Origin: Mesorhizobium sp. M9A.F.Ca.ET.002.03.1.2
Lineage (GTDB): Bacteria; Pseudomonadota; Alphaproteobacteria; Rhizobiales; Rhizobiaceae
DNA: 64,000 nt
Direction: 5' to 3'
NCBI RefSeq assembly: GCF_003952365.1
Contig: NZ_CP034443.1
Location: 4,643,001-4,707,000 of the forward strand
Part shown: piece by piece, positions 1 through 64,000 of the stretch
How positions within the stretch are numbered: position 1 is the first letter of the stretch
Layout: the number at the start of each line of letters is the position of its first letter
The notes under the pieces: model-generated
Told to the model about the DNA's origin: nothing
Seen by the model: only the letters and a program-made list of their open reading frames with translations
Databases searched by the model: none
Made by a program: the position numbers and the translations under genes

Positions 1-1
1 C

Positions 2-49
2 GCGGTCGTCATGACGCAGCTGGCAAGGCTGGCGGAGAAGGCGGCTTAG
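2..49 (+). CDS. C-terminal tail of an upstream gene cut by the window edge (unidentified)
   Basis: An open frame enters from the left edge and ends in TAG after about 15 codons (reading AVVMTQLARLAEKAA). It is too short to identify. A gene ending here would leave roughly 250 bases before the DAHP synthase start. The tail is alanine-rich and helical in character, but no family can be inferred, and it may not be a real gene. Confidence 0.35.
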   Translation, partial: AVVMTQLARLAEKAA

Positions 50-224
50 CGCGGCCTCGGCCTGAGCCTTTCGCTACAAACATTTGCGACGCTCTTCACC
101 GCGCCGCGCCATTCGCCACACGTCCAATTCCGGTCTAGAATAGGAAATCGGCTTCGTGTATGGAGCCGCGATCCCCATATGGGATATGGGGCGAAATGGC
201 GGGCGATGGCGCCGGCTGCATTTG

Positions 225-277
225 TTTGACGCAATTCCGGACGGAAAACCGTTTCACACTTTTCCTGGAATTGCTCG
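225..277. repeat. Palindromic intergenic repeat upstream of DAHP synthase
   Basis: The arms gcaattcc (231-238) and ggaattgc (267-274) form a perfect inverted repeat around a loop that itself contains ggaaaacc/tttcc. Elements of this appearance are common between genes in rhizobia (recalled, not checked). It lies only about 25 bases upstream of the aroG start, so it may fold in the 5' leader. The rest of the 50-298 gap shows no gene. Confidence 0.5.
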
Positions 278-298
278 GAAAGAGCGTTGGGTGCAACG

Positions 299-1672
299 AT
301 GACGAAATGGTCGCCGAATTCGTGGAGGGCAAAGCCGATCCAGCAGGTTCCTGCCTATCCGGATCTTGCCGCGCTGAAGAACACGGAAGCCCAACTCGCC
401 ACCTTTCCGCCGCTGGTTTTTGCAGGTGAGGCACGCAAGCTGAAGAAGCAGCTTGCGGCTGTCGCTGCCGGTGACGCATTTCTTCTTCAGGGCGGCGATT
501 GCGCCGAGAGCTTTGCCGAGCATGGCGCGGACAACATCCGCGACTTCTTCCGCGTCTTCCTGCAGATGTCGGTGGTGCTGACCTTCGCCGGCGCACAGCC
601 GGTGGTCAAGGTCGGCCGCGTCGCCGGCCAGTTCGCCAAGCCGCGCTCGTCCGACAGCGAGACCAAGGGCGGGGTGACGCTGCCCAGCTATCGCGGCGAC
701 ATCATCAACGGCATCGAGTTCGACGCCAAGTCGCGCATTCCCGACCCTGCACGCCAGGAGATGGCGTACCGCCAGTCGGCGGCGACGCTCAACCTGTTGC
801 GCGCCTTCGCGCAGGGCGGCTACGCCAGCCTGGAGAACGTGCATCAATGGATGCTCGGCTTCGTGTCCGACAGTCCGCAGGGCGAGAAATACGGTGAGCT
901 CGCCAACCGCATCACCGAGACGATGGACTTCATGAAGGCCGTCGGCATCACCTCGGAGACCAATTACGCGCTGCGCGAGACCGACTTCTACACCAGCCAC
1001 GAAGCTCTGCTGCTCGGCTACGAGGAGGCGCTGACCCGCGTCGATTCGACCTCGGGCGACTGGTACGCCACATCAGGCCACATGATCTGGATCGGCGACC
1101 GCACCCGCCAGCCCGACCATGCCCATGTCGAATACTGCCGCGGCATCAAGAACCCGCTCGGCCTGAAATGCGGCCCGTCGCTGACGCCGGACGGCCTGTT
1201 GCAGCTCATCGACCTGCTCAACCCGGAGAACGAGCCCGGCCGGCTGACGCTGATCGCGCGCTTCGGCTCCGACAAGGTCGCCGACCATCTGCCGAAGCTG
1301 GTGCGCGCGGTGAAGAAGGAAGGCCGCAGCGTGGTGTGGTCGTCGGATCCGATGCATGGCAACACCATCGAGGCCGCCGGCTACAAGACGCGGCCGTTCG
1401 ACCGCATCTTGAAGGAAGTGCAGACCTTCTTCGAGGTGCATCGCGCCGAAGGCACGCATCCGGGCGGCATCCATGTCGAGATGACCGGCAAGAACGTCAC
1501 CGAATGCACCGGTGGCGCCCGCGCCATCACCGCCGAGGAGCTGCAGGACCGCTACCACACCCATTGCGACCCGCGCCTCAATGCCGACCAGGCGATCGAA
1601 CTGGCGTTCCTGGTCTCGGACCTGCTCAAGAAGAGCCACCCGGTCCTCCACAAGCAGGCCGTCAACGGCTGA
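299..1672 (+). CDS. aroG: Class II 3-deoxy-7-phosphoheptulonate (DAHP) synthase
   Basis: Condenses phosphoenolpyruvate and erythrose 4-phosphate, the first step of the shikimate pathway to aromatic amino acids. The 457-residue product matches the usual length of the plant/actinobacterial-like class II enzymes, which are typical of rhizobia. Visible family motifs include the N-terminal [29 protein letters not shown] near residue 65, a [14 protein letters not shown] stretch, [12 protein letters not shown] and the [18 protein letters not shown] segment. ATG at 299 is chosen because homologues begin with M-x-K-W-x-P-N-S-W; an in-frame TTG twelve bases earlier is less likely. It appears to be a single transcription unit. 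The identification is firm; the symbol (aroG or aroF) varies between genomes. Confidence 0.96.
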
Positions 1673-1731
1673 TTTCAGTCGCCATCGATCAAAGAAGCGC
1701 CGGAGAAATTCCCAGCGCCTAGATGGAAACG

Positions 1732-2169
1732 TCAACTGCCTCCAAGTGAGGAACCCGGACCACTGGACTGCTGATCACCGTCGGTTGTCTCCGGGTTACC
1801 TACCTTGGCGCTTGCCATATTCTTGAGAGCTCGGATCACTCTATGCCGTGGTTCCATGCGCTCATGAAGCACTCGAACGACAATGACGCCGATCGTATCA
1901 TCCGAAAGGCGGCCCTTCATATAATAAAGGCAATGCGCAGCACCTCCGCGCCTTCTCGCAGCGATCTCCAGGTGCAGCAGTCGAACACCCGCGGCGAGTT
2001 CGGCGCGCTCGACGGAACCTGGTCGATCCGGATCTTCCGAGACCAACTGGATACCAAGTTCGATGATGCGGGCGTAGACCCGGACTTGCTGCGGGCCGAA
2101 CATCTGCATCGTATTTCGTAAGATGTCCCTGATATCGCGTTCCGCGGGTTCGGTAAGCTCGTGTCTCAT
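1732..2169 (-). CDS. RelE/ParE-family toxin of a type II toxin-antitoxin module
   Basis: About 145 residues. The first ~110 fit the ParE/RelE fold: an N-terminal helix with ERDIRDILRNT, a central strand carrying RLLHLEIAARRRGGAAHCLYY, and the typical ending VVRVLHERMEPRHRV. ParE-like toxins poison gyrase and RelE-like ones cleave mRNA; the ending and the ParD-like partner favour ParE. It starts inside the antitoxin stop codon (ATGA overlap), so the two are translated together. About 30 residues after RVIRAL are low-complexity (Ser/Gly-rich) and exceed the usual 95-110 residues. That extension may be read-through beyond a lost stop, or harmless. Confidence 0.85.
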   Translation of the reverse strand: MRHELTEPAERDIRDILRNTMQMFGPQQVRVYARIIELGIQLVSEDPDRPGSVERAELAAGVRLLHLEIAARRRGGAAHCLYYMKGRLSDDTIGVIVVRVLHERMEPRHRVIRALKNMASAKVGNPETTDGDQQSSGPGSSLGGS

Positions 2170-2432
2170 CTCCCGGGCTGTTCGAGCATCACCTCATCGA
2201 GAATGTCAGTGACGCTTTTCTTCGAGAAGCGTCCTGCATTGGCGGCTTCCACCCCGATGCTGATTTCGCGCCGAAGGATGGCGAGTTTCTCCGCCTGCTG
2301 GGCCTTTTCGTGTCGCAGCAAGCGCAGCGCTTCTCTGACCACTTCGCTCGAGGAACCGTATCCGCCTTGAGAGACTTCATGCTCCACGAATTCGACCATA
2401 TCGCTTGGAAGGCTTACGTTCATCGTTGCCAT
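2166..2432 (-). CDS. ParD-like ribbon-helix-helix antitoxin
   Basis: An 88-residue protein starting MATMNVSLPSDMVEFVEHEV, with the classic ParD/CopG beta strand (NVSLP) and the helix-turn-helix GGYGSSSEVVREALRLL. The C-terminal half is the region that wraps the toxin in this family. It comes first in the operon, overlaps the toxin start by four bases, and has an agagga ribosome site. Families of this type repress their own promoter; a palindrome overlapping the -35 box just upstream fits that. Confidence 0.9.
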   Translation of the reverse strand: MATMNVSLPSDMVEFVEHEVSQGGYGSSSEVVREALRLLRHEKAQQAEKLAILRREISIGVEAANAGRFSKKSVTDILDEVMLEQPGR

Positions 2433-2462
2433 GTCGCTTCCTCTGCCTCTGAGCTTCGCCCG

Positions 2463-2491
2463 ATAAATGAGTGTTTGGCAAATTTTGTCAA
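2463..2491 (-). promoter_or_regulatory. Promoter and palindromic operator of the toxin-antitoxin operon
   Basis: On the minus strand a perfect -35 TTGACA (2486-2491) is followed by a 17-base spacer and ATTTAT (2463-2468) as a -10 candidate, placing transcription start about 24 bases before the antitoxin ATG. The -35 box lies within a near-perfect 17-base palindrome (TTGaCAAAaTTTGcCAA, 2475-2491). Overlap of a palindrome with the promoter is the usual arrangement for ParD autorepression. Confidence 0.6.
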
Positions 2492-2681
2492 TTGCAGTGA
2501 GCTCTGAATCGGGGGCGATGATGCCTCAAACTGAGGCGCCTTCGGATTCGTAAGCAAGTGGGGAGGTCCTCAAACGCCGTACCCCGCGAAGTTCCGCATT
2601 GAATTCCACGCAGCTCGCGATAACTGATTGCAAAATGCAATTGGTTATGCATCTTTGTGCGAGGATAGAACGGAGGCACCG

Positions 2682-3239
2682 ATGGCCAGGATCGTCTATG
2701 CCATGCTGACGTCTTTGGACGGCTATATCGCCGGGCCGGACGGAGACATTGCCTTGCCGGTACCCGAAGAGGAGCTCCACCGGCATTTCAACGACATGAT
2801 GAGACAGACCTCGATCGCGCTCTGCGGGCGCCGGATCTACGAGGCGATGCGCTTCTGGGACAGCCCGGACCGGGAGACCAGCGCCTCGGAGGTCGAGCGG
2901 GATTTTGCCCACGCCTGGCGAGACACGCCGAAAATCGTGTTTTCGACGACGCTTCGGGAAGTCGGACCCAATGCCCGGCTGGTGCAAGGCGATGTCGAGA
3001 ATGTGGTGAGGTCTCTCAAGTCGGAAGCGGATGGCCAGATCACCGTCGCCGGCGCCGATCTTGCAGCACATCTCGCGCGATCCGGTCTCATCGACGAGTA
3101 CCGGCTCTACATGCACCCGGTCGTGCTGGGCGGCGGCAAACCGTACTTCCAGTCCGGCCTGTCACTGAGGTTGAGGCCGCTGGGCACGGAAAGCCTTACC
3201 CAGGGCGTGACGCTGCTGCGCTACGCACCCGCCGGTTGA
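2682..3239 (+). CDS. Dihydrofolate reductase family protein (RibD C-terminal-like domain)
   Basis: A 185-residue protein with the DHFR/RibD reductase fold: an N-terminal MARIVYAMLTSLDGYIAGPDG, then LCGRRIYEAM near residue 50, KIVFSTTL near 90, GADLAAHLARSGLIDEY near 130 and HPVVLGGGKPYF near 150. Proteins of this group (YyaP/YwjB type) are usually NADPH-dependent reductases of unknown substrate rather than the essential FolA. The start at 2682 is supported by a GGAGG at 2672-2676; a longer in-frame extension from 2628 lacks family similarity. It stands alone, reading away from the toxin-antitoxin pair. Confidence 0.88.
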   Translation: MARIVYAMLTSLDGYIAGPDGDIALPVPEEELHRHFNDMMRQTSIALCGRRIYEAMRFWDSPDRETSASEVERDFAHAWRDTPKIVFSTTLREVGPNARLVQGDVENVVRSLKSEADGQITVAGADLAAHLARSGLIDEYRLYMHPVVLGGGKPYFQSGLSLRLRPLGTESLTQGVTLLRYAPAG

Positions 3240-3319
3240 GTCATGGGCCGTCGCCGTTTTGGCGAGTGGTGGCAATCCGACAGTTGGTACCCCGAGATGG
3301 AATGCCGGTTCCGATCCCG

Positions 3320-3368
3320 AGCGGAAGTTCGCTCGCCCTCGGTCGAACTCACGCCCATGACCCGAAGC
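3320..3368 (+). repeat. Dispersed 49-bp repeat, copy 1 (partner at 20329-20377)
   Basis: This 49-base stretch matches 20329-20377 at 44 of 49 positions by hand alignment, and all five differences are transitions. It sits in the 328-base gap between the reductase and methyltransferase genes. No supported gene lies in that gap. Both copies are in the same orientation. Confidence 0.55.
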
Positions 3369-3567
3369 CGTTATCCGCCACACAAAGGTGTGTGCGGATC
3401 TGCCGGCGCCGTTCGGGGCAAGATACGGCGTGCAAGTCTGGCTTTTCTTGATGTGCGACAGCTTGGTGGTTAGCGGGATTGGCGTGAAATCTCAGCAAAA
3501 CGCTGCAAGCAATTCCTTTATTGTCGCCGACTCCAGTGTCAAAGTGCGTAGCTTGCGGGAGGTCCTC

Positions 3568-4314
3568 ATGAGAAGTCTTCAATCGACATTGAAACGGATA
3601 CAAATCGTGGCCCTTAATCGGGCACATGCTGCGACGCTGAGAGGATTGGGCAAGGTTCGTGAACACAGGCATTGCCCCTTGTGTGGGTGGACGGGATTCC
3701 AGTTTTCTGCCGGTAAACCTGGCCCGTTCTTCCGATTTGACGCTCGATGCCCATCATGCTGGTCCGCGGAGCGTCACAGGCTGGCTTACATCCTTCTGAA
3801 GGATTCCCTTCCGGCCAAGATAGATAAAATTCTGCACTTCGCCCCCGAGCCAGAGATCCAGAAATGGCTCCAGGGACGTTGCACTGAATACCACACTGCC
3901 GATCTTATGGACCCACGAGCCATGCATAAGGTTGACATTCAGGACATGCCGTTTGCGGACAACACCTACGATCTCATCTGGTGCTCGCACGTTCTTGAAC
4001 ACGTCCCTGATGACCGAAGGGCTCTGAGCGAAATCCGCCGTATCCTCGCTCCAAACGGCATCGCCGTGATTCAGGTACCTCTTTGGGGAACTAAAACCAT
4101 CGAAGGCGACCTACCAACTTCCGAACGCGTGCGGGTCTATTATCAGGAAGACCACCTTCGCCGTTACGGAACCGATATTCTGGAGCGGCTGTCCGTGGAT
4201 GGACTTTCTGTCAGTGTCCGCAATGTTCAAGAGCTGGAACTTCAGTTGGTATTGAGGTGCTCACTGAACGATATGGCGAGCAACGATGTTTTCCTTCTCA
4301 GGAAGCTCGCCTGA
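3568..4314 (+). CDS. SAM-dependent methyltransferase with N-terminal zinc-ribbon-like motif
   Basis: A 248-residue protein. Residues ~33-70 carry CPLCGW and CPSCWSAERHRL, two CxxC knuckles suggesting a bound zinc. The C-terminal half is a class I methyltransferase (Methyltransf_11-like): a motif I region ILHFAPEPEIQKWL, then DIQDMPFADNTYDLIWCSHVLEHVPDD and LAPNGIAVIQVP. Substrate unknown; similar proteins often occur with polysaccharide or secondary-metabolite genes, which are absent here. The start at 3568 is chosen for the GGGAGG eight bases upstream; the open frame extends back to 3388 without support. The gene is visibly richer in A+T than its neighbours, suggesting transfer from elsewhere. 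Confidence 0.82.
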   Translation: MRSLQSTLKRIQIVALNRAHAATLRGLGKVREHRHCPLCGWTGFQFSAGKPGPFFRFDARCPSCWSAERHRLAYILLKDSLPAKIDKILHFAPEPEIQKWLQGRCTEYHTADLMDPRAMHKVDIQDMPFADNTYDLIWCSHVLEHVPDDRRALSEIRRILAPNGIAVIQVPLWGTKTIEGDLPTSERVRVYYQEDHLRRYGTDILERLSVDGLSVSVRNVQELELQLVLRCSLNDMASNDVFLLRKLA

Positions 4315-4590
4315 CATCGCTCGGCTCTTCCAGCCCGCGGCCATGGCCCGCGGCGGAGGATCTCATCTTGCTCCGGTCGCAACGGCAAGTTCCGTCAAGA
4401 AGTTAAGCTGCCGCCGCTGTTGCGCAGCGCCGCACGCCGCAACTTTGAACAATTTGACGGATCGCGCGATAGGCTGCTCGCGGCTGCCCCTTGTACAGGC
4501 CGTGCCGTGCGGAACATGCCCGCCGCATGTCGCATTTGCTTGGGCATGGCCGCTGCAAAACTGGAATCCTGGCAAGGATGCCGCTGCCAT

Positions 4591-4632
4591 GGACGGCGAT
4601 TTGGGGACGGCGATTTGGGGATGGCGATTTCG
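4591..4632 (+). repeat. Three tandem copies of a 14-bp unit
   Basis: The unit ggacggcgatttgg occurs perfectly at 4591-4604 and 4605-4618 and with changes at 4619-4632. It ends 14 bases before the ATG of the GFA-domain gene, so copy-number change would alter that leader. The rest of the 4315-4645 gap shows no gene. Confidence 0.7.
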
Positions 4633-4645
4633 TTTGGAGGCCGGG

Positions 4646-5065
4646 ATGGATGACAATCACAGTGGATCATGCCTGTGCGGAGCCGTGCGCTTCAGGACGC
4701 GAGGCCCGCTGCGCGGCGTCGTCTATTGCCATTGTTCGCAGTGCCGAAAGCAGACCGGACATTTTGTCGCCGCAACCGCCGCCAAGGACGCCGACATCGA
4801 TATAGAAGGGAAGGATGCGCTCACCTGGTATGGCGCTTCCGATGTGGCCAAGCGCGGGTTCTGCGGCACCTGCGGCTCGCTGCTGTTCTGGAAGCATGGT
4901 GGACTGGACTCGATTTCGATCATGGCCGGCTCCTTCGACAGGCCGTCCGGCCTTTCCGGCCAAAGCCATATCTTCGTCGGCGACAAGGGCGACTATTACT
5001 CGATCGACGATATGCTGCCGCAGTTCGAGACGTCGGCCCCATCGATCAAGGTGGCGGACGAATGA
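4646..5065 (+). CDS. GFA-family (glutathione-dependent formaldehyde-activating-like) zinc protein
   Basis: A 139-residue CENP-V/GFA-domain protein. Zinc ligands are visible as SCLCGAVRF (residues ~7-15), CHCSQCRKQTG (~31) and CGTCGSLLFW (~75). The family is named after Gfa, proposed to speed S-hydroxymethylglutathione formation, but most members have no proven activity. The start at 4646 follows a GGAGG at 4636-4640; an open frame continuing upstream to 4286 lacks family similarity. The downstream gene dgkA begins about 80 bases later on the same strand. Confidence 0.9.
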   Translation: MDDNHSGSCLCGAVRFRTRGPLRGVVYCHCSQCRKQTGHFVAATAAKDADIDIEGKDALTWYGASDVAKRGFCGTCGSLLFWKHGGLDSISIMAGSFDRPSGLSGQSHIFVGDKGDYYSIDDMLPQFETSAPSIKVADE

Positions 5066-5143
5066 TTTTTGGACAAACCGCCTTATTCCATTGATCCGGC
5101 CATTGCGTTATCCCCTGCCGGTGATTCGGAAAGGGATTTGCGC

Positions 5144-5503
5144 ATGCAGCGGCTGATCGATGCTTTCTTCAATTCGGTGCGGGCGTTTCAGAAATTGGCC
5201 GCCAGCGAAAAGGCCTTCCAGCAGGAGCTGATGCTGCTCGTGCTTGCCTTGCCGCTCGGCTGGTTTGTTTCGATATCGTGGCGCGGCTATGCGCTGCTGA
5301 TCGGCGCGGTGCTGCTCCTGATCATGGTCGAAGTGCTGAACACCGGTATCGAGGCCGCATGCGATGCGTTCAGCCGGGAATTCAACGTCGACATCCAACT
5401 CGCCAAGGATTGCGGCTCGCTGGCGGTGCTGATTTCGGTGGTGATCGTCGCCGGCGTCTGGGGCATCGCCATCATCGAGCGCATTACGGGACTGCCGATC
5501 TAG
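5144..5503 (+). CDS. dgkA: Diacylglycerol kinase
   Basis: A small integral membrane kinase that phosphorylates diacylglycerol to phosphatidic acid, recycling lipid released during periplasmic glucan modification. From ATG 5144 it has 119 residues, close to E. coli DgkA. An N-terminal amphipathic helix is followed by EKAFQQELML and three membrane segments. The catalytic signature EVLNTGIEAACDAFS is present at the second helix, followed by LAKDCGSLAVLIS. A TTG at 5069 would add 25 residues and starts just after the GFA stop, so coupled translation from that codon cannot be excluded. Confidence 0.93.
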   Translation: MQRLIDAFFNSVRAFQKLAASEKAFQQELMLLVLALPLGWFVSISWRGYALLIGAVLLLIMVEVLNTGIEAACDAFSREFNVDIQLAKDCGSLAVLISVVIVAGVWGIAIIERITGLPI

Positions 5504-5508
5504 CAACC

Positions 5509-5976
5509 TCAGGCGCCCTTTGGTTTCTTCTGCGAGCGGACGCGTCCAGCGGCGGCTCGCACCGAAATGTTCAGGGCCACGGCGGCGTGAATGAGCGCCT
5601 TCAACGCCTCTTCGTCGATGTCGTCGCTCTCATGGATATCGATGGCGCGCCTGGTGTTGCCTTCGAGGCTGGAGTTGAAGAGGCCTGAAGGGTCCTCCAA
5701 CGAGGCGCCTTTGGCGAAGGTCATCTTCACGACATTCTTGTACGTCTCGCCGGTGCAGATGATTCCCGCGTGCTCCCACACCGGGACGCCTCTCCACTTC
5801 CACGCCTCGACCACTTCCGGGTCGGCCTGCTTGATGAGGGTCCGGACTCGAGCGAGCATCTCGCCCCGCCAATCACTTAGCTCCTCGATTCTCGCATCTA
5901 TCAGCTGAGAGGGAGAGGCTTCTGCTTTGTCTTCCCCCGGGCTGCTTTTCTTCATGATTGTTGTGGCTTTGGTCAT
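5509..5976 (-). CDS. DUF1801 domain protein (first of two)
   Basis: A 155-residue protein with a DUF1801 (YdhG-like) core: LIKQADPEVVEAWKWRGVPVWEH, then a strand-rich VVKMTFAKGASLEDP and a Lys/Arg-rich end. The biochemical role of the family is unknown. The N-terminus is charged and probably disordered. It converges on dgkA, with only five bases between stop codons. A second DUF1801 gene lies at 7103-7570, on the far side of the arginase-fold gene. Confidence 0.82.
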   Translation of the reverse strand: MTKATTIMKKSSPGEDKAEASPSQLIDARIEELSDWRGEMLARVRTLIKQADPEVVEAWKWRGVPVWEHAGIICTGETYKNVVKMTFAKGASLEDPSGLFNSSLEGNTRRAIDIHESDDIDEEALKALIHAAVALNISVRAAAGRVRSQKKPKGA

Positions 5977-6105
5977 GATTGTACTCGGTCTTGGTGGCCT
6001 TGCGTGCGTTCGCCGTCCGACGTCTCACGACGGCATCGACGCGGCGAGCGTGAGCCGTTTGCCATTCCGGCCGGAAGCGCCTAGCCTATTGGGGACCTCG
6101 TGCCA

Positions 6106-7089
6106 ATGCCGGTCGACAAACTCTCAACGTCGAGGAGGAAACCTTCCTCCGTGTGGGCACGTTTTGCAACGAAGATCGTGCAAAAATGGAGACTCGATTT
6201 GGCGGCGCGGCCGTTGAACATTGTCGGCGCCGCCACCAGCGCCGGCGCGTATTCTCCCGGGCAGGAACAAGCCGCCGCGGCCTTTCGGCAATATGGGCTC
6301 GCACAGGCGCTCGCGAGCCGCGGCAGGACCATCAGGGATCATGGCGACGTTGCATCGTTCCGGTGGCGACCGGATTCCTTGCGGCCGCGGGCGATGAACC
6401 TGGAGGCCGTGCGCCACGCCTGTGACTTGGTCGCAAGCCACGTGGCGGCGGCGATCGCAGCGCAGGAAGACGTGCTTGTTTTAGGCGGCGATTGTACTGT
6501 CGAGCTGGGAACGGTCGCAGGAGTGAACGCGGCCGGCGCTCGGATCGGACTCGTCTACATGGACTTCGACGCCGATCTCAACACACCCGACACGAGCGAT
6601 GGCGCCTTGGACTGGACTGGTGTCGCTCATCTGCTCGACATTCCCGGATGCGAGCCTTCGCTCGCCAGGCTCGGCCCTACCCGTCCGATGCTCGTGCCTC
6701 AGCAGCTCCTCTATTTCGGCGTCGAGAACATCACTCTGCCCGAAGCCGCCGCGATTAGAGATCACGCGATCAAGGTTTTATCGCGGGAGGAGGCTTTGAG
6801 TGACATCGAGGCGGCGGCGGCGCGCGCGGCCGAATGGGCGGCGCGCTTTGACTGTGTGCTTATTCACTTCGATGTCGATGTACTCTCCTTTGTCGATTTT
6901 CCGATTGCCGAGAATGTGCGCCGTTGCGACGGTCTCAAACTGGAGCAAGCCGCCTTCGTGCTGAAGCGGTTGACCGCCCTGCCGCAATGGCGCGGCTTGA
7001 CCATCACAGAAGTCAATCCGGCCCATGCGCCAGACGAGCCCGCCGCGTTCGCGCGCTTGAATGAGGTGCTTGCAGACGCCCTTGGGTAA
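6106..7089 (+). CDS. Arginase/agmatinase-fold protein with altered metal ligands
   Basis: About 327 residues of the ureohydrolase superfamily. The metal-site motifs are recognisable but changed. GGDC at residues 127-130 replaces GGDH, and DFDAD at 153-157 replaces DAHxD, so both usual histidine ligands are lost (to Cys and Asp). The later FDVD motif and the C-terminal TEVNP glutamate are kept. Such divergent members are annotated as arginase family, but urea release from arginine or agmatine should not be assumed. The start is uncertain: ATG 6106 or GTG 6100 give the longest forms, while GTG 6151 has the best ribosome site (aggagg at 6134-6139) and gives a typical ~312 residues. No urea-cycle genes are adjacent. 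Confidence 0.8.
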   Translation: MPVDKLSTSRRKPSSVWARFATKIVQKWRLDLAARPLNIVGAATSAGAYSPGQEQAAAAFRQYGLAQALASRGRTIRDHGDVASFRWRPDSLRPRAMNLEAVRHACDLVASHVAAAIAAQEDVLVLGGDCTVELGTVAGVNAAGARIGLVYMDFDADLNTPDTSDGALDWTGVAHLLDIPGCEPSLARLGPTRPMLVPQQLLYFGVENITLPEAAAIRDHAIKVLSREEALSDIEAAAARAAEWAARFDCVLIHFDVDVLSFVDFPIAENVRRCDGLKLEQAAFVLKRLTALPQWRGLTITEVNPAHAPDEPAAFARLNEVLADALG

Positions 7090-7102
7090 TTCGAGATGCG
7101 TC

Positions 7103-7570
7103 TCACAATCGTTCGCCGGGCAATTGGCTGGCTTGCTTCACCCAAGCGGCGAGCTGGGCTTCGTCGAGCTGGTCCTCGTAAATGTCGAGGTAGCGCACGT
7201 CCTTGTGCTTGGACGCGCCTGGAGGGAGGGGCTGCAGCGACGTGCCCCGGAAGAAGGTCACTTTGACGTAGCGGGTGAAGACATGGAACGACAGGAACCA
7301 GCCCTGGCCCTCGATGCCGTAAAATGGCGAGTTCCATTTGACTGCCTTGTGCACGCCGGGGACGGTGCGCGCGATGAGCGCGTCGAGGCGGCGCCCGACG
7401 TCGCTTTTCCAGCCCGGCATGGCCGCGATGTAGGCCCGCACGGGAGCGTCGCCATATCCCTTCGGGATCTGAGGGTTGCCGCCTGAGAGCAGGATCGGCT
7501 TCGCAGCGACCTGCTTGGTGTCGACCTTCCTTGCGGCCTTCGTTGGCTTGATGGACGTCTTGTCGGTCAT
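7103..7570 (-). CDS. DUF1801 domain protein (second of two)
   Basis: A 155-residue protein distinct in sequence from the copy at 5509-5976 but with the same core: DALIARTVPGVHKAVKWNSPFYGIEG, a FLSFHVFTRYVKVTFF strand pair and DVRYLDIYEDQLDE. The N-terminus is Lys/Thr-rich. It converges on the arginase-fold gene with 13 bases between stops. Function unknown. An open frame runs on upstream, but the ATG at 7570 follows a gagtg-type site and matches the family start. Confidence 0.82.
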   Translation of the reverse strand: MTDKTSIKPTKAARKVDTKQVAAKPILLSGGNPQIPKGYGDAPVRAYIAAMPGWKSDVGRRLDALIARTVPGVHKAVKWNSPFYGIEGQGWFLSFHVFTRYVKVTFFRGTSLQPLPPGASKHKDVRYLDIYEDQLDEAQLAAWVKQASQLPGERL

Positions 7571-7650
7571 GCGTTCACTCCGCTGATTGACTTCATTCCG
7601 GATGTGTTGACACACCCTGGAGCAAGATGAAGTCAGGTCCTGGTCGATCC

Positions 7651-8238
7651 TCATATTTCCTTGCCACGCTCCTTTTTGGCAATGGCGTGAGCGACGAGCC
7701 AGGCGAGGGCGGCCACGCCCAAGCCGATGGTGAGAGCCACCAGCAAACGTTCGTGACGGGCCAGCGCCTGGCCGATGATGCGCTCCGCGCCCAGTCCGAA
7801 AACATAGCCGATGGTACCGAACAATGCGGCCCAGACTGCTGATGAGAGGGCGTTGAGAATGACAAAGCGCGTCACACTTATGCTCGAGAAGCCGGCGGCA
7901 ATGCCGCCCACCAAGCGCAAGCCATAGATATAGCGGTTCGACAGCACGAAGATGTTGGGGTGGGAGGAGACGAGACGGTAGGCCTGGCTGAAGCCCGGCC
8001 TGGCCTTCAATTTGAGAACGGATGGATGATCGGCGAAACTTCGGCCAAGGATGAAGAAGAGCGTGTCGCCGGCAAAGGCGCCGCCGGCCGCCGCGAGGAA
8101 GGCCTGCCACGGGACGAAGACATGCTGATGCGCGAAAAAACCGCCGAGGAGGGCGGCGCTTTCGCCCTCGGCGACACAGCCCAGGAAGACGGCGATCAAC
8201 CCATACTGCTCGATGAGATTATGGATGGCATCCGTCAT
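7651..8238 (-). CDS. DedA-family membrane protein
   Basis: A 195-residue DedA/VTT-domain protein. It has an N-terminal re-entrant region (GCVAEGESAALLGGFFAH), AAGGAFAGDTLFFILGR, the family loop NRYIYGLRLVGGIAAG and a C-terminal membrane helix before KKERGKEI. DedA relatives act as undecaprenyl-phosphate or phospholipid transporters and support membrane energetics; the substrate here cannot be read. It starts within the stop codon of the DUF1003 gene, so the two are co-translated. Confidence 0.9.
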   Translation of the reverse strand: MTDAIHNLIEQYGLIAVFLGCVAEGESAALLGGFFAHQHVFVPWQAFLAAAGGAFAGDTLFFILGRSFADHPSVLKLKARPGFSQAYRLVSSHPNIFVLSNRYIYGLRLVGGIAAGFSSISVTRFVILNALSSAVWAALFGTIGYVFGLGAERIIGQALARHERLLVALTIGLGVAALAWLVAHAIAKKERGKEI

Positions 8239-8798
8239 GAACGCGTCCGCGGCTTCGACAGAATCTCATCGATCCGCTTCACCTGTTGGGCCATTTGCGC
8301 GATCTCGTCGCGCATGCCGATGATCTGGCTGTGGCGCAGTTCGTCCAGCTTTTCATGCAATGCCATGATCTCGATCTCGGCCTTGAGATTGACCTCGTAG
8401 TCGTGGGCGGCGTCGACGCGGTCGCGCGCGGCCTGGCGGTTTTGCGACATCATGATCACCGGCGCCTGCAGGGCGGCGATCATCGACAGGACGAGGTTGA
8501 GAAAAATGAAAGGGTAAGGGTCGAATGAAGCGCGCCCCAGCAGCCACCAATTGGCGCCGATCCAGAGAGTCAGAAAGGCGATGAAGGACAGGATGAACGT
8601 CCATGAACCGCCGACTCGCGCGATGGCGTCAGCGATCCGGTCGCCTGCATTCTGTGTGCCGGCAAGGCTGTCATTGATGTTCTGCGATACCGGCTGGCGA
8701 TCGACGGCACTCTGCAGCACCCGCCTCTCAGGTTCGCTCAAGTTCTCCGGTTCCAGCCCCAGCCAACGGTTGGCCAATTCGGGCACGGTCTTGTTCAT
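8235..8798 (-). CDS. DUF1003 membrane protein
   Basis: A 187-residue DUF1003 protein with two central membrane helices: SWTFILSFIAFLTLWIGANW and FIFLNLVLSMIAALQAPVIMM. The helices are followed by the hallmark SQNRQAARDR and a coiled-coil tail with repeated charged heptads. Function unknown. The start MNKTVPELANRW at 8798 has GGAGAC just upstream; ATG 8810 is an alternative. It is first in an operon with the DedA gene (ATGA overlap). Confidence 0.9.
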   Translation of the reverse strand: MNKTVPELANRWLGLEPENLSEPERRVLQSAVDRQPVSQNINDSLAGTQNAGDRIADAIARVGGSWTFILSFIAFLTLWIGANWWLLGRASFDPYPFIFLNLVLSMIAALQAPVIMMSQNRQAARDRVDAAHDYEVNLKAEIEIMALHEKLDELRHSQIIGMRDEIAQMAQQVKRIDEILSKPRTRS

Positions 8799-8893
8799 GG
8801 ATGTCTCCATACGAAAAGCATCGGCTTGGCAGTCTCGTTTCCATATAGGAAGATGCCGTTCCGTCAAAAGCGCGGCGTGAGGATGGAAATAAG

Positions 8894-9607
8894 ATGCCCG
8901 ATTTCGCGAAAATCCGCGCCCGCGCGGCAAAACGCAAGGGCGGGGAAGAGACGCTTGCCTCGCTGCTGGGTCCCATGCCCGACAATGCCGCGGTGGCTGA
9001 CATTACCGACGACCGCATCCTCTCGACCATGGCCGAGCGTGTTTTCGCCGCTGGTTTCGTCTGGCGCGTCATCGAGCAGAAATGGCCTGGTTTCGAAGAA
9101 GCGTTCCTCCGTTTCGAGCCGAAGCGGCTGTTGTTCCAGCCGGACGATTTCTGGCACGATCTGGCGTTCGACGAGCGCATCGTGCGCAATCCGCAGAAGA
9201 TCAAGTCGGTTCGCGAAAACGCAGCCTTCGTCGAGCGTGTGTCGAAGGAGCATGGCGGCTTCGGCAGGTTCCTCGCCGATTGGCCTGAAGACGACCAGGT
9301 CGGCCTGATGGCCTATCTCGGCAAGCATGGCAGCCGGCTCGGCGGCAATACCGGCCAATATTTCTTGAGGTGGCTGGATTGGGACGCCTTCATCATCTCG
9401 GCCGACATGGCGGCGGCGCTGCGCGACGCCGGGCTCGATATTGCCGAAAGCCCGACGTCGAAGAAGGATCTCGGCAAGATCCAGAACCAGATCAATGCCT
9501 GGGCCGCCGAAACCGGCCTGCCGCGCCGGCATATTTCGCGCATTCTTGCGATGTCGATCGGCGAGAACCATTCGCCGGAAGCGCTGCGCGAATATATGGG
9601 CGAGTAG
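8894..9607 (+). CDS. DNA-3-methyladenine glycosylase I-like protein
   Basis: A 237-residue member of the Tag group (COG2818), a helix-hairpin-helix-type glycosylase removing 3-methyladenine from DNA. Similarity is seen in FVWRVIEQKWPGFEEAF, IVRNPQKIKSVRENA and the C-terminal helices. The Cys/His residues that form the zinc snap in E. coli Tag (near its N- and C-termini) are not present, so this is a zinc-free variant and its activity needs testing. It is transcribed away from the DUF1003-DedA pair and followed by nadE. Confidence 0.78.
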   Translation: MPDFAKIRARAAKRKGGEETLASLLGPMPDNAAVADITDDRILSTMAERVFAAGFVWRVIEQKWPGFEEAFLRFEPKRLLFQPDDFWHDLAFDERIVRNPQKIKSVRENAAFVERVSKEHGGFGRFLADWPEDDQVGLMAYLGKHGSRLGGNTGQYFLRWLDWDAFIISADMAAALRDAGLDIAESPTSKKDLGKIQNQINAWAAETGLPRRHISRILAMSIGENHSPEALREYMGE

Positions 9608-9610
9608 GAC

Positions 9611-9682
9611 GCGATCTGCATTCGATCGGTCCAACGCGATCGACGTCGTCGATCGGTCAGACACGATCTGTCGATCGGTCAG
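9611..9682 (+). repeat. Short direct repeats upstream of nadE
   Basis: The decamer tcgatcggtc occurs at 9622-9631, 9649-9658 and 9671-9680. The first and third copies are each preceded by a cgatctg, making a longer unit. All copies lie in the 129-base gap before nadE. They could be operator half-sites or a small decayed repeat. Confidence 0.5.
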
Positions 9683-9736
9683 TGGTCCAAACGAACGCCA
9701 TTGCCCGGCGAATTTTGCCGCGCTAAACCCTCGGGC

Positions 9737-11419
9737 ATGACCAACAAGACCGCCCCTGACATTCTGCGCATCGCCGTCGCCCAGCTCAACCCGACGGTCG
9801 GCGATATAGCAGGCAATCTCGCCAAGGCGCGCGAGGCGAGGGCGGATGCCGCCCGCCAGGGCGCCGACCTCATGCTGTTCACCGAGCTTTTCCTCGCCGG
9901 CTATCCGCCCGAGGATCTGGTGCTGAAGCCGGCGTTCCTGAAGGCCTGCGAGCGGGCGGCGGAGGATTTTGCCAGGGATACCGCCGATGGCGGGCCGGGC
10001 GTCATCATCGGCACGCCGCTGAAGCGCAAGAGCGGCACGCACAACTCGATCATCTTTGCCGATGGCGGCAAGATCCTTGCCGAGCGCTACAAGCTCGATC
10101 TGCCGAATTACGGTGAGTTCGACGAGAAGCGGGTGTTCCAGGCCGGTCCTGAAATCCAGGGGCCGGTCAATTTCCGGGGCGTGCGCCTGGGGATTCCGAT
10201 CTGCGAAGACATCTGGGGCGATGTCGCCGTGTGCGAGACGCTGGCCGAAAGCGGCGCGGAAATCCTGCTGGTGCCGAACGGCTCGCCCTACTATCGCGGC
10301 AAGGTCGATGTCCGCCACCAGATTGTCATTCGCCAGGTCATCGAATGCGGATTGCCGATCATCTACGCCAACCAGCTTGGCGGCCAGGACGAACTGATCT
10401 TCGACGGCGCGTCGTTTGCCATAGGTTCAGACAAGACGCTGGCCTTCCAGATGAGCCAGTTCGAGGAGACGGTCAACGTCACCACCTGGAAGCGAAAAGA
10501 TAATGGCTGGGTCTGCTCCGAAGGTCCGATGTCGAGAATCCCGGAAAAGGAGGAGGCCGATTATCGCGCCTGCATGCTGGGCCTGCGCGATTACGTCAAC
10601 AAGAACGGTTTCAAGAATGTCGTGCTCGGCCTTTCCGGCGGTATCGATTCGGCGATCTGTGCAGCACTTGCCGTCGATGCGCTCGGCGAGGAACGGCTGC
10701 GTGCCGTGATGATGCCTTACCGCTACACCTCCAAGGACTCGCTCAAGGACGCCGAGGACTGCGCCCGCGCGCTTGGCTGCCGTTACGACATCGTGCCGAT
10801 CTTCGAGCCGGTCGAAGGTTTTTTGCACACGCTGACGCAGCTTTTCGAGGGCACCAAGGAAGGCATCACCGAGGAAAACCTGCAGAGCCGCGCGCGCGGC
10901 ACCATTTTGATGGCAATCTCCAACAAATTCGGCTCGATGGTCGTCACCACCGGCAACAAGAGCGAGATGTCGGTCGGTTACGCCACGCTCTACGGCGACA
11001 TGAACGGCGGCTTCAACCCGATCAAGGACCTCTACAAGATGCAGGTCTATGCGTTGGCGCGCTGGCGCAACGGCCACATGCCGCCGGGTGCGTTGGGCCC
11101 CTCGGGCGAGGTGATCCCGACCAACATCATCGACAAGGCACCGTCGGCGGAACTGCGCGAGAACCAGACGGATCAGGATTCGCTGCCGCCCTATCCAGTG
11201 CTGGACGACATATTGGAGTGTCTGGTCGAGAACGAGATGGGCGTCGACGACATCGTAGCGCGCGGCCACGACCGTGCGACGGTGACACGCGTCGAGCACC
11301 TGCTCTACATCGCCGAATACAAGCGCCGGCAGGCAGCGCCCGGCGTGAAGATCACCAAGAAGAATTTCGGCCGCGACCGCCGTTATCCCATCACCAACCG
11401 GTTCAGGGATGGCGGATAG
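9737..11419 (+). CDS. nadE: Glutamine-dependent NAD+ synthetase
   Basis: Amidates nicotinic acid adenine dinucleotide to NAD+, using ammonia channelled from glutamine. The 560-residue product has an N-terminal nitrilase-type glutaminase domain (residues ~8-250): catalytic Glu in FTELFLAGYPPED, Lys in YKLDLPNYGEFDE and Cys in GIPICEDIWGD. The C-terminal synthetase domain (~290-555) has the P-loop VLGLSGGIDSAICA, TTGNKSEMSVGYATLYGDM and a typical end GRDRRYPITNRF. The start at 9737 gives the family N-terminus. The GNAT gene begins within its last codons. Confidence 0.96.
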   Translation: MTNKTAPDILRIAVAQLNPTVGDIAGNLAKAREARADAARQGADLMLFTELFLAGYPPEDLVLKPAFLKACERAAEDFARDTADGGPGVIIGTPLKRKSGTHNSIIFADGGKILAERYKLDLPNYGEFDEKRVFQAGPEIQGPVNFRGVRLGIPICEDIWGDVAVCETLAESGAEILLVPNGSPYYRGKVDVRHQIVIRQVIECGLPIIYANQLGGQDELIFDGASFAIGSDKTLAFQMSQFEETVNVTTWKRKDNGWVCSEGPMSRIPEKEEADYRACMLGLRDYVNKNGFKNVVLGLSGGIDSAICAALAVDALGEERLRAVMMPYRYTSKDSLKDAEDCARALGCRYDIVPIFEPVEGFLHTLTQLFEGTKEGITEENLQSRARGTILMAISNKFGSMVVTTGNKSEMSVGYATLYGDMNGGFNPIKDLYKMQVYALARWRNGHMPPGALGPSGEVIPTNIIDKAPSAELRENQTDQDSLPPYPVLDDILECLVENEMGVDDIVARGHDRATVTRVEHLLYIAEYKRRQAAPGVKITKKNFGRDRRYPITNRFRDGG

Positions 11420-11840
11420 ACCGGCAATGTCTGATTGTGAAATCAGCTTCGACGTCTCGCGGATCGACTTCCGGGCGACCTCCGACCTGTTGATGGCAAG
11501 CTACTGGGGCTCAGGGCGCAGCGACGAGACCCATCGCCGCGCCTTTGCCAACTCGCTTTGCGTGGGCGCCTATCTCGACGGCAACCAGGTCGGCTTCGGC
11601 CGGGCAATCACCGACCGCACGGTCTTCGCCTATCTCGCCGACGTCATCATCTGGCCGGAACATCGCGGGCAAGGCATCGGCATCCGGCTTGTCCAGGCGC
11701 TCATCGATCATCCGGATTGCAAGACAGTCACGCACTGGAGCCTGTCGACCAACGACGCCCACGGGCTGTACGAAAAGCTCGGTTTCAGGCCATCCACCGA
11801 TGGCCGCTATATGCGGCTCGACCGCATCCCGGCAGGCTGA
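11409..11840 (+). CDS. GNAT-family N-acetyltransferase
   Basis: A 143-residue single-domain GNAT. The acetyl-CoA binding motif A is seen as IIWPEHRGQGIGIRLVQAL, with the later LSTNDAHGLYEKLGFRP typical of motif B. Substrate unknown. ATG 11409 overlaps the nadE stop; ATG 11427 (MSDCEISFDVS) is an equally reasonable start. Co-transcription with nadE is likely. Confidence 0.9.
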   Translation: MADRPAMSDCEISFDVSRIDFRATSDLLMASYWGSGRSDETHRRAFANSLCVGAYLDGNQVGFGRAITDRTVFAYLADVIIWPEHRGQGIGIRLVQALIDHPDCKTVTHWSLSTNDAHGLYEKLGFRPSTDGRYMRLDRIPAG

Positions 11841-12221
11841 GCGGCACAACCCGCGATTGTTGCAAAATCGCCTCACTCTTTGGACCAGATGTGTTTTTGG
11901 CGGCTGTCTGCCTTGGCGACATGTTGAGGCACCTCTATAAGAACGGCTCCGCGATTCCCTTGTGGGAGGACCGAATGCCACGATTTGACATCGTTATGCG
12001 AGGCCGCGAAGCCTAGGTCTCAGATGGCGCGCCGGAAGGTCTTCACCTTCATGGGCAAGCCGATCTGACAACAGGCATTCGTCGATGCCGGTCGCCGCCC
12101 GTATTCGGGCGAGCCGCCACTATGCCGAACCTCCGCATTCCTGGGCGCTATTTGAGCCCAACGCGGGTTTTTCAATTTTCGACCTTACCAGGATCGGGCT
12201 CGCTTGCGCCCGGATGACATC
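11841..12221. other. Intergenic region, no gene seen
   Basis: A 380-base gap between the GNAT gene and the ABC transporter remnant. A 13-codon frame after gggagg at 11974-11979 (reading MPRFDIVMRGREA) is too short to support, and no repeat or terminator is clear. Confidence 0.4.
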
Positions 12222-14026
12222 ATGGCTCGTTTTCAGATAGATTTGCGCGCGGGCGCTTTTCGCAGCGTCCTTGGCTTCACGCTCGGTCATTGGCGGCGCC
12301 AGCCGTGGCGGCTTTCGCTCATCATGGCCACGTTTCTGCTGTCGACCTTGGCCGACGTGCTGACGCCGCTCTATTCCGGCCGGCTGGTCGACGCCGTTGC
12401 CAGCGGTGCCGCGGCCGACGATATCGCGTGGAATGCGGCAATGACGGCCTTTTCGATGCTGGTGGCGTTGGCGCTCGCCGGTGTCGTGCTGCGCAACCTT
12501 GCCTTCATGGCCATCGTCGAACTGACCCTGAAGATGATGGCGGATATCGCCGCCGATGCCTTTCATCGCGTCCAGCGCTTCTCCACCGACTGGCACGCCA
12601 ACAGCTTCGCCGGATCGACCGTGCGCAAGATAACCCGCGGCATGTGGGCGCTCGACCTGCTCAACGACACGATCCTGATCGCGCTGCTGCCGTCCGTCGT
12701 CATGCTCGTCGGCTCGACGCTGCTGCTTGGCTGGTTCTGGCCTCTGATGGGTGCCGTCGTCGCCGCAGGTTCGGTGCTGTTCATCGCGGTGACGGCGATG
12801 CTGTCGCTCGGCTATGTCGCGCCCGCGGCGAGGCTTGCCAACGCATGGGACACGCGCCTGGGCGGCTCGCTGGCCGATGCGGTGAGCTGCAACGCCGTGG
12901 TCAAGGGTTTTGGCGCGGAGGAACGCGAGGAGACGCGCCTTGCCAAGGTCGTCGCCAGATGGCGCGCGCGCACGCGCCGCACCTGGGTGCGCGGCACCAT
13001 CAACGGCACCACGCAAGGGTCGATGCTGCTGCTGCTGAGAACAGCGGTGATCGGGTTCTCCGTGTTTTGTGGGCATGGGGGCAGGCGAGCGCCGGCGATA
13101 TCGCCTTCGTCCTGACCTCGTTCTTCGTGCTGCAAGGCTATCTCAGAGACATCGGCACGCATATCCGCAATCTGCAGCGCTCGATCAACGACATGGAGGA
13201 ACTGGTCGACTTCCAGTCCGAACCGCTCGGCATCGAGGATGCGGCGGGCGCCATGCCGATCCGCATCACCGACGGCCGCATCGCCTTCGACGACGTCACC
13301 TTCCACTATGGCAGCCACCGGCTGCCGCTCTATCGCGACTTTTCGGTGGACATCGCGCCGGGCGAACGCGTCGGGCTGGTCGGCCATTCGGGCTCGGGCA
13401 AGACGACCTTCGTCAAGCTGATCCAGCGCCTCTACGACGTGAGTGCGGGAACGATCCTGATCGACGGCCAGGACATTGCCGGGGTGGAGCAGGCGTCGCT
13501 GCGCGGGCAGATCGCCATCGTCCAACAGGAGCCGATTCTGTTTCACCGGTCGCTGGCCGAAAACATCGCCTATGCCCGGCCGAGCGCTACGCAAGCCGAG
13601 ATCGAGCATGCCGCGCGGCTGGCCAGCGCGCACGATTTCATCGTCAACCTACCGAAGGGCTACGGTACGCTGGTCGGCGAACGCGGCGTGAAACTGTCCG
13701 GCGGCGAGCGCCAGCGGGTGGCGATCGCGCGGGCTTTCCTTGCCGATGCGCGGATCCTCATTCTGGACGAGGCGACATCCAGCCTCGATTCGGAATCGGA
13801 GGTGCTGATCCAGCAAGCGATGGAGCGGCTGATGGTCGGTCGCACGACGCTGGTCATCGCGCACCGGCTTTCGACGGTGCGGGCGCTGGACAGGCTTCTG
13901 GTGTTCGATCGCGGCCGCATCGTCGAAGAGGGCTCGCACGACCAACTGATCCGGCTGCAAGGCGGCATCTACCGCCGGCTGTTCGAGCGCCAGGCGCTCG
14001 AATTGACCAAGGGGCTGGCGATCTGA
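12222..14026 (+). pseudogene. ABC exporter (fused permease and ATPase), interrupted by a one-base frameshift
   Basis: Two consecutive frames together make a 600-residue type I ABC exporter. The first frame (12222 to about 13065) has the membrane domain with LTPLYSGRLVDAV, TVRKITRGMWALDLLNDT and the coupling region ADAVSCNAVVKGFGAEE. The second resumes at about 13066 (LWAWGQASAGDIAFVL) and holds Walker A GHSGSGKTT, the signature LSGGERQRVA, Walker B ILILDEATSS and the switch His in VIAHRLST. The join falls at a run of four T in gtgttttgtggg; one extra T restores the frame. This is a recent mutation, programmed slippage or a sequencing error. If intact, it would be a heavy-metal/ATM1-like or lipid exporter; the substrate is unclear. 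Confidence 0.85.
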
Positions 14027-14097
14027 CGGGGGTTGTATCGATCAATTGTCGACGTCGGCGCCGCCCTTGCCCTGCGAACGCCGGTTTGCAGGACTTG

Positions 14098-14319
14098 GGT
14101 TCCTCGCCCCCGCGCGGAGCGGGGGAGAGGTGGCCCGGCGAAGCCGGGACGGAGAGGGGGACGACATTCGCGAAGCCAGAAGCGGCGAGGGACGGGCGCG
14201 AGCATGATAAGGAAGTCAAGTCCTTCAGGAACCTTGAACAGTTTCCACCGCCGCGAAAGCCCCTCTCCGTCCCGGCTTCGCCGGGCCACCTCTCCCCACT
14301 TCGTGGGGCGAGGAACCCA
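14098..14319. repeat. Large imperfect inverted repeat (two ~62-bp arms)
   Basis: The left arm (14098-14161) and right arm (14260-14319) are near-perfect reverse complements: gggttcctcgcccc and ggagaggtggcccggcgaag, against cttcgccgggccacctctcc and ggggcgaggaaccc. Each arm also contains its own small palindromes (cccggcgaagccggg). About 98 bases lie between them, with no gene. Such paired elements resemble REP doublets or MITE-like repeats. It lies in the 522-base gap after the ABC remnant. Confidence 0.85.
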
Positions 14320-14336
14320 AGCTGGACGGTTTCAAC

Positions 14337-14420
14337 TTGACAGGTGATATCAGTTATGCTAGGAATTTATTCATGGTGCTGATCTGCGCCAACGACCCGC
14401 CCACCGAGGCGGGTTCTTGA
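14337..14420 (+). other. Promoter-like hexamers followed by a GC-rich hairpin: possible short transcript
   Basis: A perfect -35 TTGACA (14337-14342) is followed after 17 bases by TAGGAA, a weak -10. About 30 bases further on, a 7-bp stem acccgcc/ggcgggt (14395-14401 and 14408-14414) with a six-base loop precedes tcttga. A short untranslated RNA ending at the hairpin is possible; the T-run is too weak to be sure. It is the only structured stretch between the inverted repeat and gltX. Confidence 0.25.
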
Positions 14421-14549
14421 TTCAGGCGCTGCTGGATCGGACTCCGCCCCGCGCTGCAGGCTTTTCATCGCTTCCGTCATGTTCTATGTCTGCCGCCAAG
14501 CGCGGGGGCGTGTCTTGTCAACTAGAAAACCATCCGGTACGCCCCGTTC

Positions 14550-15923
14550 ATGACAGTTACCGTCCGTTTCGCCCCATCACCGACCGGCCGTATTCATATC
14601 GGCAATGCGCGCACCGCGCTGTTCAACTGGCTGTTCGCCATGAACAACAAGGGCCGCTTCATCCAGCGCTTCGACGACACCGACGTCGCGCGCTCGACGC
14701 AGGAATTCTCCGACGCCATCCTCTACGACCTGCATTGGCTGGGCATCTTTCCTGACGCCACGGAATACCAGTCACGGCGCTTCGAAATCTACGATGCGGC
14801 GATGGAGAAATTGAAGGCGGCGCGACTTCTCTATGCCTGCTACGAAACCCCGGAAGAGCTCGATCTCAGGCGCAAGGTCCGTCGCACGCGCGGCCTGCCG
14901 CCGGTCTACGGCCGCGAAGCGCTGACGCTGACGCCCGAGCAGATCGCCGAATACCAGGCCGATGGCCGCCGGCCGCACTGGCGCTTTCTCCTGCCCAATT
15001 TCACCAGTGATCCCTTGGCGCCGGAGCGCACCGAAATCCGCTGGAACGATCTGGTGCGCGGCGAGGAAACCGTCGACCTCGCCTCGCTTTCCGACCCGGT
15101 TCTGCAACGCGAGGACGGCACCTATCTCTACACCTTGCCCTCGGTGGTCGATGACATCGAGATGTCAGTCAGCCATGTCATCCGCGGCGACGACCACGTC
15201 ACCAATACGGGCGTGCAGATAGCCCTGTTCCAGGCGCTCGGTGCCGAACCGCCGGTGTTCGGCCACCACAATCTCTTGACCACAGCATCGGGCGAGGGCC
15301 TGTCGAAGCGGACCGGCGCGCTGTCCATCGAGAGCCTGCGCGAGACCGGCATCGAACCGATGGCCGTCGCCTCGCTGGCGGCGCTTGTCGGCACCTCGGA
15401 AAATGTTGCGGCGGTGCCTGACATGGCCGAGCTTGCCCGGCGTTTCGAGCCGGCCGCTGCGTCGAAATCCGCCGCCAAGTTCGACCCGGACGAGCTCTTC
15501 GTGCTCAACCGCGCGCTGCTGCACCATATGCCGTTTTCCGAGGCGCGCGACCGGCTGATCGTGCTCGGCATATCAGGCGAACAGGCCGAGCCCTTCTGGC
15601 TGGCTGTGCGCGGCAATCTCGACAGGCTGGCCGATGCAGCGATCTGGTGGCGCACGCTTCGCGACGGCCCACAGGAGCAGCCGGATTTTTCCGACATCGA
15701 TCGCGATTTCCTTCGCCAGGCGTTCGATCTTCTGCCGGAAGATCCGTGGAACGGGTCGGTGTGGAAGGATTGGACGGGCAAGATCAGGGAAGTGACCGGC
15801 CGCAAGGGCAAGGCGCTGTTCATGCCGCTCAGGCTGGCGCTTACGGGACAGCCTTCGGGGCCGGAGCTTGCAGATCTATTGCCGCTTATGGGTCGGGAAG
15901 GAACGCTGGCCCGACGACCCTGA
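14550..15923 (+). CDS. gltX: Glutamate--tRNA ligase
   Basis: Charges tRNA(Glu) (and, in organisms with GatCAB, often tRNA(Gln)). The 457-residue product has the class I signatures: the HIGH box as [15 protein letters not shown] at residues 10-24 and the KMSKS box as [12 protein letters not shown] near 250. Between them are RFDDTD and [15 protein letters not shown]. The C-terminal anticodon-binding part includes [17 protein letters not shown]. It resembles the shorter of the two GluRS types found in many rhizobia, so a second gltX elsewhere is likely (inference). Its 3' end overlaps the opposing DUF2865 gene by 38 bases. Confidence 0.95.
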
Positions 15924-17037
15924 TCTTGCGCTGTTCCGGCGGCGGCAAGGTCGTCGGCGAAGGCCTGACGGCGAGGCGCTTGATGGCTTCGCGATCGAGC
16001 CCGCCTTCGACATTGGCCAAAGTCTCGGGGTCGGCGCCTGGATCGGGTTTGGCGACCGGCACCGGAATGAACGGCGTGGTCTCCACTTCGGCCTCAGCCT
16101 GTTCCGGGCTTGGCGGATTGCCGGCAATGATTTCGAAATTCTGTGCGGCGTTGCAGCCGCAGGCCGGCGGGCGCGCCGTTTCGGGCTGCTTGTAGAGATA
16201 GGCGGTCGGCAGCTCGCTGTAGCGCCTGCCGGTCACCGAAGACGTCATGTCAGCCGAATCGTCGCCAATGCCGCGCGTATAAAACACCTGCATCTCGGTG
16301 CCGGGGCAGCTCGAATCGCAGTTCTTCTGGTCGCGCTCGAAATCGCCCGGCGAGGCGGCATTCGACATCGGGAAGAAATAGCCGTCGCAGGTGCGCACGC
16401 ACATTGTGCGGAATTCGCCGCCAAGGCGCGGCAGGTCCATGCCGTCGGGCTGGTTGATCATGGCGCGGATACCGCGTTCTTCGTCGGGATCGCCCGGCTC
16501 GTCCAGCGCGTCGGCCTGACTTCCGGCGTCGCCCAAAAGCCGATCGAGCAGATTTCCCTCGCCGTTGTCGCGGTTTGATTCGAGGGCGGGCGTGCGCTCC
16601 GAAGGCTCGGCGCTGTCGCGGCAGCCATTGGCGTCGAGCGAGGCCAATATGCGTGCACGATCACGGCGCGAGCCACCGCCGGCAAGTTGCGCGCGCTTGA
16701 CCTGCAGGGCATCGAGATTGGCGTTCATGCGGTCGAGCGTGGCATCGAGTGCGGCGCATGCGTTGCGATTGCGCTCGAACAGCGAAAAGCCGCAGCCGGC
16801 ACGGTCGGACTGGCGGCCTGCCTTTGAAATCTGCTCGCGCTGCCGCACGATCGCGTCGTCGTATTTCCTGAGCAGGGCCGGCTTGCCGCCGCCACCGCGT
16901 GAAGCGGCCGCGAGATCGGCTTCCAGCTGGCGGCAAACACGGGAGGCCGCCTGCGGCTGGGTGACGGCAAAGCCTGACAACGCCATGGCGCCGAGCAGCG
17001 CCGCGGCATGCGTCAGCTTCAACCCCGCGCCCTTCAT
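15886..17037 (-). CDS. DUF2865 exported protein
   Basis: A 383-residue protein with a Sec-type signal peptide (residues ~1-31, ending near TQPQAA). A helical, cysteine-containing middle follows, then the DUF2865 core with [19 protein letters not shown] near residue 215, [17 protein letters not shown] and a C-terminal proline-rich tail. The paired cysteines suggest disulfides in the periplasm. DUF2865 is mostly confined to rhizobia and relatives; its function is unknown. The gene converges on gltX and overlaps it. Confidence 0.88.
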
Positions 17038-17133
17038 TTGCTTGAAACCCCGTTTGCCCTTGGCCGGAAGGCTATGGTGTTCGTGGTTAAGTGTTTCCTG
17101 GTGATGAGAATCTGTGGATCGACATCCAGGATA

Positions 17134-17535
17134 TCACAGGTCGGGCCAAACGGACGCGAGCAAAACAAGGGCGATCCCAGTAAACGCAACGTTCCACACG
17201 AGCGAACGCAGCAAGGGAACACCAAACGCGTAAAGCGGGAGGTAGATCACCCTGGCTGAAAAATAGAGGCCGGACCCCCATTCACTGAGCGCGGTTTCGC
17301 GGCCGAGCACATGGACAAGAAAAACCGCGGCAGCAAACACAGGAAACGTTTCGACGAAATTTCGCAGCGCTCTTTCCAGGCGCCCTGGGATGACGGTGAG
17401 TGGCGGGGTTTCGACGTCTCTGGCGCTGGCCGTCCAGCGATAACCCCGCTGAAGGCTGGCTGCGTGGGAGGCGAGCACGATATGAACGAAACAGAGCACG
17501 CAACTCGCGGCGAGCATGGCTAGTTCGAAGCTCAT
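17134..17535 (-). CDS. MAPEG-family membrane protein
   Basis: A 133-residue, four-helix membrane protein of the MAPEG family (membrane-associated eicosanoid/glutathione metabolism). It has the family pattern GRLERALRNFVETFPVFAAA (residues ~52-71) and a C-terminal pair of hydrophobic helices. Eukaryotic relatives are glutathione transferases; bacterial members are largely uncharacterised. It sits between DUF2865 and malic enzyme on the same strand, with about 55-100 base gaps, so loosely operonic at most. Confidence 0.85.
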   Translation of the reverse strand: MSFELAMLAASCVLCFVHIVLASHAASLQRGYRWTASARDVETPPLTVIPGRLERALRNFVETFPVFAAAVFLVHVLGRETALSEWGSGLYFSARVIYLPLYAFGVPLLRSLVWNVAFTGIALVLLASVWPDL

Positions 17536-17590
17536 TCAACCCTCGCACCTGCGCATTTGTCATTCGCGCTTGAATGTCGAAACAGCACGC

Positions 17591-19915
17591 TCAGCCCAGA
17601 TTTAAGATCGCCTGAGCCTTATGGGCTGCTTCGACCACGGCGAGCGCTGTCATGTTGACCACGCCGCGCGACGTCACCGACGGCGTCAATATATGCGCCG
17701 GCCTGTCGGTGCCGAGCAGGATCGGCCCGACATGCAGCGCGTCCATCATCGCGCGCAGCGCGGTGAGCGTGATGTTCGCCGAATCGAGGTTGGGAAACAC
17801 CAGCAGATTGGCTTCGCCCTTCAGCCGCGAATGCGGATAGACGCGCTGGCGCAGCTGCTCCGACAGCGCCGAGTCGGCATGCATCTCGCCATCGCATTGC
17901 AGGTCGGGCGCGATGCGCGCCAGGATCGCCGCTGCCTGCCGCATCTTGAGCGCGCTCGGCTCATCGCGCGAGCCAAAATCCGAGAACGAGAGCAGGGCGG
18001 CCTTGGGCTCGATGCCGAAGCGCTGTATTTCTTCGGCCGCCAGCACCGTCATTTCGGCGATCTCCTCGGCGGTCGGATCGACGGTGACATGGGTGTCGGT
18101 CAGGAAAATGATGCCGCGCTGCGAGATCAGCATGGAAAGCGTCGACAAATCATGGTCCTTGATGCCGGGGCGCGGGCCGATGATCAGGGTGACATTGCGC
18201 AGATGCCGTTCGAAACGTCCTTCGAGGCCGCAGACCATGGCATCGGCGTCGCCACGCTTGAGGGCAAGTGCCGCGATCACCGTGTTGTTGGTGCGCACCA
18301 TGGTGCGCGCGGCTTCCGTCGTCACGCCACGCCGGCCGGCGAGCTCGATCAAAAGGTCGACATAGTGGCGATAGCGAGGATCGTCCTCGGGATTGATCAG
18401 GCCGAAATCGACGCCCGGCTTGATGCGCAGCCCATAGCGTTTCAGCCTGACCTCGATGACATGCGGGCGGCCGATCAGGATCGGCTCGGCGATGCCTTCC
18501 TCCAGCACCACTTGCGCGGCGCGCAGCACGCGCTCGTCCTCGCCGTCGGCATAGATGACGCGCTTGGCGCTCGATGTCTTGGCCATCGAGAACACCGGCT
18601 TCATGACCAGGCCGGAGCGGAAGACGAAGCGGTTCAGCGTGTCGATATAGGCGGCAAAGTCGGAGATCGGCCGTGTGGCGACGCCGGTGTCGCAGGCGGC
18701 CTTGGCGACAGCCGGCGCGATGCGCAGGATCAGCCTGGGATCAAACGGCGAGGGGATCAGGAAATCGGGACCGAAGACCGGCGTTTCGCCGGAATAGGCG
18801 CGGGCGGCGACATCCGACGGCTCTTCGCGGGCAAGGGCCGCGATCGCCCGCACCGCGGCCATCTTCATCTCTTCGTTGATGGCGCTGGCGCCGCAGTCCA
18901 GCGCGCCACGGAAAATGTAGGGAAAGCAGAGTACGTTGTTGACCTGATTAGGGAAATCGGAACGGCCGGTGCAGATCATCGCGTCTGGCCGCGCCCCACG
19001 TGCCGCTTCCGGCATGATCTCGGGATTGGGATTGGCCAGCGCCAGGATCAGCGGCTTTGGCGCCATGTGCTGGAGCAGTTCCGGTTTCAGCACGCCGGCG
19101 GCCGAAAGACCGAGAAACACGTCGGCGCCCGGCAGCACGTCGGCCAGCGTGCGCGCGTCTGTGTCCTTCACATAAGGGTCCTTCCAGCGGTCCATCTCGT
19201 CGACGCGGCCCTTGTAGGCGACGCCGAACCGGTCGGTGACCCAGATGTTTTCGACGCGCGCGCCGAGCGAAACCAGCAAGTTGAGGCAGGCGAGGGCGGC
19301 GGCTCCTGCGCCGGAGGTGACGATCTTGATGTCGGAGATCGTCTTGCCGGCGAATTCCAGCCCGTTGAGAACGGCGGCGGCGACGATGATCGCCGTGCCG
19401 TGCTGGTCGTCATGGAAGACCGGTATGGCCATGCGGGCCTTCAGCCGCTCCTCGACCTCGAAGCATTCGGGCGCCTTGATGTCCTCGAGGTTGATGCCAC
19501 CGAAGGTCGGCTCCAGCGCCGAGATCGTTTCGACCATGCGCTCGATGCCGGGGGCGTCGATCTCGATGTCGAACACGTCGATGCCGGCGAACTTCTTGAA
19601 CAGAACCGCCTTGCCTTCCATGACAGGCTTGGAGGCCAGCGGGCCGATATTGCCCAGGCCCAGCACCGCCGAACCATTGGAGACGACGCCGACCAGATTG
19701 GCCCGCGCCGTGTAGTCGGCCGCGGTCGCCGGATTGTCGCGGATTTCCAGGCAGGGCGCCGCGACGCCGGGCGAATAGGCAAGCGCCAGGTCGCGCTGGT
19801 TGCCAAGCGGCTTCGTTGCCTGGATTTCGAGCTTCCCGGGTCTTGGGTGCTTGTGGAAGTAGAGTGCGGCTTCGTCGAGGTCCGACCGGGCCGTTTTTTT
19901 GCTTTCGCCTTCCAT
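17591..19915 (-). CDS. maeB: NADP-dependent malic enzyme with C-terminal phosphotransacetylase-like domain
   Basis: Oxidatively decarboxylates malate to pyruvate, supplying pyruvate and NADPH when cells grow on dicarboxylates, as bacteroids do. The 774-residue product has the malic domain ([54 protein letters not shown]) and the NAD(P)-binding region ([17 protein letters not shown]). From about residue 440 it has a PTA-like domain ([17 protein letters not shown]), which is regulatory rather than catalytic in rhizobial TME/DME. The length fits TME/DME (about 760-770). NADP versus NAD preference is not certain from sequence. A 797-codon frame on the opposite strand is a shadow of codon bias. 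Confidence 0.93.
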
Positions 19916-20011
19916 GCCGGCCTCCCTGCGATCAGTCTGTTTGGTGTTTTATGTCTCTTAGCATGCAGCTGTGGCTTTTCGAGAGGTGATATGTCGCAAG
20001 CACGATGCTTA

Positions 20012-20115
20012 TAAAGCGCGTCGCGTTTGAACGGATTCATGCGACGCGCTTTAAGTTCTTGTTTTTATGCATGTCGTTATCGCAAAACCGCTGCACACTT
20101 TTGCGCGACATGCAT
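20012..20115. repeat. Two-hairpin intergenic repeat (family A), copy 1
   Basis: Hairpin one is taaagcgcgtcgc/gcgacgcgcttta (20012-20052); hairpin two is atgcatgtcg/cgacatgcat (ending 20115). The whole element recurs in reverse orientation at 45984-46082 with the same order and linker (aaacaagaactta). It sits in the 600-base gap between maeB and the cyclase gene; the gap holds no gene. Confidence 0.85.
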
Positions 20116-20328
20116 TAGTTTGCACGCTGTCTTGCCTGTGCGTCTGCCATTAAAATGGTGGGACGACGGGCGGCGCTGCGGCGGAGCTACGCCGCCCGGT
20201 TAGAATGTCTGCTAAGCGCGGAATGTTGCCGTATGGCGTGGCCGCCGTCGGCACGACTTGGTTCGCCAGAAGCGGTCATTCCCGCCGTTTCTCAATGGTC
20301 GTTCGCTGGGCGGCTGAAGTCGACCCTA

Positions 20329-20377
20329 AGCGGAAGCTCGTTCGCCCCCGGCCGAATTCACGCCCATGACCCGAAGC
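20329..20377 (+). repeat. Dispersed 49-bp repeat, copy 2 (partner at 3320-3368)
   Basis: It matches the copy at 3320-3368 at 44 of 49 positions, with only transitions between them. It lies about 140 bases beyond the end of the cyclase gene in non-coding sequence. The flanks of the two copies do not align convincingly. Confidence 0.55.
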
Positions 20378-20514
20378 TGCCTTCCATCAATGCGGGTTTT
20401 TTCAGAATCTCCCGTTCGGGTTGGCCGAGGCCTCAGGCAGGATTTGAAGTGTCGCGGCCAAGCGGGCGCCATTCAGACATTCCGGCACCATCATTATTCA
20501 CGGGCCCCGGTATC

Positions 20515-22380
20515 CTATAGCGTCTGCGAACTCTGCCACAGCCAGATTGCGAGCGAGCCTGAACGCCCGCGGACCTGTGCTTCCACAGGTCCTCTCAGAG
20601 CACCAGATTTGAACAACTCACAGTTGCGGCCGGCGACTTGCAGCATTTTGTCGCTCACCGCGACTTCGGCATTTTGGTCGGCCGCGATCTCCATCAAGCG
20701 ACTGGCGACGTTGACCGTATCACCCGTAGTCGCGATGTGCTGGCGGTCTTTGCCACCGAGTCGCGACGCAACGATTGTTCCGTGATGCGCTCCGATCTTG
20801 AAGCCGAGCCTAGATGCGGTTGATGCGGGCAACGAGACGAGCCAATTGTTGGTACGGCTGGAGAGCGCTGCGCAGCAGCGGGCAGCATTGAAGGCATCAT
20901 CTGTCGCTGCTTCCGGTAGACCGAACAGGATCATGGCTCCGTCACCCATGAAATTCGTGACAACACCACCGCAGCTTGTCACCTCTTCGTCCACCAACGC
21001 ATGGAACGTGTTCAAAAGTTCGCGTGTGGCGTTCGGCCCTAATGTTTGACTCAGTCCGGTGAAACCGGACAGGTCAATGAATATGATGGCGGCGTCCCTC
21101 CGGACAGGTTCCAGGAGAAAGTCGCCATGCTTCGCGAGCCACCCCTCAAAGCCCGGGGCCTGAACTCGTTGAAGCAATTCGCTCTGCATGGCAAAATACT
21201 GGGCCTGGTTCCTGCCCAACCAAAGCTGCGCGGCCCCGAACAAAATAGCCGGCGGAACGGCGGCGGCCATCGGCAACGCCGCGCTCAGCCAGATATGGTA
21301 TGAGAATGCGGTCATATTGACCACGAACCAGATCACAACCACGCCGACGATCGCTGCAAGGCCGATGGCGTTGCGACGCCATGCCAACAGCCCCACAAGA
21401 ACCACTGGCAGCATCACTGCAAAGCCGGCATCTGCAAGGCGAACGTACTGATCTCGTACTATGCCGTCGCCGGTCATCAGATGGGCAATGGCCGTCGACA
21501 TGACCTCGACGCCTGGGAGCACGGGATCAAACGGTGTCGGGAAAACATCGCCGGCGCCGGTTGCAGTTGCTCCGATCACAACAATTCGATCCCGAATAAT
21601 GCCGCCATCGACTTGGCCCCCCAGCACCGTCGTGGCGCTGATCGTGCGGATCGTGCCGCGGGGGCCATAGAATGTCAGAGGGAGTATGTGACCAATGTCC
21701 GTCCGAATCCGCTGTCCGCCCAGAGATAGATAGTCGGGCGCAATTCCCGGATCCTCTCCCACCGCCATGGCGGCAACGCGCAGGGAGAAAGACGCTTCCG
21801 TCCGATCTCCGGCCCGAAACAGCAACGGGACGAACCTAGGCGTTCCCGTCCAGTCGGTAACCACGTTCACGACGCCGACAGCGGCGATATCCGAGAACGC
21901 TTTCAGGGGCCACAAAAACCGCTTGGCATTCGGCACTCGAGCGAGAGGGCCATCGCCCTCGACTGCAATCGATTGTTTACCTCCCGAGTAGACCGCCGCA
22001 GCAGCGATTACGCTTGAAGTCCCACGCAGCGAACGCGCGAGCGCCTCATCATCATCTTTTGTCCCGGGATCGACCAGCAGCAGGTCGACCGCAATGGCTT
22101 TCGGTCCAAAGCGAGCTGTCGTATCGACAATCCGGGCAAGCGTGGCGCGGCTAAGGGGATAGCGGCCCTCGTTTCGGACCGCTTCGTCGTCTATTGCGAC
22201 AATGGTAATCAGCTCCGGCGGCTTTGCCGTTCCCCGAACAAGCGTTCGAAGATCCGTCATCGTTGCTTCGACGCGATCGAGGGACCACATGTTGCCGCGC
22301 CAGTGCGCAAAGCCAAGGCCGGCCCCCCAAACACCCGCCAGAACGAGCGCGATCAGCGTCTGAAGCGCTCGCCCGCTCAT
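20515..22380 (-). CDS. CHASE2-domain adenylate cyclase
   Basis: A 621-residue sensor enzyme. One N-terminal helix (residues ~7-25) is followed by a CHASE2 sensor outside the membrane (~30-305: ITIVAIDDEAVRNEGRYPLSR, GPKAIAVDLLL, IVVIGATATGAGD). Then come three membrane helices (~315-395) and a class III cyclase domain (~430-600). Both metal-binding aspartates are seen (IFIDLSGFT and FMGDGAMILFG). TTGDTVNVASRL carries the Asp typical of ATP specificity and the transition-state Asn/Arg, so cAMP production is predicted. It lies five bases behind a FecR-domain gene and is surely co-transcribed. Gene pairs of FecR with CHASE2 cyclases recur in bacteria; the signal is unknown. Confidence 0.92.
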   Translation of the reverse strand: MSGRALQTLIALVLAGVWGAGLGFAHWRGNMWSLDRVEATMTDLRTLVRGTAKPPELITIVAIDDEAVRNEGRYPLSRATLARIVDTTARFGPKAIAVDLLLVDPGTKDDDEALARSLRGTSSVIAAAAVYSGGKQSIAVEGDGPLARVPNAKRFLWPLKAFSDIAAVGVVNVVTDWTGTPRFVPLLFRAGDRTEASFSLRVAAMAVGEDPGIAPDYLSLGGQRIRTDIGHILPLTFYGPRGTIRTISATTVLGGQVDGGIIRDRIVVIGATATGAGDVFPTPFDPVLPGVEVMSTAIAHLMTGDGIVRDQYVRLADAGFAVMLPVVLVGLLAWRRNAIGLAAIVGVVVIWFVVNMTAFSYHIWLSAALPMAAAVPPAILFGAAQLWLGRNQAQYFAMQSELLQRVQAPGFEGWLAKHGDFLLEPVRRDAAIIFIDLSGFTGLSQTLGPNATRELLNTFHALVDEEVTSCGGVVTNFMGDGAMILFGLPEAATDDAFNAARCCAALSSRTNNWLVSLPASTASRLGFKIGAHHGTIVASRLGGKDRQHIATTGDTVNVASRLMEIAADQNAEVAVSDKMLQVAGRNCELFKSGALRGPVEAQVRGRSGSLAIWLWQSSQTL

Positions 22381-22385
22381 TTAGC

Positions 22386-22922
22386 TTACTGACCGAAACG
22401 GGCCATCAAAGCCGAAACACGTGCGGCGGGCCAGCGCTTGACCGTCAGTGTGCCTGTTCCGGCTTCCACATCGACGCCTTCGCCCGGCCCGAGGACTACG
22501 CCAGCATTGGACGCCGGCCTTTGCACGGCGACGCGACCTTTGACGACGAAAACAGACGTCTTGCCTCGGGCAACGTCGACTGCCCATTTTGTACCTCGCA
22601 CCGCGGCGATCGCCTGCGGGGTGACGACAGCGAAGCCACCCCGGACCCTGCCGGCTGGAGCATCGAGCAACAGCGCCTTGCGCCGTAATCTGACCGCATC
22701 GGCACTACCATTTCGATCACGGTCCACCAGTGCAAAACGAGCGCGATCTTCCGCAATGATGGTAAGGCCTTCCCGGCATCTCAGAACTTGTCGGGACGTA
22801 CCTGCTACCAGTTCGAACGTACAGCCGGCGTTATTCGACTGCGCTGAAGCGGTATCCACCCAGAAGACACAGGCAAGCATGCATGCCACCAGGCTCCGGA
22901 GATATCGGCCACTTGCGCTCAT
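22386..22922 (-). CDS. Exported FecR-domain protein
   Basis: A 178-residue protein with a signal peptide (CMLACVFWVDTASAQ, cleavage near residue 28) and a FecR domain: LLLDAPAGRVRGGFAVVTPQAIAAVRGTKWAVDV, followed by TSVFVVKGRVAV (sections of the FecR fold). Unlike FecR anti-sigma regulators it has no N-terminal cytoplasmic segment or membrane helix, so it should be periplasmic. Placed directly before the CHASE2 cyclase, it probably modulates that sensor. Confidence 0.88.
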   Translation of the reverse strand: MSASGRYLRSLVACMLACVFWVDTASAQSNNAGCTFELVAGTSRQVLRCREGLTIIAEDRARFALVDRDRNGSADAVRLRRKALLLDAPAGRVRGGFAVVTPQAIAAVRGTKWAVDVARGKTSVFVVKGRVAVQRPASNAGVVLGPGEGVDVEAGTGTLTVKRWPAARVSALMARFGQ

Positions 22923-23294
22923 GAACGTCTCCTTGCTTTTGCGAAAATCTGCGGCAAGAAAATCTTTGCATTGTCTTCTGAGGTCAGCCTGGCAGTATAC
23001 TCATGCGTACGAACCGGCACTTGCAGCCGCGTTGCCCTAAAGGTAGCACGGTGCCGACCAGAAATCTTAACACGATAGCTTGCTCCAACACCAAACAAGG
23101 CGACATCAAGCCGTTTGAAGCGGCCGCGATGCGAATGTCGCGAACGTCACGCGGCGACACTGCTCGTTCTGGCAGATGAGCCGAGCGGCAACTTTCCACC
23201 GGGTCGGTCGTTTGGCGCTTGCCTCGGCTTGCAAGGCAACTATTTCGCGAGCCGCCTGGGTTGCGCCATACGCAGACCTTGCGTTCAGCAGGCC
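22923..23294. other. Intergenic region, no gene seen
   Basis: This 372-base stretch upstream of the FecR gene has no open frame with family similarity and no clear repeat. It is expected to contain the FecR-cyclase promoter, but I could not pick out convincing hexamers. Confidence 0.4.
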
Positions 23295-23588
23295 TCAGCT
23301 TTGCCCCAAAAGTGCACGCGCTAACTCTTCCCATTCCTCATCAAGCGTTAAGATCGACGGCGCGGCGTCGCAGCGGCGATACCAATATTCCGCATTCGAT
23401 TGGTCGCCTTCCTTGCGATGGAGGTAGGCATGCACGCGCATACCCGCCGTATCGTCGCGCTCCTGTGCGCGCTCGTGCGCCTTATCCCAATCGCCCTTTG
23501 CATCCCACCACAGCGCCTGCAGGGCAGGGCTCAAGCCGGCCGGCGGCTGTGCTTTCGCAATCGAATCTCTGAAGGCTTGCAGATCCAT
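23295..23588 (-). CDS. Small conserved hypothetical protein of rhizobia
   Basis: A 97-residue acidic protein with a TPR-like feel: LSPALQALWWDAKGDWDKAHE, VHAYLHRKEGDQSNAEYWYRR and a C-terminal LDEEWEELARALL. I recall similar small proteins annotated as hypothetical in rhizobia. ATG 23588 follows a GGTGG; an upstream in-frame ATG (23654) lacks similarity. No function can be inferred. The 255 bases to the next gene hold nothing recognisable. Confidence 0.72.
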   Translation of the reverse strand: MDLQAFRDSIAKAQPPAGLSPALQALWWDAKGDWDKAHERAQERDDTAGMRVHAYLHRKEGDQSNAEYWYRRCDAAPSILTLDEEWEELARALLGQS

Positions 23589-23843
23589 TTTCCACCATAG
23601 TGACGTACAGAGCGCCGATAATACCCGCACCAGCAGCCGACCGGTAGCGAGCATCGGACGATATACGGATGACTGGAATGGGCCAGGAACGCTGGTTGCG
23701 GTGAACGTCGGCTATCGGGCAGCGAAATGGACTGATGAAGGGCGGCTTCGGGTCAACTTGCGTCGTGCGACGCTCGCAACTAAACGACCGCAAAGGGTCG
23801 TTTTCCCTCCGTTCCCAGCCGTACCAAGCGTTGGATTTTACCC

Positions 23844-24629
23844 CTAGAACGCGCTGACATAGGCGCCACCATCCACCGGTATGTTCTGCCCGGTCAGATA
23901 GCCGGCATGAACCGAACACAGGAAGGCGCAGATCTGGCCGAATTCCTCCGGCGTGCCGAGCCGCTTGGCCGGAACGTTGGCTGCCGCCTGGGTCTTGCGT
24001 GCGGCGGCGGCTGCCGGATCCTCGGGGGTGCCGGCTTCATGCGGGGGGCGCAGCCGGTCGGTGTCGAGCTTGCCCGGCAGCATGTTGTTGATCGTCACGT
24101 TGCGGTCGATCACCGTCCGCGCGACGCCGGCGAGAAACGAAGTCAGGCCAGCGCGCGCGCCCGACGACAGATCGAGGCCGGGAATGGGGACATAGACCGA
24201 CAGCGAGGTGATGTTGACGATACGGCCGAAACCGCGCTCGGCCATGCCGTCGATCACGGCCTGAACCAGTTCGATCGGGGTCACCATGTTCTGGGTGACG
24301 CCTTCGAGGATCTTTTCGCGGTCGAGCCCGCGGAAATCGCGGAACGGCGGTCCGCCATTGTTGTTGACGAGGATATCGGGGTGGGGGCAGGCGGCGAGCA
24401 GCGCCTTCTGCACCTCGGGCTTCGACACGTCGCCGACGATCTCGGTCACCTTGACGCCAAATCTTTCGCGCAGTTCGGCGGCGGTCTTCGCCAGCTGGTC
24501 GGCGTTGCGCCCATTGACGACCAGATCGCAGCCGGCCTCGGCCAGCGCCATGGCGCAGCCACGTCCAAGGCCCTTGCTGGAAGCACAGACGATGGCCTTC
24601 TTGCCGCGAATGCCGAGATCCATGATCAT
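23844..24629 (-). CDS. Short-chain dehydrogenase/reductase (SDR)
   Basis: A 261-residue classical-type SDR. The nucleotide-binding motif is changed to ASSKGLGRGCA (residues ~14-24), near the usual TGxxxGxG; NNNGGPP stands in place of NNAG. The catalytic Ser is in NITSLSVY, but the expected YxxxK is not obvious: the region reads DLSSGARAGLTSF. Relatives with this changed active site are often annotated as 3-oxoacyl-ACP reductase-like proteins. Activity is uncertain without Tyr/Lys. The start at 24629 follows gaggag; ATG 24623 is also possible. It is divergent from the phosphoesterase gene. Confidence 0.87.
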   Translation of the reverse strand: MIMDLGIRGKKAIVCASSKGLGRGCAMALAEAGCDLVVNGRNADQLAKTAAELRERFGVKVTEIVGDVSKPEVQKALLAACPHPDILVNNNGGPPFRDFRGLDREKILEGVTQNMVTPIELVQAVIDGMAERGFGRIVNITSLSVYVPIPGLDLSSGARAGLTSFLAGVARTVIDRNVTINNMLPGKLDTDRLRPPHEAGTPEDPAAAAARKTQAAANVPAKRLGTPEEFGQICAFLCSVHAGYLTGQNIPVDGGAYVSAF

Positions 24630-24744
24630 TTTCTCCTCTGATTGGTGCGGCAACCTACTCTTGGGGCTGGACCAATCGCAACCGTCATACGGTTGTTGCA
24701 TGAATCGGCGCATAGGCTCACGCGAGAGCAACGGTGAGACTCCA

Positions 24745-25566
24745 ATGCCTGGTGCAGAGCCCCGCACTTTCCGCAGCATGTTCATCTCCGACGTCCATCT
24801 CGGATCGAAGGCGGCGAAGGCCGAGTTCCTGATCGATTTCCTGCGCCATCACGACGCCGATATCATCTATCTCGTCGGCGACATCGTCGACGGCTGGCGG
24901 CTGAGACGGAGCTGGCACTGGCCGCAGAGCCACAATGACGTCGTCCAGAAATTGCTGCGCAAGGCGCGCAAGGGCGCCAGCATCACCTACATCGCCGGCA
25001 ATCACGACGAGTTCGCGCGCCAGTTCCAGGGCGTGCATTTCGGCGGCATCGTCGTCGCCGACCGCGTCATCCACGAGACCGCCGACGGCAAACGTTTTCT
25101 GGTCATCCATGGCGATCAGTTCGATACCGTCGTCCATAATGCGCGCTGGCTCGCCTATCTTGGCGACTACGCCTATGACGCGGCCATGCTCGTCAACCGC
25201 GTGGTGACGCGGCTTCGCCAACTGCTTGGCCTGCCTTATTGGTCGTTTTCGTCCTGGGCCAAGGTCAACGTCAAAAAGGCGGTGAATTTCATCAGCTCGT
25301 TCCAGACCATGCTGACCGAGGAAGCGCGCCGCTCGCATGTCGACGGCGTCATCTGCGGGCACATCCATCATGCCGCGATCGAAAACTACGAGGACGTGCA
25401 ATACGTCAACACCGGCGACTGGGTGGAGAGCTGCACGGCGGTGGTCGAGCATTTCGACGGCCGCATGGAGATACTGCACTGGGCGCATGTCCTGCCGGAA
25501 GCTCCAGTCGGCAGCGAAGTGCTCGTGCCGGTCGACATCAAGGGCAGGGCAGTTCAGGCGGCGTGA
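24745..25566 (+). CDS. LpxH-like metallophosphoesterase
   Basis: A 273-residue calcineurin-fold phosphoesterase. The five metal motifs are visible: FISDVHLG, LVGDIVDGW, AGNHDE, VIHGDQFD and CGHIHH. The family includes LpxH/LpxG, which hydrolyse UDP-2,3-diacylglucosamine in lipid A synthesis. This longer form (about 270 residues) is the alphaproteobacterial type, often annotated as UDP-2,3-diacylglucosamine diphosphatase; many alphaproteobacteria use LpxI instead, so its substrate is uncertain. The start at ATG 24745 fits the family N-terminus. Confidence 0.88.
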   Translation: MPGAEPRTFRSMFISDVHLGSKAAKAEFLIDFLRHHDADIIYLVGDIVDGWRLRRSWHWPQSHNDVVQKLLRKARKGASITYIAGNHDEFARQFQGVHFGGIVVADRVIHETADGKRFLVIHGDQFDTVVHNARWLAYLGDYAYDAAMLVNRVVTRLRQLLGLPYWSFSSWAKVNVKKAVNFISSFQTMLTEEARRSHVDGVICGHIHHAAIENYEDVQYVNTGDWVESCTAVVEHFDGRMEILHWAHVLPEAPVGSEVLVPVDIKGRAVQAA

Positions 25567-25694
25567 ACAAACCAGCCTGATCTCGCTCTAATCGATTAGT
25601 CCAAGCGGTTCAACCGGCTTTTTCAGCATGTTATGGAGTTGGCGTGCGCTGCAGGCCGACTCGGCCGAATGCCGCGCCGACGGATTGCCTGTTG

Positions 25695-26912
25695 ATGTCC
25701 TCCCTGCCGCCGCTTTCGCCCGAACAGCTCATCAAGCCGCGTCATTTCGAACTGCGCATGAGCCTGATTTTCTTCACGCTTTTCGTGCCGCTCGGGACGC
25801 ATTTGCCATACTTCCCGCTGTGGCTGCAGGCAAAGGGTTTTGATGCGGAGCAGATAGCGGTCATTCTCGCCGCCCCAATGTTCCTGCGCGTGGTGACGAC
25901 GCCATTGCTTACGGCACTGGCCGACAGGGCGAGCGACCGCGCGCACGTCTATATCGCGCTGATGGCCGCATCGCTGGCGCTGTCGGCGGGCTATTTCCTG
26001 ACGCCGACCTACGCCATCGTGCTGGCCGTTTCGCTGGCGCTCGCCGTGTTCTGGACGCCGCACTCGCCGATTGCCGATTCGCTGGCGCTGTCTGGTGTGC
26101 GCCGCTTCGGCTCGAATTACGCAAGCATGCGCAAATGGGGATCGATCTCCTATCTCTGCGCCAATCTCGCCGGTGGCTTCATCCTGTCGGCGACCAGCGC
26201 CGAGGCCGTTCCGACGATCATCTTCGTGGCGTTCGGCGCGGCCTTTGCCGTTGGACTGATCGCGCCACGCCTTGGCCGTCCCCGGCGCGCCTCGCCGCTT
26301 TCGGCGGCCGACATCCAGCAATCGGCGCCAAAGCTTCTCAACGCCTATTTCCTGTATTTCTCCATCGGCGTCGGCGTCATCACCGCCAGCCATGCGTTTC
26401 TCTACGGCTTCGTGTCGATCTACTGGAAATCGATCGGCATCAGCGATTCGGTTGTCGGGCTCTTATGGGGTTGGGGCGTGGTGGCTGAGATCGGCATGTT
26501 CATGATCTTCACCCGCGCCTTCGGCTCCTTCTCGGTGGTGTCGATCATGGTGATGGCCGGGCTCGGTTCGATCGTCCGCTGGATCGCCTTTCCCTTGATC
26601 TGGCCGCTTGGCCTTGGCGTTGCCGGATTTTTCGCGGTCCAGACACTGCACGCGGTTTCGGTGGCGCTGGTTCTGATCGGCCTGCAGAAGATGATCGGCG
26701 AGACGGTCGCGGAGGAACGAACCGGGGCGGCGCAAGGCATCGCCTATTTCTCCAACGGCTTTTTCACGGCGGTGGTGACGCTGCTTTCCGGCCCGCTGTA
26801 CGACCGCTTCGGCGTGGACGGCTTTTTTGCCATGATCCCGATCGCCCTGGCCGGCCTGGCGCTGATCGGACTTGCCGCGCGTTCAGCCCCACAGCGCCGT
26901 ATCGGGCGGTGA
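25695..26912 (+). CDS. MFS transporter, phenylpropionate-permease (PPP) type
   Basis: A 405-residue major facilitator protein with about twelve membrane helices. It has the PPP/MFS_1-like start LIFFTLFVPLGTHLPYFPLWL, a loop-2 motif ALADRASDRAHVY and GSISYLCANLAGG in the second half of the N-domain. Substrate unknown; named relatives carry 3-phenylpropionate or nucleosides. ATG 25695 is chosen because the open frame upstream is Arg/Pro-rich and unlike the family. Its last 30 bases overlap the opposing epimerase gene. Confidence 0.9.
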   Translation: MSSLPPLSPEQLIKPRHFELRMSLIFFTLFVPLGTHLPYFPLWLQAKGFDAEQIAVILAAPMFLRVVTTPLLTALADRASDRAHVYIALMAASLALSAGYFLTPTYAIVLAVSLALAVFWTPHSPIADSLALSGVRRFGSNYASMRKWGSISYLCANLAGGFILSATSAEAVPTIIFVAFGAAFAVGLIAPRLGRPRRASPLSAADIQQSAPKLLNAYFLYFSIGVGVITASHAFLYGFVSIYWKSIGISDSVVGLLWGWGVVAEIGMFMIFTRAFGSFSVVSIMVMAGLGSIVRWIAFPLIWPLGLGVAGFFAVQTLHAVSVALVLIGLQKMIGETVAEERTGAAQGIAYFSNGFFTAVVTLLSGPLYDRFGVDGFFAMIPIALAGLALIGLAARSAPQRRIGR

Positions 26913-27866
26913 CACCAGCGAACCTTGGTAGACCAGACCGGGACGTCGGTCGCGGGCCAGCAGCAGCGGACCGTCGAGATCGACGAAATCGGCATCCTGA
27001 GCCAAGAGCACGGCCGGCGCCATGGCAAGCGACGTGCCGACCATGCAGCCAACCATGACGCCGAAACCCAGTTCGCGGGCGCGATAGCGAAGGGCAAGCG
27101 CTGCGGTCAGGCCGCCCGATTTGTCGAGCTTGATGTTGACGGCGTCATAGAGGCCGACAAGGGCTTCGAGATCCTTTGCCTCATGCACGCTTTCATCGGC
27201 GCAGATCGGCACCGGATGCGCGATGTGGCGGAGGATGCCGTCGCGGCCTGCCGGCAGCGGCTGTTCGATCAGTGTGATGGCGTGTTCGGCGGCAAAGGCC
27301 AGGTTTGCAACGATGTCGTCATCCGTCCAGCCCTCATTGGCGTCCAGGATGATGCGGCTCGCCGGTGCCGCCTCTCTAACCGCGCGGATACAGGTCATGT
27401 CGTTGTCGCCGCCGATCTTGACCTTGAGCAGCGGCCGCTGGGCATTGGCGCGGGCCTGTGCAGCCATCGCCTCGGGCTCGCCGAGTGACAGCGTGTAGGC
27501 CGTATCGAGCGCCCTCGGCGGAGCCGTGCCGATGCTGGAGGCGACCGGCTTGCCTGCGATCTTCGCCTCCAGGTCCCACAGAGCGCAATCGACGGCGTTG
27601 CGCGCCGCACCCGCCGGCATGGCGTCGAGCAGCGCGGCCCGGCTGATGCCGCCGGCAATCTGCTCCCGCATCGCCTCGATCGCATAACGGACACAGTCCA
27701 TGGTCTCGCCATAGCGCTTATAGGGGACACATTCGCCGCGCCCGGTATGGCTGCCTTGGCTGATCGTGCAAGCGATCACCTCGGCCTCGGTCTTCGAGCC
27801 GCGCGAAATGGTGAAGGTCCCGGCGATAGGAAAGCGCTCGGCCTCGACCGAAATGACACGCGCCAT
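26883..27866 (-). CDS. L-Ala-D/L-Glu (dipeptide) epimerase, enolase superfamily
   Basis: A 327-residue muconate-lactonising-subgroup enolase. The catalytic set is visible: KVK in LLKVKIGG (residues ~150), metal ligands in DANEGW, LIEQP and CADES, and the second lysine in NIKLDKSGG. The family epimerises L-Ala-D-Glu from recycled murein peptides, which fits the YcjG type; other dipeptides are possible. The gene converges with and slightly overlaps the MFS gene, so the two are not co-transcribed. Confidence 0.9.
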   Translation of the reverse strand: MARVISVEAERFPIAGTFTISRGSKTEAEVIACTISQGSHTGRGECVPYKRYGETMDCVRYAIEAMREQIAGGISRAALLDAMPAGAARNAVDCALWDLEAKIAGKPVASSIGTAPPRALDTAYTLSLGEPEAMAAQARANAQRPLLKVKIGGDNDMTCIRAVREAAPASRIILDANEGWTDDDIVANLAFAAEHAITLIEQPLPAGRDGILRHIAHPVPICADESVHEAKDLEALVGLYDAVNIKLDKSGGLTAALALRYRARELGFGVMVGCMVGTSLAMAPAVLLAQDADFVDLDGPLLLARDRRPGLVYQGSLVSPPDTALWG

Positions 27867-27944
27867 ATTTTTCTGCTCCAGCTATGCGACAACGAGCCCG
27901 TCGGCAAATCGACAGGTGGGTTCCGTCAGGCTAAACAGGACGCC

Positions 27945-29132
27945 ATGTTGACCATCCGCAAACGCTTCGCAAGCGGCACGACCGCCAATGGGGCCGATCA
28001 CCAGCCGCGCGTCGCGGTCGGTGAGGAGGGCGACGTCCTCGGCTGCGCCTTCTCCGGAAACTGGACGACGCGCACCGTGACGCTGGTCGACGCTGAGATG
28101 CGCAAGATCGAGAAGCGCAGCGGTTTCAAGACGCTGGCGCTCGACCTTTCGCGCATCGAGAAGATGGACACCGCCGGGGCCTGGCTGATCGACCGCCTGG
28201 TCAGCGCCTTCGAAAAGAAAGGCGTCGAGATCAGGCTGCAAGGACAAAGCGAGATTGCCTCGATCCTGCTCGGCGCCGTTGGCGACGCCGTTCGGCGCGA
28301 ATCCGATTCCGGCGGCACAAAGCCGCCCAACATCATCATTCGCGCGCTCGAGCTGGTTGGCCGGCGCGTCTATGAAATGCGCGACGATTTCCTGGCCTCG
28401 ATGAACATATTGGGCGCCACGATACGCGGCTCGCAGATGAAGCTCGGCCGTGGCCATGCGGTCAATCCGGCGGCGATCTTCAACCAGATCGATCGCATGG
28501 GCGTCGGCGCCATACCGGTGGTCGTGCTGATGTCGGCCATCGTCGGCGCGATCGTTGCCCAGCAAGGCGCCTACCAGCTCAGCTATTTCGGCGCCGATAT
28601 CTTCGTCGTCGATCTGGTCGGCGTGCTGATCCTGCGCGAACTCGGCGTGCTGATGACCGCGATCATGATCGCCGGCCGTTCGGGCAGCGCCATCACGGCC
28701 GAAATCGGTTCGATGAAAATGCGCGAGGAGGTCGACGCGCTGAAGGTCATCGGGCTCAACCCGATCGGCGTGCTGGTGTTCCCGCGGCTGGTCGCACTGG
28801 TGATCGCACTGCCTTGCCTGACGATCATCGCCAATTTCGCAGCACTTGGCGGCGGCATCGCGGCGGCATGGCTCTATTCCGACATCGCACCGGCCGCCTT
28901 CATCGACCGGCTGCGCGTCGCCATCGATCTCAGCACCATCTTTGCCGGGCTGATCAAGGCGCCGTTCATGGCTATGATCATCGGCACGATCGCCTCGGTC
29001 GAAGGCATGAAGGTCGGCGGCAGTGCGGAATCGCTGGGACAGCACGTCACGGCCTCGGTGGTGAAATCGATCTTCGTGGTCATCATCCTCGATGGGCTTT
29101 TCGCCATGTTCTACGCGGCGATCGAGTTCTGA
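27945..29132 (+). CDS. mlaE: Mla-type lipid transport permease with N-terminal STAS domain
   Basis: A 395-residue protein. Residues ~25-125 form a STAS domain (FKTLALDLSRIEKMDTAGAWLIDRL), the role played by separate MlaB in E. coli. Residues ~145-395 are an MlaE permease (RMGVGAIPVVVLMSAIVGAI, ELGVLMTAIMIAGRSGSAI, TAEIGSMKMREEVDAL, GLNPIGVLVFPRLVAL). It forms the membrane core of the ABC system moving phospholipids between inner and outer membranes. First of four tightly spaced genes; the ATPase begins two bases after its stop. ATG 27945 follows a short leader divergent from the epimerase. Confidence 0.93.
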   Translation: MLTIRKRFASGTTANGADHQPRVAVGEEGDVLGCAFSGNWTTRTVTLVDAEMRKIEKRSGFKTLALDLSRIEKMDTAGAWLIDRLVSAFEKKGVEIRLQGQSEIASILLGAVGDAVRRESDSGGTKPPNIIIRALELVGRRVYEMRDDFLASMNILGATIRGSQMKLGRGHAVNPAAIFNQIDRMGVGAIPVVVLMSAIVGAIVAQQGAYQLSYFGADIFVVDLVGVLILRELGVLMTAIMIAGRSGSAITAEIGSMKMREEVDALKVIGLNPIGVLVFPRLVALVIALPCLTIIANFAALGGGIAAAWLYSDIAPAAFIDRLRVAIDLSTIFAGLIKAPFMAMIIGTIASVEGMKVGGSAESLGQHVTASVVKSIFVVIILDGLFAMFYAAIEF

Positions 29133-29133
29133 G

Positions 29134-29955
29134 ATGGCGATGCAGGGCGACACGAAGGCGACCGGAGTTGCGGATGGGGCCGACGAAGACGAGATCGTGC
29201 TTTCCGCGCACGATATCACCGTGTCCTTCGGCGACAAGGTCATTCTCGATCATCTGTCGCTCGATATCAGGCGCGGCGAGATTCTCGGCTTTGTCGGCGC
29301 TTCCGGTGCCGGCAAATCGGTTCTCTTGCGCGCGATCCTCGGCCTGGTGCGCAAACAGTCGGGAACGATCAAGCTGTTCGGCGTCGATGTCGACAAGGCG
29401 AGCGAGAGGGAACGCCTTCGCATCGACATGCGCCTTGGCGTCCTCTTTCAGCACGGCGCGCTGTTTTCGGCGCTTACGGTCCTGGAAAACGTGCAGGTGC
29501 CGATGCGCGAATATCTCGATCTCCCGAGAAAGCTGATGGACGAACTGGCAATGCTCAAGGTCGAACTGGTCGGGTTGCCGCCGGATGCGGCGCAGAAATT
29601 CCCGTCCGAGCTTTCCGGCGGCATGATCAAGCGTGCGGCGCTGGCACGCGCGCTGGCGCTCGATCCCGACATCGTCTTCCTGGACGAGCCGACATCCGGC
29701 CTCGACCCGATCAGCGCGGCCGAGTTCGACGAACTGGTGGTCAAGCTGCGCGATACCATGGATCTGACCGTGTACATGGTCACGCATGATCTCGACACGC
29801 TGTTCACCGCTTGCGATCGGGTGGCGGTGCTCGGCAACAAGAAAGTGCTGGTCGAAGGCACGATCGACGACATGCTCAAAAGCGAGGAACCCTGGGTGAA
29901 ATCCTATTTCCGCGGAAAACGTGCGCGGCAACTTGATCTTGCGGCACGCGCATAG
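29134..29955 (+). CDS. mlaF: Mla-type ABC transporter ATPase
   Basis: A 273-residue ATPase with Walker A GASGAGKSV (residues ~55), Q-loop LFQHGALFSALTVLENV, signature ELSGGMIKRAALARAL, Walker B IVFLDEPTSGLDP and the switch His in MVTHDLDTL. The GGMIKR signature is characteristic of MlaF. It begins immediately after mlaE and precedes mlaD by 14 bases. A 15-residue acidic N-terminal extension precedes the domain. Confidence 0.94.
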   Translation: MAMQGDTKATGVADGADEDEIVLSAHDITVSFGDKVILDHLSLDIRRGEILGFVGASGAGKSVLLRAILGLVRKQSGTIKLFGVDVDKASERERLRIDMRLGVLFQHGALFSALTVLENVQVPMREYLDLPRKLMDELAMLKVELVGLPPDAAQKFPSELSGGMIKRAALARALALDPDIVFLDEPTSGLDPISAAEFDELVVKLRDTMDLTVYMVTHDLDTLFTACDRVAVLGNKKVLVEGTIDDMLKSEEPWVKSYFRGKRARQLDLAARA

Positions 29956-29969
29956 CCATAAGTGGGTAC

Positions 29970-31343
29970 ATGGAAACCAGAGCCAACTACGTCATTGTCG
30001 GCATTTTCACGCTAGCAGCGATCCTGGCGGCCTTTGCGTTCGTCTATTGGACGGCCGCGATCGGCGAGAGGGGTGAGACGGCGATGCTGCGGGTGCGTAT
30101 TCCGGGGTCGGCCTCCGGCCTCGGCCGCGGCAGTTTCGTGCTGTTCAACGGCGTCAGGGTCGGGGATGTCAAGCGCGTCTATATCGACCTCGACAATCCG
30201 ACCGCGGCAATCGCCGAGGCCGAAATAGGCCGCACGACGCCGATCACCAAATCGACGCAGGCCGATATCGGCCTTGCCGGCCTCACCGGTCAGGCCAATA
30301 TCGAACTCAAGGGCGCCGACCCCAAGGAAGTGAACCTTCTCGACCAGGCGGAAGAGGAGGGCCGAGTCGCCGAGATCGTCGCCAACCCGTCGGCGGTCAC
30401 CAACCTGTTGCAGACGGCGCAGAACATCTTCACCCGCGCCGATACGGTTCTTACCCAGCTCGAAGGCTTCACCAAGGACGTTCGCGGACCACTGACGCAG
30501 ACCGTCAACAACGTGCAGACCTTCTCCGATGCGCTGGCCAAGAATTCCGACGGCATCGACAAATTCCTCGCCAGCGTTAGTCCGCTGTCGGAAGAGTTGA
30601 AGGGCGTCTCGGGCAAGCTCGACGGCACGCTGAAGGCGGCGGAAGGGCTGCTCAACGCCGTCGACAAGGACCAGATCAAGAGCATCGTCGACAATGTCGA
30701 TACGGTGACCGCGAACCTGAAGGAAACCTCGAAGCAGTTCGACAGGGTCGTCAGGAACGTCGACACGGCGGTGGGATCGATCAACGATTTCGCCCAAAGG
30801 ACGCAAGGCACGCTGGCCAAGGTCGACGGCGTTCTCGATGGCATCGATCCGGCACAGGTTCGCACCGCGCTGGCCAACATCCAGAAGGCCAGCGAAAACG
30901 CCAACGAGGCTGCCGCCGACATCGCCAAGGTGACCAATAAGGTCGCCAACCGGGCCGATGATATCGACCAGACGATCAAGGACGCGCAGCAGCTCGCGGA
31001 GCGCCTTAACGACGCCTCGGTGCGCGTCGACGGCATCCTCGCCAAGGTCGATAAATTGCTCGGTTCGGGCCAGGCCGACGGCATGATAGCCGACGCCAGG
31101 AATACGCTGAAATCGTTCAAGCAGGTGGCCGACACGCTGAACGCCCGCCTCGGCACCATCACCAACAATCTGGCGCGATTCTCCGGTCAGGGCCTGCAGA
31201 ACGTCGAAGCGCTGGTCCAGGACAGCCGCCGTTCGATCACCCGCATCGAAGAGGCGGTGACGGATCTCAGCCGCAATCCGCAGCGGATCCTGTCAGGCGG
31301 CGAAGGCGAGGTTCGGCAATTCGACGGCAGGGTGCGGCGTTGA
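29970..31343 (+). CDS. mlaD: MCE (MlaD-family) substrate-binding protein with long coiled-coil tail
   Basis: A 457-residue membrane-anchored MCE protein. One N-terminal helix (residues ~7-29: YVIVGIFTLAAILAAFAFVYW) anchors it. The MCE domain (~38-120) includes SASGLGRGSFVLFNGVRVGD and IGLAGLTGQANIELKG. Residues ~150-440 form a long helical, heptad-rich tail (KVDGVLDGIDPAQ, AQQLAERLNDAS). That is much longer than E. coli MlaD (about 180) and similar to rhizobial and chloroplast TGD2-like forms. The tail may form a tunnel or bridge across the periplasm (inference). Third gene of the operon. Confidence 0.93.
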   Translation: METRANYVIVGIFTLAAILAAFAFVYWTAAIGERGETAMLRVRIPGSASGLGRGSFVLFNGVRVGDVKRVYIDLDNPTAAIAEAEIGRTTPITKSTQADIGLAGLTGQANIELKGADPKEVNLLDQAEEEGRVAEIVANPSAVTNLLQTAQNIFTRADTVLTQLEGFTKDVRGPLTQTVNNVQTFSDALAKNSDGIDKFLASVSPLSEELKGVSGKLDGTLKAAEGLLNAVDKDQIKSIVDNVDTVTANLKETSKQFDRVVRNVDTAVGSINDFAQRTQGTLAKVDGVLDGIDPAQVRTALANIQKASENANEAAADIAKVTNKVANRADDIDQTIKDAQQLAERLNDASVRVDGILAKVDKLLGSGQADGMIADARNTLKSFKQVADTLNARLGTITNNLARFSGQGLQNVEALVQDSRRSITRIEEAVTDLSRNPQRILSGGEGEVRQFDGRVRR

Positions 31344-31422
31344 CTTCGGCTTTCGCCCGCCCCAAGAACATGAGTTGCAAGTGCAGGTTGATCTTACGAT
31401 CCGGGGACAACGGGGATCGCGT

Positions 31423-32049
31423 GTGAAGTCATTCATGTCTAAATTGAGCGGGGTCAAATCGGGTGGGCTCAAAGCGGGTGTGGCATTGCTTACGCTTTCG
31501 CTAGCCAGTTGCGCGTTTTTGCCGGGTGGCGGGCCGGCGCCGCTGGACACATTCGAGCTGTCGGCGCCGGCCCTCGATGCGCGCGGCCGCAGCCGCCGCC
31601 AGATTCTCATCGCCCAGCCTTCCGCGCTCAAGGCGCTCGACAGCCAGAACATCGTCATCAAGCCGTCCGTGCGCTCGATCCAATACCTCAAGGGCGCGCA
31701 ATGGGCCGATCGGCTGCCGCTGATCGTGCAGGCGCGGCTGGCCGAGACATTCCAGCGTTCAGGCAGCTTCGCCGGTGTCGGCAAGCCGGGCGAGGGGCTG
31801 GCGATCGACTACCAGGTGATCGTCGAGGTGCGTTCCTTCGAAGTCCGGGTCGACGGCGGCGAACATGCCGAAGTCGACCTATTCGTGCGGATATTGAACG
31901 ACCGCAACGGCGAGGTGCGCGCCTCCAAGAGCTTCACTGCGACCGCGCCCGTCTCGGGCAGCGGCAACCAGGCCTATGTCGGCGCGCTCGACAGTGCGTT
32001 CGGCGATGCGGCCAAGGACATCGTCCGCTGGACCGATTCGGCGATTTGA
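31423..32049 (+). CDS. ABC-type transport auxiliary lipoprotein
   Basis: A 208-residue lipoprotein with a signal peptide and lipobox LASC (cysteine near residue 30), then the ABC_trans_aux fold: LDTFELSAPA, ILIAQPSALKALDSQNIVI, QWADRLPLIVQARLAETF and VDGGEHAEVDLFVRI. In alphaproteobacterial Mla-like systems it takes the place of the periplasmic MlaC or outer-membrane component. GTG 31423 follows a GGGGAT; ATG 31435 is an alternative. Last gene of the mla operon; no MlaC homologue is present. Confidence 0.9.
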   Translation: MKSFMSKLSGVKSGGLKAGVALLTLSLASCAFLPGGGPAPLDTFELSAPALDARGRSRRQILIAQPSALKALDSQNIVIKPSVRSIQYLKGAQWADRLPLIVQARLAETFQRSGSFAGVGKPGEGLAIDYQVIVEVRSFEVRVDGGEHAEVDLFVRILNDRNGEVRASKSFTATAPVSGSGNQAYVGALDSAFGDAAKDIVRWTDSAI

Positions 32050-32329
32050 CGCTGCCAGGGCCGCCGGCGCAGCTGGGATCAAAACTCAATCATCTGGCTA
32101 CCGCCAATGGTCGAGATGGGATTCATCGCAAATGCCACGCCGACAGATGAGGGCTCAATCGACCCCGTTCGTCGTGCCCGCTGCCGAGGACCGGGAAGGG
32201 TTGAAAGCAGTCGCAGAAAGCCTAACATGAAGGTCTGCGGCCCCGGTTCCAAAAAACTCAGAACTTGTGTCGGATTGGTCAAGACCCGTTCGTCCTTGGG
32301 CATGGACCGACATCACAAGGATAAATGAT

Positions 32330-32773
32330 ATGCCCAGTACTGTACGCCTGCACCGCGTTCTGGCAACCAGCCCAGAAAAAGTCTATCGCGCATTCCTTGA
32401 GGCGGACGCGCTCGCGAAATGGCTGCCGCCCAACGGCTTTACCTGCACGGTTTATCATCTGGAACCCAAAGTCGGCGGCACATTCAAAATGTCGTTCCGC
32501 AACTTCACAACGGACGAAAGCCACGCGTTTGGCGGCGAATATGTCGAGCTCGTTCCGGGCGAACGCCTGCGCTATACGGACAAGTTCGACGATCCTAACT
32601 TGCCCGGCGAGATGCAGGTGACCGTGATATTGAAGAAAGTATCAGTCGGCACGGAGCTGGATATCACGCAGGCAGGCATTCCGGACGCCATTCCAGCTGA
32701 GGCTTGTTATCTCGGTTGGCAGGAGTCGCTGCGAAACCTGGCAAGGCTCGTCGAACCGGAGATCAATCAATAG
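32330..32773 (+). CDS. SRPBCC (AHSA1-like) protein
   Basis: A 147-residue START/SRPBCC fold protein: the N-terminal RVLATSPEKVYRAFLEADALAKWLPP is the typical AHSA1 opening, with FGGEYVELVPGERLRYTDKFD in the middle and the C-terminal helix YLGWQESLRNLARLVE. These bind hydrophobic ligands or act as Hsp90-cofactor-like domains; the ligand here is unknown. An aagga lies about ten bases before the ATG. The preceding 280 bases hold no gene. A terminator follows directly. Confidence 0.87.
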   Translation: MPSTVRLHRVLATSPEKVYRAFLEADALAKWLPPNGFTCTVYHLEPKVGGTFKMSFRNFTTDESHAFGGEYVELVPGERLRYTDKFDDPNLPGEMQVTVILKKVSVGTELDITQAGIPDAIPAEACYLGWQESLRNLARLVEPEINQ

Positions 32774-32801
32774 AGCATCCCGGGGACGTCGGGACGGCAT
32801 G

Positions 32802-32829
32802 AAAAAGGCGGGAATTTCTCGCCTTTTTA
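32802..32829. terminator. Rho-independent terminator, bidirectional
   Basis: aaaaaggcg(gg) and (t)cgcctttttat pair around a short loop, with A-runs on the left and T-runs on the right. It could serve both the SRPBCC gene (plus strand) and the large opposing gene ending at 32849. Confidence 0.85.
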
Positions 32830-32848
32830 TTGTTCCCTTATTGCCTGA

Positions 32849-35800
32849 TCAATGCAGGCGGCCGCTGGCGTGGGCGAGCATCGTGTAGACCTTGCCGGTG
32901 TCCGACGTCAGGTAGGTCTGCGCCATCATGTTGTCTCGGTCGTTGCGCGACACGTCCTTGAGCAGCTTTTCGAAATCGTCGCAGTAACGGTCGACGGCGG
33001 CACGGAATTCCGCCTCCATCTGATATTTGCGGCGGATCTCGTCGAAGGTCTGCTGGCCTTTCAGCGTGTAGAGACGCCGGGTGAACACGTCACGCTCGCC
33101 GCGCCGGTAGCGGTTCCACAATTCGATCGAGGCATCGTGATCGATGGCGCGGGCGATATCGACGGAAAGCGAGTTGAGCGACTCCACGACATGAAGCGGC
33201 GAACGCTGGGCCGGGGCCGAGCGTGGCGCTTCCAACGGCGCCGCGGGCTTGGCGACGTCTTCGCGTGATGCCCCGGTCAAGAGATCGCGCACCCACCCGC
33301 CCTGTGCCGTACGGCCATTGGGTTCGCGCTGGCGCGGCGGCGTCTCGACCGGGCGTTCCAGGTCGAGCGCGCCGCGCAGTGCGGACTCACCCAACGGCGC
33401 CTGAGGGGCACGAAGCTCCGGCTGCGGGGCCGCAGGACGGCGCTGCGGCTCAGCGGCGCGCGCGGCAGGCGCTTGCTGTGCCGGACGCAGGCTGCGCGGC
33501 TCCGAAGGGTCGGCGCTGCGGCCCGATTTCGCAACAATATCCGAAAGTTCCTTCAACGCGTTGATCTGCTCGGAAACGGCGCGGCGGATGGCCGTGGTCG
33601 ATTCCTTCGCCTCTTCCGGCATCTCGATGACGCCCTTCTTGAGCTCGGCGCGGGTGAGGTCGAGCTCGCTCTTGATCGAGCCAGCGGTGCGCCGCATCTC
33701 CTCGGTCGCGTCGGCGAAGCGCTTCGTTGCCGAATCGACAACGTCGGAAATGGCGGTACGGATCTTGTCCGCCGACTCCAGCGTCTTGCCTTCGGCGTTC
33801 TGCAGTGTCTGGCCGACCAGAGTCTCGAACGAGCGCATGACCCTTTCGAGATCCTCCGACTTCTTGACCAGGCCGACGGCGAGGTCCTCCAGCGACGACT
33901 GCCTTTCCAGCGTATGTTCGAGGTTGCTCTGGGCCGAACTCAACAGGTCCGAAGCACTGGAAAGCAACCGGCTGTGCTCGTCGAACTTGGTGGCGATCGA
34001 GGCGACCTCGCGCAAGGTGGAAGACGACAATTCGGTAAGCCGTGTCGTGTTCGAATCGACCAGGCGCGCCGAGCTGGCGAAAGTCTGGGCGGCTTTTTCG
34101 GTCGTTGCCGCGAAGCTTTGCGTACTGCCGGTCAGGCGTTCGTCGACCTGGCCCAGATTGGCCGCCGCCTGCTCGATCAGCTGACCGAGCTGTGCGCTGG
34201 AGGTGCTCATGCGGCCGATAAGATCGGCGACACTGTCGGCAAGCGTCGAGCGCGCGCCTTCGACGGCCGACAATGTTTCGGCCGTGCGGTTGGCGAGCGC
34301 ATTGACGAGGGTGGCGTTTTCGCTGCGCAGCTTCTCGGTGGCGCGCTCGGTAACCTCTTCCATGCTCTTTTGCAGTTCCGAGCCTCCCTGGGCGAAGCGC
34401 TCGACCAGAGGTCGCGCCGTTTCGTCGAGGATTTTCGAGATCTCGGCCGAACGTGCCGCAAGCATGGTGTTGAGCTCGCGGGTGTTGGTGCCGATGGTCT
34501 TCGCCGCATCGTTGGTGCTCTGGCCGATATGCTGGCCGACTGCGGTGAAGGTTTCCGCGATCGCGTTGGCGCGCGAAACGAGTTGCGCCTCGGCGCTCGA
34601 AACCTGCTCGTTGAGCTTCTGGCCCATTGCCTCGGTGGTGTGGGCGAGGCGGTTCTCGACGCGGGCAACCTGTTCCTCGACGCGAGCCGCCGCAGCCGCC
34701 GCGCTGGACGCCAGGCGCTCGTCGGCCCCGGCGAGCGCCTGCTCGATTTCGCGGGCGTGAACGGCAAGTTCCTGACCGGTCTGCCTTGCACGTTCGGCAA
34801 CCCGCTCCTCGGTGCTGGCAAATGCCCCGACGATGCTGTCGGTATGCTCTCCGATCGCAGACGAGCTGTCGGCGATGCGGGACACCAGACGGTGATCCGC
34901 CTCGTCGAAGATACGGCCGATCTCGGATGCGCGGGCCGACAGCGCCTCCGAACCTTCGGCGATGCGCGACATCAGCTGCTGGTCGGCGGCATCGAAAATG
35001 CGGCCGAGGTCCGATGCCCGCGCCGCGAGCGCTTCGGCCGATTCGCCGATGCGCACGCCGAGCCGTTCGTCGGCGCCTTCGAAATTGCGCAGGATGTCGC
35101 CGGCGCGCGCGGCCAGCGACTGCGCCGTTTCGACCGCGCGGGCAACCAGCTTCTGGTCCGCCGCATCGAATGTTCCGGCGATCTCGCTGGCACGTGCAGC
35201 CAGCTGATCGGCCGTTTCCTGGGCGCGCACCATCAGGGAGTTCGACGTATCGCCGACACGGGCCATGAGTGCGCTCGATGTATCCTCGGCGCGAGCAATG
35301 AGCGTGCTCGAAGTGTCCTCGGCTCGTGCGGCGAGGCGGCGATCCGCCTCCTCGAAGGTGCGGGCGATATCCTCTGCCCTGGCGAGCAAGGCGGCCGAGG
35401 TCTGCTCGGCGCGTTCGGCGATCTTGCGATCGGCGTCGCTGAACGCCGCGCCTGCCTGCTCATGCAGCGCGCTGGTGACCTCCATGACCTTTTCGCGCAG
35501 CGCTCCCGCAACGAAGACGGCGCTCTTTTCGAGCACGCTGCGAACGTTGTCGACACCAGTCGACAGCGCGCGCTCCATGGTCCCGGCGCGCTCCTCGATG
35601 ATGCCGGTCTGGCGGCTGAACGCCTGCTCGATCTTTTCGACATCCGCGGCGATTGCCGCGGAGATGTCGGTGCTTCTGGCGGCGATCTGGTCGATATGGC
35701 CGGACAGGGAACGGTCTACTTCCTGGCGCGTATCGGCGAGCCTGGAGAGATCGTCCTCCAGCGCACGGGTCAGCATGTCACGGCCTTCGGCCAGCTTGCC

Positions 35801-38800
35801 GACATGCCCGGCGATGATGCCGTCGACGTCGGAGCGGCTCGTCGCAATTTTCTGCAGGTCTGCTTCCAGCGCGCGTCTAAGGATGTCGCGGCCTTCGGCC
35901 AATTTCTCGACCTGGCCGGCGACCAGCCCGTCGATGCTCGACCGGCTTTCCGCCAGCTTGGCGAGGTCGTCCTCAAGCGCCTTGGAGAGGATCGAGCGGT
36001 CCTGGATTAGCTTCTCGGCATGGCTGTTTACAAGACCGCTGACGCTGCCGAGATCGGCCTCCAGCGCCTGCGCAAACTGTGCGCGATTGTCGGCCAGCTG
36101 CTGGGACTGGTCGGCGACGACACCCTTGATGGTGTTGAGGTCCGCTTCCAGCGCGCGTCTGAGGATGTCGCGGCCTTCGGCCAGTTTTTCGACCTGGCCG
36201 GCAACCAGCCCGTCGATGCTCGACCGGCTTTCCGCCAATTTGGCGAGATCGTCTTCGAGCGCCTTGGACAGGGTCGACCGGTCTTCCGCCAGCTTTTCGG
36301 ACTGGCCTGATATGACGTCCTTGATCGTGTTGAGATCGGATTCCAGCGCGCGCTTGAGAATGTCGCGGCCCTCGGCCAATTTCTCGACCTGGCCGGTAAC
36401 CAGACCATCGATGCTCGACCGGCTTTCGGCCAGCTTGGCGAGGTCGTCCTCAAGCGCTTTCGACAGGGTTGAGCGGTCCTCGGCGAGCCTGTTCATGTGA
36501 TCGGAAATAAGGGCATTCACGCTCTGCAGGTCGGTTTCCAACGCCTGTGACAGCTGGCCACGGTCGTCCGCCAGCTTTTCGGACTGGCCTGATATGACGT
36601 CCTTGATCGTGTTGAGATCGGATTCCAGCGCGCGCTTAAGGATGTCGCGGCCTTCGGCCAATTTCTCGACCTGGCCGGTAACCAGACCATCGATGCTCGA
36701 CCGGCTTTCGGCCAGTTTGGCGAGGTCGTCCTCGAGCGCTTTCGACAGGGTTGAACGGTCCTCGGCGAGCCTGTTCATGTGATCGGAAATAAGGGCATTC
36801 ACGCTCTGCAGGTCGGTTTCCAACGCCTGTGAGAGCTGACTACGGTCTTCCGTCAGCTTTTCCGACTGGCTCGATATAACGCCCTTGATCGTGTTGAGAT
36901 CGGATTCCAGCGCGCGCTTGAGAATGTCGCGGCCTTCAGCCAGCTTCTCGACCTGGCCGGCGACCAGCCCGTCGATGCTCGACCGGCTTTCGGCCAGTTT
37001 GGCGAGGTCGTCCTCGAGCGTCTGCGAAAGCAGGCTGCGATCGCTGGCGAGCCTGTCGGAATGGTCCCCGACCAGGCCCCTGATGCCGGACAGGTCGCTT
37101 TCGAGCGAGCGCGACAGCTCGGCGCGGTCTTCCGCCAGTTTGGCGGAATGGTTTTCGATGAGACCCTTGATGCCGACAATGTCGGTTTCCAGCGCCTTGG
37201 CGAGTATGGCGCGACCTTCGGCGATCTTCTCGACCTGACCGGCGACCAGGCCGTCGATGCTGGCGCGGCTGTCGGCCAGCTTGCCGAGGTCGGCTTCGAG
37301 GGCGCGCGACAGAATGCTGCGGCCTTCGGCCAGCTTGCCAACATGGCCGGCAACCATTTCGTCAATGATCGTACGGGCTTGTACAAGTTTTCCGGAGTCT
37401 TCGTTCAAGGCCTGTGAAAGCCTGCTGCGGCCCTCTTCGAGCCTTTCGAGATGGCTGCCGAGCGAAGCATCGATGGCGGCGCGCGATTCGTTGACCTTGC
37501 GCAGATCCTCTTCGAGAGCGCGCGCGATCAGGCCGCGGCCTTCGGCAAGCTTCTGCACCTGGTCGGTGACAGCTGCGTCGATACCTTCACGGCTTTCGGC
37601 GAATTTCTCAAGATCGGCCTGCATTGCGGCCGCCATGCGTTCGCGGCTTTCGGAAAGCTTGCGGCTGTGGTTCTCGACAGCTTCCTCGATGCCGACGCGG
37701 GCATCGGCAAGCCGCTGAATATCGGCGTCGAAGGAGCGCGACACCACGTGACGGGCCGCTTCCATGCGCCCGGCGAAATCGCCGGCGCGCGCCTCAAGCA
37801 TGGAAGAGGTCGACGAAACGATGTCGGCCATGTCGGCGCCGATCTGGGTCTTGCCCTGATCGATCATCGCCGACAGCGTCTCCCTGCTTTCCTGGAAGGT
37901 ATGGGCGATTTCGCGCGCGCGCTCGACCAGGGTCTCGTTGATCTGGCGCGCGCGGGCCTCGAGCGCCGCGTTGAGCTTCTGCGTGCCGGTGTCCAGCGCT
38001 TCGGCGCGGGTCTGGAATTCACCAATCAGCGCCTGACCGCGTTCGGCCAGCGTCCGCTCGATGCCGTCGAGGCTGGCTTCAAATTCGGAGTTGAGCGTGC
38101 GCGCGGCGCCGCCGAGCAGCGACACCATGCCGGAGGTCCGATCGTCGAGCAGATCGGTCAATGACCGGGTGAGGCCGTCGGTCGTGTCCGTCAGCTTGGC
38201 GATGCGCGTATCGAGCAGGCTGGCGAAGGCTTCGCCGGAGGTCGACAGGCGGTCCGTGATCGTATCGAGCCGGCCTTCCACCTGATCGAAGATCGATGTC
38301 GAGCTTTCGTTGATCCTGTCGATCAGCGTATCGCCGGAATTGTTGATGGTCATCGACAGGTTGGTCGAGGCATTGAGGATGCTGTCGCGAATGATGTCGC
38401 TGGCAGCCCCGATTTCGTCCTTCAGCGTCGCATGCGCGCTGGTGATCGAGGCGCGCACGCGCTCGGCGTGCGTGACAACCGCTTCGCGCTCGCTGCCCAG
38501 CCCGTCGACCAGCGATCGGATACGGGATTCATTCTCCGAATAGGAGCGTTCGATCTGGTTCACCTCGCTGTGGACCAGTGTTTCGAGCTCGACGGCACGC
38601 GCAAGCGTGCGTTCGATGCCTTCACCCATGGCCGCCACCTCGCGGCGAACGGCTTGCCCGATCATCATGACGCGATCCTGGGCGATGTTTTCCGGCTCGG
38701 TCAGGCGGAAAGCCACTTCCGTCATCGACTGAGCCGCGATGCGCATTTCCTGCGCGCGGCGAATCATGGCTGCAAACGCCCAGAACAGCAGGACGGGCAG

Positions 38801-39373
38801 GAGCGTAGCGGCCGCCAGGCCGATCAGCTCGGGACGGGCGAAAAACTGGTCGGGCGTGCGGATTTGCCAGATGCCTGGTCCAAACAGCAGATTGGCCAAT
38901 GCGCCGGCGCCCGCGATCCAGATGAGCGAAACGAGCGCCACGACCCAGTAGATCGTGTTCGAGGCACGCCGATTGAGGGTATGCAGCAGCGTCTTGTAAT
39001 CTTTTGGGCGAGGGTCATTGGCCGGCGTGAACCCGGTCGGCTGTGAGCCATTGCGCGTTTCCACAGGGCGCAGTTCAGTCGGCTTTGCCTTTGCCGCGGG
39101 CTGTGCTTTCTGGTCCTGGTTGGCGACAGGCTCCGCCTTCTGGCCTAGGTTGGCGACAGGCTCCGCCTTCTCGGCGACGGGCTCGGCATTCTGGTTGCGG
39201 CCTTCGCGTGCCAATTCGTCGGCAGCCTGCGATATCTGCGCTTCCAGATCTTCCATCGACGCGGCGATGTCGAGGTCGACTGCATCGCCGCTCAGATCGA
39301 TATCAAGTGCCTTTTCGAGTTCCTTGGCTACGTCGCTGTCGAGCGTTCTTGAAGTCGTTGTTTTCTTCGCCAT
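32849..39373 (-). CDS. Giant coiled-coil membrane protein of the growth-pole-ring (GPR/RgsE) type
   Basis: A 2174-residue protein. Residues 1-135 are acidic and proline-rich with a small duplicated stretch (EPVANLGQKA/EPVANQDQKA). Two membrane helices follow (~141-163 and ~183-203), then an almost unbroken alpha-helical region (~220-1960) of apolipoprotein-like repeats, a proline-rich linker, and a conserved globular end (~2055-2174: DIARAIDHDASIELWNRY, RRLYTLKGQQTFDEI). The architecture and size match the ~2,100-residue GPR of Agrobacterium and RgsE of Sinorhizobium, which form a ring at the growing cell pole and are needed for polar growth. That assignment is from remembered architecture, not alignment. 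Two repeat classes occur: LAESRSSIDGLVAGQVEKL units, and later ARASEIGRIFDEADHRL units. Confidence 0.87.
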   Translation of the reverse strand: MAKKTTTSRTLDSDVAKELEKALDIDLSGDAVDLDIAASMEDLEAQISQAADELAREGRNQNAEPVAEKAEPVANLGQKAEPVANQDQKAQPAAKAKPTELRPVETRNGSQPTGFTPANDPRPKDYKTLLHTLNRRASNTIYWVVALVSLIWIAGAGALANLLFGPGIWQIRTPDQFFARPELIGLAAATLLPVLLFWAFAAMIRRAQEMRIAAQSMTEVAFRLTEPENIAQDRVMMIGQAVRREVAAMGEGIERTLARAVELETLVHSEVNQIERSYSENESRIRSLVDGLGSEREAVVTHAERVRASITSAHATLKDEIGAASDIIRDSILNASTNLSMTINNSGDTLIDRINESSTSIFDQVEGRLDTITDRLSTSGEAFASLLDTRIAKLTDTTDGLTRSLTDLLDDRTSGMVSLLGGAARTLNSEFEASLDGIERTLAERGQALIGEFQTRAEALDTGTQKLNAALEARARQINETLVERAREIAHTFQESRETLSAMIDQGKTQIGADMADIVSSTSSMLEARAGDFAGRMEAARHVVSRSFDADIQRLADARVGIEEAVENHSRKLSESRERMAAAMQADLEKFAESREGIDAAVTDQVQKLAEGRGLIARALEEDLRKVNESRAAIDASLGSHLERLEEGRSRLSQALNEDSGKLVQARTIIDEMVAGHVGKLAEGRSILSRALEADLGKLADSRASIDGLVAGQVEKIAEGRAILAKALETDIVGIKGLIENHSAKLAEDRAELSRSLESDLSGIRGLVGDHSDRLASDRSLLSQTLEDDLAKLAESRSSIDGLVAGQVEKLAEGRDILKRALESDLNTIKGVISSQSEKLTEDRSQLSQALETDLQSVNALISDHMNRLAEDRSTLSKALEDDLAKLAESRSSIDGLVTGQVEKLAEGRDILKRALESDLNTIKDVISGQSEKLADDRGQLSQALETDLQSVNALISDHMNRLAEDRSTLSKALEDDLAKLAESRSSIDGLVTGQVEKLAEGRDILKRALESDLNTIKDVISGQSEKLAEDRSTLSKALEDDLAKLAESRSSIDGLVAGQVEKLAEGRDILRRALEADLNTIKGVVADQSQQLADNRAQFAQALEADLGSVSGLVNSHAEKLIQDRSILSKALEDDLAKLAESRSSIDGLVAGQVEKLAEGRDILRRALEADLQKIATSRSDVDGIIAGHVGKLAEGRDMLTRALEDDLSRLADTRQEVDRSLSGHIDQIAARSTDISAAIAADVEKIEQAFSRQTGIIEERAGTMERALSTGVDNVRSVLEKSAVFVAGALREKVMEVTSALHEQAGAAFSDADRKIAERAEQTSAALLARAEDIARTFEEADRRLAARAEDTSSTLIARAEDTSSALMARVGDTSNSLMVRAQETADQLAARASEIAGTFDAADQKLVARAVETAQSLAARAGDILRNFEGADERLGVRIGESAEALAARASDLGRIFDAADQQLMSRIAEGSEALSARASEIGRIFDEADHRLVSRIADSSSAIGEHTDSIVGAFASTEERVAERARQTGQELAVHAREIEQALAGADERLASSAAAAAARVEEQVARVENRLAHTTEAMGQKLNEQVSSAEAQLVSRANAIAETFTAVGQHIGQSTNDAAKTIGTNTRELNTMLAARSAEISKILDETARPLVERFAQGGSELQKSMEEVTERATEKLRSENATLVNALANRTAETLSAVEGARSTLADSVADLIGRMSTSSAQLGQLIEQAAANLGQVDERLTGSTQSFAATTEKAAQTFASSARLVDSNTTRLTELSSSTLREVASIATKFDEHSRLLSSASDLLSSAQSNLEHTLERQSSLEDLAVGLVKKSEDLERVMRSFETLVGQTLQNAEGKTLESADKIRTAISDVVDSATKRFADATEEMRRTAGSIKSELDLTRAELKKGVIEMPEEAKESTTAIRRAVSEQINALKELSDIVAKSGRSADPSEPRSLRPAQQAPAARAAEPQRRPAAPQPELRAPQAPLGESALRGALDLERPVETPPRQREPNGRTAQGGWVRDLLTGASREDVAKPAAPLEAPRSAPAQRSPLHVVESLNSLSVDIARAIDHDASIELWNRYRRGERDVFTRRLYTLKGQQTFDEIRRKYQMEAEFRAAVDRYCDDFEKLLKDVSRNDRDNMMAQTYLTSDTGKVYTMLAHASGRLH
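35867..37015 (-). repeat. Tandem 282-bp repeats within the GPR-type gene
   Basis: Units start at 37015, 36733, 36451, 36256 and 35974 (reading down the minus strand). The spacings are 282, 282, 195 and 282 bases; the third is a shortened unit lacking one 29-residue module. Each full unit encodes 36+29+29 residues, beginning EDDLAKLAESRSSIDGLV. The first two units share more than 70 consecutive identical bases (36481-36551 against 36763-36833), so the expansion is recent at DNA level. Confidence 0.92.
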
Positions 39374-39643
39374 GCCTTCGCTACCCTGTACAAGCTGCCG
39401 CGGGACTTATGGATTCTGCTTATCGTGTCCCGCGCAAGAGGCTGAAAATGGACCTGTCGTATCGTAATGACACACCGGGGTAAAGAAAACATGCATTCGG
39501 CGCGATACGTAAAACTTTAAATATAGGGTTAACGAAACTGTGATTCCGGCGCCGTTATCGCAACATTTTTCCGGGCCAATCATTAACCCGTTGTCCACAG
39601 GATGCGCCTATTTTTTCGGCTGGAAGAACGGAGTTGCAGATTC
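39374..39643. promoter_or_regulatory. Divergent promoter region with TTAA-rich, CtrA-like half sites
   Basis: The region lies between the GPR-type gene and the HPt gene. It holds TTAA (39517-39520) and GTTAAC (39528-39533) with eight bases between the TTAA cores. The CtrA consensus is TTAA-N7-TTAAC, so this is one base off. A second attaaccc lies near 39580. The area is AT-richer than its surroundings. Cell-cycle control is only a suggestion. Confidence 0.3.
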
Positions 39644-40012
39644 ATGCGTGGCGAAAACGGCATTGCCTTCTCGATGCCTGGCGGCGACGTGTCGGGAACG
39701 GCCGGGTCGCGGCCTGTGGATCTGGCGCATCTCGCGCGCCAGACGATGGGCGACCGTAGCCTCGAGCAGGAGGTGCTGGCGCTGTTCGTGCAGCAGGCGC
39801 TGTCCGTTCGCGACAAGATCCTCGACGCCGATGTGAGGCAACGACTGCTTCTGGCGCACGGGCTGAAAGGCTCGGCGCGCGGCGTCGGCGCCTTCGCCAT
39901 TGCCGATTGCGCCAGCGCGATCGAACTTCAGCCTGAAGATACCAATACGCTCAAGCGGCTTGGCTCCCTGATCGAAGAAGTCCGCGATTTCGTCGCCGCC
40001 ATCAGCCGTTAA
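39644..40012 (+). CDS. HPt-domain phosphotransfer protein
   Basis: A 122-residue protein with a single HPt domain (residues ~25-120). The phospho-accepting histidine is His72 in LLLAHGLKGSARGVGAF, preceded by SLEQEVLALFVQQA. It would pass phosphate between a hybrid kinase and a response regulator. It is too unlike ChpT (which is larger, dimeric, with an HK-like fold) to be the CckA partner by sequence alone. Divergent from the GPR-type gene. ATG 39644 gives a family-like length. Confidence 0.88.
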   Translation: MRGENGIAFSMPGGDVSGTAGSRPVDLAHLARQTMGDRSLEQEVLALFVQQALSVRDKILDADVRQRLLLAHGLKGSARGVGAFAIADCASAIELQPEDTNTLKRLGSLIEEVRDFVAAISR

Positions 40013-40112
40013 ACCCATTTCCGAAAAAAACGGCATAGAGCGCCGCTTTCGCGCCGCAGTTGACTTGTCTGCCGGAGTGATTATCTCGGCTGGGACTCCC
40101 TTCAGGTGACAA

Positions 40113-40433
40113 ATGACCAAGCTGACATTCATCGCCCATGACGGCACACATTTTGGCGTCGACGCCGAAAACGGCTCGACCGTCATGGAGAACGCGATCC
40201 GCAACGCCGTGCCGGGGATCGAGGCCGAATGCGGTGGCGCCTGCGCCTGCGCGACCTGCCATGTCTATGTCGACGAGGCATGGACGGCGGAGGTCGGCGA
40301 GCCGGAAGCAATGGAGGAGGACATGCTGGACTTCGCCTACGACGTCCAGCCGAACTCGCGGCTCTCCTGTCAGATCAAAGTGCGTGATGCTCTCGACGGC
40401 CTGGTTGTACGCGTGCCAGCCCGCCAAGGCTGA
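40113..40433 (+). CDS. Adrenodoxin-type 2Fe-2S ferredoxin
   Basis: A 106-residue ferredoxin. The cluster ligands are visible as [14 protein letters not shown] (CxxxxxCxxC, residues ~40-50) and LSCQIKV (near residue 87). This vertebrate/ISC-type ferredoxin donates electrons to Fe-S assembly or to monooxygenases. A ferredoxin-NADP reductase gene lies 200 bases downstream on the same strand, separated by a family B repeat, so a functional pair is plausible. Confidence 0.93.
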
Positions 40434-40498
40434 AGCGTGAAGGCTGAAGCCCCGGTTATAGCCGATTTTTGCGACCCCGGCTTGGCAGCCGGCCAATG

Positions 40499-41665
<1,167 letters not shown>

Positions 41666-41674
41666 GGTTTGTCC

Positions 41675-43159
41675 TTACTCCACGCGAATAGGCGCCTCGG
41701 TCTCGGCATGGCCGCGCAGCGGCTTCTCCGGCATCAGCCCGAGCGTGACAAGCGATACGAGCAGCGTCGCCGCGGCGGCAAGAAAGATCATCACGAACGG
41801 TGTGGCCGACGCGACAGGGCCGGCCGCCTGCGCGCCTTCGCTGGCCAAAGGGAGGCCATAGCCGAGGGCGACCGCGCCGAGCATGGCGACGCCAAGCGCG
41901 CTGCCCAGCGAGCGAAGGAAAGCCAGCACGCCGGTCGCGACACCAAGATGCGGGCGGTCGACGGCGTTCTGGACCGCGATGGTGACGACCGGGAACGTCG
42001 TCCCGGCGCCCAGCCCTATGCAGGTCGTCAGAACCTCGACAACCGCCAGCGAGGCATGTCCGGCGACAAGGCCGAGCAGCCCGAGGCAGGCTATGGCGAA
42101 GATCGTTCCTACCAGCGCGATCCGCTTGTAATGAATGAAGCGCGGTATCATGCGGCCGCTGAATGTCGCGCCGGCGACGGTGCCGAGCAACAGCCCGAGC
42201 ATCGCGATGCCCGAATTGCTGGCCGAGAGACCAAGGACCGACTGCAGGTAGACGGGCAGGTAGACCGCCAGGCCGACATTGGCGGCCTGCAGCAGGAACA
42301 TCGACAGGGTGCCGGCAAGCACGATCGGATTGCCGAGCACTTCGAGCGAGATCAGCGGTTCGGCCGCGCGCATGAGCCGGAGCGCAAAGGCGCCGCTGAA
42401 GACAGCCGAGCAGGCGAGTAGCCCGAGGATTTCGCGCGACGTCCATGGATAGGCGCTGCCGCCCCAATTCAGTGCAAGAAGCAATAGCGCGGTGGCCACC
42501 ACGAGAAGCAGCGCGCCGAGGCCGTCGATACTGTGATGCCTTGCGGCGACCGGCAGTTTCTTGAGCGGCTTGTTGATGATCGCCATCGCCAGAAGGCCGA
42601 GCGGGATGTTGATCCAGAAGATCAGCGACCAGTGCAGATGTTCGGCGAAAGAGCCGCCGAGCAGCGGTCCGGCGACGCTGGCAACCGCCCAAGTGCCCGC
42701 GATCCAGGCGGCGTAACGTGCCCGTTCGCGCGGTGGAACGAGGTCGCCGATCACGGTTTGCGTCAGGGCGAACAAGCCGCCGCCGCCGGCACCCTGGATA
42801 GCCCGTCCAACGACCAGGACGAGCATGTTGGGAGCCATGGCGCTGACAAGCGATCCGGCGAGAAAGATGAGGATTGCCGCATAGACGGTCGGCCGGCGGC
42901 CGTAGACGTCGGAGATCTTGCCGTAGAGCGGCGCCGTGGCGGTCGCGGTCAAGAGGTAGCCGGTCACGATCCACGGCAGATATTCGGGATGCCCAAGCAA
43001 ACGCGCGATGGTCGGCATTGCCGGCGCGACGATGGTCTGGTCGAGCGCCGCCAGCAGCATCGACAACAGCACGCCGCCGATGATGGCGTTCTTTTCGCGT
43101 TCCGTCAGCGGCGACGCTTCTACCGGCGCCGTGGCCGCTTCGCTGACTACTTTATCCAT
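41675..43159 (-). CDS. DHA2-family MFS drug efflux transporter
   Basis: A 494-residue protein with about fourteen membrane helices. Motifs of the EmrB/QacA group are present: LDQTIVAPAMPTI (motif D1), LYGKISDVYGRRP (motif A) and GTWAVASVAGPLLGG (motif C). It probably exports drugs or metabolites with protons. ATG 43159 follows cggag. It converges on the reductase gene with nine bases between stops. The 278 bases between this start and the DUF922 gene contain no gene. Confidence 0.9.
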   Translation of the reverse strand: MDKVVSEAATAPVEASPLTEREKNAIIGGVLLSMLLAALDQTIVAPAMPTIARLLGHPEYLPWIVTGYLLTATATAPLYGKISDVYGRRPTVYAAILIFLAGSLVSAMAPNMLVLVVGRAIQGAGGGGLFALTQTVIGDLVPPRERARYAAWIAGTWAVASVAGPLLGGSFAEHLHWSLIFWINIPLGLLAMAIINKPLKKLPVAARHHSIDGLGALLLVVATALLLLALNWGGSAYPWTSREILGLLACSAVFSGAFALRLMRAAEPLISLEVLGNPIVLAGTLSMFLLQAANVGLAVYLPVYLQSVLGLSASNSGIAMLGLLLGTVAGATFSGRMIPRFIHYKRIALVGTIFAIACLGLLGLVAGHASLAVVEVLTTCIGLGAGTTFPVVTIAVQNAVDRPHLGVATGVLAFLRSLGSALGVAMLGAVALGYGLPLASEGAQAAGPVASATPFVMIFLAAAATLLVSLVTLGLMPEKPLRGHAETEAPIRVE

Positions 43160-43437
43160 CGATCCACTCCGTCCGCCCGCTGGCGACACTGTCTCCAGAG
43201 GAAGAGCCGAGGCCGTCCGTCTAAGCGCCGGTGACGGCGACAGGCCGGAAATCGGACCCTCTGAATTGGGCTGTGGACCTCGTTGGGGCAGCGGGGCTTC
43301 GAATCCCGCCAGGCGGGATCGCCGGACTACCGACCGGCATGCGTTTCGTATAACAGCGGCGTGGCAATAGCAGGCGATCCCGGACGTGTCGAGGCGCAGG
43401 CCTAGCCAGTGCCTAAATCGTTACTATCCGGTCCAGG

Positions 43438-44055
43438 TCAACCTGGCAGCCGGCCGTTCTCGATGCGCTCCATGCGATAGCGCAGCAGCCGCAGGATGCG
43501 GCTTTCGAAATTGATGGTTTCGACGCGATCGAATTGCACCTGGGCCCGGTCGTGCTTGGCAAGAATAGCGGCGGTGATCTCCGCGGCCCTGGCCTTGGCC
43601 ATGTCGCAGGTCTTCTGCGGGTAAGTCGCCTTCAGCGCATCCTCGAGTTCGCGGGCATGGTTCTTGGCGATCTCGACATGGCGGTCCTCATGTCGCTTGA
43701 TGTCGGCGGACAATGTGTCCCAAAACAGCCTTACGCCGACGTCGGCCTTGCGCGGGCGGCGCCACTCGGGAAGGATGACCTTGACCTTGACGATGACGTT
43801 GGCGTCGGCAATCCCGCAGGAATTCGATTTTTGCGCATAGCTGACGCGGGTGGTGAACGCCATCTGGGTGGCGCCTGGATGCCGCATCCCGGTGCTTTTC
43901 ACCTGGGGTCCACGTTTCGTAAGCTGGGTTCCGATATCATCGAGCGTCCTGCCGCCGATGCTGAAGTAGCTATATGTCTTAACCAGTGACGCCGCGTCCG
44001 CCGGCAAGGCGGCAAATGCGAGCATCAGAGCGTAGCGCAAGGGTCGTTTCGTCAT
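43438..44055 (-). CDS. DUF922 exported putative zinc protease
   Basis: A 205-residue protein with a signal peptide (ALMLAFAALPADA, cleavage near residue 21). The DUF922 core includes TYSYFSIGGRTLDDI, FTTRVSYAQKSNSCGI, LPEWRRP and HEDRHVEIAKNHA near residue 125. The HExxH of typical metalloproteases is replaced by HEDRH, which is usual for this family of predicted secreted zinc proteases. Substrate unknown. Divergent from folP. Confidence 0.88.
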   Translation of the reverse strand: MTKRPLRYALMLAFAALPADAASLVKTYSYFSIGGRTLDDIGTQLTKRGPQVKSTGMRHPGATQMAFTTRVSYAQKSNSCGIADANVIVKVKVILPEWRRPRKADVGVRLFWDTLSADIKRHEDRHVEIAKNHARELEDALKATYPQKTCDMAKARAAEITAAILAKHDRAQVQFDRVETINFESRILRLLRYRMERIENGRLPG

Positions 44056-44139
44056 GTTGCCTCTTCGCCCACCTTGCTTTACGGCCGTTGCCGACGCAAC
44101 GGAATTGATCCGTGGCGGATCATACATGGTTGATCGACA

Positions 44140-44982
44140 ATGACGACAGGGCAATGGCAGCTGGCGCATGGGCGTCATCTCGACCTTGGCGGCAAGGCCG
44201 TGATCGTGGGTATCCTCAATGTCACGCCGGACAGTTTCTCCGACGGTGGGCAGTTTGCAGCACCCGAACAGGCGGTGGCCCAGGCGCGCCGGATGGTGGA
44301 AGAAGGGGCCTCCGTCATCGATGTCGGCGGAGAATCGACACGCCCCGGTGCGTCTGCGGTAACCATTGAGGAAGAGCAGGCCCGCGTGCTGCCCGTCGTC
44401 GAGGCGCTCGCCAGGCTTGGCGAGACGCTGATTTCGGTCGACACCTATCGCGAGGACACCGCCCGGCTTGCCGTCGCCGCCGGCGCGCATATCGTCAACG
44501 ATGTCTGGGGCCTGCAGCGCGAACCAGGCATTGCACGCGTCGCGGCCGAAACCGGCGCCGGGCTCGTCATCATGCACACCGGGCGTGACAGGCAAAAACT
44601 GCCCGACGTGATCGAGGATCAGTTTTTCTTCTTGAGGAAGTCACTGGAAATCGCCCGCCGGAGCGGCGTTGCCGATGACCAGATCGTGCTCGATCCGGGC
44701 TTTGGCTTCGCCAAGGAGACAGCCGAGGAGAACCTCGACCTGATGGCACGGTTTTCCGAACTTGGTGCCTTGGGCTGTCCGCTGATGGCGGGCACATCGC
44801 GAAAGCGCTTCATCGGCGCCGTCACCGGCCGCGACGCCTCGGCCAGGGGTGCTGGAACAGCGGCGACGAGCGTCATCCTGAGGCTCAAAGGCGCGCAGCT
44901 TTTTCGCGTCCACGATGTCGCAATCAATGCGGATGCGCTGGCGCTTGCGGATGCTATGCTGGCGCGTGAAACCGCCGCATAG
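44140..44982 (+). CDS. folP: Dihydropteroate synthase
   Basis: Joins p-aminobenzoate to 6-hydroxymethyl-dihydropterin diphosphate in folate synthesis; the target of sulfonamides. The 280-residue product has VGILNVTPDSFSDGG (residues ~22-37), DVGGESTRPGA (~61), SVDTYR (~98), ILDPGFGFAKE-like VLDPGFGFAKETAEEN and GTSRKRFIG (~217). First of folP-folB-folK on one strand; a repeat separates it from folB. Confidence 0.96.
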   Translation: MTTGQWQLAHGRHLDLGGKAVIVGILNVTPDSFSDGGQFAAPEQAVAQARRMVEEGASVIDVGGESTRPGASAVTIEEEQARVLPVVEALARLGETLISVDTYREDTARLAVAAGAHIVNDVWGLQREPGIARVAAETGAGLVIMHTGRDRQKLPDVIEDQFFFLRKSLEIARRSGVADDQIVLDPGFGFAKETAEENLDLMARFSELGALGCPLMAGTSRKRFIGAVTGRDASARGAGTAATSVILRLKGAQLFRVHDVAINADALALADAMLARETAA

Positions 44983-44988
44983 GCTCGA

Positions 44989-45100
44989 AGTCGGAATCGA
45001 TTTCTTGCTGCGCTGACCTCCGGTTCGGAAAGCGCGATGCGTGGATCTAAAACGTTAGAGCATAGTTGTACGTCCAGGTGGACGCACCTCGCTCTAATCG
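44989..45100 (+). repeat. Family B intergenic repeat, copy 2
   Basis: It begins tcggaatcgattt six bases after the folP stop and ends with the hairpin gtacgtcc/ggacgca within an outer gttagagc/gctctaa pair. The order matches copies at 40499-40606 (reverse) and 49836-49925. The inserted element lies inside the likely folP-folB-folK transcript. Confidence 0.7.
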
Positions 45101-45116
45101 AGCAGGACGCTGAGCG

Positions 45117-45476
45117 ATGTATGTCATCCGCATGAAGAACTGCGCTTTCTTCGCCCGGCACGGCGTTCTGGATGAGGAGGAGACGCTCGGCCAGCGCTTC
45201 TATGTCGACGCTACGCTCACCGTCGAACCCGGCCGCGCGCTGGTCGATGATTCCATCGAGGATACCGTCCACTATGGTGTCGCCTTCGGGGTGATCGAAA
45301 AGATCATAACCGGGGAGAGGCGGTTTCTGATAGAAGCGCTGGCGCTGGAAGTGGCTCGGGCGTTGACGGCCCGGTTTCCCCAGATCAAAAGAGCCGAGAT
45401 CACTGTGCGCAAGCCGAACGCGCCGGTGCCCGGCGTACTCGATCATGTCGAGGTGACCGTTGTCTGGCCAGAATAA
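45117..45476 (+). CDS. folB: Dihydroneopterin aldolase
   Basis: Cleaves 7,8-dihydroneopterin to 6-hydroxymethyl-dihydropterin. The 119-residue product has ARHGVLDEEETLGQRFYVD (residues ~13-31) including the catalytic Glu, DTVHYGVAF with the Tyr (~54) and FLIEALALEVARAL (~70) with the conserved Glu, followed by KPNAPVPGVLDHVEV. The following gene folK overlaps by 17 bases. Confidence 0.96.
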   Translation: MYVIRMKNCAFFARHGVLDEEETLGQRFYVDATLTVEPGRALVDDSIEDTVHYGVAFGVIEKIITGERRFLIEALALEVARALTARFPQIKRAEITVRKPNAPVPGVLDHVEVTVVWPE

Positions 45477-45984
45477 TAATAACGATAACACTGTCTACCT
45501 CAGCCTTGGCGGCAATCTCGGCGACCCGGCAAAGTCGATGGCTGCTGCGCTGCGCATGCTGGACGCCGACGAGAACGCGCGCGTCGTCGTCGTCTCTTCG
45601 CTTTACCGCACGCCACCCTGGGGCAAGCTCGACCAGCCGCATTTTCTCAATGCGGCTGCCGAAATTTCGACTTCGCTCGCACCACATGCATTGCTCGATC
45701 TTTGTCTTGACGTCGAACGCAGACTGAAGCGGGTGCGCGAGGAACGCTGGGGCCCACGCCTGATAGACATCGATATTCTGGTGTTCGGCGATCGGATCAT
45801 CCACGAAACCGGGCTGGAAGTGCCGCATCCGCGCATGCTGGAGCGCGCCTTTGTTCTGGCGCCGCTGGCCGAGATCGCGCCCCGCCTCACCGTAGGCGGC
45901 AGAAGCGTGCCGGAGCGGCTTGCCGCTCTCGACAGCGCCGGCATCGAGCAATTGTCGTCCGGCCGGGATTGGTGGCTGGTCTAA
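45460..45984 (+). CDS. folK: HPPK, 6-hydroxymethyl-dihydropterin pyrophosphokinase
   Basis: Adds diphosphate from ATP to 6-hydroxymethyl-dihydropterin, giving the folP substrate. The 174-residue product has YLSLGGNLGDP (residues ~13), SSLYRTPPWG (~46), QPHFLNAA (~58) and RWGPRLIDIDILVFG (~92) with the metal-binding Asp pair. A TTG start overlaps folB and follows gaggtga by four bases, so its translation is probably coupled. Its stop codon abuts a two-hairpin repeat. Confidence 0.95.
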   Translation: MSGQNNNNDNTVYLSLGGNLGDPAKSMAAALRMLDADENARVVVVSSLYRTPPWGKLDQPHFLNAAAEISTSLAPHALLDLCLDVERRLKRVREERWGPRLIDIDILVFGDRIIHETGLEVPHPRMLERAFVLAPLAEIAPRLTVGGRSVPERLAALDSAGIEQLSSGRDWWLV

Positions 45985-46082
45985 TGCATGTCGCCCAGTG
46001 ACTTCGGTTTTGGGACAACGACATGCATAGAAACAAAAACCTAAAGCGCGTCGCATGAATCCGTTTCAGCGACGCGCTTTAG
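45984..46082. repeat. Two-hairpin intergenic repeat (family A), copy 2
   Basis: The reverse-oriented copy of 20012-20115: hairpin atgcatgtcg/cgacatgcat, linker aaacaaaaac, then ctaaagcgcgtcgc/gcgacgcgctttag. It begins at the last base of the folK stop codon. A further AT-rich stretch to 46180 (gctctatctgtttgtttt) looks like another rhizobial mosaic-repeat module but has no partner in this window. Confidence 0.85.
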
Positions 46083-46180
46083 AGCCGGATGCGTTCAAAT
46101 TGAACTGAGCATCCCGCTCTATCTGTTTGTTTTAGCCGCATTTCTGCGACGCCAGGTGATTCCACTTGGCTGCAAAAAGC

Positions 46181-46726
46181 TCAGCCGGAAAATCCGCCGC
46201 CGTCGAGGAACGCCTGTTCCTCCGGTGTCGTCTCGCGGCCAAGCATCCTGTTTCGATGCGGAAAGCGGCCGAAGCGCTGGATGATCTCCAGATGCTCGGC
46301 CGCATATTTCAGATAGGATTGGGCCCTGGCGGTGAAGAGGTCCATCGATGTGAGCTGATCAGCGAGATGCTCGGAATGCTCATACGGCAAATAGAGAAAA
46401 GCGCGCAGGTCTTCGTCGAGCGCCATGTCCTGGCCGGCGGCGATCGCCTTTTCGGCGAAATGCCGTGCCAGCGGGTCGGTAGCGTACATATGGCCGGTGC
46501 CGCGAAAGCAGTTTCGCGGGAATTGGTCGAGCAGGATCATCAGCGCCAGTGAGCCTTCGGCATGTTCCGACCAGTCGTCACATTCCCGCCGCGCGGCGGC
46601 GTAATGCAGGTCCAAAAACCGATTGCGGAACTCCGCGTCGAAGGCGTCATTCTTCTCGAACCATGCATCCTTCCCGGCGTCACGCCAGAATTTGGCGACT
46701 GGAACGGCTCGGCTATCCATGTCCAT
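46181..46726 (-). CDS. DUF924 family protein
   Basis: A 181-residue all-helical protein. DUF924 signatures are seen: FWRDAGKDAWFEKNDAFD near the N-terminus, ILLDQFPRNCFRGT (residues ~66-79), FLYLPYEHSEHLADQ and the C-terminal FPHRNRMLGRETTPEEQAFL. The fold is TPR-like and the function is not established. ATG 46726 follows gaggaacc. It lies 14 bases downstream of the Kef-type antiporter gene's promoter-distal end, on the same strand. Confidence 0.9.
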   Translation of the reverse strand: MDMDSRAVPVAKFWRDAGKDAWFEKNDAFDAEFRNRFLDLHYAAARRECDDWSEHAEGSLALMILLDQFPRNCFRGTGHMYATDPLARHFAEKAIAAGQDMALDEDLRAFLYLPYEHSEHLADQLTSMDLFTARAQSYLKYAAEHLEIIQRFGRFPHRNRMLGRETTPEEQAFLDGGGFSG

Positions 46727-46740
46727 CAATGGTTCCTCGA

Positions 46741-48576
46741 TCAGTCCGCAGACTCGGATTTATGCAGCACGCCGGCGGTCTCTTCGTTGAGCGCCTGGCC
46801 GGTGCGGCGTGGCGGGGTGAGCGGTGTCGGGATGGGCGTGCCGATGTTGCCCTTCAGGAAGCGTTGTCCGGCGCGAATGCCTTCAGCGAGCTGCATTTCG
46901 AAGCGGGCGGAGTCGCGGCGCCGGACGTCCTCGATCACTTCGGCGACCTCTTCCGGGTCGATGCCCAGGGCTTCGAGGGTGGAACCGCCGAAAACGAGGG
47001 CTGATTCGAAGGTTTCCCGGAGCTGGAAATCGACGCCCGCACGAATCAATTGCAGCGCGGTGCCGCGATCGAAGGCTCTTGCCAGCACCGTGAGCAAGGG
47101 AAACTCCCCCTTGATGAGTTCGGCAATGCGGATGGCGACATCGGCCTTGTCGACGCATATGAGCACGGCGCGCGCGCGGCCGGCACCTGCGGCATGGAGA
47201 ATGTCCAGCCGCGTGCCGTCGCCATAGTAGACCTTGAAGCCGAAATCGGCGGCCGCCTGGATCATTTCGACGTCATTGTCGATGATCGAGACATCGATCC
47301 CGCGCAACAGCAGAGGCTGGCTGGCGATCTGGCCGAACCGGCCGAAACCGATGATCAGCACGCTGCCGGAAAGGCCATCGGCGACGTCGACGCCTTCGAG
47401 CGACTGCTCGTCGCGCGGGGTGAGATATCGCAGCGCTACGATGGCCAGCGGCGTCAGCACCATGGAGATTATGACGATCGCCGTCAGTGTCGCATTGGCC
47501 TGGCTGTCGATGATGCCGACCGCCGCTGCCGCGGAATAGAGAACGAAGGCGAATTCGCCGCCTTGCGCCATGAAGACGGCGCGCTCAAGCGCTTCGCGAT
47601 GGCCGGTCTTGAGGATGCGGGCGACGAGATAGATGCCGAACGCCTTTATCGCCATGTAGGCGACGACGTAGACGGCGACGAGCCGCCAGTTCTCGACGAC
47701 CACGCGCAGGTCGAGCGACATGCCGACCGCGAGGAAGAACAGCCCGAGCAGGACACCGCGGAACGGTTCGACGTCGGCCTCCAGCTGATGGCGGAAGGTG
47801 GATTCCGACAACAGCACGCCGGCCAGGAAAGCGCCCATCGCCATCGACAGGCCGCTGAGCTGCATGGCAAGCGCCGATCCCAGAACGACCAGAAGGGCGG
47901 CCGCGGTCATTACCTCGCGGGCGCGGGCATCCGCCAGGATGCGGAAGAACGGATTGAGCAGATAACGCCCGGCCAGCACCAGCCCGACGATGGCGGCAAG
48001 GCCGATGCCCACTTCCGTCAGCCGGTCCGACAGGCTCATGTCGCCACCGCCCGGCGCCAGGAAGGCGATGAGGGCCAGCAGCGGCACGATTGCCAGATCC
48101 TCGAGCAGCAGGATGGAGACGATGCGCTGGCCTTTGGGCGCCGCGATCTCGCCGCGTTCCTCCAGAAGCTGCATGACGATCGCCGTCGAGGTCAGCACGA
48201 AGCCGGCGCCGGCGACGAAGGATTGCGAGATCGGAAAACCGCCCGCCAGTCCGACGCCGGTCAGCAACAGCGCACACACGCCGACCTGCAATGCCCCAAG
48301 GCCAAAGATCTCTCGCCTGAGGCCCCATAGCCGTGACGGCTGCATCTCCAGCCCGATGATGAACAGGAACATGACGACGCCGAGCTCGGCGACATGAAGA
48401 ATGGCTTCCGATTCGGAGAAGATGCCGATGCCGAACGGGCCGATCACAACGCCGGCCGCCAGATAGCCGAGGATGGAGCCGAGCCCCATGCGCTTGAAGA
48501 TCGGCACGGCGACAACACCTGCGGCGAGCAGCGCCACCACGTGGATAAGATCGCTGCCCGCTGCCTCTGCCGCCAT
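46741..48576 (-). CDS. Kef-type (CPA2) cation/proton antiporter with RCK domain
   Basis: A 611-residue protein. Residues ~1-380 form twelve or so membrane helices of the Na_H_Exchanger fold (LGYLAAGVVIGPFGIG, GLEMQPSRLWGLRR, LLLEDLAIVPLLAL with the transport Asp). Residues ~405-520 form a TrkA-N/RCK domain (VLIIGFGRFGQIASQPLL, YYGDGTRLDILHAAGA). The relatives KefB/KefC export potassium with glutathione control; this one may do the same, but no KefF/KefG partner is adjacent. The C-terminal tail (~560-611) is low complexity. Confidence 0.92.
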   Translation of the reverse strand: MAAEAAGSDLIHVVALLAAGVVAVPIFKRMGLGSILGYLAAGVVIGPFGIGIFSESEAILHVAELGVVMFLFIIGLEMQPSRLWGLRREIFGLGALQVGVCALLLTGVGLAGGFPISQSFVAGAGFVLTSTAIVMQLLEERGEIAAPKGQRIVSILLLEDLAIVPLLALIAFLAPGGGDMSLSDRLTEVGIGLAAIVGLVLAGRYLLNPFFRILADARAREVMTAAALLVVLGSALAMQLSGLSMAMGAFLAGVLLSESTFRHQLEADVEPFRGVLLGLFFLAVGMSLDLRVVVENWRLVAVYVVAYMAIKAFGIYLVARILKTGHREALERAVFMAQGGEFAFVLYSAAAAVGIIDSQANATLTAIVIISMVLTPLAIVALRYLTPRDEQSLEGVDVADGLSGSVLIIGFGRFGQIASQPLLLRGIDVSIIDNDVEMIQAAADFGFKVYYGDGTRLDILHAAGAGRARAVLICVDKADVAIRIAELIKGEFPLLTVLARAFDRGTALQLIRAGVDFQLRETFESALVFGGSTLEALGIDPEEVAEVIEDVRRRDSARFEMQLAEGIRAGQRFLKGNIGTPIPTPLTPPRRTGQALNEETAGVLHKSESAD

Positions 48577-48828
48577 GCCTGCCGTTCCGTTCTTTTTAGC
48601 GACCGCTGCACGTGCTGCGGCATCAAGCGGCCAAGATAGGGGCTTCGGCGGAGATCGAACAGTCCGAATCCGGAAACCGGTGCAGCAGTGTTGCGGGCGC
48701 GCTCCACAACTTTGTGGACCCGCCGCGTTGCGTGTTGCTGCAATCAGGCGCTAAGGACGCGCGGCTTTGGCCATCGAAGGGCGGGCGACGATCAAGTCGG
48801 CCGTCTTTTTTTGAGGGAGACAACTGAC

Positions 48829-49095
48829 ATGAAGGCGTTTTTGCTTGTTGCCGTTGGCATCGCGGCACTTGCCGGTTCGGCCTGTTCGAAGGCGCCGGAA
48901 TGCACGGCCGAAATGCTGGCCAAGAAGGCTCAGGACATGACTGCAGCCCTTCAGGAGGTGATTGCAAAGGATCCGGCCAAGGCAGCCGATCTCACCACCA
49001 AGGTCCAGGCGGTCACAACCAAATATCAGGGCACCACGACGGCCGACGAGGCCTGCAAGGCCTATGACGAGCTGACTGCCGCCATCAAGAGCTGA
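48829..49095 (+). CDS. Small exported (possible lipoprotein) hypothetical protein
   Basis: An 88-residue protein with an N-terminal signal MKAFLLVAVGIAALAGSACS. The cysteine at residue 19 follows G-S-A, a weak lipobox. The mature part is helical, with a second and third cysteine (ECTAE and DEACKAYDEL). A gaggga site precedes ATG 48829, and a strong terminator follows. It stands alone between the antiporter (divergent) and another exported protein (convergent). Function unknown. Confidence 0.8.
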   Translation: MKAFLLVAVGIAALAGSACSKAPECTAEMLAKKAQDMTAALQEVIAKDPAKAADLTTKVQAVTTKYQGTTTADEACKAYDELTAAIKS

Positions 49096-49114
49096 CCACC
49101 GACTTGAGGTTTGC

Positions 49115-49145
49115 AAAAAGCGGCGGCCGTGGTTGCCGCTTTTTT
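49115..49145. terminator. Rho-independent terminator between convergent genes
   Basis: aaaaagcggc and gccgctttttt pair around a ten-base loop. It has a T-run on both strands, serving the small exported protein (plus) and the gene ending at 49184 (minus). Confidence 0.9.
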
Positions 49146-49183
49146 GAGCTCCGCACGTCCATTTGGACGCGCACAATGGTCGC

Positions 49184-49738
49184 TCAGTTCGGCGCGATGG
49201 AGCCGACTTGGAGCGTATCGACCCGCTTCAGCTTCATGCCGATGACCGGCACCAATTGCTGGTCGACGCGCACCGCAACAGTCACCGTCATCGAATTGTC
49301 GTTGGGGACAAGAGCCTGCATGACGCCGCGCAACTGGTTGCGGTTGATGGTGAAGACGACCTTGTTGGCATCGACCACGTTGCCGCCGACGATGTCGAGA
49401 CCGGAACCGGCGGCGCCGCCCATGAAGCTGCCCCTGTAGCCCTCGCGGCCCTTGTGCTGGATCGTCGCCGACATCTGCTGGGTGAACATCCCGACCCGGC
49501 AACCGCCGTCGAGCGACATGCCGATCTTGCCTTCAGGCGTCGAACCGGTGAAATTGCAGGTGAATTTCGTGCCCTTGTATTTGCCGGCGACGATTTCCCC
49601 CGGGCCGACCCATTTGCCTTCCACCGATTGAAAGAACCTCTTGTCCCGTTCCGCTGCAAAGGTCTTTTCGACCAGGCCGACAGTTGTTGAAACCACGACC
49701 GCCATGGGCAGGACGCTAGACAAGATCACGCTTTTCAT
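49184..49738 (-). CDS. Exported hypothetical protein
   Basis: A 184-residue protein with a signal peptide (MKSVILSSVLPMAVVVSTTV, cleavage near residue 28). The mature protein is strand-rich, with VEGKWVGPGEIVAGKYKGTKFTC (positions ~40-63), two cysteines in the first half (FTCNF and GGCRVGMF) and a C-terminal VRVDQQLVPVIGMKLKRV. A lipocalin-like or barrel fold is possible but unproven. ATG 49738 is chosen; a GTG nine bases earlier is possible. Confidence 0.8.
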   Translation of the reverse strand: MKSVILSSVLPMAVVVSTTVGLVEKTFAAERDKRFFQSVEGKWVGPGEIVAGKYKGTKFTCNFTGSTPEGKIGMSLDGGCRVGMFTQQMSATIQHKGREGYRGSFMGGAAGSGLDIVGGNVVDANKVVFTINRNQLRGVMQALVPNDNSMTVTVAVRVDQQLVPVIGMKLKRVDTLQVGSIAPN

Positions 49739-49835
49739 CGACGACACCCGGCAACAAAGAGACTGGTTTTGAGCACGTCCGAACCATGAACAAGATTGGT
49801 TAATGCTTCGTCACCGCCTGGCGCGTGACCCGGAA

Positions 49836-49925
49836 ATCGGAATCGATTTGCGCTGAGGATCGTGCGTAAAATCGGCGTGCTGCAGCGTCCTTTGCGTGCC
49901 CCAGCACTCGCGCCCCAGGGCGATT
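49836..49925 (+). repeat. Family B intergenic repeat, copy 3
   Basis: Starts tcggaatcgatttgcgctg and continues through gtgcgtaaaat and gtgctgcagcgtcctttgcg, in the same order as the copies at 40499-40606 (reverse) and 44989-45100. The end is more diverged than in copy 2. It abuts the stop of the YcjF-like gene. Confidence 0.65.
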
Positions 49926-49926
49926 G

Positions 49927-51015
49927 TCATGTATCGGAAGCGGATGTTTCCTTCTGCTTCTTTGTTGCGAACGATGTCAGCGCTGACAGGAAATCGCCCA
50001 TTCCGGGCCGTCTCGCGGCGCTGAAGGGCAGGGGCCTTGCGGTCTCCATCGCAGCGATGCCGATGCGCGCCGTCATCATGCCGTTGACGACGCCTTCGCC
50101 AAGCTTTGCCGAGAGCCGAGCGGCAAGGCCATGGCCGACGATCTGCTGAACGAAGCTGTCGCCGACGGCGATCGAGCCGGTCACCGCCAGATGGGCGAGA
50201 ACGCTGCGCGCCAGCCGGAAGAATCCCAGCGTGCCCGGCCGGCCGCCATAAAGCTCCGACAGGCGGCGAATCAGCCGGCCGGCTTCGAACACGACATAGG
50301 CGACGTCGACCAGAGCGCGAGGGCTGACCGCTGTCACGAGCGACACACGCTTTGCCGCTTCGAGGATCATCACCTTGGCGCGCGCATCGAGGGGGCCGAG
50401 GATTTCGGTCTCGGCCAGGCGCACCAGATTGCCGCCGTCGATGATCTCGTCGCGCAATTCAGCCAGCGAGCGTCTGCCGGCCGCGGTCTCGGGCTTGGCC
50501 GCGACAAAGGCGGAGAGTTCGTCGATCACGGCCCGTGCGGCCTTCGGGTCGTCGCGGGCGATGGCGTCGAGTGCCTGTTTCTGCAGCTTCTCGACCTCGG
50601 CGAGGCGGGCGATCGCCAGGACCTCGCGGACAAGGATGACCAGAAGCGCCAGCACCGCGATCACGGCCATCGCGGCGGCCAGCCAGCCAAGCCATTCGGA
50701 GCGCGCGAACAGATCGCGAATCAGCTGGTCGGTCCAAAGGCCGACGGCCAGCGAAACCAGAACGCCCAATGCGCCGAAAAACAGACTGCCTGATATCGAA
50801 CGCTTCCGCGGCGCGGTCGCCGGCGGCGGTTCGGCGGCGACGATGTCGGGCTCGTCGAAGACGTCGATCTCGGCGGGCACGACGACCGAGACATCCGTCT
50901 TCACCGCACGTGGCTTTCGCGCCGACGGGGCGTCGGGCTGGCGAAAGGCGGCCTGGTCCTTTGGCGGGACTTCCGGCTCGATGCGAAATGCTGCCGGCTT
51001 GCGGGGCGCGGTCAT
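49927..51015 (-). CDS. YcjF/TIGR01620-family inner membrane protein
   Basis: A 362-residue protein. The first ~70 residues are charged and disordered, two membrane helices follow (SGSLFFGALGVLVSLAVGLW and WLAAAMAVIAVLALLVILV), then a helical C-terminal domain with ELRDEIIDGGNLVRLAE, VSPRALVDVAYVVFEAGRLIRRL and LYGGRPGTLGFFRLARSVLAHLAVTG. The GGRPG motif is typical of DUF697. Its start overlaps the YcjX stop (ATGA), the usual YcjX-YcjF pairing, whose role (stress-linked GTPase complex) is not settled. Confidence 0.9.
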   Translation of the reverse strand: MTAPRKPAAFRIEPEVPPKDQAAFRQPDAPSARKPRAVKTDVSVVVPAEIDVFDEPDIVAAEPPPATAPRKRSISGSLFFGALGVLVSLAVGLWTDQLIRDLFARSEWLGWLAAAMAVIAVLALLVILVREVLAIARLAEVEKLQKQALDAIARDDPKAARAVIDELSAFVAAKPETAAGRRSLAELRDEIIDGGNLVRLAETEILGPLDARAKVMILEAAKRVSLVTAVSPRALVDVAYVVFEAGRLIRRLSELYGGRPGTLGFFRLARSVLAHLAVTGSIAVGDSFVQQIVGHGLAARLSAKLGEGVVNGMMTARIGIAAMETARPLPFSAARRPGMGDFLSALTSFATKKQKETSASDT

Positions 51016-52490
51016 GCCAGATGATCTCCGATCAGGAACTGCAGGGCGCGGTCGAGCCTGATATGCGGTAGCGACAGCGTGACGCCTTCAGCGGTGCGTT
51101 CGAGTTTTGGCGGGCGAAAACGCACGAAGCGGATCGCCGGATCTTCATTGCTCTGGCGATGGTCCGGGCCAGAAACGTCGAACACTGCATCAATTTTCTC
51201 CGGTAAATCACCGGGAAATATCGCCGTTTCGGTATTTCCATCGAATGTTTCGCCGTTGATCCTTTCGCCTTTCAACGGTGTGCCGATGATGACCGGCAGT
51301 GTCTCACGGCCCTGCTTGACCGTGCCTTCCCGGGTCGCGCGCACGGCCGCCAGGGCGACCACATCAACATCGGCGCCGGTGAAATTCGCCCGCGCCATGG
51401 CACGGTCGGCAAGCCGCCGCACGATCGCCTGCAGCCGGTCGTGGCTTTCGTGGTGCAGATGGTCCGCCTTTGTCGCCGCCACCAGTATGCGGTCGATGCG
51501 CCTTGAAAAAAAGTCAGTCAGGAAGTTGCCGCGGCCGGGGCGGAAACAGGCGAGGATTTCGGTCACCGCACGTTCGAGATCGGCCATCGCGCCGGGGCCT
51601 GCGTTCAGGGCCTGCAGAGCGTCGATCAGCACGATCTGACGGTCGAGGCGCGTGACGTGTTCGCGGAAGAACGGCTTGACGACATGCGTCTTGTAGGCCT
51701 CGTAGCGCCGCTCCATCATTGCTTGCAGCGACCCGGAACGCGCCCGCCGTTCACTCAGGCCTGGAAAGGGCGCGAAAGTCAGTGCTGGTGAGCCCTCAAG
51801 ATCGCCGGGCATGAGGAAACGGCCGGGCGGCAAGGTCGAAAGTGCCCGCTCGTCGAGCTTGCATGCCTTGAGATAGGCGGCGAAGCTCTCGGCGAGGCGG
51901 CGCGCCGCCATCTCGTCGGCGTCCGCATTCGGGTCGACCGCGGCGGAGAGCGCGCGCCATTCCTGCGAAAGGTCGACGCGCACCGGCAGCACGGCCATCT
52001 CGAAGGCTTCGCGAGAGAAATCGGCATAGGATTTGCCGAGCAGCGGCAGGTCGAGCAGCCATTCGCCGGGATAGTCGACGATGTCGACCGACAATCTGCC
52101 TGATGAAAACATGCGGCTCCAGCCGGAGGCCGATTCATATTCGATGGTGAGCCTCAGCTCGGAAATGGCACGTGTCGAATCCGGCCAGAGGCGGTCGTCG
52201 ACCAAGGCCGCGACGTGATCCTCGTACTGGAATCGCGGTACGGCGTCATCCGGCTGCTCTTCGAGGAAGGCGCGGGCGATGCGTCCCGATTTCTGCGCCT
52301 CGAACAGCGGCAAACGCCCGCCATGGATCAGATTGTGGACGAAGGCCGATATGAACACCGTCTTGCCTGCGCGGGAAAGGCCGGTGACACCCAGCCGCAG
52401 CGATGGCGAGAAAAGCCCTGTAGCGCGCCCCGACAGCGTATCCAGGGCAATCTTCGCCTCGTCGGTTAAAGTGGTCAGCGACGATGCCAA
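51012..52490 (-). CDS. YcjX-family P-loop NTPase
   Basis: A 492-residue protein: LRLGVTGLSRAGKTVFISA (Walker A, residues ~30-48), DIVDYPGEWLLDLPLL (~135), FPGLSERRARSGS and LVAATKADHLHHESHD-like ILVAATKADHLHHE (~340) for nucleotide specificity. YcjX is predicted to be a GTPase-like partner of YcjF. The start is read as TTG 52490 (reading MASSLTTLTDEAK, after gagaga), the family N-terminus. A longer in-frame start at 52580 would run into a palindromic repeat, which argues against it. Confidence 0.88.
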   Translation of the reverse strand: MASSLTTLTDEAKIALDTLSGRATGLFSPSLRLGVTGLSRAGKTVFISAFVHNLIHGGRLPLFEAQKSGRIARAFLEEQPDDAVPRFQYEDHVAALVDDRLWPDSTRAISELRLTIEYESASGWSRMFSSGRLSVDIVDYPGEWLLDLPLLGKSYADFSREAFEMAVLPVRVDLSQEWRALSAAVDPNADADEMAARRLAESFAAYLKACKLDERALSTLPPGRFLMPGDLEGSPALTFAPFPGLSERRARSGSLQAMMERRYEAYKTHVVKPFFREHVTRLDRQIVLIDALQALNAGPGAMADLERAVTEILACFRPGRGNFLTDFFSRRIDRILVAATKADHLHHESHDRLQAIVRRLADRAMARANFTGADVDVVALAAVRATREGTVKQGRETLPVIIGTPLKGERINGETFDGNTETAIFPGDLPEKIDAVFDVSGPDHRQSNEDPAIRFVRFRPPKLERTAEGVTLSLPHIRLDRALQFLIGDHLA

Positions 52491-52538
52491 ATCAATTCTC
52501 TCGGGGCTTCGGTACGCTCCGATATAGACGCTGCCGCC

Positions 52539-52609
52539 TAGTGTGGCGAATCCGAAATTCGCGGTACCTTGGAGCAGCACAGTGAGCGAATTTCGGATTC
52601 GTCACACTA
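52539..52609. repeat. Family C palindromic repeat, copy 1
   Basis: The arms tagtgtggcgaatccgaaat (from 52539) and its complement ending at 52609 (attcgtcacacta) match over 24 bases with one mismatch. The ~23-base loop contains gtaccttggagcagcac. A second copy lies at 54872-54940. It is upstream of the YcjX start and may fold in its leader. Confidence 0.88.
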
Positions 52610-52654
52610 CCAAACCATTGATTCTAGTGTGGTTTTTGATTTTAGATGGCGACT

Positions 52655-53158
52655 TCATAGATCGGCAGGCGTCAGGAAGGCTTCGAGATAGCCGGTGCCT
52701 TGCGCAGCATCGGCAAGACTGCCGGGAAACCGGACGACCGCAAGGCCGGAGGCCGGGAAGCCGTAGTTCAGCATCCCCCTGGCAGTCTCGTCGCCGTGGC
52801 CCGAAAGCGCAATGGCGAGATCTTCTGTCATCGGGTTGTGGCCGATGACGAGCAGCGAGCCTGACCCGCCATTGCCGCGGATGAGGTTGAGATAGCTGGC
52901 AGCATCCTCGCTGTAGAGCGTATCCAGGAACAGGACCCGGCCTGTATCGGTGTGGCCGGCCAGACCTTCCAGCGTTTGGCGCGCCCGTTTTGCGTTGGAG
53001 CAAAGGGTGAGGTCCGGAATGTAGCTGCGGGTCCGCATGGCCGCGCCGATCGTTTCGGCGTCGGCTAGACCGGATGCGTCGAGCGGACGATCGAAATCGC
53101 GTACGCCCGGCAGGGCCCATCCGGCCTTCGCATGCCTCAGCAGATAAAGCTTGCTCAC
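52655..53158 (-). CDS. SixA-like histidine phosphatase
   Basis: A 167-residue phosphoglycerate-mutase-fold phosphatase. LYLLRHAKAGW (residues ~4-14) holds the catalytic His and Arg-His pair, RDFDRPLDASGLADAE the second part, and LLVIGHNPMTEDLA (~104) the second catalytic His. SixA removes phosphate from HPt histidines in phosphorelays, but many relatives act on other substrates. GTG 53158 follows aggggcc; an in-frame GTG at 53182 is an alternative. Single gene. Confidence 0.85.
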   Translation of the reverse strand: MSKLYLLRHAKAGWALPGVRDFDRPLDASGLADAETIGAAMRTRSYIPDLTLCSNAKRARQTLEGLAGHTDTGRVLFLDTLYSEDAASYLNLIRGNGGSGSLLVIGHNPMTEDLAIALSGHGDETARGMLNYGFPASGLAVVRFPGSLADAAQGTGYLEAFLTPADL

Positions 53159-53360
53159 CGGCCCCTCGCTTGTGCCAAACACCGAAACTCGTCAAAAGGC
53201 GCCGCAGGATTAGCCATGAGAAAGGCCTTGTGCACAATGGCCGGCACTCTTCAAGCTCAACGAATCATACACGAATCCGGTTGTGCCCTTCATGCAAAAG
53301 ACGTTGACAGTATCCTTCGGCCCGACATTAACAATTGCGTGAAACTGTCACCGATTACGC

Positions 53361-53389
53361 TTGTGCAGCATTCGCTCCGCGAATATATA
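53361..53389 (+). promoter_or_regulatory. Candidate sigma-70 promoter of dksA
   Basis: TTGTGC (53361-53366), a 17-base spacer, then TATATA (53384-53389). Transcription would start near 53396, about 27 bases before the dksA ATG. A perfect TTGACA also lies at 53304-53309 but has no good -10. Confidence 0.45.
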
Positions 53390-53422
53390 GGCGCCAAATT
53401 TGGGGCTGTTTGGGTGAGTCGA

Positions 53423-53839
53423 ATGAACGACATCGTTACCGCCGATTACGTACCCTCCGAAGACGAGCCGTTCATGAACGAGCGGCAGAAATCCTACTTT
53501 CGCTTAAAGCTCGTCACCTGGAAGAACGACATACTGCGCGAAGCGCGCGAAACTCTCGAAATCCTTCAGCAAGAAAACGCTAACCATCCCGATCTCGCCG
53601 ATCGCGCCTCTTCGGAAACCGACCGCGCCATCGAACTTCGCGCCCGCGATCGCCAGCGAAAACTCATTTCAAAGATCGATTCCGCGCTCCAGCGCCTCGA
53701 CGAAGGCACTTACGGCTATTGTGAGGAAACCGGCGAGCCCATCGCGCTGAAGCGGCTCGATGCGCGTCCGATCGCGACCTTGTCGATCGAGGCGCAGGAG
53801 CGCCACGAGCGCCGCGAGAAGGTCTACCGCGACGACTGA
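53423..53839 (+). CDS. dksA: DksA-family transcription factor, zinc-free type
   Basis: Binds RNA polymerase through the secondary channel and works with ppGpp in the stringent response. The 138-residue product has MNERQKSYFRLKLVTWKNDI, the coiled coil with the tip NHPDLADRASSETDRA (residues ~53-68: the DxxDxA region is present) and RARDRQRKLISKID. The zinc finger is degenerate: Cys100, Thr103, Ser121 and Ala124 instead of four cysteines, spaced CxxT-17-SxxA as in zinc-independent DksA proteins. ATG 53423; upstream in-frame extension is unsupported. Confidence 0.94.
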   Translation: MNDIVTADYVPSEDEPFMNERQKSYFRLKLVTWKNDILREARETLEILQQENANHPDLADRASSETDRAIELRARDRQRKLISKIDSALQRLDEGTYGYCEETGEPIALKRLDARPIATLSIEAQERHERREKVYRDD

Positions 53840-53881
53840 AGCACACGCGAAGCGTCCAAAATACAGCCTAGGAATTTTGTC

Positions 53882-53905
53882 ATGGCCGGTTGCGGCCATT
53901 TTTTT
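53882..53905 (+). terminator. Rho-independent terminator after dksA
   Basis: atggccg and cggccat form a seven-base stem around a gttg loop (53882-53899), followed by a run of T. It lies about 40 bases after the dksA stop and just before the opposing gene's end. Confidence 0.85.
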
Positions 53906-53935
53906 GTTCGATTTTGTTGACGGTTCGCCGGCCGA

Positions 53936-54682
53936 TTATCTTTTCTGGCTGGACAACTCGCCGAGAAGCTTCGTCATCTCGTCATCGAGAGACGGTGGCG
54001 CTTTTGCCGCTGGCTGGCTCACCGGCCTGCTGGCCTGCGGGTCGTCGAACGAAACCTCGAGCTCCTTCATCAGCGTATCGTCAAGGGAATCCTGCGTTGC
54101 CGGGGAATCCTGGCTTGTCGGCGATGGGACGTGTCGAACGGCATTGGCATTCGCCGATCCGTAGGTAGGCATCGGCGTGATGGTCGCCGACTGGCGACTT
54201 TGCGCTGCCGGCTTCGGCGCTGGCGCCGGTGCCGTCTGATGGGGCCGGACAGGCGTTGGGGCAGCGCTTGCCGGCTGCGGAGGTGGTGCTTGCCTCACCG
54301 GCGCAGGGGCGGGTTGAGGTGTTCGCGGCCGGGGCGCCGGCTGATGGCCGCCGCTATCTCCGGTCAGCGCAGGACGGCGCAGCGCCGACAGCCTGATGTC
54401 GCGTTCGACGACGACGTCGGTCGGGCCGCCGATCAGCAGCAGGTGCTCGATATCGTCACGGCGCACCAGCACCAACCGACGGTGACTGTCGACAGCGGTG
54501 GCGTCCATGACGGCCAGTCGCGTCTTGCGGTTTCTGCCGCCGGCAACGAATGTCCCGAAGGTCAGACTGCGGATCAGCTTGATGATGAGGAGAACAACGA
54601 CCAGAAGGACAAGCGCGACTAACGCCCACAGGATTGCCGCGGCATAACCAGGACCCGCCACGCTATCCAGCCACTGCAGCAT
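53936..54682 (-). CDS. FliO-like single-helix membrane protein
   Basis: A 248-residue protein. One membrane helix (residues ~15-38: AAILWALVALVLLVVVLLIIK) is followed by a small domain with RRLVLVRRDDIEHLLLIGGPTDVVVE (~65-90), the pattern of FliO, the flagellar export-gate accessory protein. A long proline-rich segment (~110-190) and an acidic tail (LDDEMTKLLGELSSQ) follow. No other flagellar genes are near, so a flagellar role is an inference. ATG 54682 follows ggggg; an upstream in-frame start (54772) lacks the ribosome site. Confidence 0.75.
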   Translation of the reverse strand: MLQWLDSVAGPGYAAAILWALVALVLLVVVLLIIKLIRSLTFGTFVAGGRNRKTRLAVMDATAVDSHRRLVLVRRDDIEHLLLIGGPTDVVVERDIRLSALRRPALTGDSGGHQPAPRPRTPQPAPAPVRQAPPPQPASAAPTPVRPHQTAPAPAPKPAAQSRQSATITPMPTYGSANANAVRHVPSPTSQDSPATQDSLDDTLMKELEVSFDDPQASRPVSQPAAKAPPSLDDEMTKLLGELSSQKR

Positions 54683-54781
54683 TGGTGCCCCCAAAATCGG
54701 CTTTCGAAGAAGACGCGACACTAGACTGTTGCGGCAGGCCACCGCAAGTTGCCTTTCGCGCTTCGTGAACAAGCTTGAACA

Positions 54782-54853
54782 CCAGTGTGGTGGATTTGAA
54801 GTTCCAGCGAATTGAGGGCGTCAGCGTTCCGGAGCTCAAATCCACCACACTGG
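54782..54853. repeat. Family D palindromic repeat
   Basis: ccagtgtggtggatttga (54782-54799) is a perfect reverse complement of tcaaatccaccacactgg (54836-54853); the ~34-base loop is gc-rich. Only one copy is in this window. It is followed within 20 bases by a family C repeat. The 375-base gap to cckA holds no gene. Confidence 0.85.
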
Positions 54854-54871
54854 ATTTTTCGGCCAAGTTGC

Positions 54872-54940
54872 TGGTGGTGATGAATCCGAAATTCGCTACG
54901 CGCTGCACCCAAGGGTGATGCGAATTTCGTATTCACCACA
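54872..54940. repeat. Family C palindromic repeat, copy 2
   Basis: Arms tgatgaatccgaaattcgc (to 54896) and gcgaatttcgtattcaccac (54920-54939) pair with minor differences, like the copy at 52539-52609; the loop contains gctgcacccaagggtg. It lies about 120 bases upstream of the cckA ATG. Confidence 0.8.
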
Positions 54941-55057
54941 CCGGGCGCCGAACGGCGTCATTTTTAGCGGACATTTGCCGCCAAGGCCTTTTCCGGACCC
55001 TGAGAATATGATTCAACCGGGCAGGGGCAAGTACCGGAATTCACGAGCAGGGGGCAC

Positions 55058-57628
55058 ATGGCCAAGGAAGCGCGCGGCGATTTCTATCCGGTACCGATCG
55101 TCGACCAGAGCACGCGACCGGGTGCGGTCACCCGGCTCATCATCTTCATCGTCGTCCTGACGGGCGCCGCGATCGTCTTCGGCCTTTTCCGCGAACGTCT
55201 TGGCGATCCATTCCTGCTTGGAATGCTCGGCGTGCTGGCGATGATCGGCGTCGGCTTCCTGTTCGCCACCGCCATCGGCTTCGTGCAGATCACACCGCGC
55301 TCGACGAGTGACGAACTGTCGAAAGCCTTCGTCGATTCAATGTCGCAAGGTCTTCTCGTCACCGACACGAAGGGTCGTGTCGTCTACGCCAATCGGGCCT
55401 ATGCCAACATGACGGGCGCGGCGTCCGCCGCGGACCTCAAGACGGTCGAAGGATTGCTGTCCGATATTCCCGAGGCCTCGGTGACCATATACCGGCTTGC
55501 CTCCGGCCTGCGCGACGGCCAGCCCGGCGACGGGGAGTTTCGGCTTGCGCAATCCATTCGACCCGGCGCCGAGCCGGGCGCGCGCTGGTATCGCGCCCGC
55601 GCCCGCGCCTTCAGCGTTCCAGGCCAGCGGCTGCCCTTGCTCGCCTGGCAACTTGCCGACGTCTCGGAAGAACGGGCCGAGCAGGAGCGGTTCTTCCTCG
55701 ATCTGCAAAAGGCCATCGATCACCTCGACCATGCACCGGCCGGCTTCTTTTCAGCCGACCAGGAAGGCCGCGTCACCTACATCAACGCCACGCTTGCGGA
55801 GTGGCTGGGCATCGACCTGACGAGCTTCACGCCTGGCGCCGTCACCCTTCCGGAGATCGTCGCCGGCGACGGCATGGCGCTGGTCCGCTCGGTCAAGGCC
55901 GATCCCGGCACCACGCGCAATGCGGTCATCGATCTCGATCTGACGACAGTGAAGGGCGAGGCGCTGCCCGTGCGTTTCATGCATCGGGTTTCGGCCAGCC
56001 GCGAGGGCATCAACGGTCCGACGCGCACCATCGTGCTCAACCGGACGCAAGGCGAAGACGCTTCCGCCGATCTTCGCGCCTCGGAGATCCGCTTCACCCG
56101 TTTCTTCAATTCCACCCCGATGGCAATAGCAGCCGTGGACAGCAGCGGGCGCATCTTGCGCACCAACGCACCTTTCCTGTCGCTGTTTTCCTCCGTCGTC
56201 GACGGGGACGCGGTCGATCGGCGCGTGAGGTTGGACACGGTGATCCATGAGCGCGACCGGCCCGCCTTTGCCGTGGCGTTCGAGAAAGCGCGACAGCGGC
56301 AGGCCGACATCGAACCAATCGATACGCTGCTTCCCGGCAACGAGGAACGGCACATGCGCTTCTACGTCAACGCGGTCGCCGACGGCACCGGCGAGGGCGC
56401 CGAAGAATCGGCTATTGTCTACGCCGTCGAGACCACCGAGCAGAAGGCGCTCGAGGGCCAAATGGCGCAAAGCCAGAAGATGCAGGCGGTCGGCCAGCTC
56501 GCCGGCGGCATCGCACACGACTTCAACAATGTGCTGACCGCCATCATCATGGCGTCGGACCTTTTGTTGACCAACCATCGCCCGTCCGACCCGTCCTTCC
56601 CGGACATCATGAACATCAAGCAGAACGCCAACCGAGCGGCCTCGCTGGTGCGGCAGCTTCTGGCCTTCTCGCGCAAGCAGACGCTGCGGCCGGAAGTGCT
56701 CAACCTGACCGACGTGCTTGCCGATCTCCGGATGCTGCTGGCCCGCCTGGTCGGCAACGACATCAAGCTGAAGGTCGATCATGGTCGCGACCTGTGGCCG
56801 GTGAAGGTCGACATCGGGCAGTTCGAGCAGGTGGTGGTCAATCTGGCGGTCAATGCGCGCGATGCGATGCCGACTGGCGGCGAGCTCACCGTGCGCACCC
56901 GGAATGTGACTGCGGAGGAGAGCAAGGGCCTTTCCTACCGCGAACTTGCGCCGGCCGACTATGTGGTGGTCGAAATCGAAGACACCGGCAGCGGCATCGC
57001 CCCCGAAGTGCTCAAGAAGATTTTCGAACCCTTCTTCACCACCAAGGAGGTCGGCAAGGGCACCGGCCTCGGCCTGTCCATGGTCTATGGCATCATCAAG
57101 CAGACGGGCGGCTTCATCTTCTGCGATTCCGAAGTCGGCAAGGGATCCGTGTTTCGCATCTTCCTGCCGCGATACATTGCAGAGGCGAGACTGGCAGGTG
57201 AACCCGGCGAGGCGCCGGCTGCTCCGGCAAAGATCGCCGACACGGCCAAGGATTTGTCGGGCTCGGCGACGGTGCTGCTCGTCGAGGACGAGGATGCCGT
57301 GCGCATGGGTGGCATGCGGGCGCTGACATCGCGTGGTTACACCGTCCACGAAGCGTCCTCGGGCGTCGAGGCGCTGGAAGTCTTCGAAGCGCTCGGCGGC
57401 AAGGTCGACATCGTCGTTTCCGACGTGGTGATGCCTGAAATGGACGGGCCGACGCTGCTTGGCGAATTGCGCAAGCGGCAGCCGGACATCAAATTCGTCT
57501 TCGTTTCCGGCTACGCGGAGGATGCGTTCGCCAAAAACCTGCCGGCAGACGCGCATTTCGGGTTCCTGCCGAAGCCGTTTTCGCTCAAGCAACTGGCCAC
57601 AATCGTCAAGGATGTGCTGGAATCTTAG
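55058..57628 (+). CDS. cckA: Cell-cycle hybrid histidine kinase CckA
   Basis: Master kinase/phosphatase that feeds phosphate through ChpT to CtrA (and CpdR) in alphaproteobacteria. The 856-residue product has two N-terminal membrane helices (~26-43 and ~52-72) and PAS-like domains (~85-200, ~215-330, ~340-460). The dimerisation/phosphoacceptor helix has His487 in [11 protein letters not shown]. The ATPase region has NARDAM, DTGSGI and [13 protein letters not shown]-terminal receiver (~740-856) carries phospho-acceptor Asp789 in [12 protein letters not shown]. Length and order match CckA of rhizobia. ATG 55058 follows caggggg. DksA and the phosphoesterase of this window have no obvious link to it. 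Confidence 0.96.
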
Positions 57629-57712
57629 GGTTTGCTAATTCTCGCGCTTGCGTAATGACGTGAGACTGGCATGATCATGCGCGAAACAGACGGCAGGTTT
57701 GGGGAGCATGCC

Positions 57713-58423
57713 GTGACGCCGCACAACGAGGCAGGTAAGGGCGATTACGCCGCAACAGTGCTGCTGCCGGGCGATCCGCAGCGCGCCGAATGGATGGCGG
57801 AAACCTTTCTGGAGGCGCCGCGCTGCGTCAACCGTCGCAGGGAGGCCCTCGGTTTTACCGGCCTGTTTCGTGGCAAGCCCGTCAGCATCCAGTCCACCGG
57901 CATCGGCGTCTCGTCATTCCTGATCTACGCGCATGAATTGTTGGACTTTCATGGCGTCAGGACATTGATCCGCACGGGTACCTGTGGTGGCCTGACTGCC
58001 GCGGCCAAACTGCGCAGCCTGGTGATTTCGCAGTCGGTGCGGGGTGAAAGTGCGCAGAGCGGCCAGGTCTTCGGGCTCTATGGCGCCGACGCCGGCCCGG
58101 ATCCGGCGCTGTTTGCCTGGGCGTTGGCCAAGGCTGCCGAGTTAGGCGTCGAACATCAGGCCGGGCTGACGGCCTGCAGCGATATATTCTATCATCCTGA
58201 GGGACGTGCCCGCTTTGCCGATGCGCAGGCCCATGGCGCGCTCGCCGTCGATATGGAGACCAGCGCGCTCTATCGCATCGCGGCGCATTTCGGCGCCCGG
58301 GCGCTGTCGATCCTGACCGTCGTCGATAATGTGGTGACCGGCGAGCAGACCGACTATTCCGAACGCCAGGCGCTTTTCACCGACATGACCCGGCTCGCGC
58401 TCGATGTCGCGAGCGAAAGTTAA
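57713..58423 (+). CDS. deoD: DeoD-type purine nucleoside phosphorylase
   Basis: Reversibly phosphorolyses purine nucleosides to base and ribose 1-phosphate. The product is 236 residues from GTG 57713: TPHNEAGKGDYAATVLLPGDP gives the phosphate-binding GDP and Arg (reading RAEWMAETFL after it), GTCGGL (~85), and VDMETSALY near residue 180 with the Glu of the nucleoside site. Hexameric PNP by length and motifs. The GTG has a ggggag six bases upstream and fits the family start; an ATG at 57671 would add 14 residues. It converges on the RHH gene, sharing the stop-codon bases. Confidence 0.9.
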   Translation: MTPHNEAGKGDYAATVLLPGDPQRAEWMAETFLEAPRCVNRRREALGFTGLFRGKPVSIQSTGIGVSSFLIYAHELLDFHGVRTLIRTGTCGGLTAAAKLRSLVISQSVRGESAQSGQVFGLYGADAGPDPALFAWALAKAAELGVEHQAGLTACSDIFYHPEGRARFADAQAHGALAVDMETSALYRIAAHFGARALSILTVVDNVVTGEQTDYSERQALFTDMTRLALDVASES

Positions 58424-58725
58424 GCTGCTTGCCGCTTCTGGGCCGTGTGTTCTTCGATGCCCGGCCGATGGCCGCGCAGATAGAGCGCACAGGTCGTGCG
58501 CAACATCGACGCGAAGTTCGGAATCTGGCCATTGATCTCGATAGCCTCGTCATAGAGCTTCGAGATGAATTTCGGCGTCGTCAAACCCTGGCTGTCGGCG
58601 ATCTCGTCGAGCAAGGCCCAGAACGTCGCCTCGAGCTGGATGCTGGTCGAGTGCCCGTCGATGCGGATCGATCGGTTGATCTGTCGATAGCCCTCCGGAT
58701 CCTGCCCGGCAAAAACCCTGCACAT
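58420..58725 (-). CDS. Ribbon-helix-helix (RHH_4-type) DNA-binding protein
   Basis: A 101-residue protein. NRSIRIDGHSTSIQLEATFW (residues ~17-36) is the beta strand and first helix, DEIADSQGLTTPKFISKLYDE the second half, and the C-terminal NFASMLRTTCALYL is typical of this alphaproteobacterial RHH family. It is a likely small transcriptional regulator. ATG 58725. The 260 bases to the VOC gene hold nothing else. Confidence 0.88.
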   Translation of the reverse strand: MCRVFAGQDPEGYRQINRSIRIDGHSTSIQLEATFWALLDEIADSQGLTTPKFISKLYDEAIEINGQIPNFASMLRTTCALYLRGHRPGIEEHTAQKRQAA

Positions 58726-58986
58726 CGTTACCTCCCGTTCTTATTGGTCTTGGCCGTTCTTGTTGATTTTGGGCGCAAAACAGCAGCGATTCGCGCCTTT
58801 GAGCAATGCCTATCGTGTCCAATTATCTTCGGCCGGAAAGCGGAAAACAGCAATCGGACTTTCGTCCTTAGGCGGTCTCCTGTCCCATTGTCGGATTTGC
58901 GCGTGGTAATCGGCTGCCACCACCTTTGCCGCGACCCGCGCATAATCACGCAGACGCGCATAAGCGCTGCTGCAACGGAGTGTCAT

Positions 58987-59382
58987 TTGGCAAAGGCGAT
59001 CCACACCATGATCCGGGTTCTGGACGAGGCCCGGTCCGTCGACTTCTACCGGAGAGCCTTTGGGCTGGACGTCGCTGAACGGCTCGATTTCGAGACCTTT
59101 ACACTCGTCTATTTGAGCAATGCCGACGCGGAGTTCGAAGTCGAGCTCACCGTCAACAAGGGCCGGCAGGAGCCTTATGCGCTCGGCGACGGCTACGGCC
59201 ACCTCGCGGTTTCGGTCGCCGATCTGGACAGCGAACACGACCGGCTTGGTGCGCTTGGCCTGAACCCGAAGAAGATCGTCGAGTTCAACCGCGACGGAGC
59301 GCTGCTCGCGCGCTTCTTCTTCATCGAGGATCCCGACGGCTACAAAATCGAGGTTCTGCAGCGCCAGGGCCGGTTCAAATAG
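58987..59382 (+). CDS. VOC/glyoxalase-family protein (lactoylglutathione lyase-like)
   Basis: A 131-residue VOC-fold protein with two beta-alpha-beta modules: IHTMIRVLDEARSVDFYRRAFGLD (the His is a metal ligand), VYLSNADAEFEVELTVNKGR (Glu ligand), GDGYGHLAVSVADL and FFIEDPDGYKIEVLQRQ. This arrangement matches glyoxalase I type metal ligands (H/E/H/E), so methylglyoxal detoxification is plausible. The TTG start (reading MAKAIHTM) follows cggag by seven bases. It lies upstream of the dehydrogenase subunit genes, on the same strand; co-transcription is possible. Confidence 0.87.
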   Translation: MAKAIHTMIRVLDEARSVDFYRRAFGLDVAERLDFETFTLVYLSNADAEFEVELTVNKGRQEPYALGDGYGHLAVSVADLDSEHDRLGALGLNPKKIVEFNRDGALLARFFFIEDPDGYKIEVLQRQGRFK

Positions 59383-59462
59383 GGGGACATTACGGCCGCG
59401 CCGGCCAGCGCGGCGCCAGCCACGGCACCTTCGGGTGCATATAGCAAGCAAGGGAGGAACAA

Positions 59463-60008
59463 ATGGTCACCATCTATGAGAGAAAGCTCGGGGAGAGAAA
59501 GCCCGGGCTATCGCGGCGCGAGCTTCTGAAGCGCGGCGGTGTCGGCGCGTTGCTGGTCATTTCGGGCAGTGCCGTCATCAGCCCGGAACATGCCTGGGGT
59601 CTCGAAACATCCGCGCTCAAGCCCGAAACCATGGCAACCTTGATCCAGATGGCGCGTGACATCTACCCGCACGACCAAGTGCCTGACAAATATTACGCAA
59701 TCGCTGTCAAGGCGCATGACGAGCAGGCCGGCAAGGACCCTGCCCATAAGGACCTCATCGAAAACGGCATCGCCGATCTCGACTTGAAGTCGGGCAAGGA
59801 CGGCTACACCGGTCTCGGCTGGGAGGAGCAGCGCGTTGCTGCGCTGAGACAGATCGAGGACACGCCGTTCTTCCAGGCAATCCGCGGCGGGCTTGTCGTC
59901 GGCCTCTACAACCAGAAAGAGGTCTGGCCGATCTTCGGCTACGAGGGCGAGTCCTACTCCAAGGGCGGCTACATGGCGCGTGGGTTCGACGACATCGAGT
60001 GGCTCTGA
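59463..60008 (+). CDS. Gluconate 2-dehydrogenase subunit 3 family protein (Tat-exported small subunit)
   Basis: A 181-residue protein. The twin-arginine signal LSRRELLKRGGVGALLV (residues ~17-33) is followed by the Gluconate_2-dh3 domain (from ~50: ALKPETMATLIQMARDIYPHD, FFQAIRGGLVVGLYNQKEVW, FGYEGESYSKGGYMARGF). In gluconate, sorbitol and fructose dehydrogenases this small subunit escorts and stabilises the FAD subunit through the Tat pathway. It has a GGGAGG site and is 46 bases before the GMC gene, so the two form an operon. Confidence 0.93.
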   Translation: MVTIYERKLGERKPGLSRRELLKRGGVGALLVISGSAVISPEHAWGLETSALKPETMATLIQMARDIYPHDQVPDKYYAIAVKAHDEQAGKDPAHKDLIENGIADLDLKSGKDGYTGLGWEEQRVAALRQIEDTPFFQAIRGGLVVGLYNQKEVWPIFGYEGESYSKGGYMARGFDDIEWL

Positions 60009-60054
60009 GCCCCGTCATACCAACCGCGTACAATAAACATCATGGGAGGAAACC

Positions 60055-61626
60055 ATGGCAGCACCATTTGATCTCAAGAACGATGGCGTGGTCGTCATCA
60101 TCGGCTCGGGCGCCGGCGGCGGCACGCTCGGCAACGAACTTGCCCAGAAGGGCATCGATGTCGTCATCCTGGAGGCGGGCGGGCGTCACGAATACGAGGA
60201 TTTCATCAACGACGAGTGGGATTCATTCGCCCAGCTCGCCTGGACGGACAAGCGCACGACCTCGGGCGACTGGCGGGTGGCGAAGGATTTCCCCAACCTG
60301 CCGGCGTGGATCGTCAAGGCTGTCGGCGGCTCGACCACGCACTGGGCGGGCGCATCGCTGCGGTTCCAGGAGCACGAATTCAAAACGCTTTCGACCTACG
60401 GAAAACTGGAAGGCGCAAACCTGCTCGATTGGCCGATCACGCTTGCCGACCTGGAGCCCTACTACGCAAAGGCCGAAGACAAGCTGGGCGTGACGCTCAC
60501 CAACAACATCCCAGGACTTCCCGGCAACAACAACTTCAAGGTGATGAAGGCCGGCGCCGACAAGCTCGGCTACAAGGAGTGCCACACCGGCCGGATGGCG
60601 ATCAATTCCGAGCCGCGTGACGACCGCAATGCCTGCCAGCAGACCGGCTTCTGCTTCCAAGGCTGCAAATGGGGCGCCAAATGGTCGACGCTGTATACCG
60701 AAATCCCCAAGGGCGAGGCGACCGGCCACCTCGAGGTCAGGCCAAATGCCATGGCGATCAAGATCAACCACGATGCGTCAGGCAAGGTGACCGGCGTCGT
60801 CTATGCCGACAAGGACGGCAAGCTGCAGGAACAGAAGGCCCGCATCGTTGCCGTCGCCGGAAACTCGATCGAGAGCCCGCGGCTGCTGCTCAACTCGGCA
60901 TCGAGCCAGTTTCCCGACGGTCTCGCCAATTCGTCGGGGCAGGTGGGCAAGAACTATATGCGCCACACCACGGGCTCGGTCTACGGCGTCTTCGACAAGC
61001 CGGTGCATATGTATCGCGGCACCACCATGGCGGGGATCATCCGCGACGAAGCACGCAACGATCCTTCGCGCGGCTTCGTCGGCGGCTACGAACTCGAGAC
61101 GCTCTCGCTCGGCCTGCCGTTCATGGCCGCCTTCCTCAATCCCGGCGGTTGGGGACGTTCCTTTACCACGGCGCTGGATCACTACGACCATATGGCCGGC
61201 ATGTGGATCGTCGGAGAAGACATGCCGCGCGAGGAAAATCGCATCACGCTGCATGCCGATATGAAGGACGAGCACGGCATGCCGGTGGCGGACGTGCATT
61301 TCGACGACCATGCCAACGACACGGCGATGCGCGACCACGCCTACAGCCGAGGTTCGGCGCTTTACGCAGCGGTGGGCGCAACGCGGACCTTCCCGACGCC
61401 GCCCTATCCATCGACCCACAATCTCGGTACCAACCGGATGAGCGAAAAGGCGGCCGACGGCGTCGTCAACAAGCATGGCCAGACGCACGACATCAAGAAC
61501 CTGTTCGTGTCGGACGGCAGCCAGTTCACCACTGGGGGCGCCGAAAATCCGACATTGACGATCGTGTCGCTGGCGATCCGCCAGGCCGACTATATCGCCG
61601 AACAGATGTCGGCGAAGAGCATTTAG
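60055..61626 (+). CDS. GMC-family flavoprotein dehydrogenase (large subunit)
   Basis: A 523-residue FAD protein. VVIIGSGAGGGTLGNELA (residues ~12-29) binds FAD; VGGSTTHWAGASLRF is next; C-terminal THNLGTNRMSE and GAENPTLTIVSLAIR hold the catalytic His/Asn region. A cysteine trio at 194, 200 and 204 (CQQTGFCFQGC) resembles the [3Fe-4S] site of FAD-dependent glucose/fructose dehydrogenases, but only three cysteines are near. It lacks its own signal; export would rely on the Tat subunit upstream. The substrate is a sugar, polyol or sugar acid (unknown). No cytochrome c subunit follows; a terminator does. Confidence 0.92.
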   Translation: MAAPFDLKNDGVVVIIGSGAGGGTLGNELAQKGIDVVILEAGGRHEYEDFINDEWDSFAQLAWTDKRTTSGDWRVAKDFPNLPAWIVKAVGGSTTHWAGASLRFQEHEFKTLSTYGKLEGANLLDWPITLADLEPYYAKAEDKLGVTLTNNIPGLPGNNNFKVMKAGADKLGYKECHTGRMAINSEPRDDRNACQQTGFCFQGCKWGAKWSTLYTEIPKGEATGHLEVRPNAMAIKINHDASGKVTGVVYADKDGKLQEQKARIVAVAGNSIESPRLLLNSASSQFPDGLANSSGQVGKNYMRHTTGSVYGVFDKPVHMYRGTTMAGIIRDEARNDPSRGFVGGYELETLSLGLPFMAAFLNPGGWGRSFTTALDHYDHMAGMWIVGEDMPREENRITLHADMKDEHGMPVADVHFDDHANDTAMRDHAYSRGSALYAAVGATRTFPTPPYPSTHNLGTNRMSEKAADGVVNKHGQTHDIKNLFVSDGSQFTTGGAENPTLTIVSLAIRQADYIAEQMSAKSI

Positions 61627-61651
61627 CCATATCCTCCCGACTGCCTGCGGT

Positions 61652-61685
61652 GCGGAACCCAGCAAGGTTCCGCGCCGGTTTTTTT
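61652..61685 (+). terminator. Rho-independent terminator after the GMC gene
   Basis: gcggaacc (61652-61659) and ggttccgc (61666-61673) form an eight-base stem, followed by gccgg and a seven-base T run. It ends the dehydrogenase operon; the next gene is on the other strand and ends eight bases later. Confidence 0.88.
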
Positions 61686-61692
61686 CGCCATC

Positions 61693-62088
61693 TCAACGTT
61701 TTGTGCAGGTCGAGGCGGTGAAGGCGCCGTCAGGCTGCTTCATGATGATGTCGAAGGAGGGCCTGGTTTGACCGTCCAGGGTGGCCTGCGTCAGCGAGAT
61801 TGAGTTGCCGCCTGCCGTATAGCCGCCTAGCGGGCCCAACCAGGTGATCTCGCCATTAGCATCCATCTGATAGTTGTAGCCCTGTTGAACGGTTCCGAAG
61901 GTCACTGGGCCGCTATAGATATTTCCCTTGATGGTGATGTCGCCGAGGCTAAGGAACATGCCAAGCAGATAGACCTCGCAATGATAGGTCCCGTCCGGCA
62001 GTTTGCCGTCGGTGAAGTCTGCGCGTGCGCCTCCGGCGGTCGCGACCGAAAGCAAGATGCTGAAAATAAAAGGAATCCTGAAAGCCAT
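61693..62088 (-). CDS. Small exported hypothetical protein
   Basis: A 131-residue protein with a signal peptide (FIFSILLSVATAGGARA, cleavage near residue 23). The mature part is strand-rich: LPDGTYHCEVYLLGMFLSLGDITIKG, YNYQMDANGEITWLGPLGGYTAG and FDIIMKQPDGAFTASTCTKR. It has two cysteines, one near each end, likely a disulfide. Function unknown. The start at 62088 has a weak ribosome site. Divergent from urtA. Confidence 0.75.
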   Translation of the reverse strand: MAFRIPFIFSILLSVATAGGARADFTDGKLPDGTYHCEVYLLGMFLSLGDITIKGNIYSGPVTFGTVQQGYNYQMDANGEITWLGPLGGYTAGGNSISLTQATLDGQTRPSFDIIMKQPDGAFTASTCTKR

Positions 62089-62338
62089 GGCGTCGCTCGC
62101 GTGAGATGCGAGCTTGCCCCATTTCCCCGCGGCACTGCAACATTTGTCGTTTGCCGTCTTCGGCATGTGCCAAGGCTCAAAATTTAAGCACCGAACGAGA
62201 TCTGGGCAAAATCTAGGCAAGGGTGCGTAATTTTTTCTCAATCAGACTTTGAGGGGCGCCGTCCATATTCGGCGGCTAATATATTAACCGGCTGATAGGG
62301 CTAGGAAAACTCAGTGCGCTTACCCTTGCTCCCGCGGT

Positions 62339-62354
62339 TGGCACAGCCGTTGCA
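62339..62354 (+). promoter_or_regulatory. Sigma-54 (-24/-12) promoter of the urea transporter operon
   Basis: TGGCAC (62339-62344), five bases, then TTGCA (62350-62354): an exact match to the sigma-54 consensus, with the required GG and GC ten bases apart. Transcription would start near 62365, about 32 bases before the urtA ATG. Nitrogen-limited control through NtrC is expected for urea uptake. No clear pair of NtrC sites was found in the 308-base gap, only separated gcacc and ggtgc half-sites. Confidence 0.85.
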
Positions 62355-62396
62355 TGGTCTGTTTGCGATGCGATCAACCAGCTTGGGAGTTTGAAT

Positions 62397-63707
62397 ATGA
62401 GGGGCAGTTTCTCGACAATAACAAAGGCGTTTTCGGCAAGCGTGGTGGCCGCCGGCCTGCTGATGAGCGTCCCAGCCAAGGCGGCTGAGGACACGATCAA
62501 GGTGGGTATTCTCCATTCGCTGTCGGGGACCATGGCGATTTCGGAGACGACGCTGAAGGACGCCATGCTGATGCTCATCGAGGAGCAGAACGCCAAGGGC
62601 GGCCTGCTCGGCAAGAAACTCGAAGCGGTCGTCGTCGACCCGGCGTCCAACTGGCCGCTGTTCGCCGAAAAGGCTCGTGAGCTGATCTCCAAGGACAAGG
62701 TCGCGGCGGTGTTCGGTTGTTGGACCTCCGTGTCCCGCAAGTCGGTGCTGCCGGTGTTCAGCGAACTCGACAACATCCTGTTCTATCCCGTCCAGTATGA
62801 GGGCGAGGAGAGCGAGCGCAATGTGTTCTACACCGGTGCGGCGCCGAACCAGCAGGCTATTCCCGCCGTCGACTATCTGATGAGCGAAGACGGCGGTTCG
62901 GTGAAACGCTGGGTGCTTGAAGGCACCGACTACGTCTACCCGCGCACCACCAACAAGATTCTCGAGGCCTATCTGAAGGCCAAGGGCGTCGCCGCCGAAG
63001 ACATCATGGTCAACTACACACCGTTCGGCTTCTCCGACTGGCAGACCGAAGTCTCGGCGATCAAGAAATTCGGCTCGGCCGGCAAGAAGACCGCCGTCGT
63101 CTCGACGGTCAATGGCGACGCCAACGTGCCGTTCTACAAGGAGCTCGGCAACCAGGGCATCAAGGCGGAGGACATTCCGGTCATGGCCTTCTCGGTCGGC
63201 GAGGAAGAGCTTGCCGGCCTCGATACCGGTCCTCTGGTCGGTCACCTTGCCGCCTGGAACTATTTCCAGAGCGTCGATACGCCCGAGAACGAGAAGTTCA
63301 TCGCCGACTGGCACAAGTTCATTAAGAACGACAAGCGCACCACCAACGACCCGATGGAAGCCCACTATGTCGGCTTCAACATGTGGGTGAAGGCGGTCGA
63401 GAAGGCCGGCACCACCGATCCCGAAAAGGTCATCGATGCCGTGATCGGCGTCTCGGTGCCGAACCTGACCGGTGGTTATTCGACCATGATGCCGAACCAC
63501 CACATCACCAAGCCGGTGCTGATCGGCGAAATCCAGGCCGACGGCCAGTTCGAGACCGTCTCGCAGACGCCTGGCCTGGTGATGGGCGACGAGTGGTCCG
63601 ACTTTCTGCCTGATTCGAAGGACCTGATCTCCGATTGGCGCGCGCCTCTGTCCTGCGGCAACTTCAATGTCGCCACCGGCAAGTGCGGCGGCAAGGGAAC
63701 CAACTGA
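62397..63707 (+). CDS. urtA: Urea ABC transporter substrate-binding protein
   Basis: Periplasmic urea receptor of the UrtABCDE system. The 436-residue product has a signal peptide (ASVVAAGLLMSVPAKA, cleavage near residue 29) and a type I periplasmic-binding fold: IKVGILHSLSGTMAISET (residues ~34-51), DPASNWPLFAEKARELI, AVFGCWTSVSRKSVLPV, LFYPVQYEGEE and AHYVGFNMWVKAVEKAG. These match UrtA rather than the related branched-chain amino acid receptors. ATG 62397 has GGGAG eight bases before it. Preceded by a sigma-54 promoter and followed by urtB after two hairpins. Confidence 0.96.
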   Translation: MRGSFSTITKAFSASVVAAGLLMSVPAKAAEDTIKVGILHSLSGTMAISETTLKDAMLMLIEEQNAKGGLLGKKLEAVVVDPASNWPLFAEKARELISKDKVAAVFGCWTSVSRKSVLPVFSELDNILFYPVQYEGEESERNVFYTGAAPNQQAIPAVDYLMSEDGGSVKRWVLEGTDYVYPRTTNKILEAYLKAKGVAAEDIMVNYTPFGFSDWQTEVSAIKKFGSAGKKTAVVSTVNGDANVPFYKELGNQGIKAEDIPVMAFSVGEEELAGLDTGPLVGHLAAWNYFQSVDTPENEKFIADWHKFIKNDKRTTNDPMEAHYVGFNMWVKAVEKAGTTDPEKVIDAVIGVSVPNLTGGYSTMMPNHHITKPVLIGEIQADGQFETVSQTPGLVMGDEWSDFLPDSKDLISDWRAPLSCGNFNVATGKCGGKGTN

Positions 63708-63714
63708 TCCTCCC

Positions 63715-63799
63715 GGGTCTGACCGGTCGTGAATTCTCCACGACCCAGACCGCGTAGCGTCCGGGCGAACTCATCCTCTCCTCCAGTCCGCCCGGACGC
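63715..63799. other. Two stem-loops between urtA and urtB
   Basis: Stem 1: ggtctg...ggtcgtg (63716-63731) against cacgacc...cagacc (63739-63751). Stem 2: gcgtccgggcgaact (63757-63771) against agtccgcccggacgc (63785-63799), with one mismatch. There is no T-run after stem 2, so they are more likely mRNA-stabilising or attenuating structures than full terminators. Confidence 0.75.
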
Positions 63800-63832
63800 G
63801 AATTTCAACTCTTCAAGAGACGCCAGAAACCG

Positions 63833-64000
63833 ATGATCTTCATCCGCGCGATTGGCCTGACGCTGCTCCTTCTCCTGGGGATGCTGTTGCAGTCGAACGC
63901 CGCCGAAGCCGATCTGCGCGCCATCATCGCCAAATTTGCCTCTGCCTCGAATTTCTCGGCGATCGAAGCTGTCGTGCACGAGCTCGCGGCCACCGGCGAC
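63833..64000 (+). CDS. urtB: Urea ABC transporter permease, N-terminal part (cut by the window edge)
   Basis: The first 56 codons of a gene starting ATG 63833. The N-terminus has a signal-like helix (FIRAIGLTLLLLLGMLLQ) and then ADLRAIIAKFASASNFSAIE, the extra periplasmic segment that precedes the permease part in rhizobial UrtB. The order after urtA supports it strongly. The rest lies outside the window. Confidence 0.85.
   Translation, partial: MIFIRAIGLTLLLLLGMLLQSNAAEADLRAIIAKFASASNFSAIEAVVHELAATGD

Follow-up and report, generated by a model that had tools for sequence, protein, structure and literature searches.

The tandem repeats described here probably constitute an adjustable, phase-filtered segment of the helical rod of a GPR/RgsE-type scaffold, a segment that would be lengthened and shortened by recombination (a reading to which we assign a probability of roughly 0.72). 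A protein of this type would be an inner-membrane scaffold with one very long helical rod between its membrane segments and its C-terminal domain, and a spacer between the membrane and that domain is the simplest reading of the rod. The repeat array would be the adjustable part. Modules of 18 residues with optional 11-residue inserts would give a hydrophobic stripe that keeps the rod nearly straight; modules or whole units of 65 or 94 residues would be gained or lost when similar units undergo homologous recombination or slippage; and phase-breaking changes would be removed by selection, so that length would move on a lattice built from 11 and 18.

A GPR/RgsE-type gene in Mesorhizobium

The window, by which we mean the whole 64,000-nucleotide stretch of DNA that was analysed, comes from a genome assembled as one contig of 6.4 Mb. 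It carries the following gene, with the parts of the product listed from the N-terminus:

32849..39373, minus strand: putative gpr/rgsE-type gene for a 2,174-residue polar-growth scaffold (open reading frame; PF01442 in 5 stretches; a single match in its own genome)
38951..39373, minus strand: N-terminal linker, residues 1-141, length free to vary across species
37739..38950, minus strand: hydrophobic (likely transmembrane) stretches and N-rod, residues 142-545 (404 residues long in each of the 100 genes measured)
35708..37738, minus strand: variable module array, residues 546-1222 (677 residues), 18-residue modules with optional 11-residue inserts
33635..35707, minus strand: C-rod, residues 1223-1913 (98 genes of the genus show 8 lengths, in steps of 11 or 18)
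32852..33634, minus strand: C-terminal linker and conserved C-terminal domain (the last 129 residues, 32852-33238)

The first-pass annotation had called this a growth-pole-ring-type protein of about 2,170 residues, and both the size and the identity agree with what we find. The identity fits on the strength of a Pfam match to PF01442 (94.6 bits against a cut-off of 90), a pair of hydrophobic stretches near the N-terminus (about residues 142-205, judged by eye from the translation), a long region in which proline is scarce (2 across residues 211-1900), and a conserved C-terminus. GPR of Agrobacterium (Atu1348) and RgsE of Sinorhizobium meliloti (SMc00190) likewise have about 2,100 residues, PF01442 and a long helical region, and their two N-terminal transmembrane segments may have a counterpart in the hydrophobic stretches; the match is one of layout, as described for GPR (PMC8262873), rather than of direct alignment to either protein. 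The last 129 residues are 79-99% identical in 22 loci (mean column identity 85% over 23 rows) and find a match, one each, in 197 of the 199 family genomes sampled. An AlphaFold2 model of this domain (mean pLDDT 72.7, pTM 0.66) returned no Foldseek match at E 0.001, and a Pfam search of the domain gave sub-threshold hits only. Two long antisense reading frames lie over the gene (33473-36010, plus strand, 845 residues; 35265-36500, plus strand, 411 residues) and are probably an effect of codon composition.

Genes for an MlaE permease, an ABC ATPase, MlaD and an auxiliary lipoprotein stand beside gpr (27747-32049, plus strand), and genes of these types adjoin it in 56-57 of 62 named loci, these being the ones among 80 with more than 16 kb of sequence. 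An AHSA1-domain gene just downstream of gpr (32267-32773, plus strand) occurs in 1 of the 62 and so may be a local insertion. An MFS gene (41675-43189) has the same count of 1/62, which is uninformative since the gene lies beyond the upstream sequence of the named loci.

A genus search with one genome per species covered 146 genomes, and all 142 that were scored, the window genome included, had a gpr match. The gene was taken from 110 other genomes among the matches listed, with some contig-edge cases left out, a sample in which the more diverged members of the genus are under-represented. Both anchors lay in one reading frame in 103 of the 110 and not in the remaining 7. With the window gene added and two genes bearing Ns in the array left out, array lengths were counted in 102 genes, one of which (G029, with a frameshift in the C-rod) was retained. 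The reading frame is broken where there are no N runs in loci L177 (G076), L163 (G023) and L189 (G029); G076 is assembled in 1 contig and G029 in 3, and their broken frames reflect either sequencing error or real loss. In other genera, the gpr proteins of loci L252-L257 and L260 reach about 2,900-3,400 residues, and Tandem Repeats Finder detects arrays with a period of 29, 36 or 66 residues in 6 of these 7, with none in L256.

Composition of the repeat array

The repeated part of the array resolves into these units:

37007..37288, minus strand: U0, 94 residues, diverged (67% DNA identity to the other units)
36725..37006, minus strand: U1, 94 residues
36443..36724, minus strand: U2, 94 residues, 92.6% identical to U1
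36248..36442, minus strand: U3, 65 residues, without one 29-residue module
35966..36247, minus strand: U4, 94 residues, of a second sequence type
35858..35965, minus strand: U5, first 36 residues only

Tandem Repeats Finder reports a 282-bp periodicity at 35856-36378 and 36279-37020. Each full unit of 94 residues (282 bp) is made up of 18+18+29+29 residues, and the 29-residue module is itself the 18-residue module with an 11-residue insert. The earlier annotation had placed five units of 36+29+29 residues at 35867..37015. A repeat array is indeed present there, with boundaries better set at 35858-37006, and one unit is short by a single 29-residue module, as had been claimed. The five units, however, measure 94, 94, 65, 94 and 36 residues, so that three are full and the fifth is partial, and the array extends beyond them to the diverged unit U0 just upstream. 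Identical stretches of over 70 bases between neighbours are borne out by two exact repeats, 77 bp and 71 bp long, spaced 282 bp apart; near-identity is nevertheless local, with the best full-unit pair, U1/U2, at dS 0.26 and the remaining full-unit pairs at 67-75% identity (dS 0.8-1.2). The 77-bp run is slightly longer than random placement of 21 differences predicts (P 0.02, for one pair that was chosen for holding the longest run).

A module finder with a fixed pattern, applied to 97 proteins, shows that module heads are mostly spaced 18 or 29 residues apart. Among 2,929 spacings, 1,961 are of 18 residues and 546 of 29; 367 are of 14 or 15, which we take to be a second hit of the pattern within a 29-residue module, and the other 55 span 36-58, mostly through missed module heads. 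Two smaller repeats lie elsewhere in the gene, namely 30-bp repeats in the N-terminal linker (39108-39171), whose length is free to vary in the genus, and an 87-bp (29-residue) repeat in the C-rod (34869-35032), a second and smaller repeat region.

Rod length changes almost always in sums of 11 and 18 residues

Gaps were counted in 203 nearest-neighbour pairs of 97 proteins, with open-ended genes, N-bearing genes and G029 excluded. When the whole rod was aligned without inner anchors, these pairs, which are not independent of one another, gave 262 gaps, of which 256 are of the form 11a+18b and six are of 7 residues (18 minus 11). Rod gaps of 1-6 residues number 0 of the 262, whereas such gaps are the rule in the linkers. 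In the anchored alignment of the same pairs, the array has 196 gaps, mostly of 29, 36, 65, 94 and 58 residues, and the C-rod 66, every one of them on the lattice. Gaps of 1-5 residues predominate in the two linkers, with totals of 289 and 298, and by our count 5 of these 587 are sums of 11 and 18. In the N-rod there was no gap in any of the 203 pairs, and the distance from the membrane segment to the start of the array is the same in every gene measured. N-rod lengths in the named loci (404 in 56 of 70, 349 in 12, 401 and 451 in one each) were not used, because in these diverged sequences they were extrapolated from local alignments.

Length differences that need no alignment give the same picture. 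Between the members of the 203 pairs, rod length differs by 0 in 44 and by 7 in 5, and otherwise by 11 or by at least 22; differences of 1-6, 8-10 or 12-21 residues do not occur in these pairs. Membrane stretches included, the rods span 1,602 to 2,054 residues. The C-rod has lengths of 669, 680, 691, 709, 720, 731, 749 and 767 residues and changed length at least 19 times on the tree. In nine further pairs, some of them within the genus and two without a rod gap, with rod limits set by a proline-content rule, 15 of 16 rod gaps and 1 of 55 linker gaps are on the lattice, the exception being a gap of 4 residues at the edge of the rod. Self-repeat offsets of up to 120 residues in 20 family genomes, three of which had none, are of the form 11a+18b in 50 of 50 cases; with the background density at 0.40, the 12 distinct offsets have a binomial P of 1.6e-5, the offsets not being independent. 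Counting against the phase reading, only 9 of the 12 bring a helix of 3.62 residues per turn back to within 45 degrees. Only small gaps test the lattice in any of these comparisons, since beyond 152 no integer falls outside the sums of 11 and 18.

Could the lattice be purely mutational, with repeats of 11 and 18 residues recombining and the helix phase unselected? Most gaps in the array are whole modules or units, the size that recombination would give, and low-complexity linkers may simply mutate more. As repeats yield unit-sized insertions and deletions by mutation alone, and as linkers of this kind may gain them more easily, the lattice is not a pure signal of selection. However, the rod lacks gaps of 1-6 residues altogether in the same pairs whose linkers have hundreds, and the N-rod is without any gap. 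The missing small gaps argue for selection as well as unit-sized mutation, even if the linkers may mutate more, and we regard a purely mutational origin as possible but unlikely.

Helix geometry and the predicted rod

The hydrophobic stripe of the array has a period of 3.615 residues per turn, with a power of 13.3, whereas 500 shuffles reach 2.0 at most, a test that is not strict since shuffling residues destroys the repeats too. A 477-residue stretch covered in the same analysis contains no proline. Eighteen residues make 5 turns (3.60 residues per turn) and 11 make 3 (3.67), and the 29-residue module corresponds to 29/8, or 3.625. An undistorted helix is given as having 3.63 residues per turn, and hendecads (11/3) as producing very minor supercoiling (PMC9858780). 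Mixing modules of 18 with inserts of 11 should therefore leave the stripe nearly parallel to the helix axis. AlphaFold2 models 492 residues as two helices, 2-303 and 314-491, with a low-confidence break at 304-313, that is, as long continuous helices rather than separately folded domains, at modest confidence (mean pLDDT 72, pTM 0.24). A search for solved structural relatives of the array returned none at E 0.01. From the periodicity and the lattice we infer that the array is a straight rod in which helix phase must be kept; the rod is probably a multi-helix bundle.

The rise of an alpha-helix is 0.15 nm per residue. A 94-residue unit would then measure about 14 nm and the rods at most 240-308 nm, if helical and extended. 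By the same figure, 1,700 residues come to about 255 nm, compared with the 600 nm given for that length of GPR (PMC8262873). The same source takes the width of the GPR foci, only 50 nm, as an argument for a protein folded on itself, which speaks against a fully extended rod.

A different reading would make the array a lipid-binding surface like that of apolipoproteins, with copy number setting the lipid-binding capacity. The PF01442 matches are in keeping with it, and it has been proposed for GPR (PMC8262873); the Mla-type lipid-transport genes next to gpr lend that proposal some support. On the other side stands the shape of the stripe. The strongly apolar stripe is narrow (positions 4, 11 and 15, and mostly 1, of 18) and has a conserved arginine beside it, in helical-wheel counts that are partly circular as the module pattern itself fixes positions 3, 4, 8 and 11. 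The arginine columns that are invariant and regularly spaced in an 18-row alignment are free of this circularity. Lipid-binding faces are generally broad, unlike the narrow stripe of the array. Copy number as a measure of lipid-binding capacity is, in our view, a doubtful account.

Array length differs between species

The claim that repeat number varies holds between species: rather than having the same number of repeats everywhere, the 102 genus genes from the matches listed have arrays of 20 distinct lengths, from 518 to 959 residues. Among them the closest pair (G037 and G140, the latter a draft) has a flank dS of 0.042 and differs by one 94-residue unit, the remaining units matching by position at 96-99%. 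Equal length does not imply equal order, as the arrays of the window and G037 both measure 677 residues yet differ in the order of their units. From U0 onwards, and followed in each case by the partial unit, the orders are as follows:

window: 94-94-94-65-94
G037: 94-94-65-94-94
G086: 94-94-65-94-65-94-94
G034: 94-94-94-94-65-94-94-94

On a tree of the flanks (FastTree, 98 genes) array length changed at least 50 times, compared with a mean of 75 in 30 shuffles, so it changes often and is nonetheless partly inherited. Unit number does change between species, and the unequal recombination that the first-pass annotation had proposed is the likely route. A protein search meant for comparison between strains was discarded, as the longest of its 44 proteins had 1,769 residues and the window's own was absent.

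The same annotation had called the amplification recent, for which the window genome gives little support. The nearest usable species among the matches listed, G096, has a flank dS of 0.136 to the window. U1 is 99.1% identical to the second unit of G096 over 222 bp (dS 0.04), and U3 is 97.4% identical to its short unit (dS 0.06). Both are closer to these counterparts than to other units in the window over comparable lengths, except for U2/U3 over their first 141 bp (97.2% identical, dS 0.12). As U1/U2 have diverged further than the flanks, and U1 and U3 resemble their G096 counterparts more closely, the copying of U1/U2, dated here from sequence divergence, probably predates the split from G096. 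As a witness of repeat number G096 was rejected, having 57 Ns inside its array. Fresher copies do exist in the draft G032, where a block of 65+94 residues is present in two copies that are identical over 282 bp and differ at 2 positions over 195 bp (2 in 477 bp). Values of dN/dS of 0.11 for paralogous units within genomes (8 pairs pooled) and of 0.14 and 0.19 in two comparisons of orthologous units indicate that the units are under purifying selection.

These ages bear on the original suggestion of a fast switch of repeat number between strains that alters ring span and cell shape. The nearly perfect duplication in G032 and the single-unit difference within the closest species pair are what such a switch might produce. 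The dS between U1 and U2 is high for it, though, and array length is common to many close pairs (16 of 23 at flank dS 0.10-0.15 and 3 of 7 at 0.05-0.10), besides being partly inherited on the tree; we therefore find a fast switch improbable. That the length differences are assembly artefacts, as the N runs that several drafts carry within or next to their arrays might suggest, is hardly credible given that the window genome is one contig and that the 32 of the 102 genes whose assemblies have no more than 5 contigs give 14 lengths, 518-836 residues. Repeat counts from individual drafts are doubtful all the same, as N runs interrupt or adjoin the array in 5 of the 7 broken genes and in G096.

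Relation to known systems and significance

RgsE has been called a large, repeat-containing protein (PMC7327166), and the main text of PMC8262873 has no word starting with "repeat". In the passages of these two papers that describe GPR and RgsE, neither a tally of how unit number varies nor an 11/18 lattice appears, and among the titles and abstract openings listed in searches of open-licence literature none mentions repeat-number variation or such a lattice in these proteins. Further parallels lie elsewhere. Periscope Proteins also have rod-like tandem repeats whose number varies among close relatives, with recombination as the proposed route (PMC9704523), and in the window's genus this variation is found between species. 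Their repeats, however, are individually folding domains at the cell surface (PMC9704523), whereas the window array would be a helical rod, cytoplasmic-facing if GPR/RgsE-like. Similarly, the coiled-coil stalks of trimeric autotransporter adhesins vary in repeat number, but these are multimeric surface adhesins with connector domains (PMC9704523). FilP and Scy are bacterial growth or division scaffolds whose long rods consist of 11-residue repeats, that of Scy exceeding 1,000 residues (PMC9858780). They are built of hendecads, whereas the window array mixes 18-residue modules with 11-residue inserts; it lacks an 11-residue periodicity throughout, as its stripe period and the prevalence of 18-residue spacings show.

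How might an adjustable rod matter to the cell? One speculative possibility is that the length of the rod determines how far apart the parts of the ring or pole stand. A stronger version, which we hold only tentatively and think unlikely, is a quantised molecular ruler, in which only lengths that keep phase are allowed, recombination tunes the rod by 3 or 5 turns at a time, and its length fixes the distance from membrane anchor to C-terminal domain, and hence the geometry of the ring. Six GPR foci have been described on a 200-nm ring (PMC8262873), which places them about 100 nm apart, close to the length of the window array as one helix (677 residues at 0.15 nm), a match that may be coincidental.

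These results may bear on how polar-growing Rhizobiales determine the extent of their growth zone. In Agrobacterium, GPR is reported to be indispensable for growth at the pole (PMC8262873); S. meliloti survives without RgsE but grows slowly and has defects in shape (PMC7327166). Species that differ in rod length form a natural length series, in which a link between the rod and pole geometry would be testable. The 11/18 lattice, in turn, constrains the structure, pointing to long continuous helices with little tolerance of small insertions.
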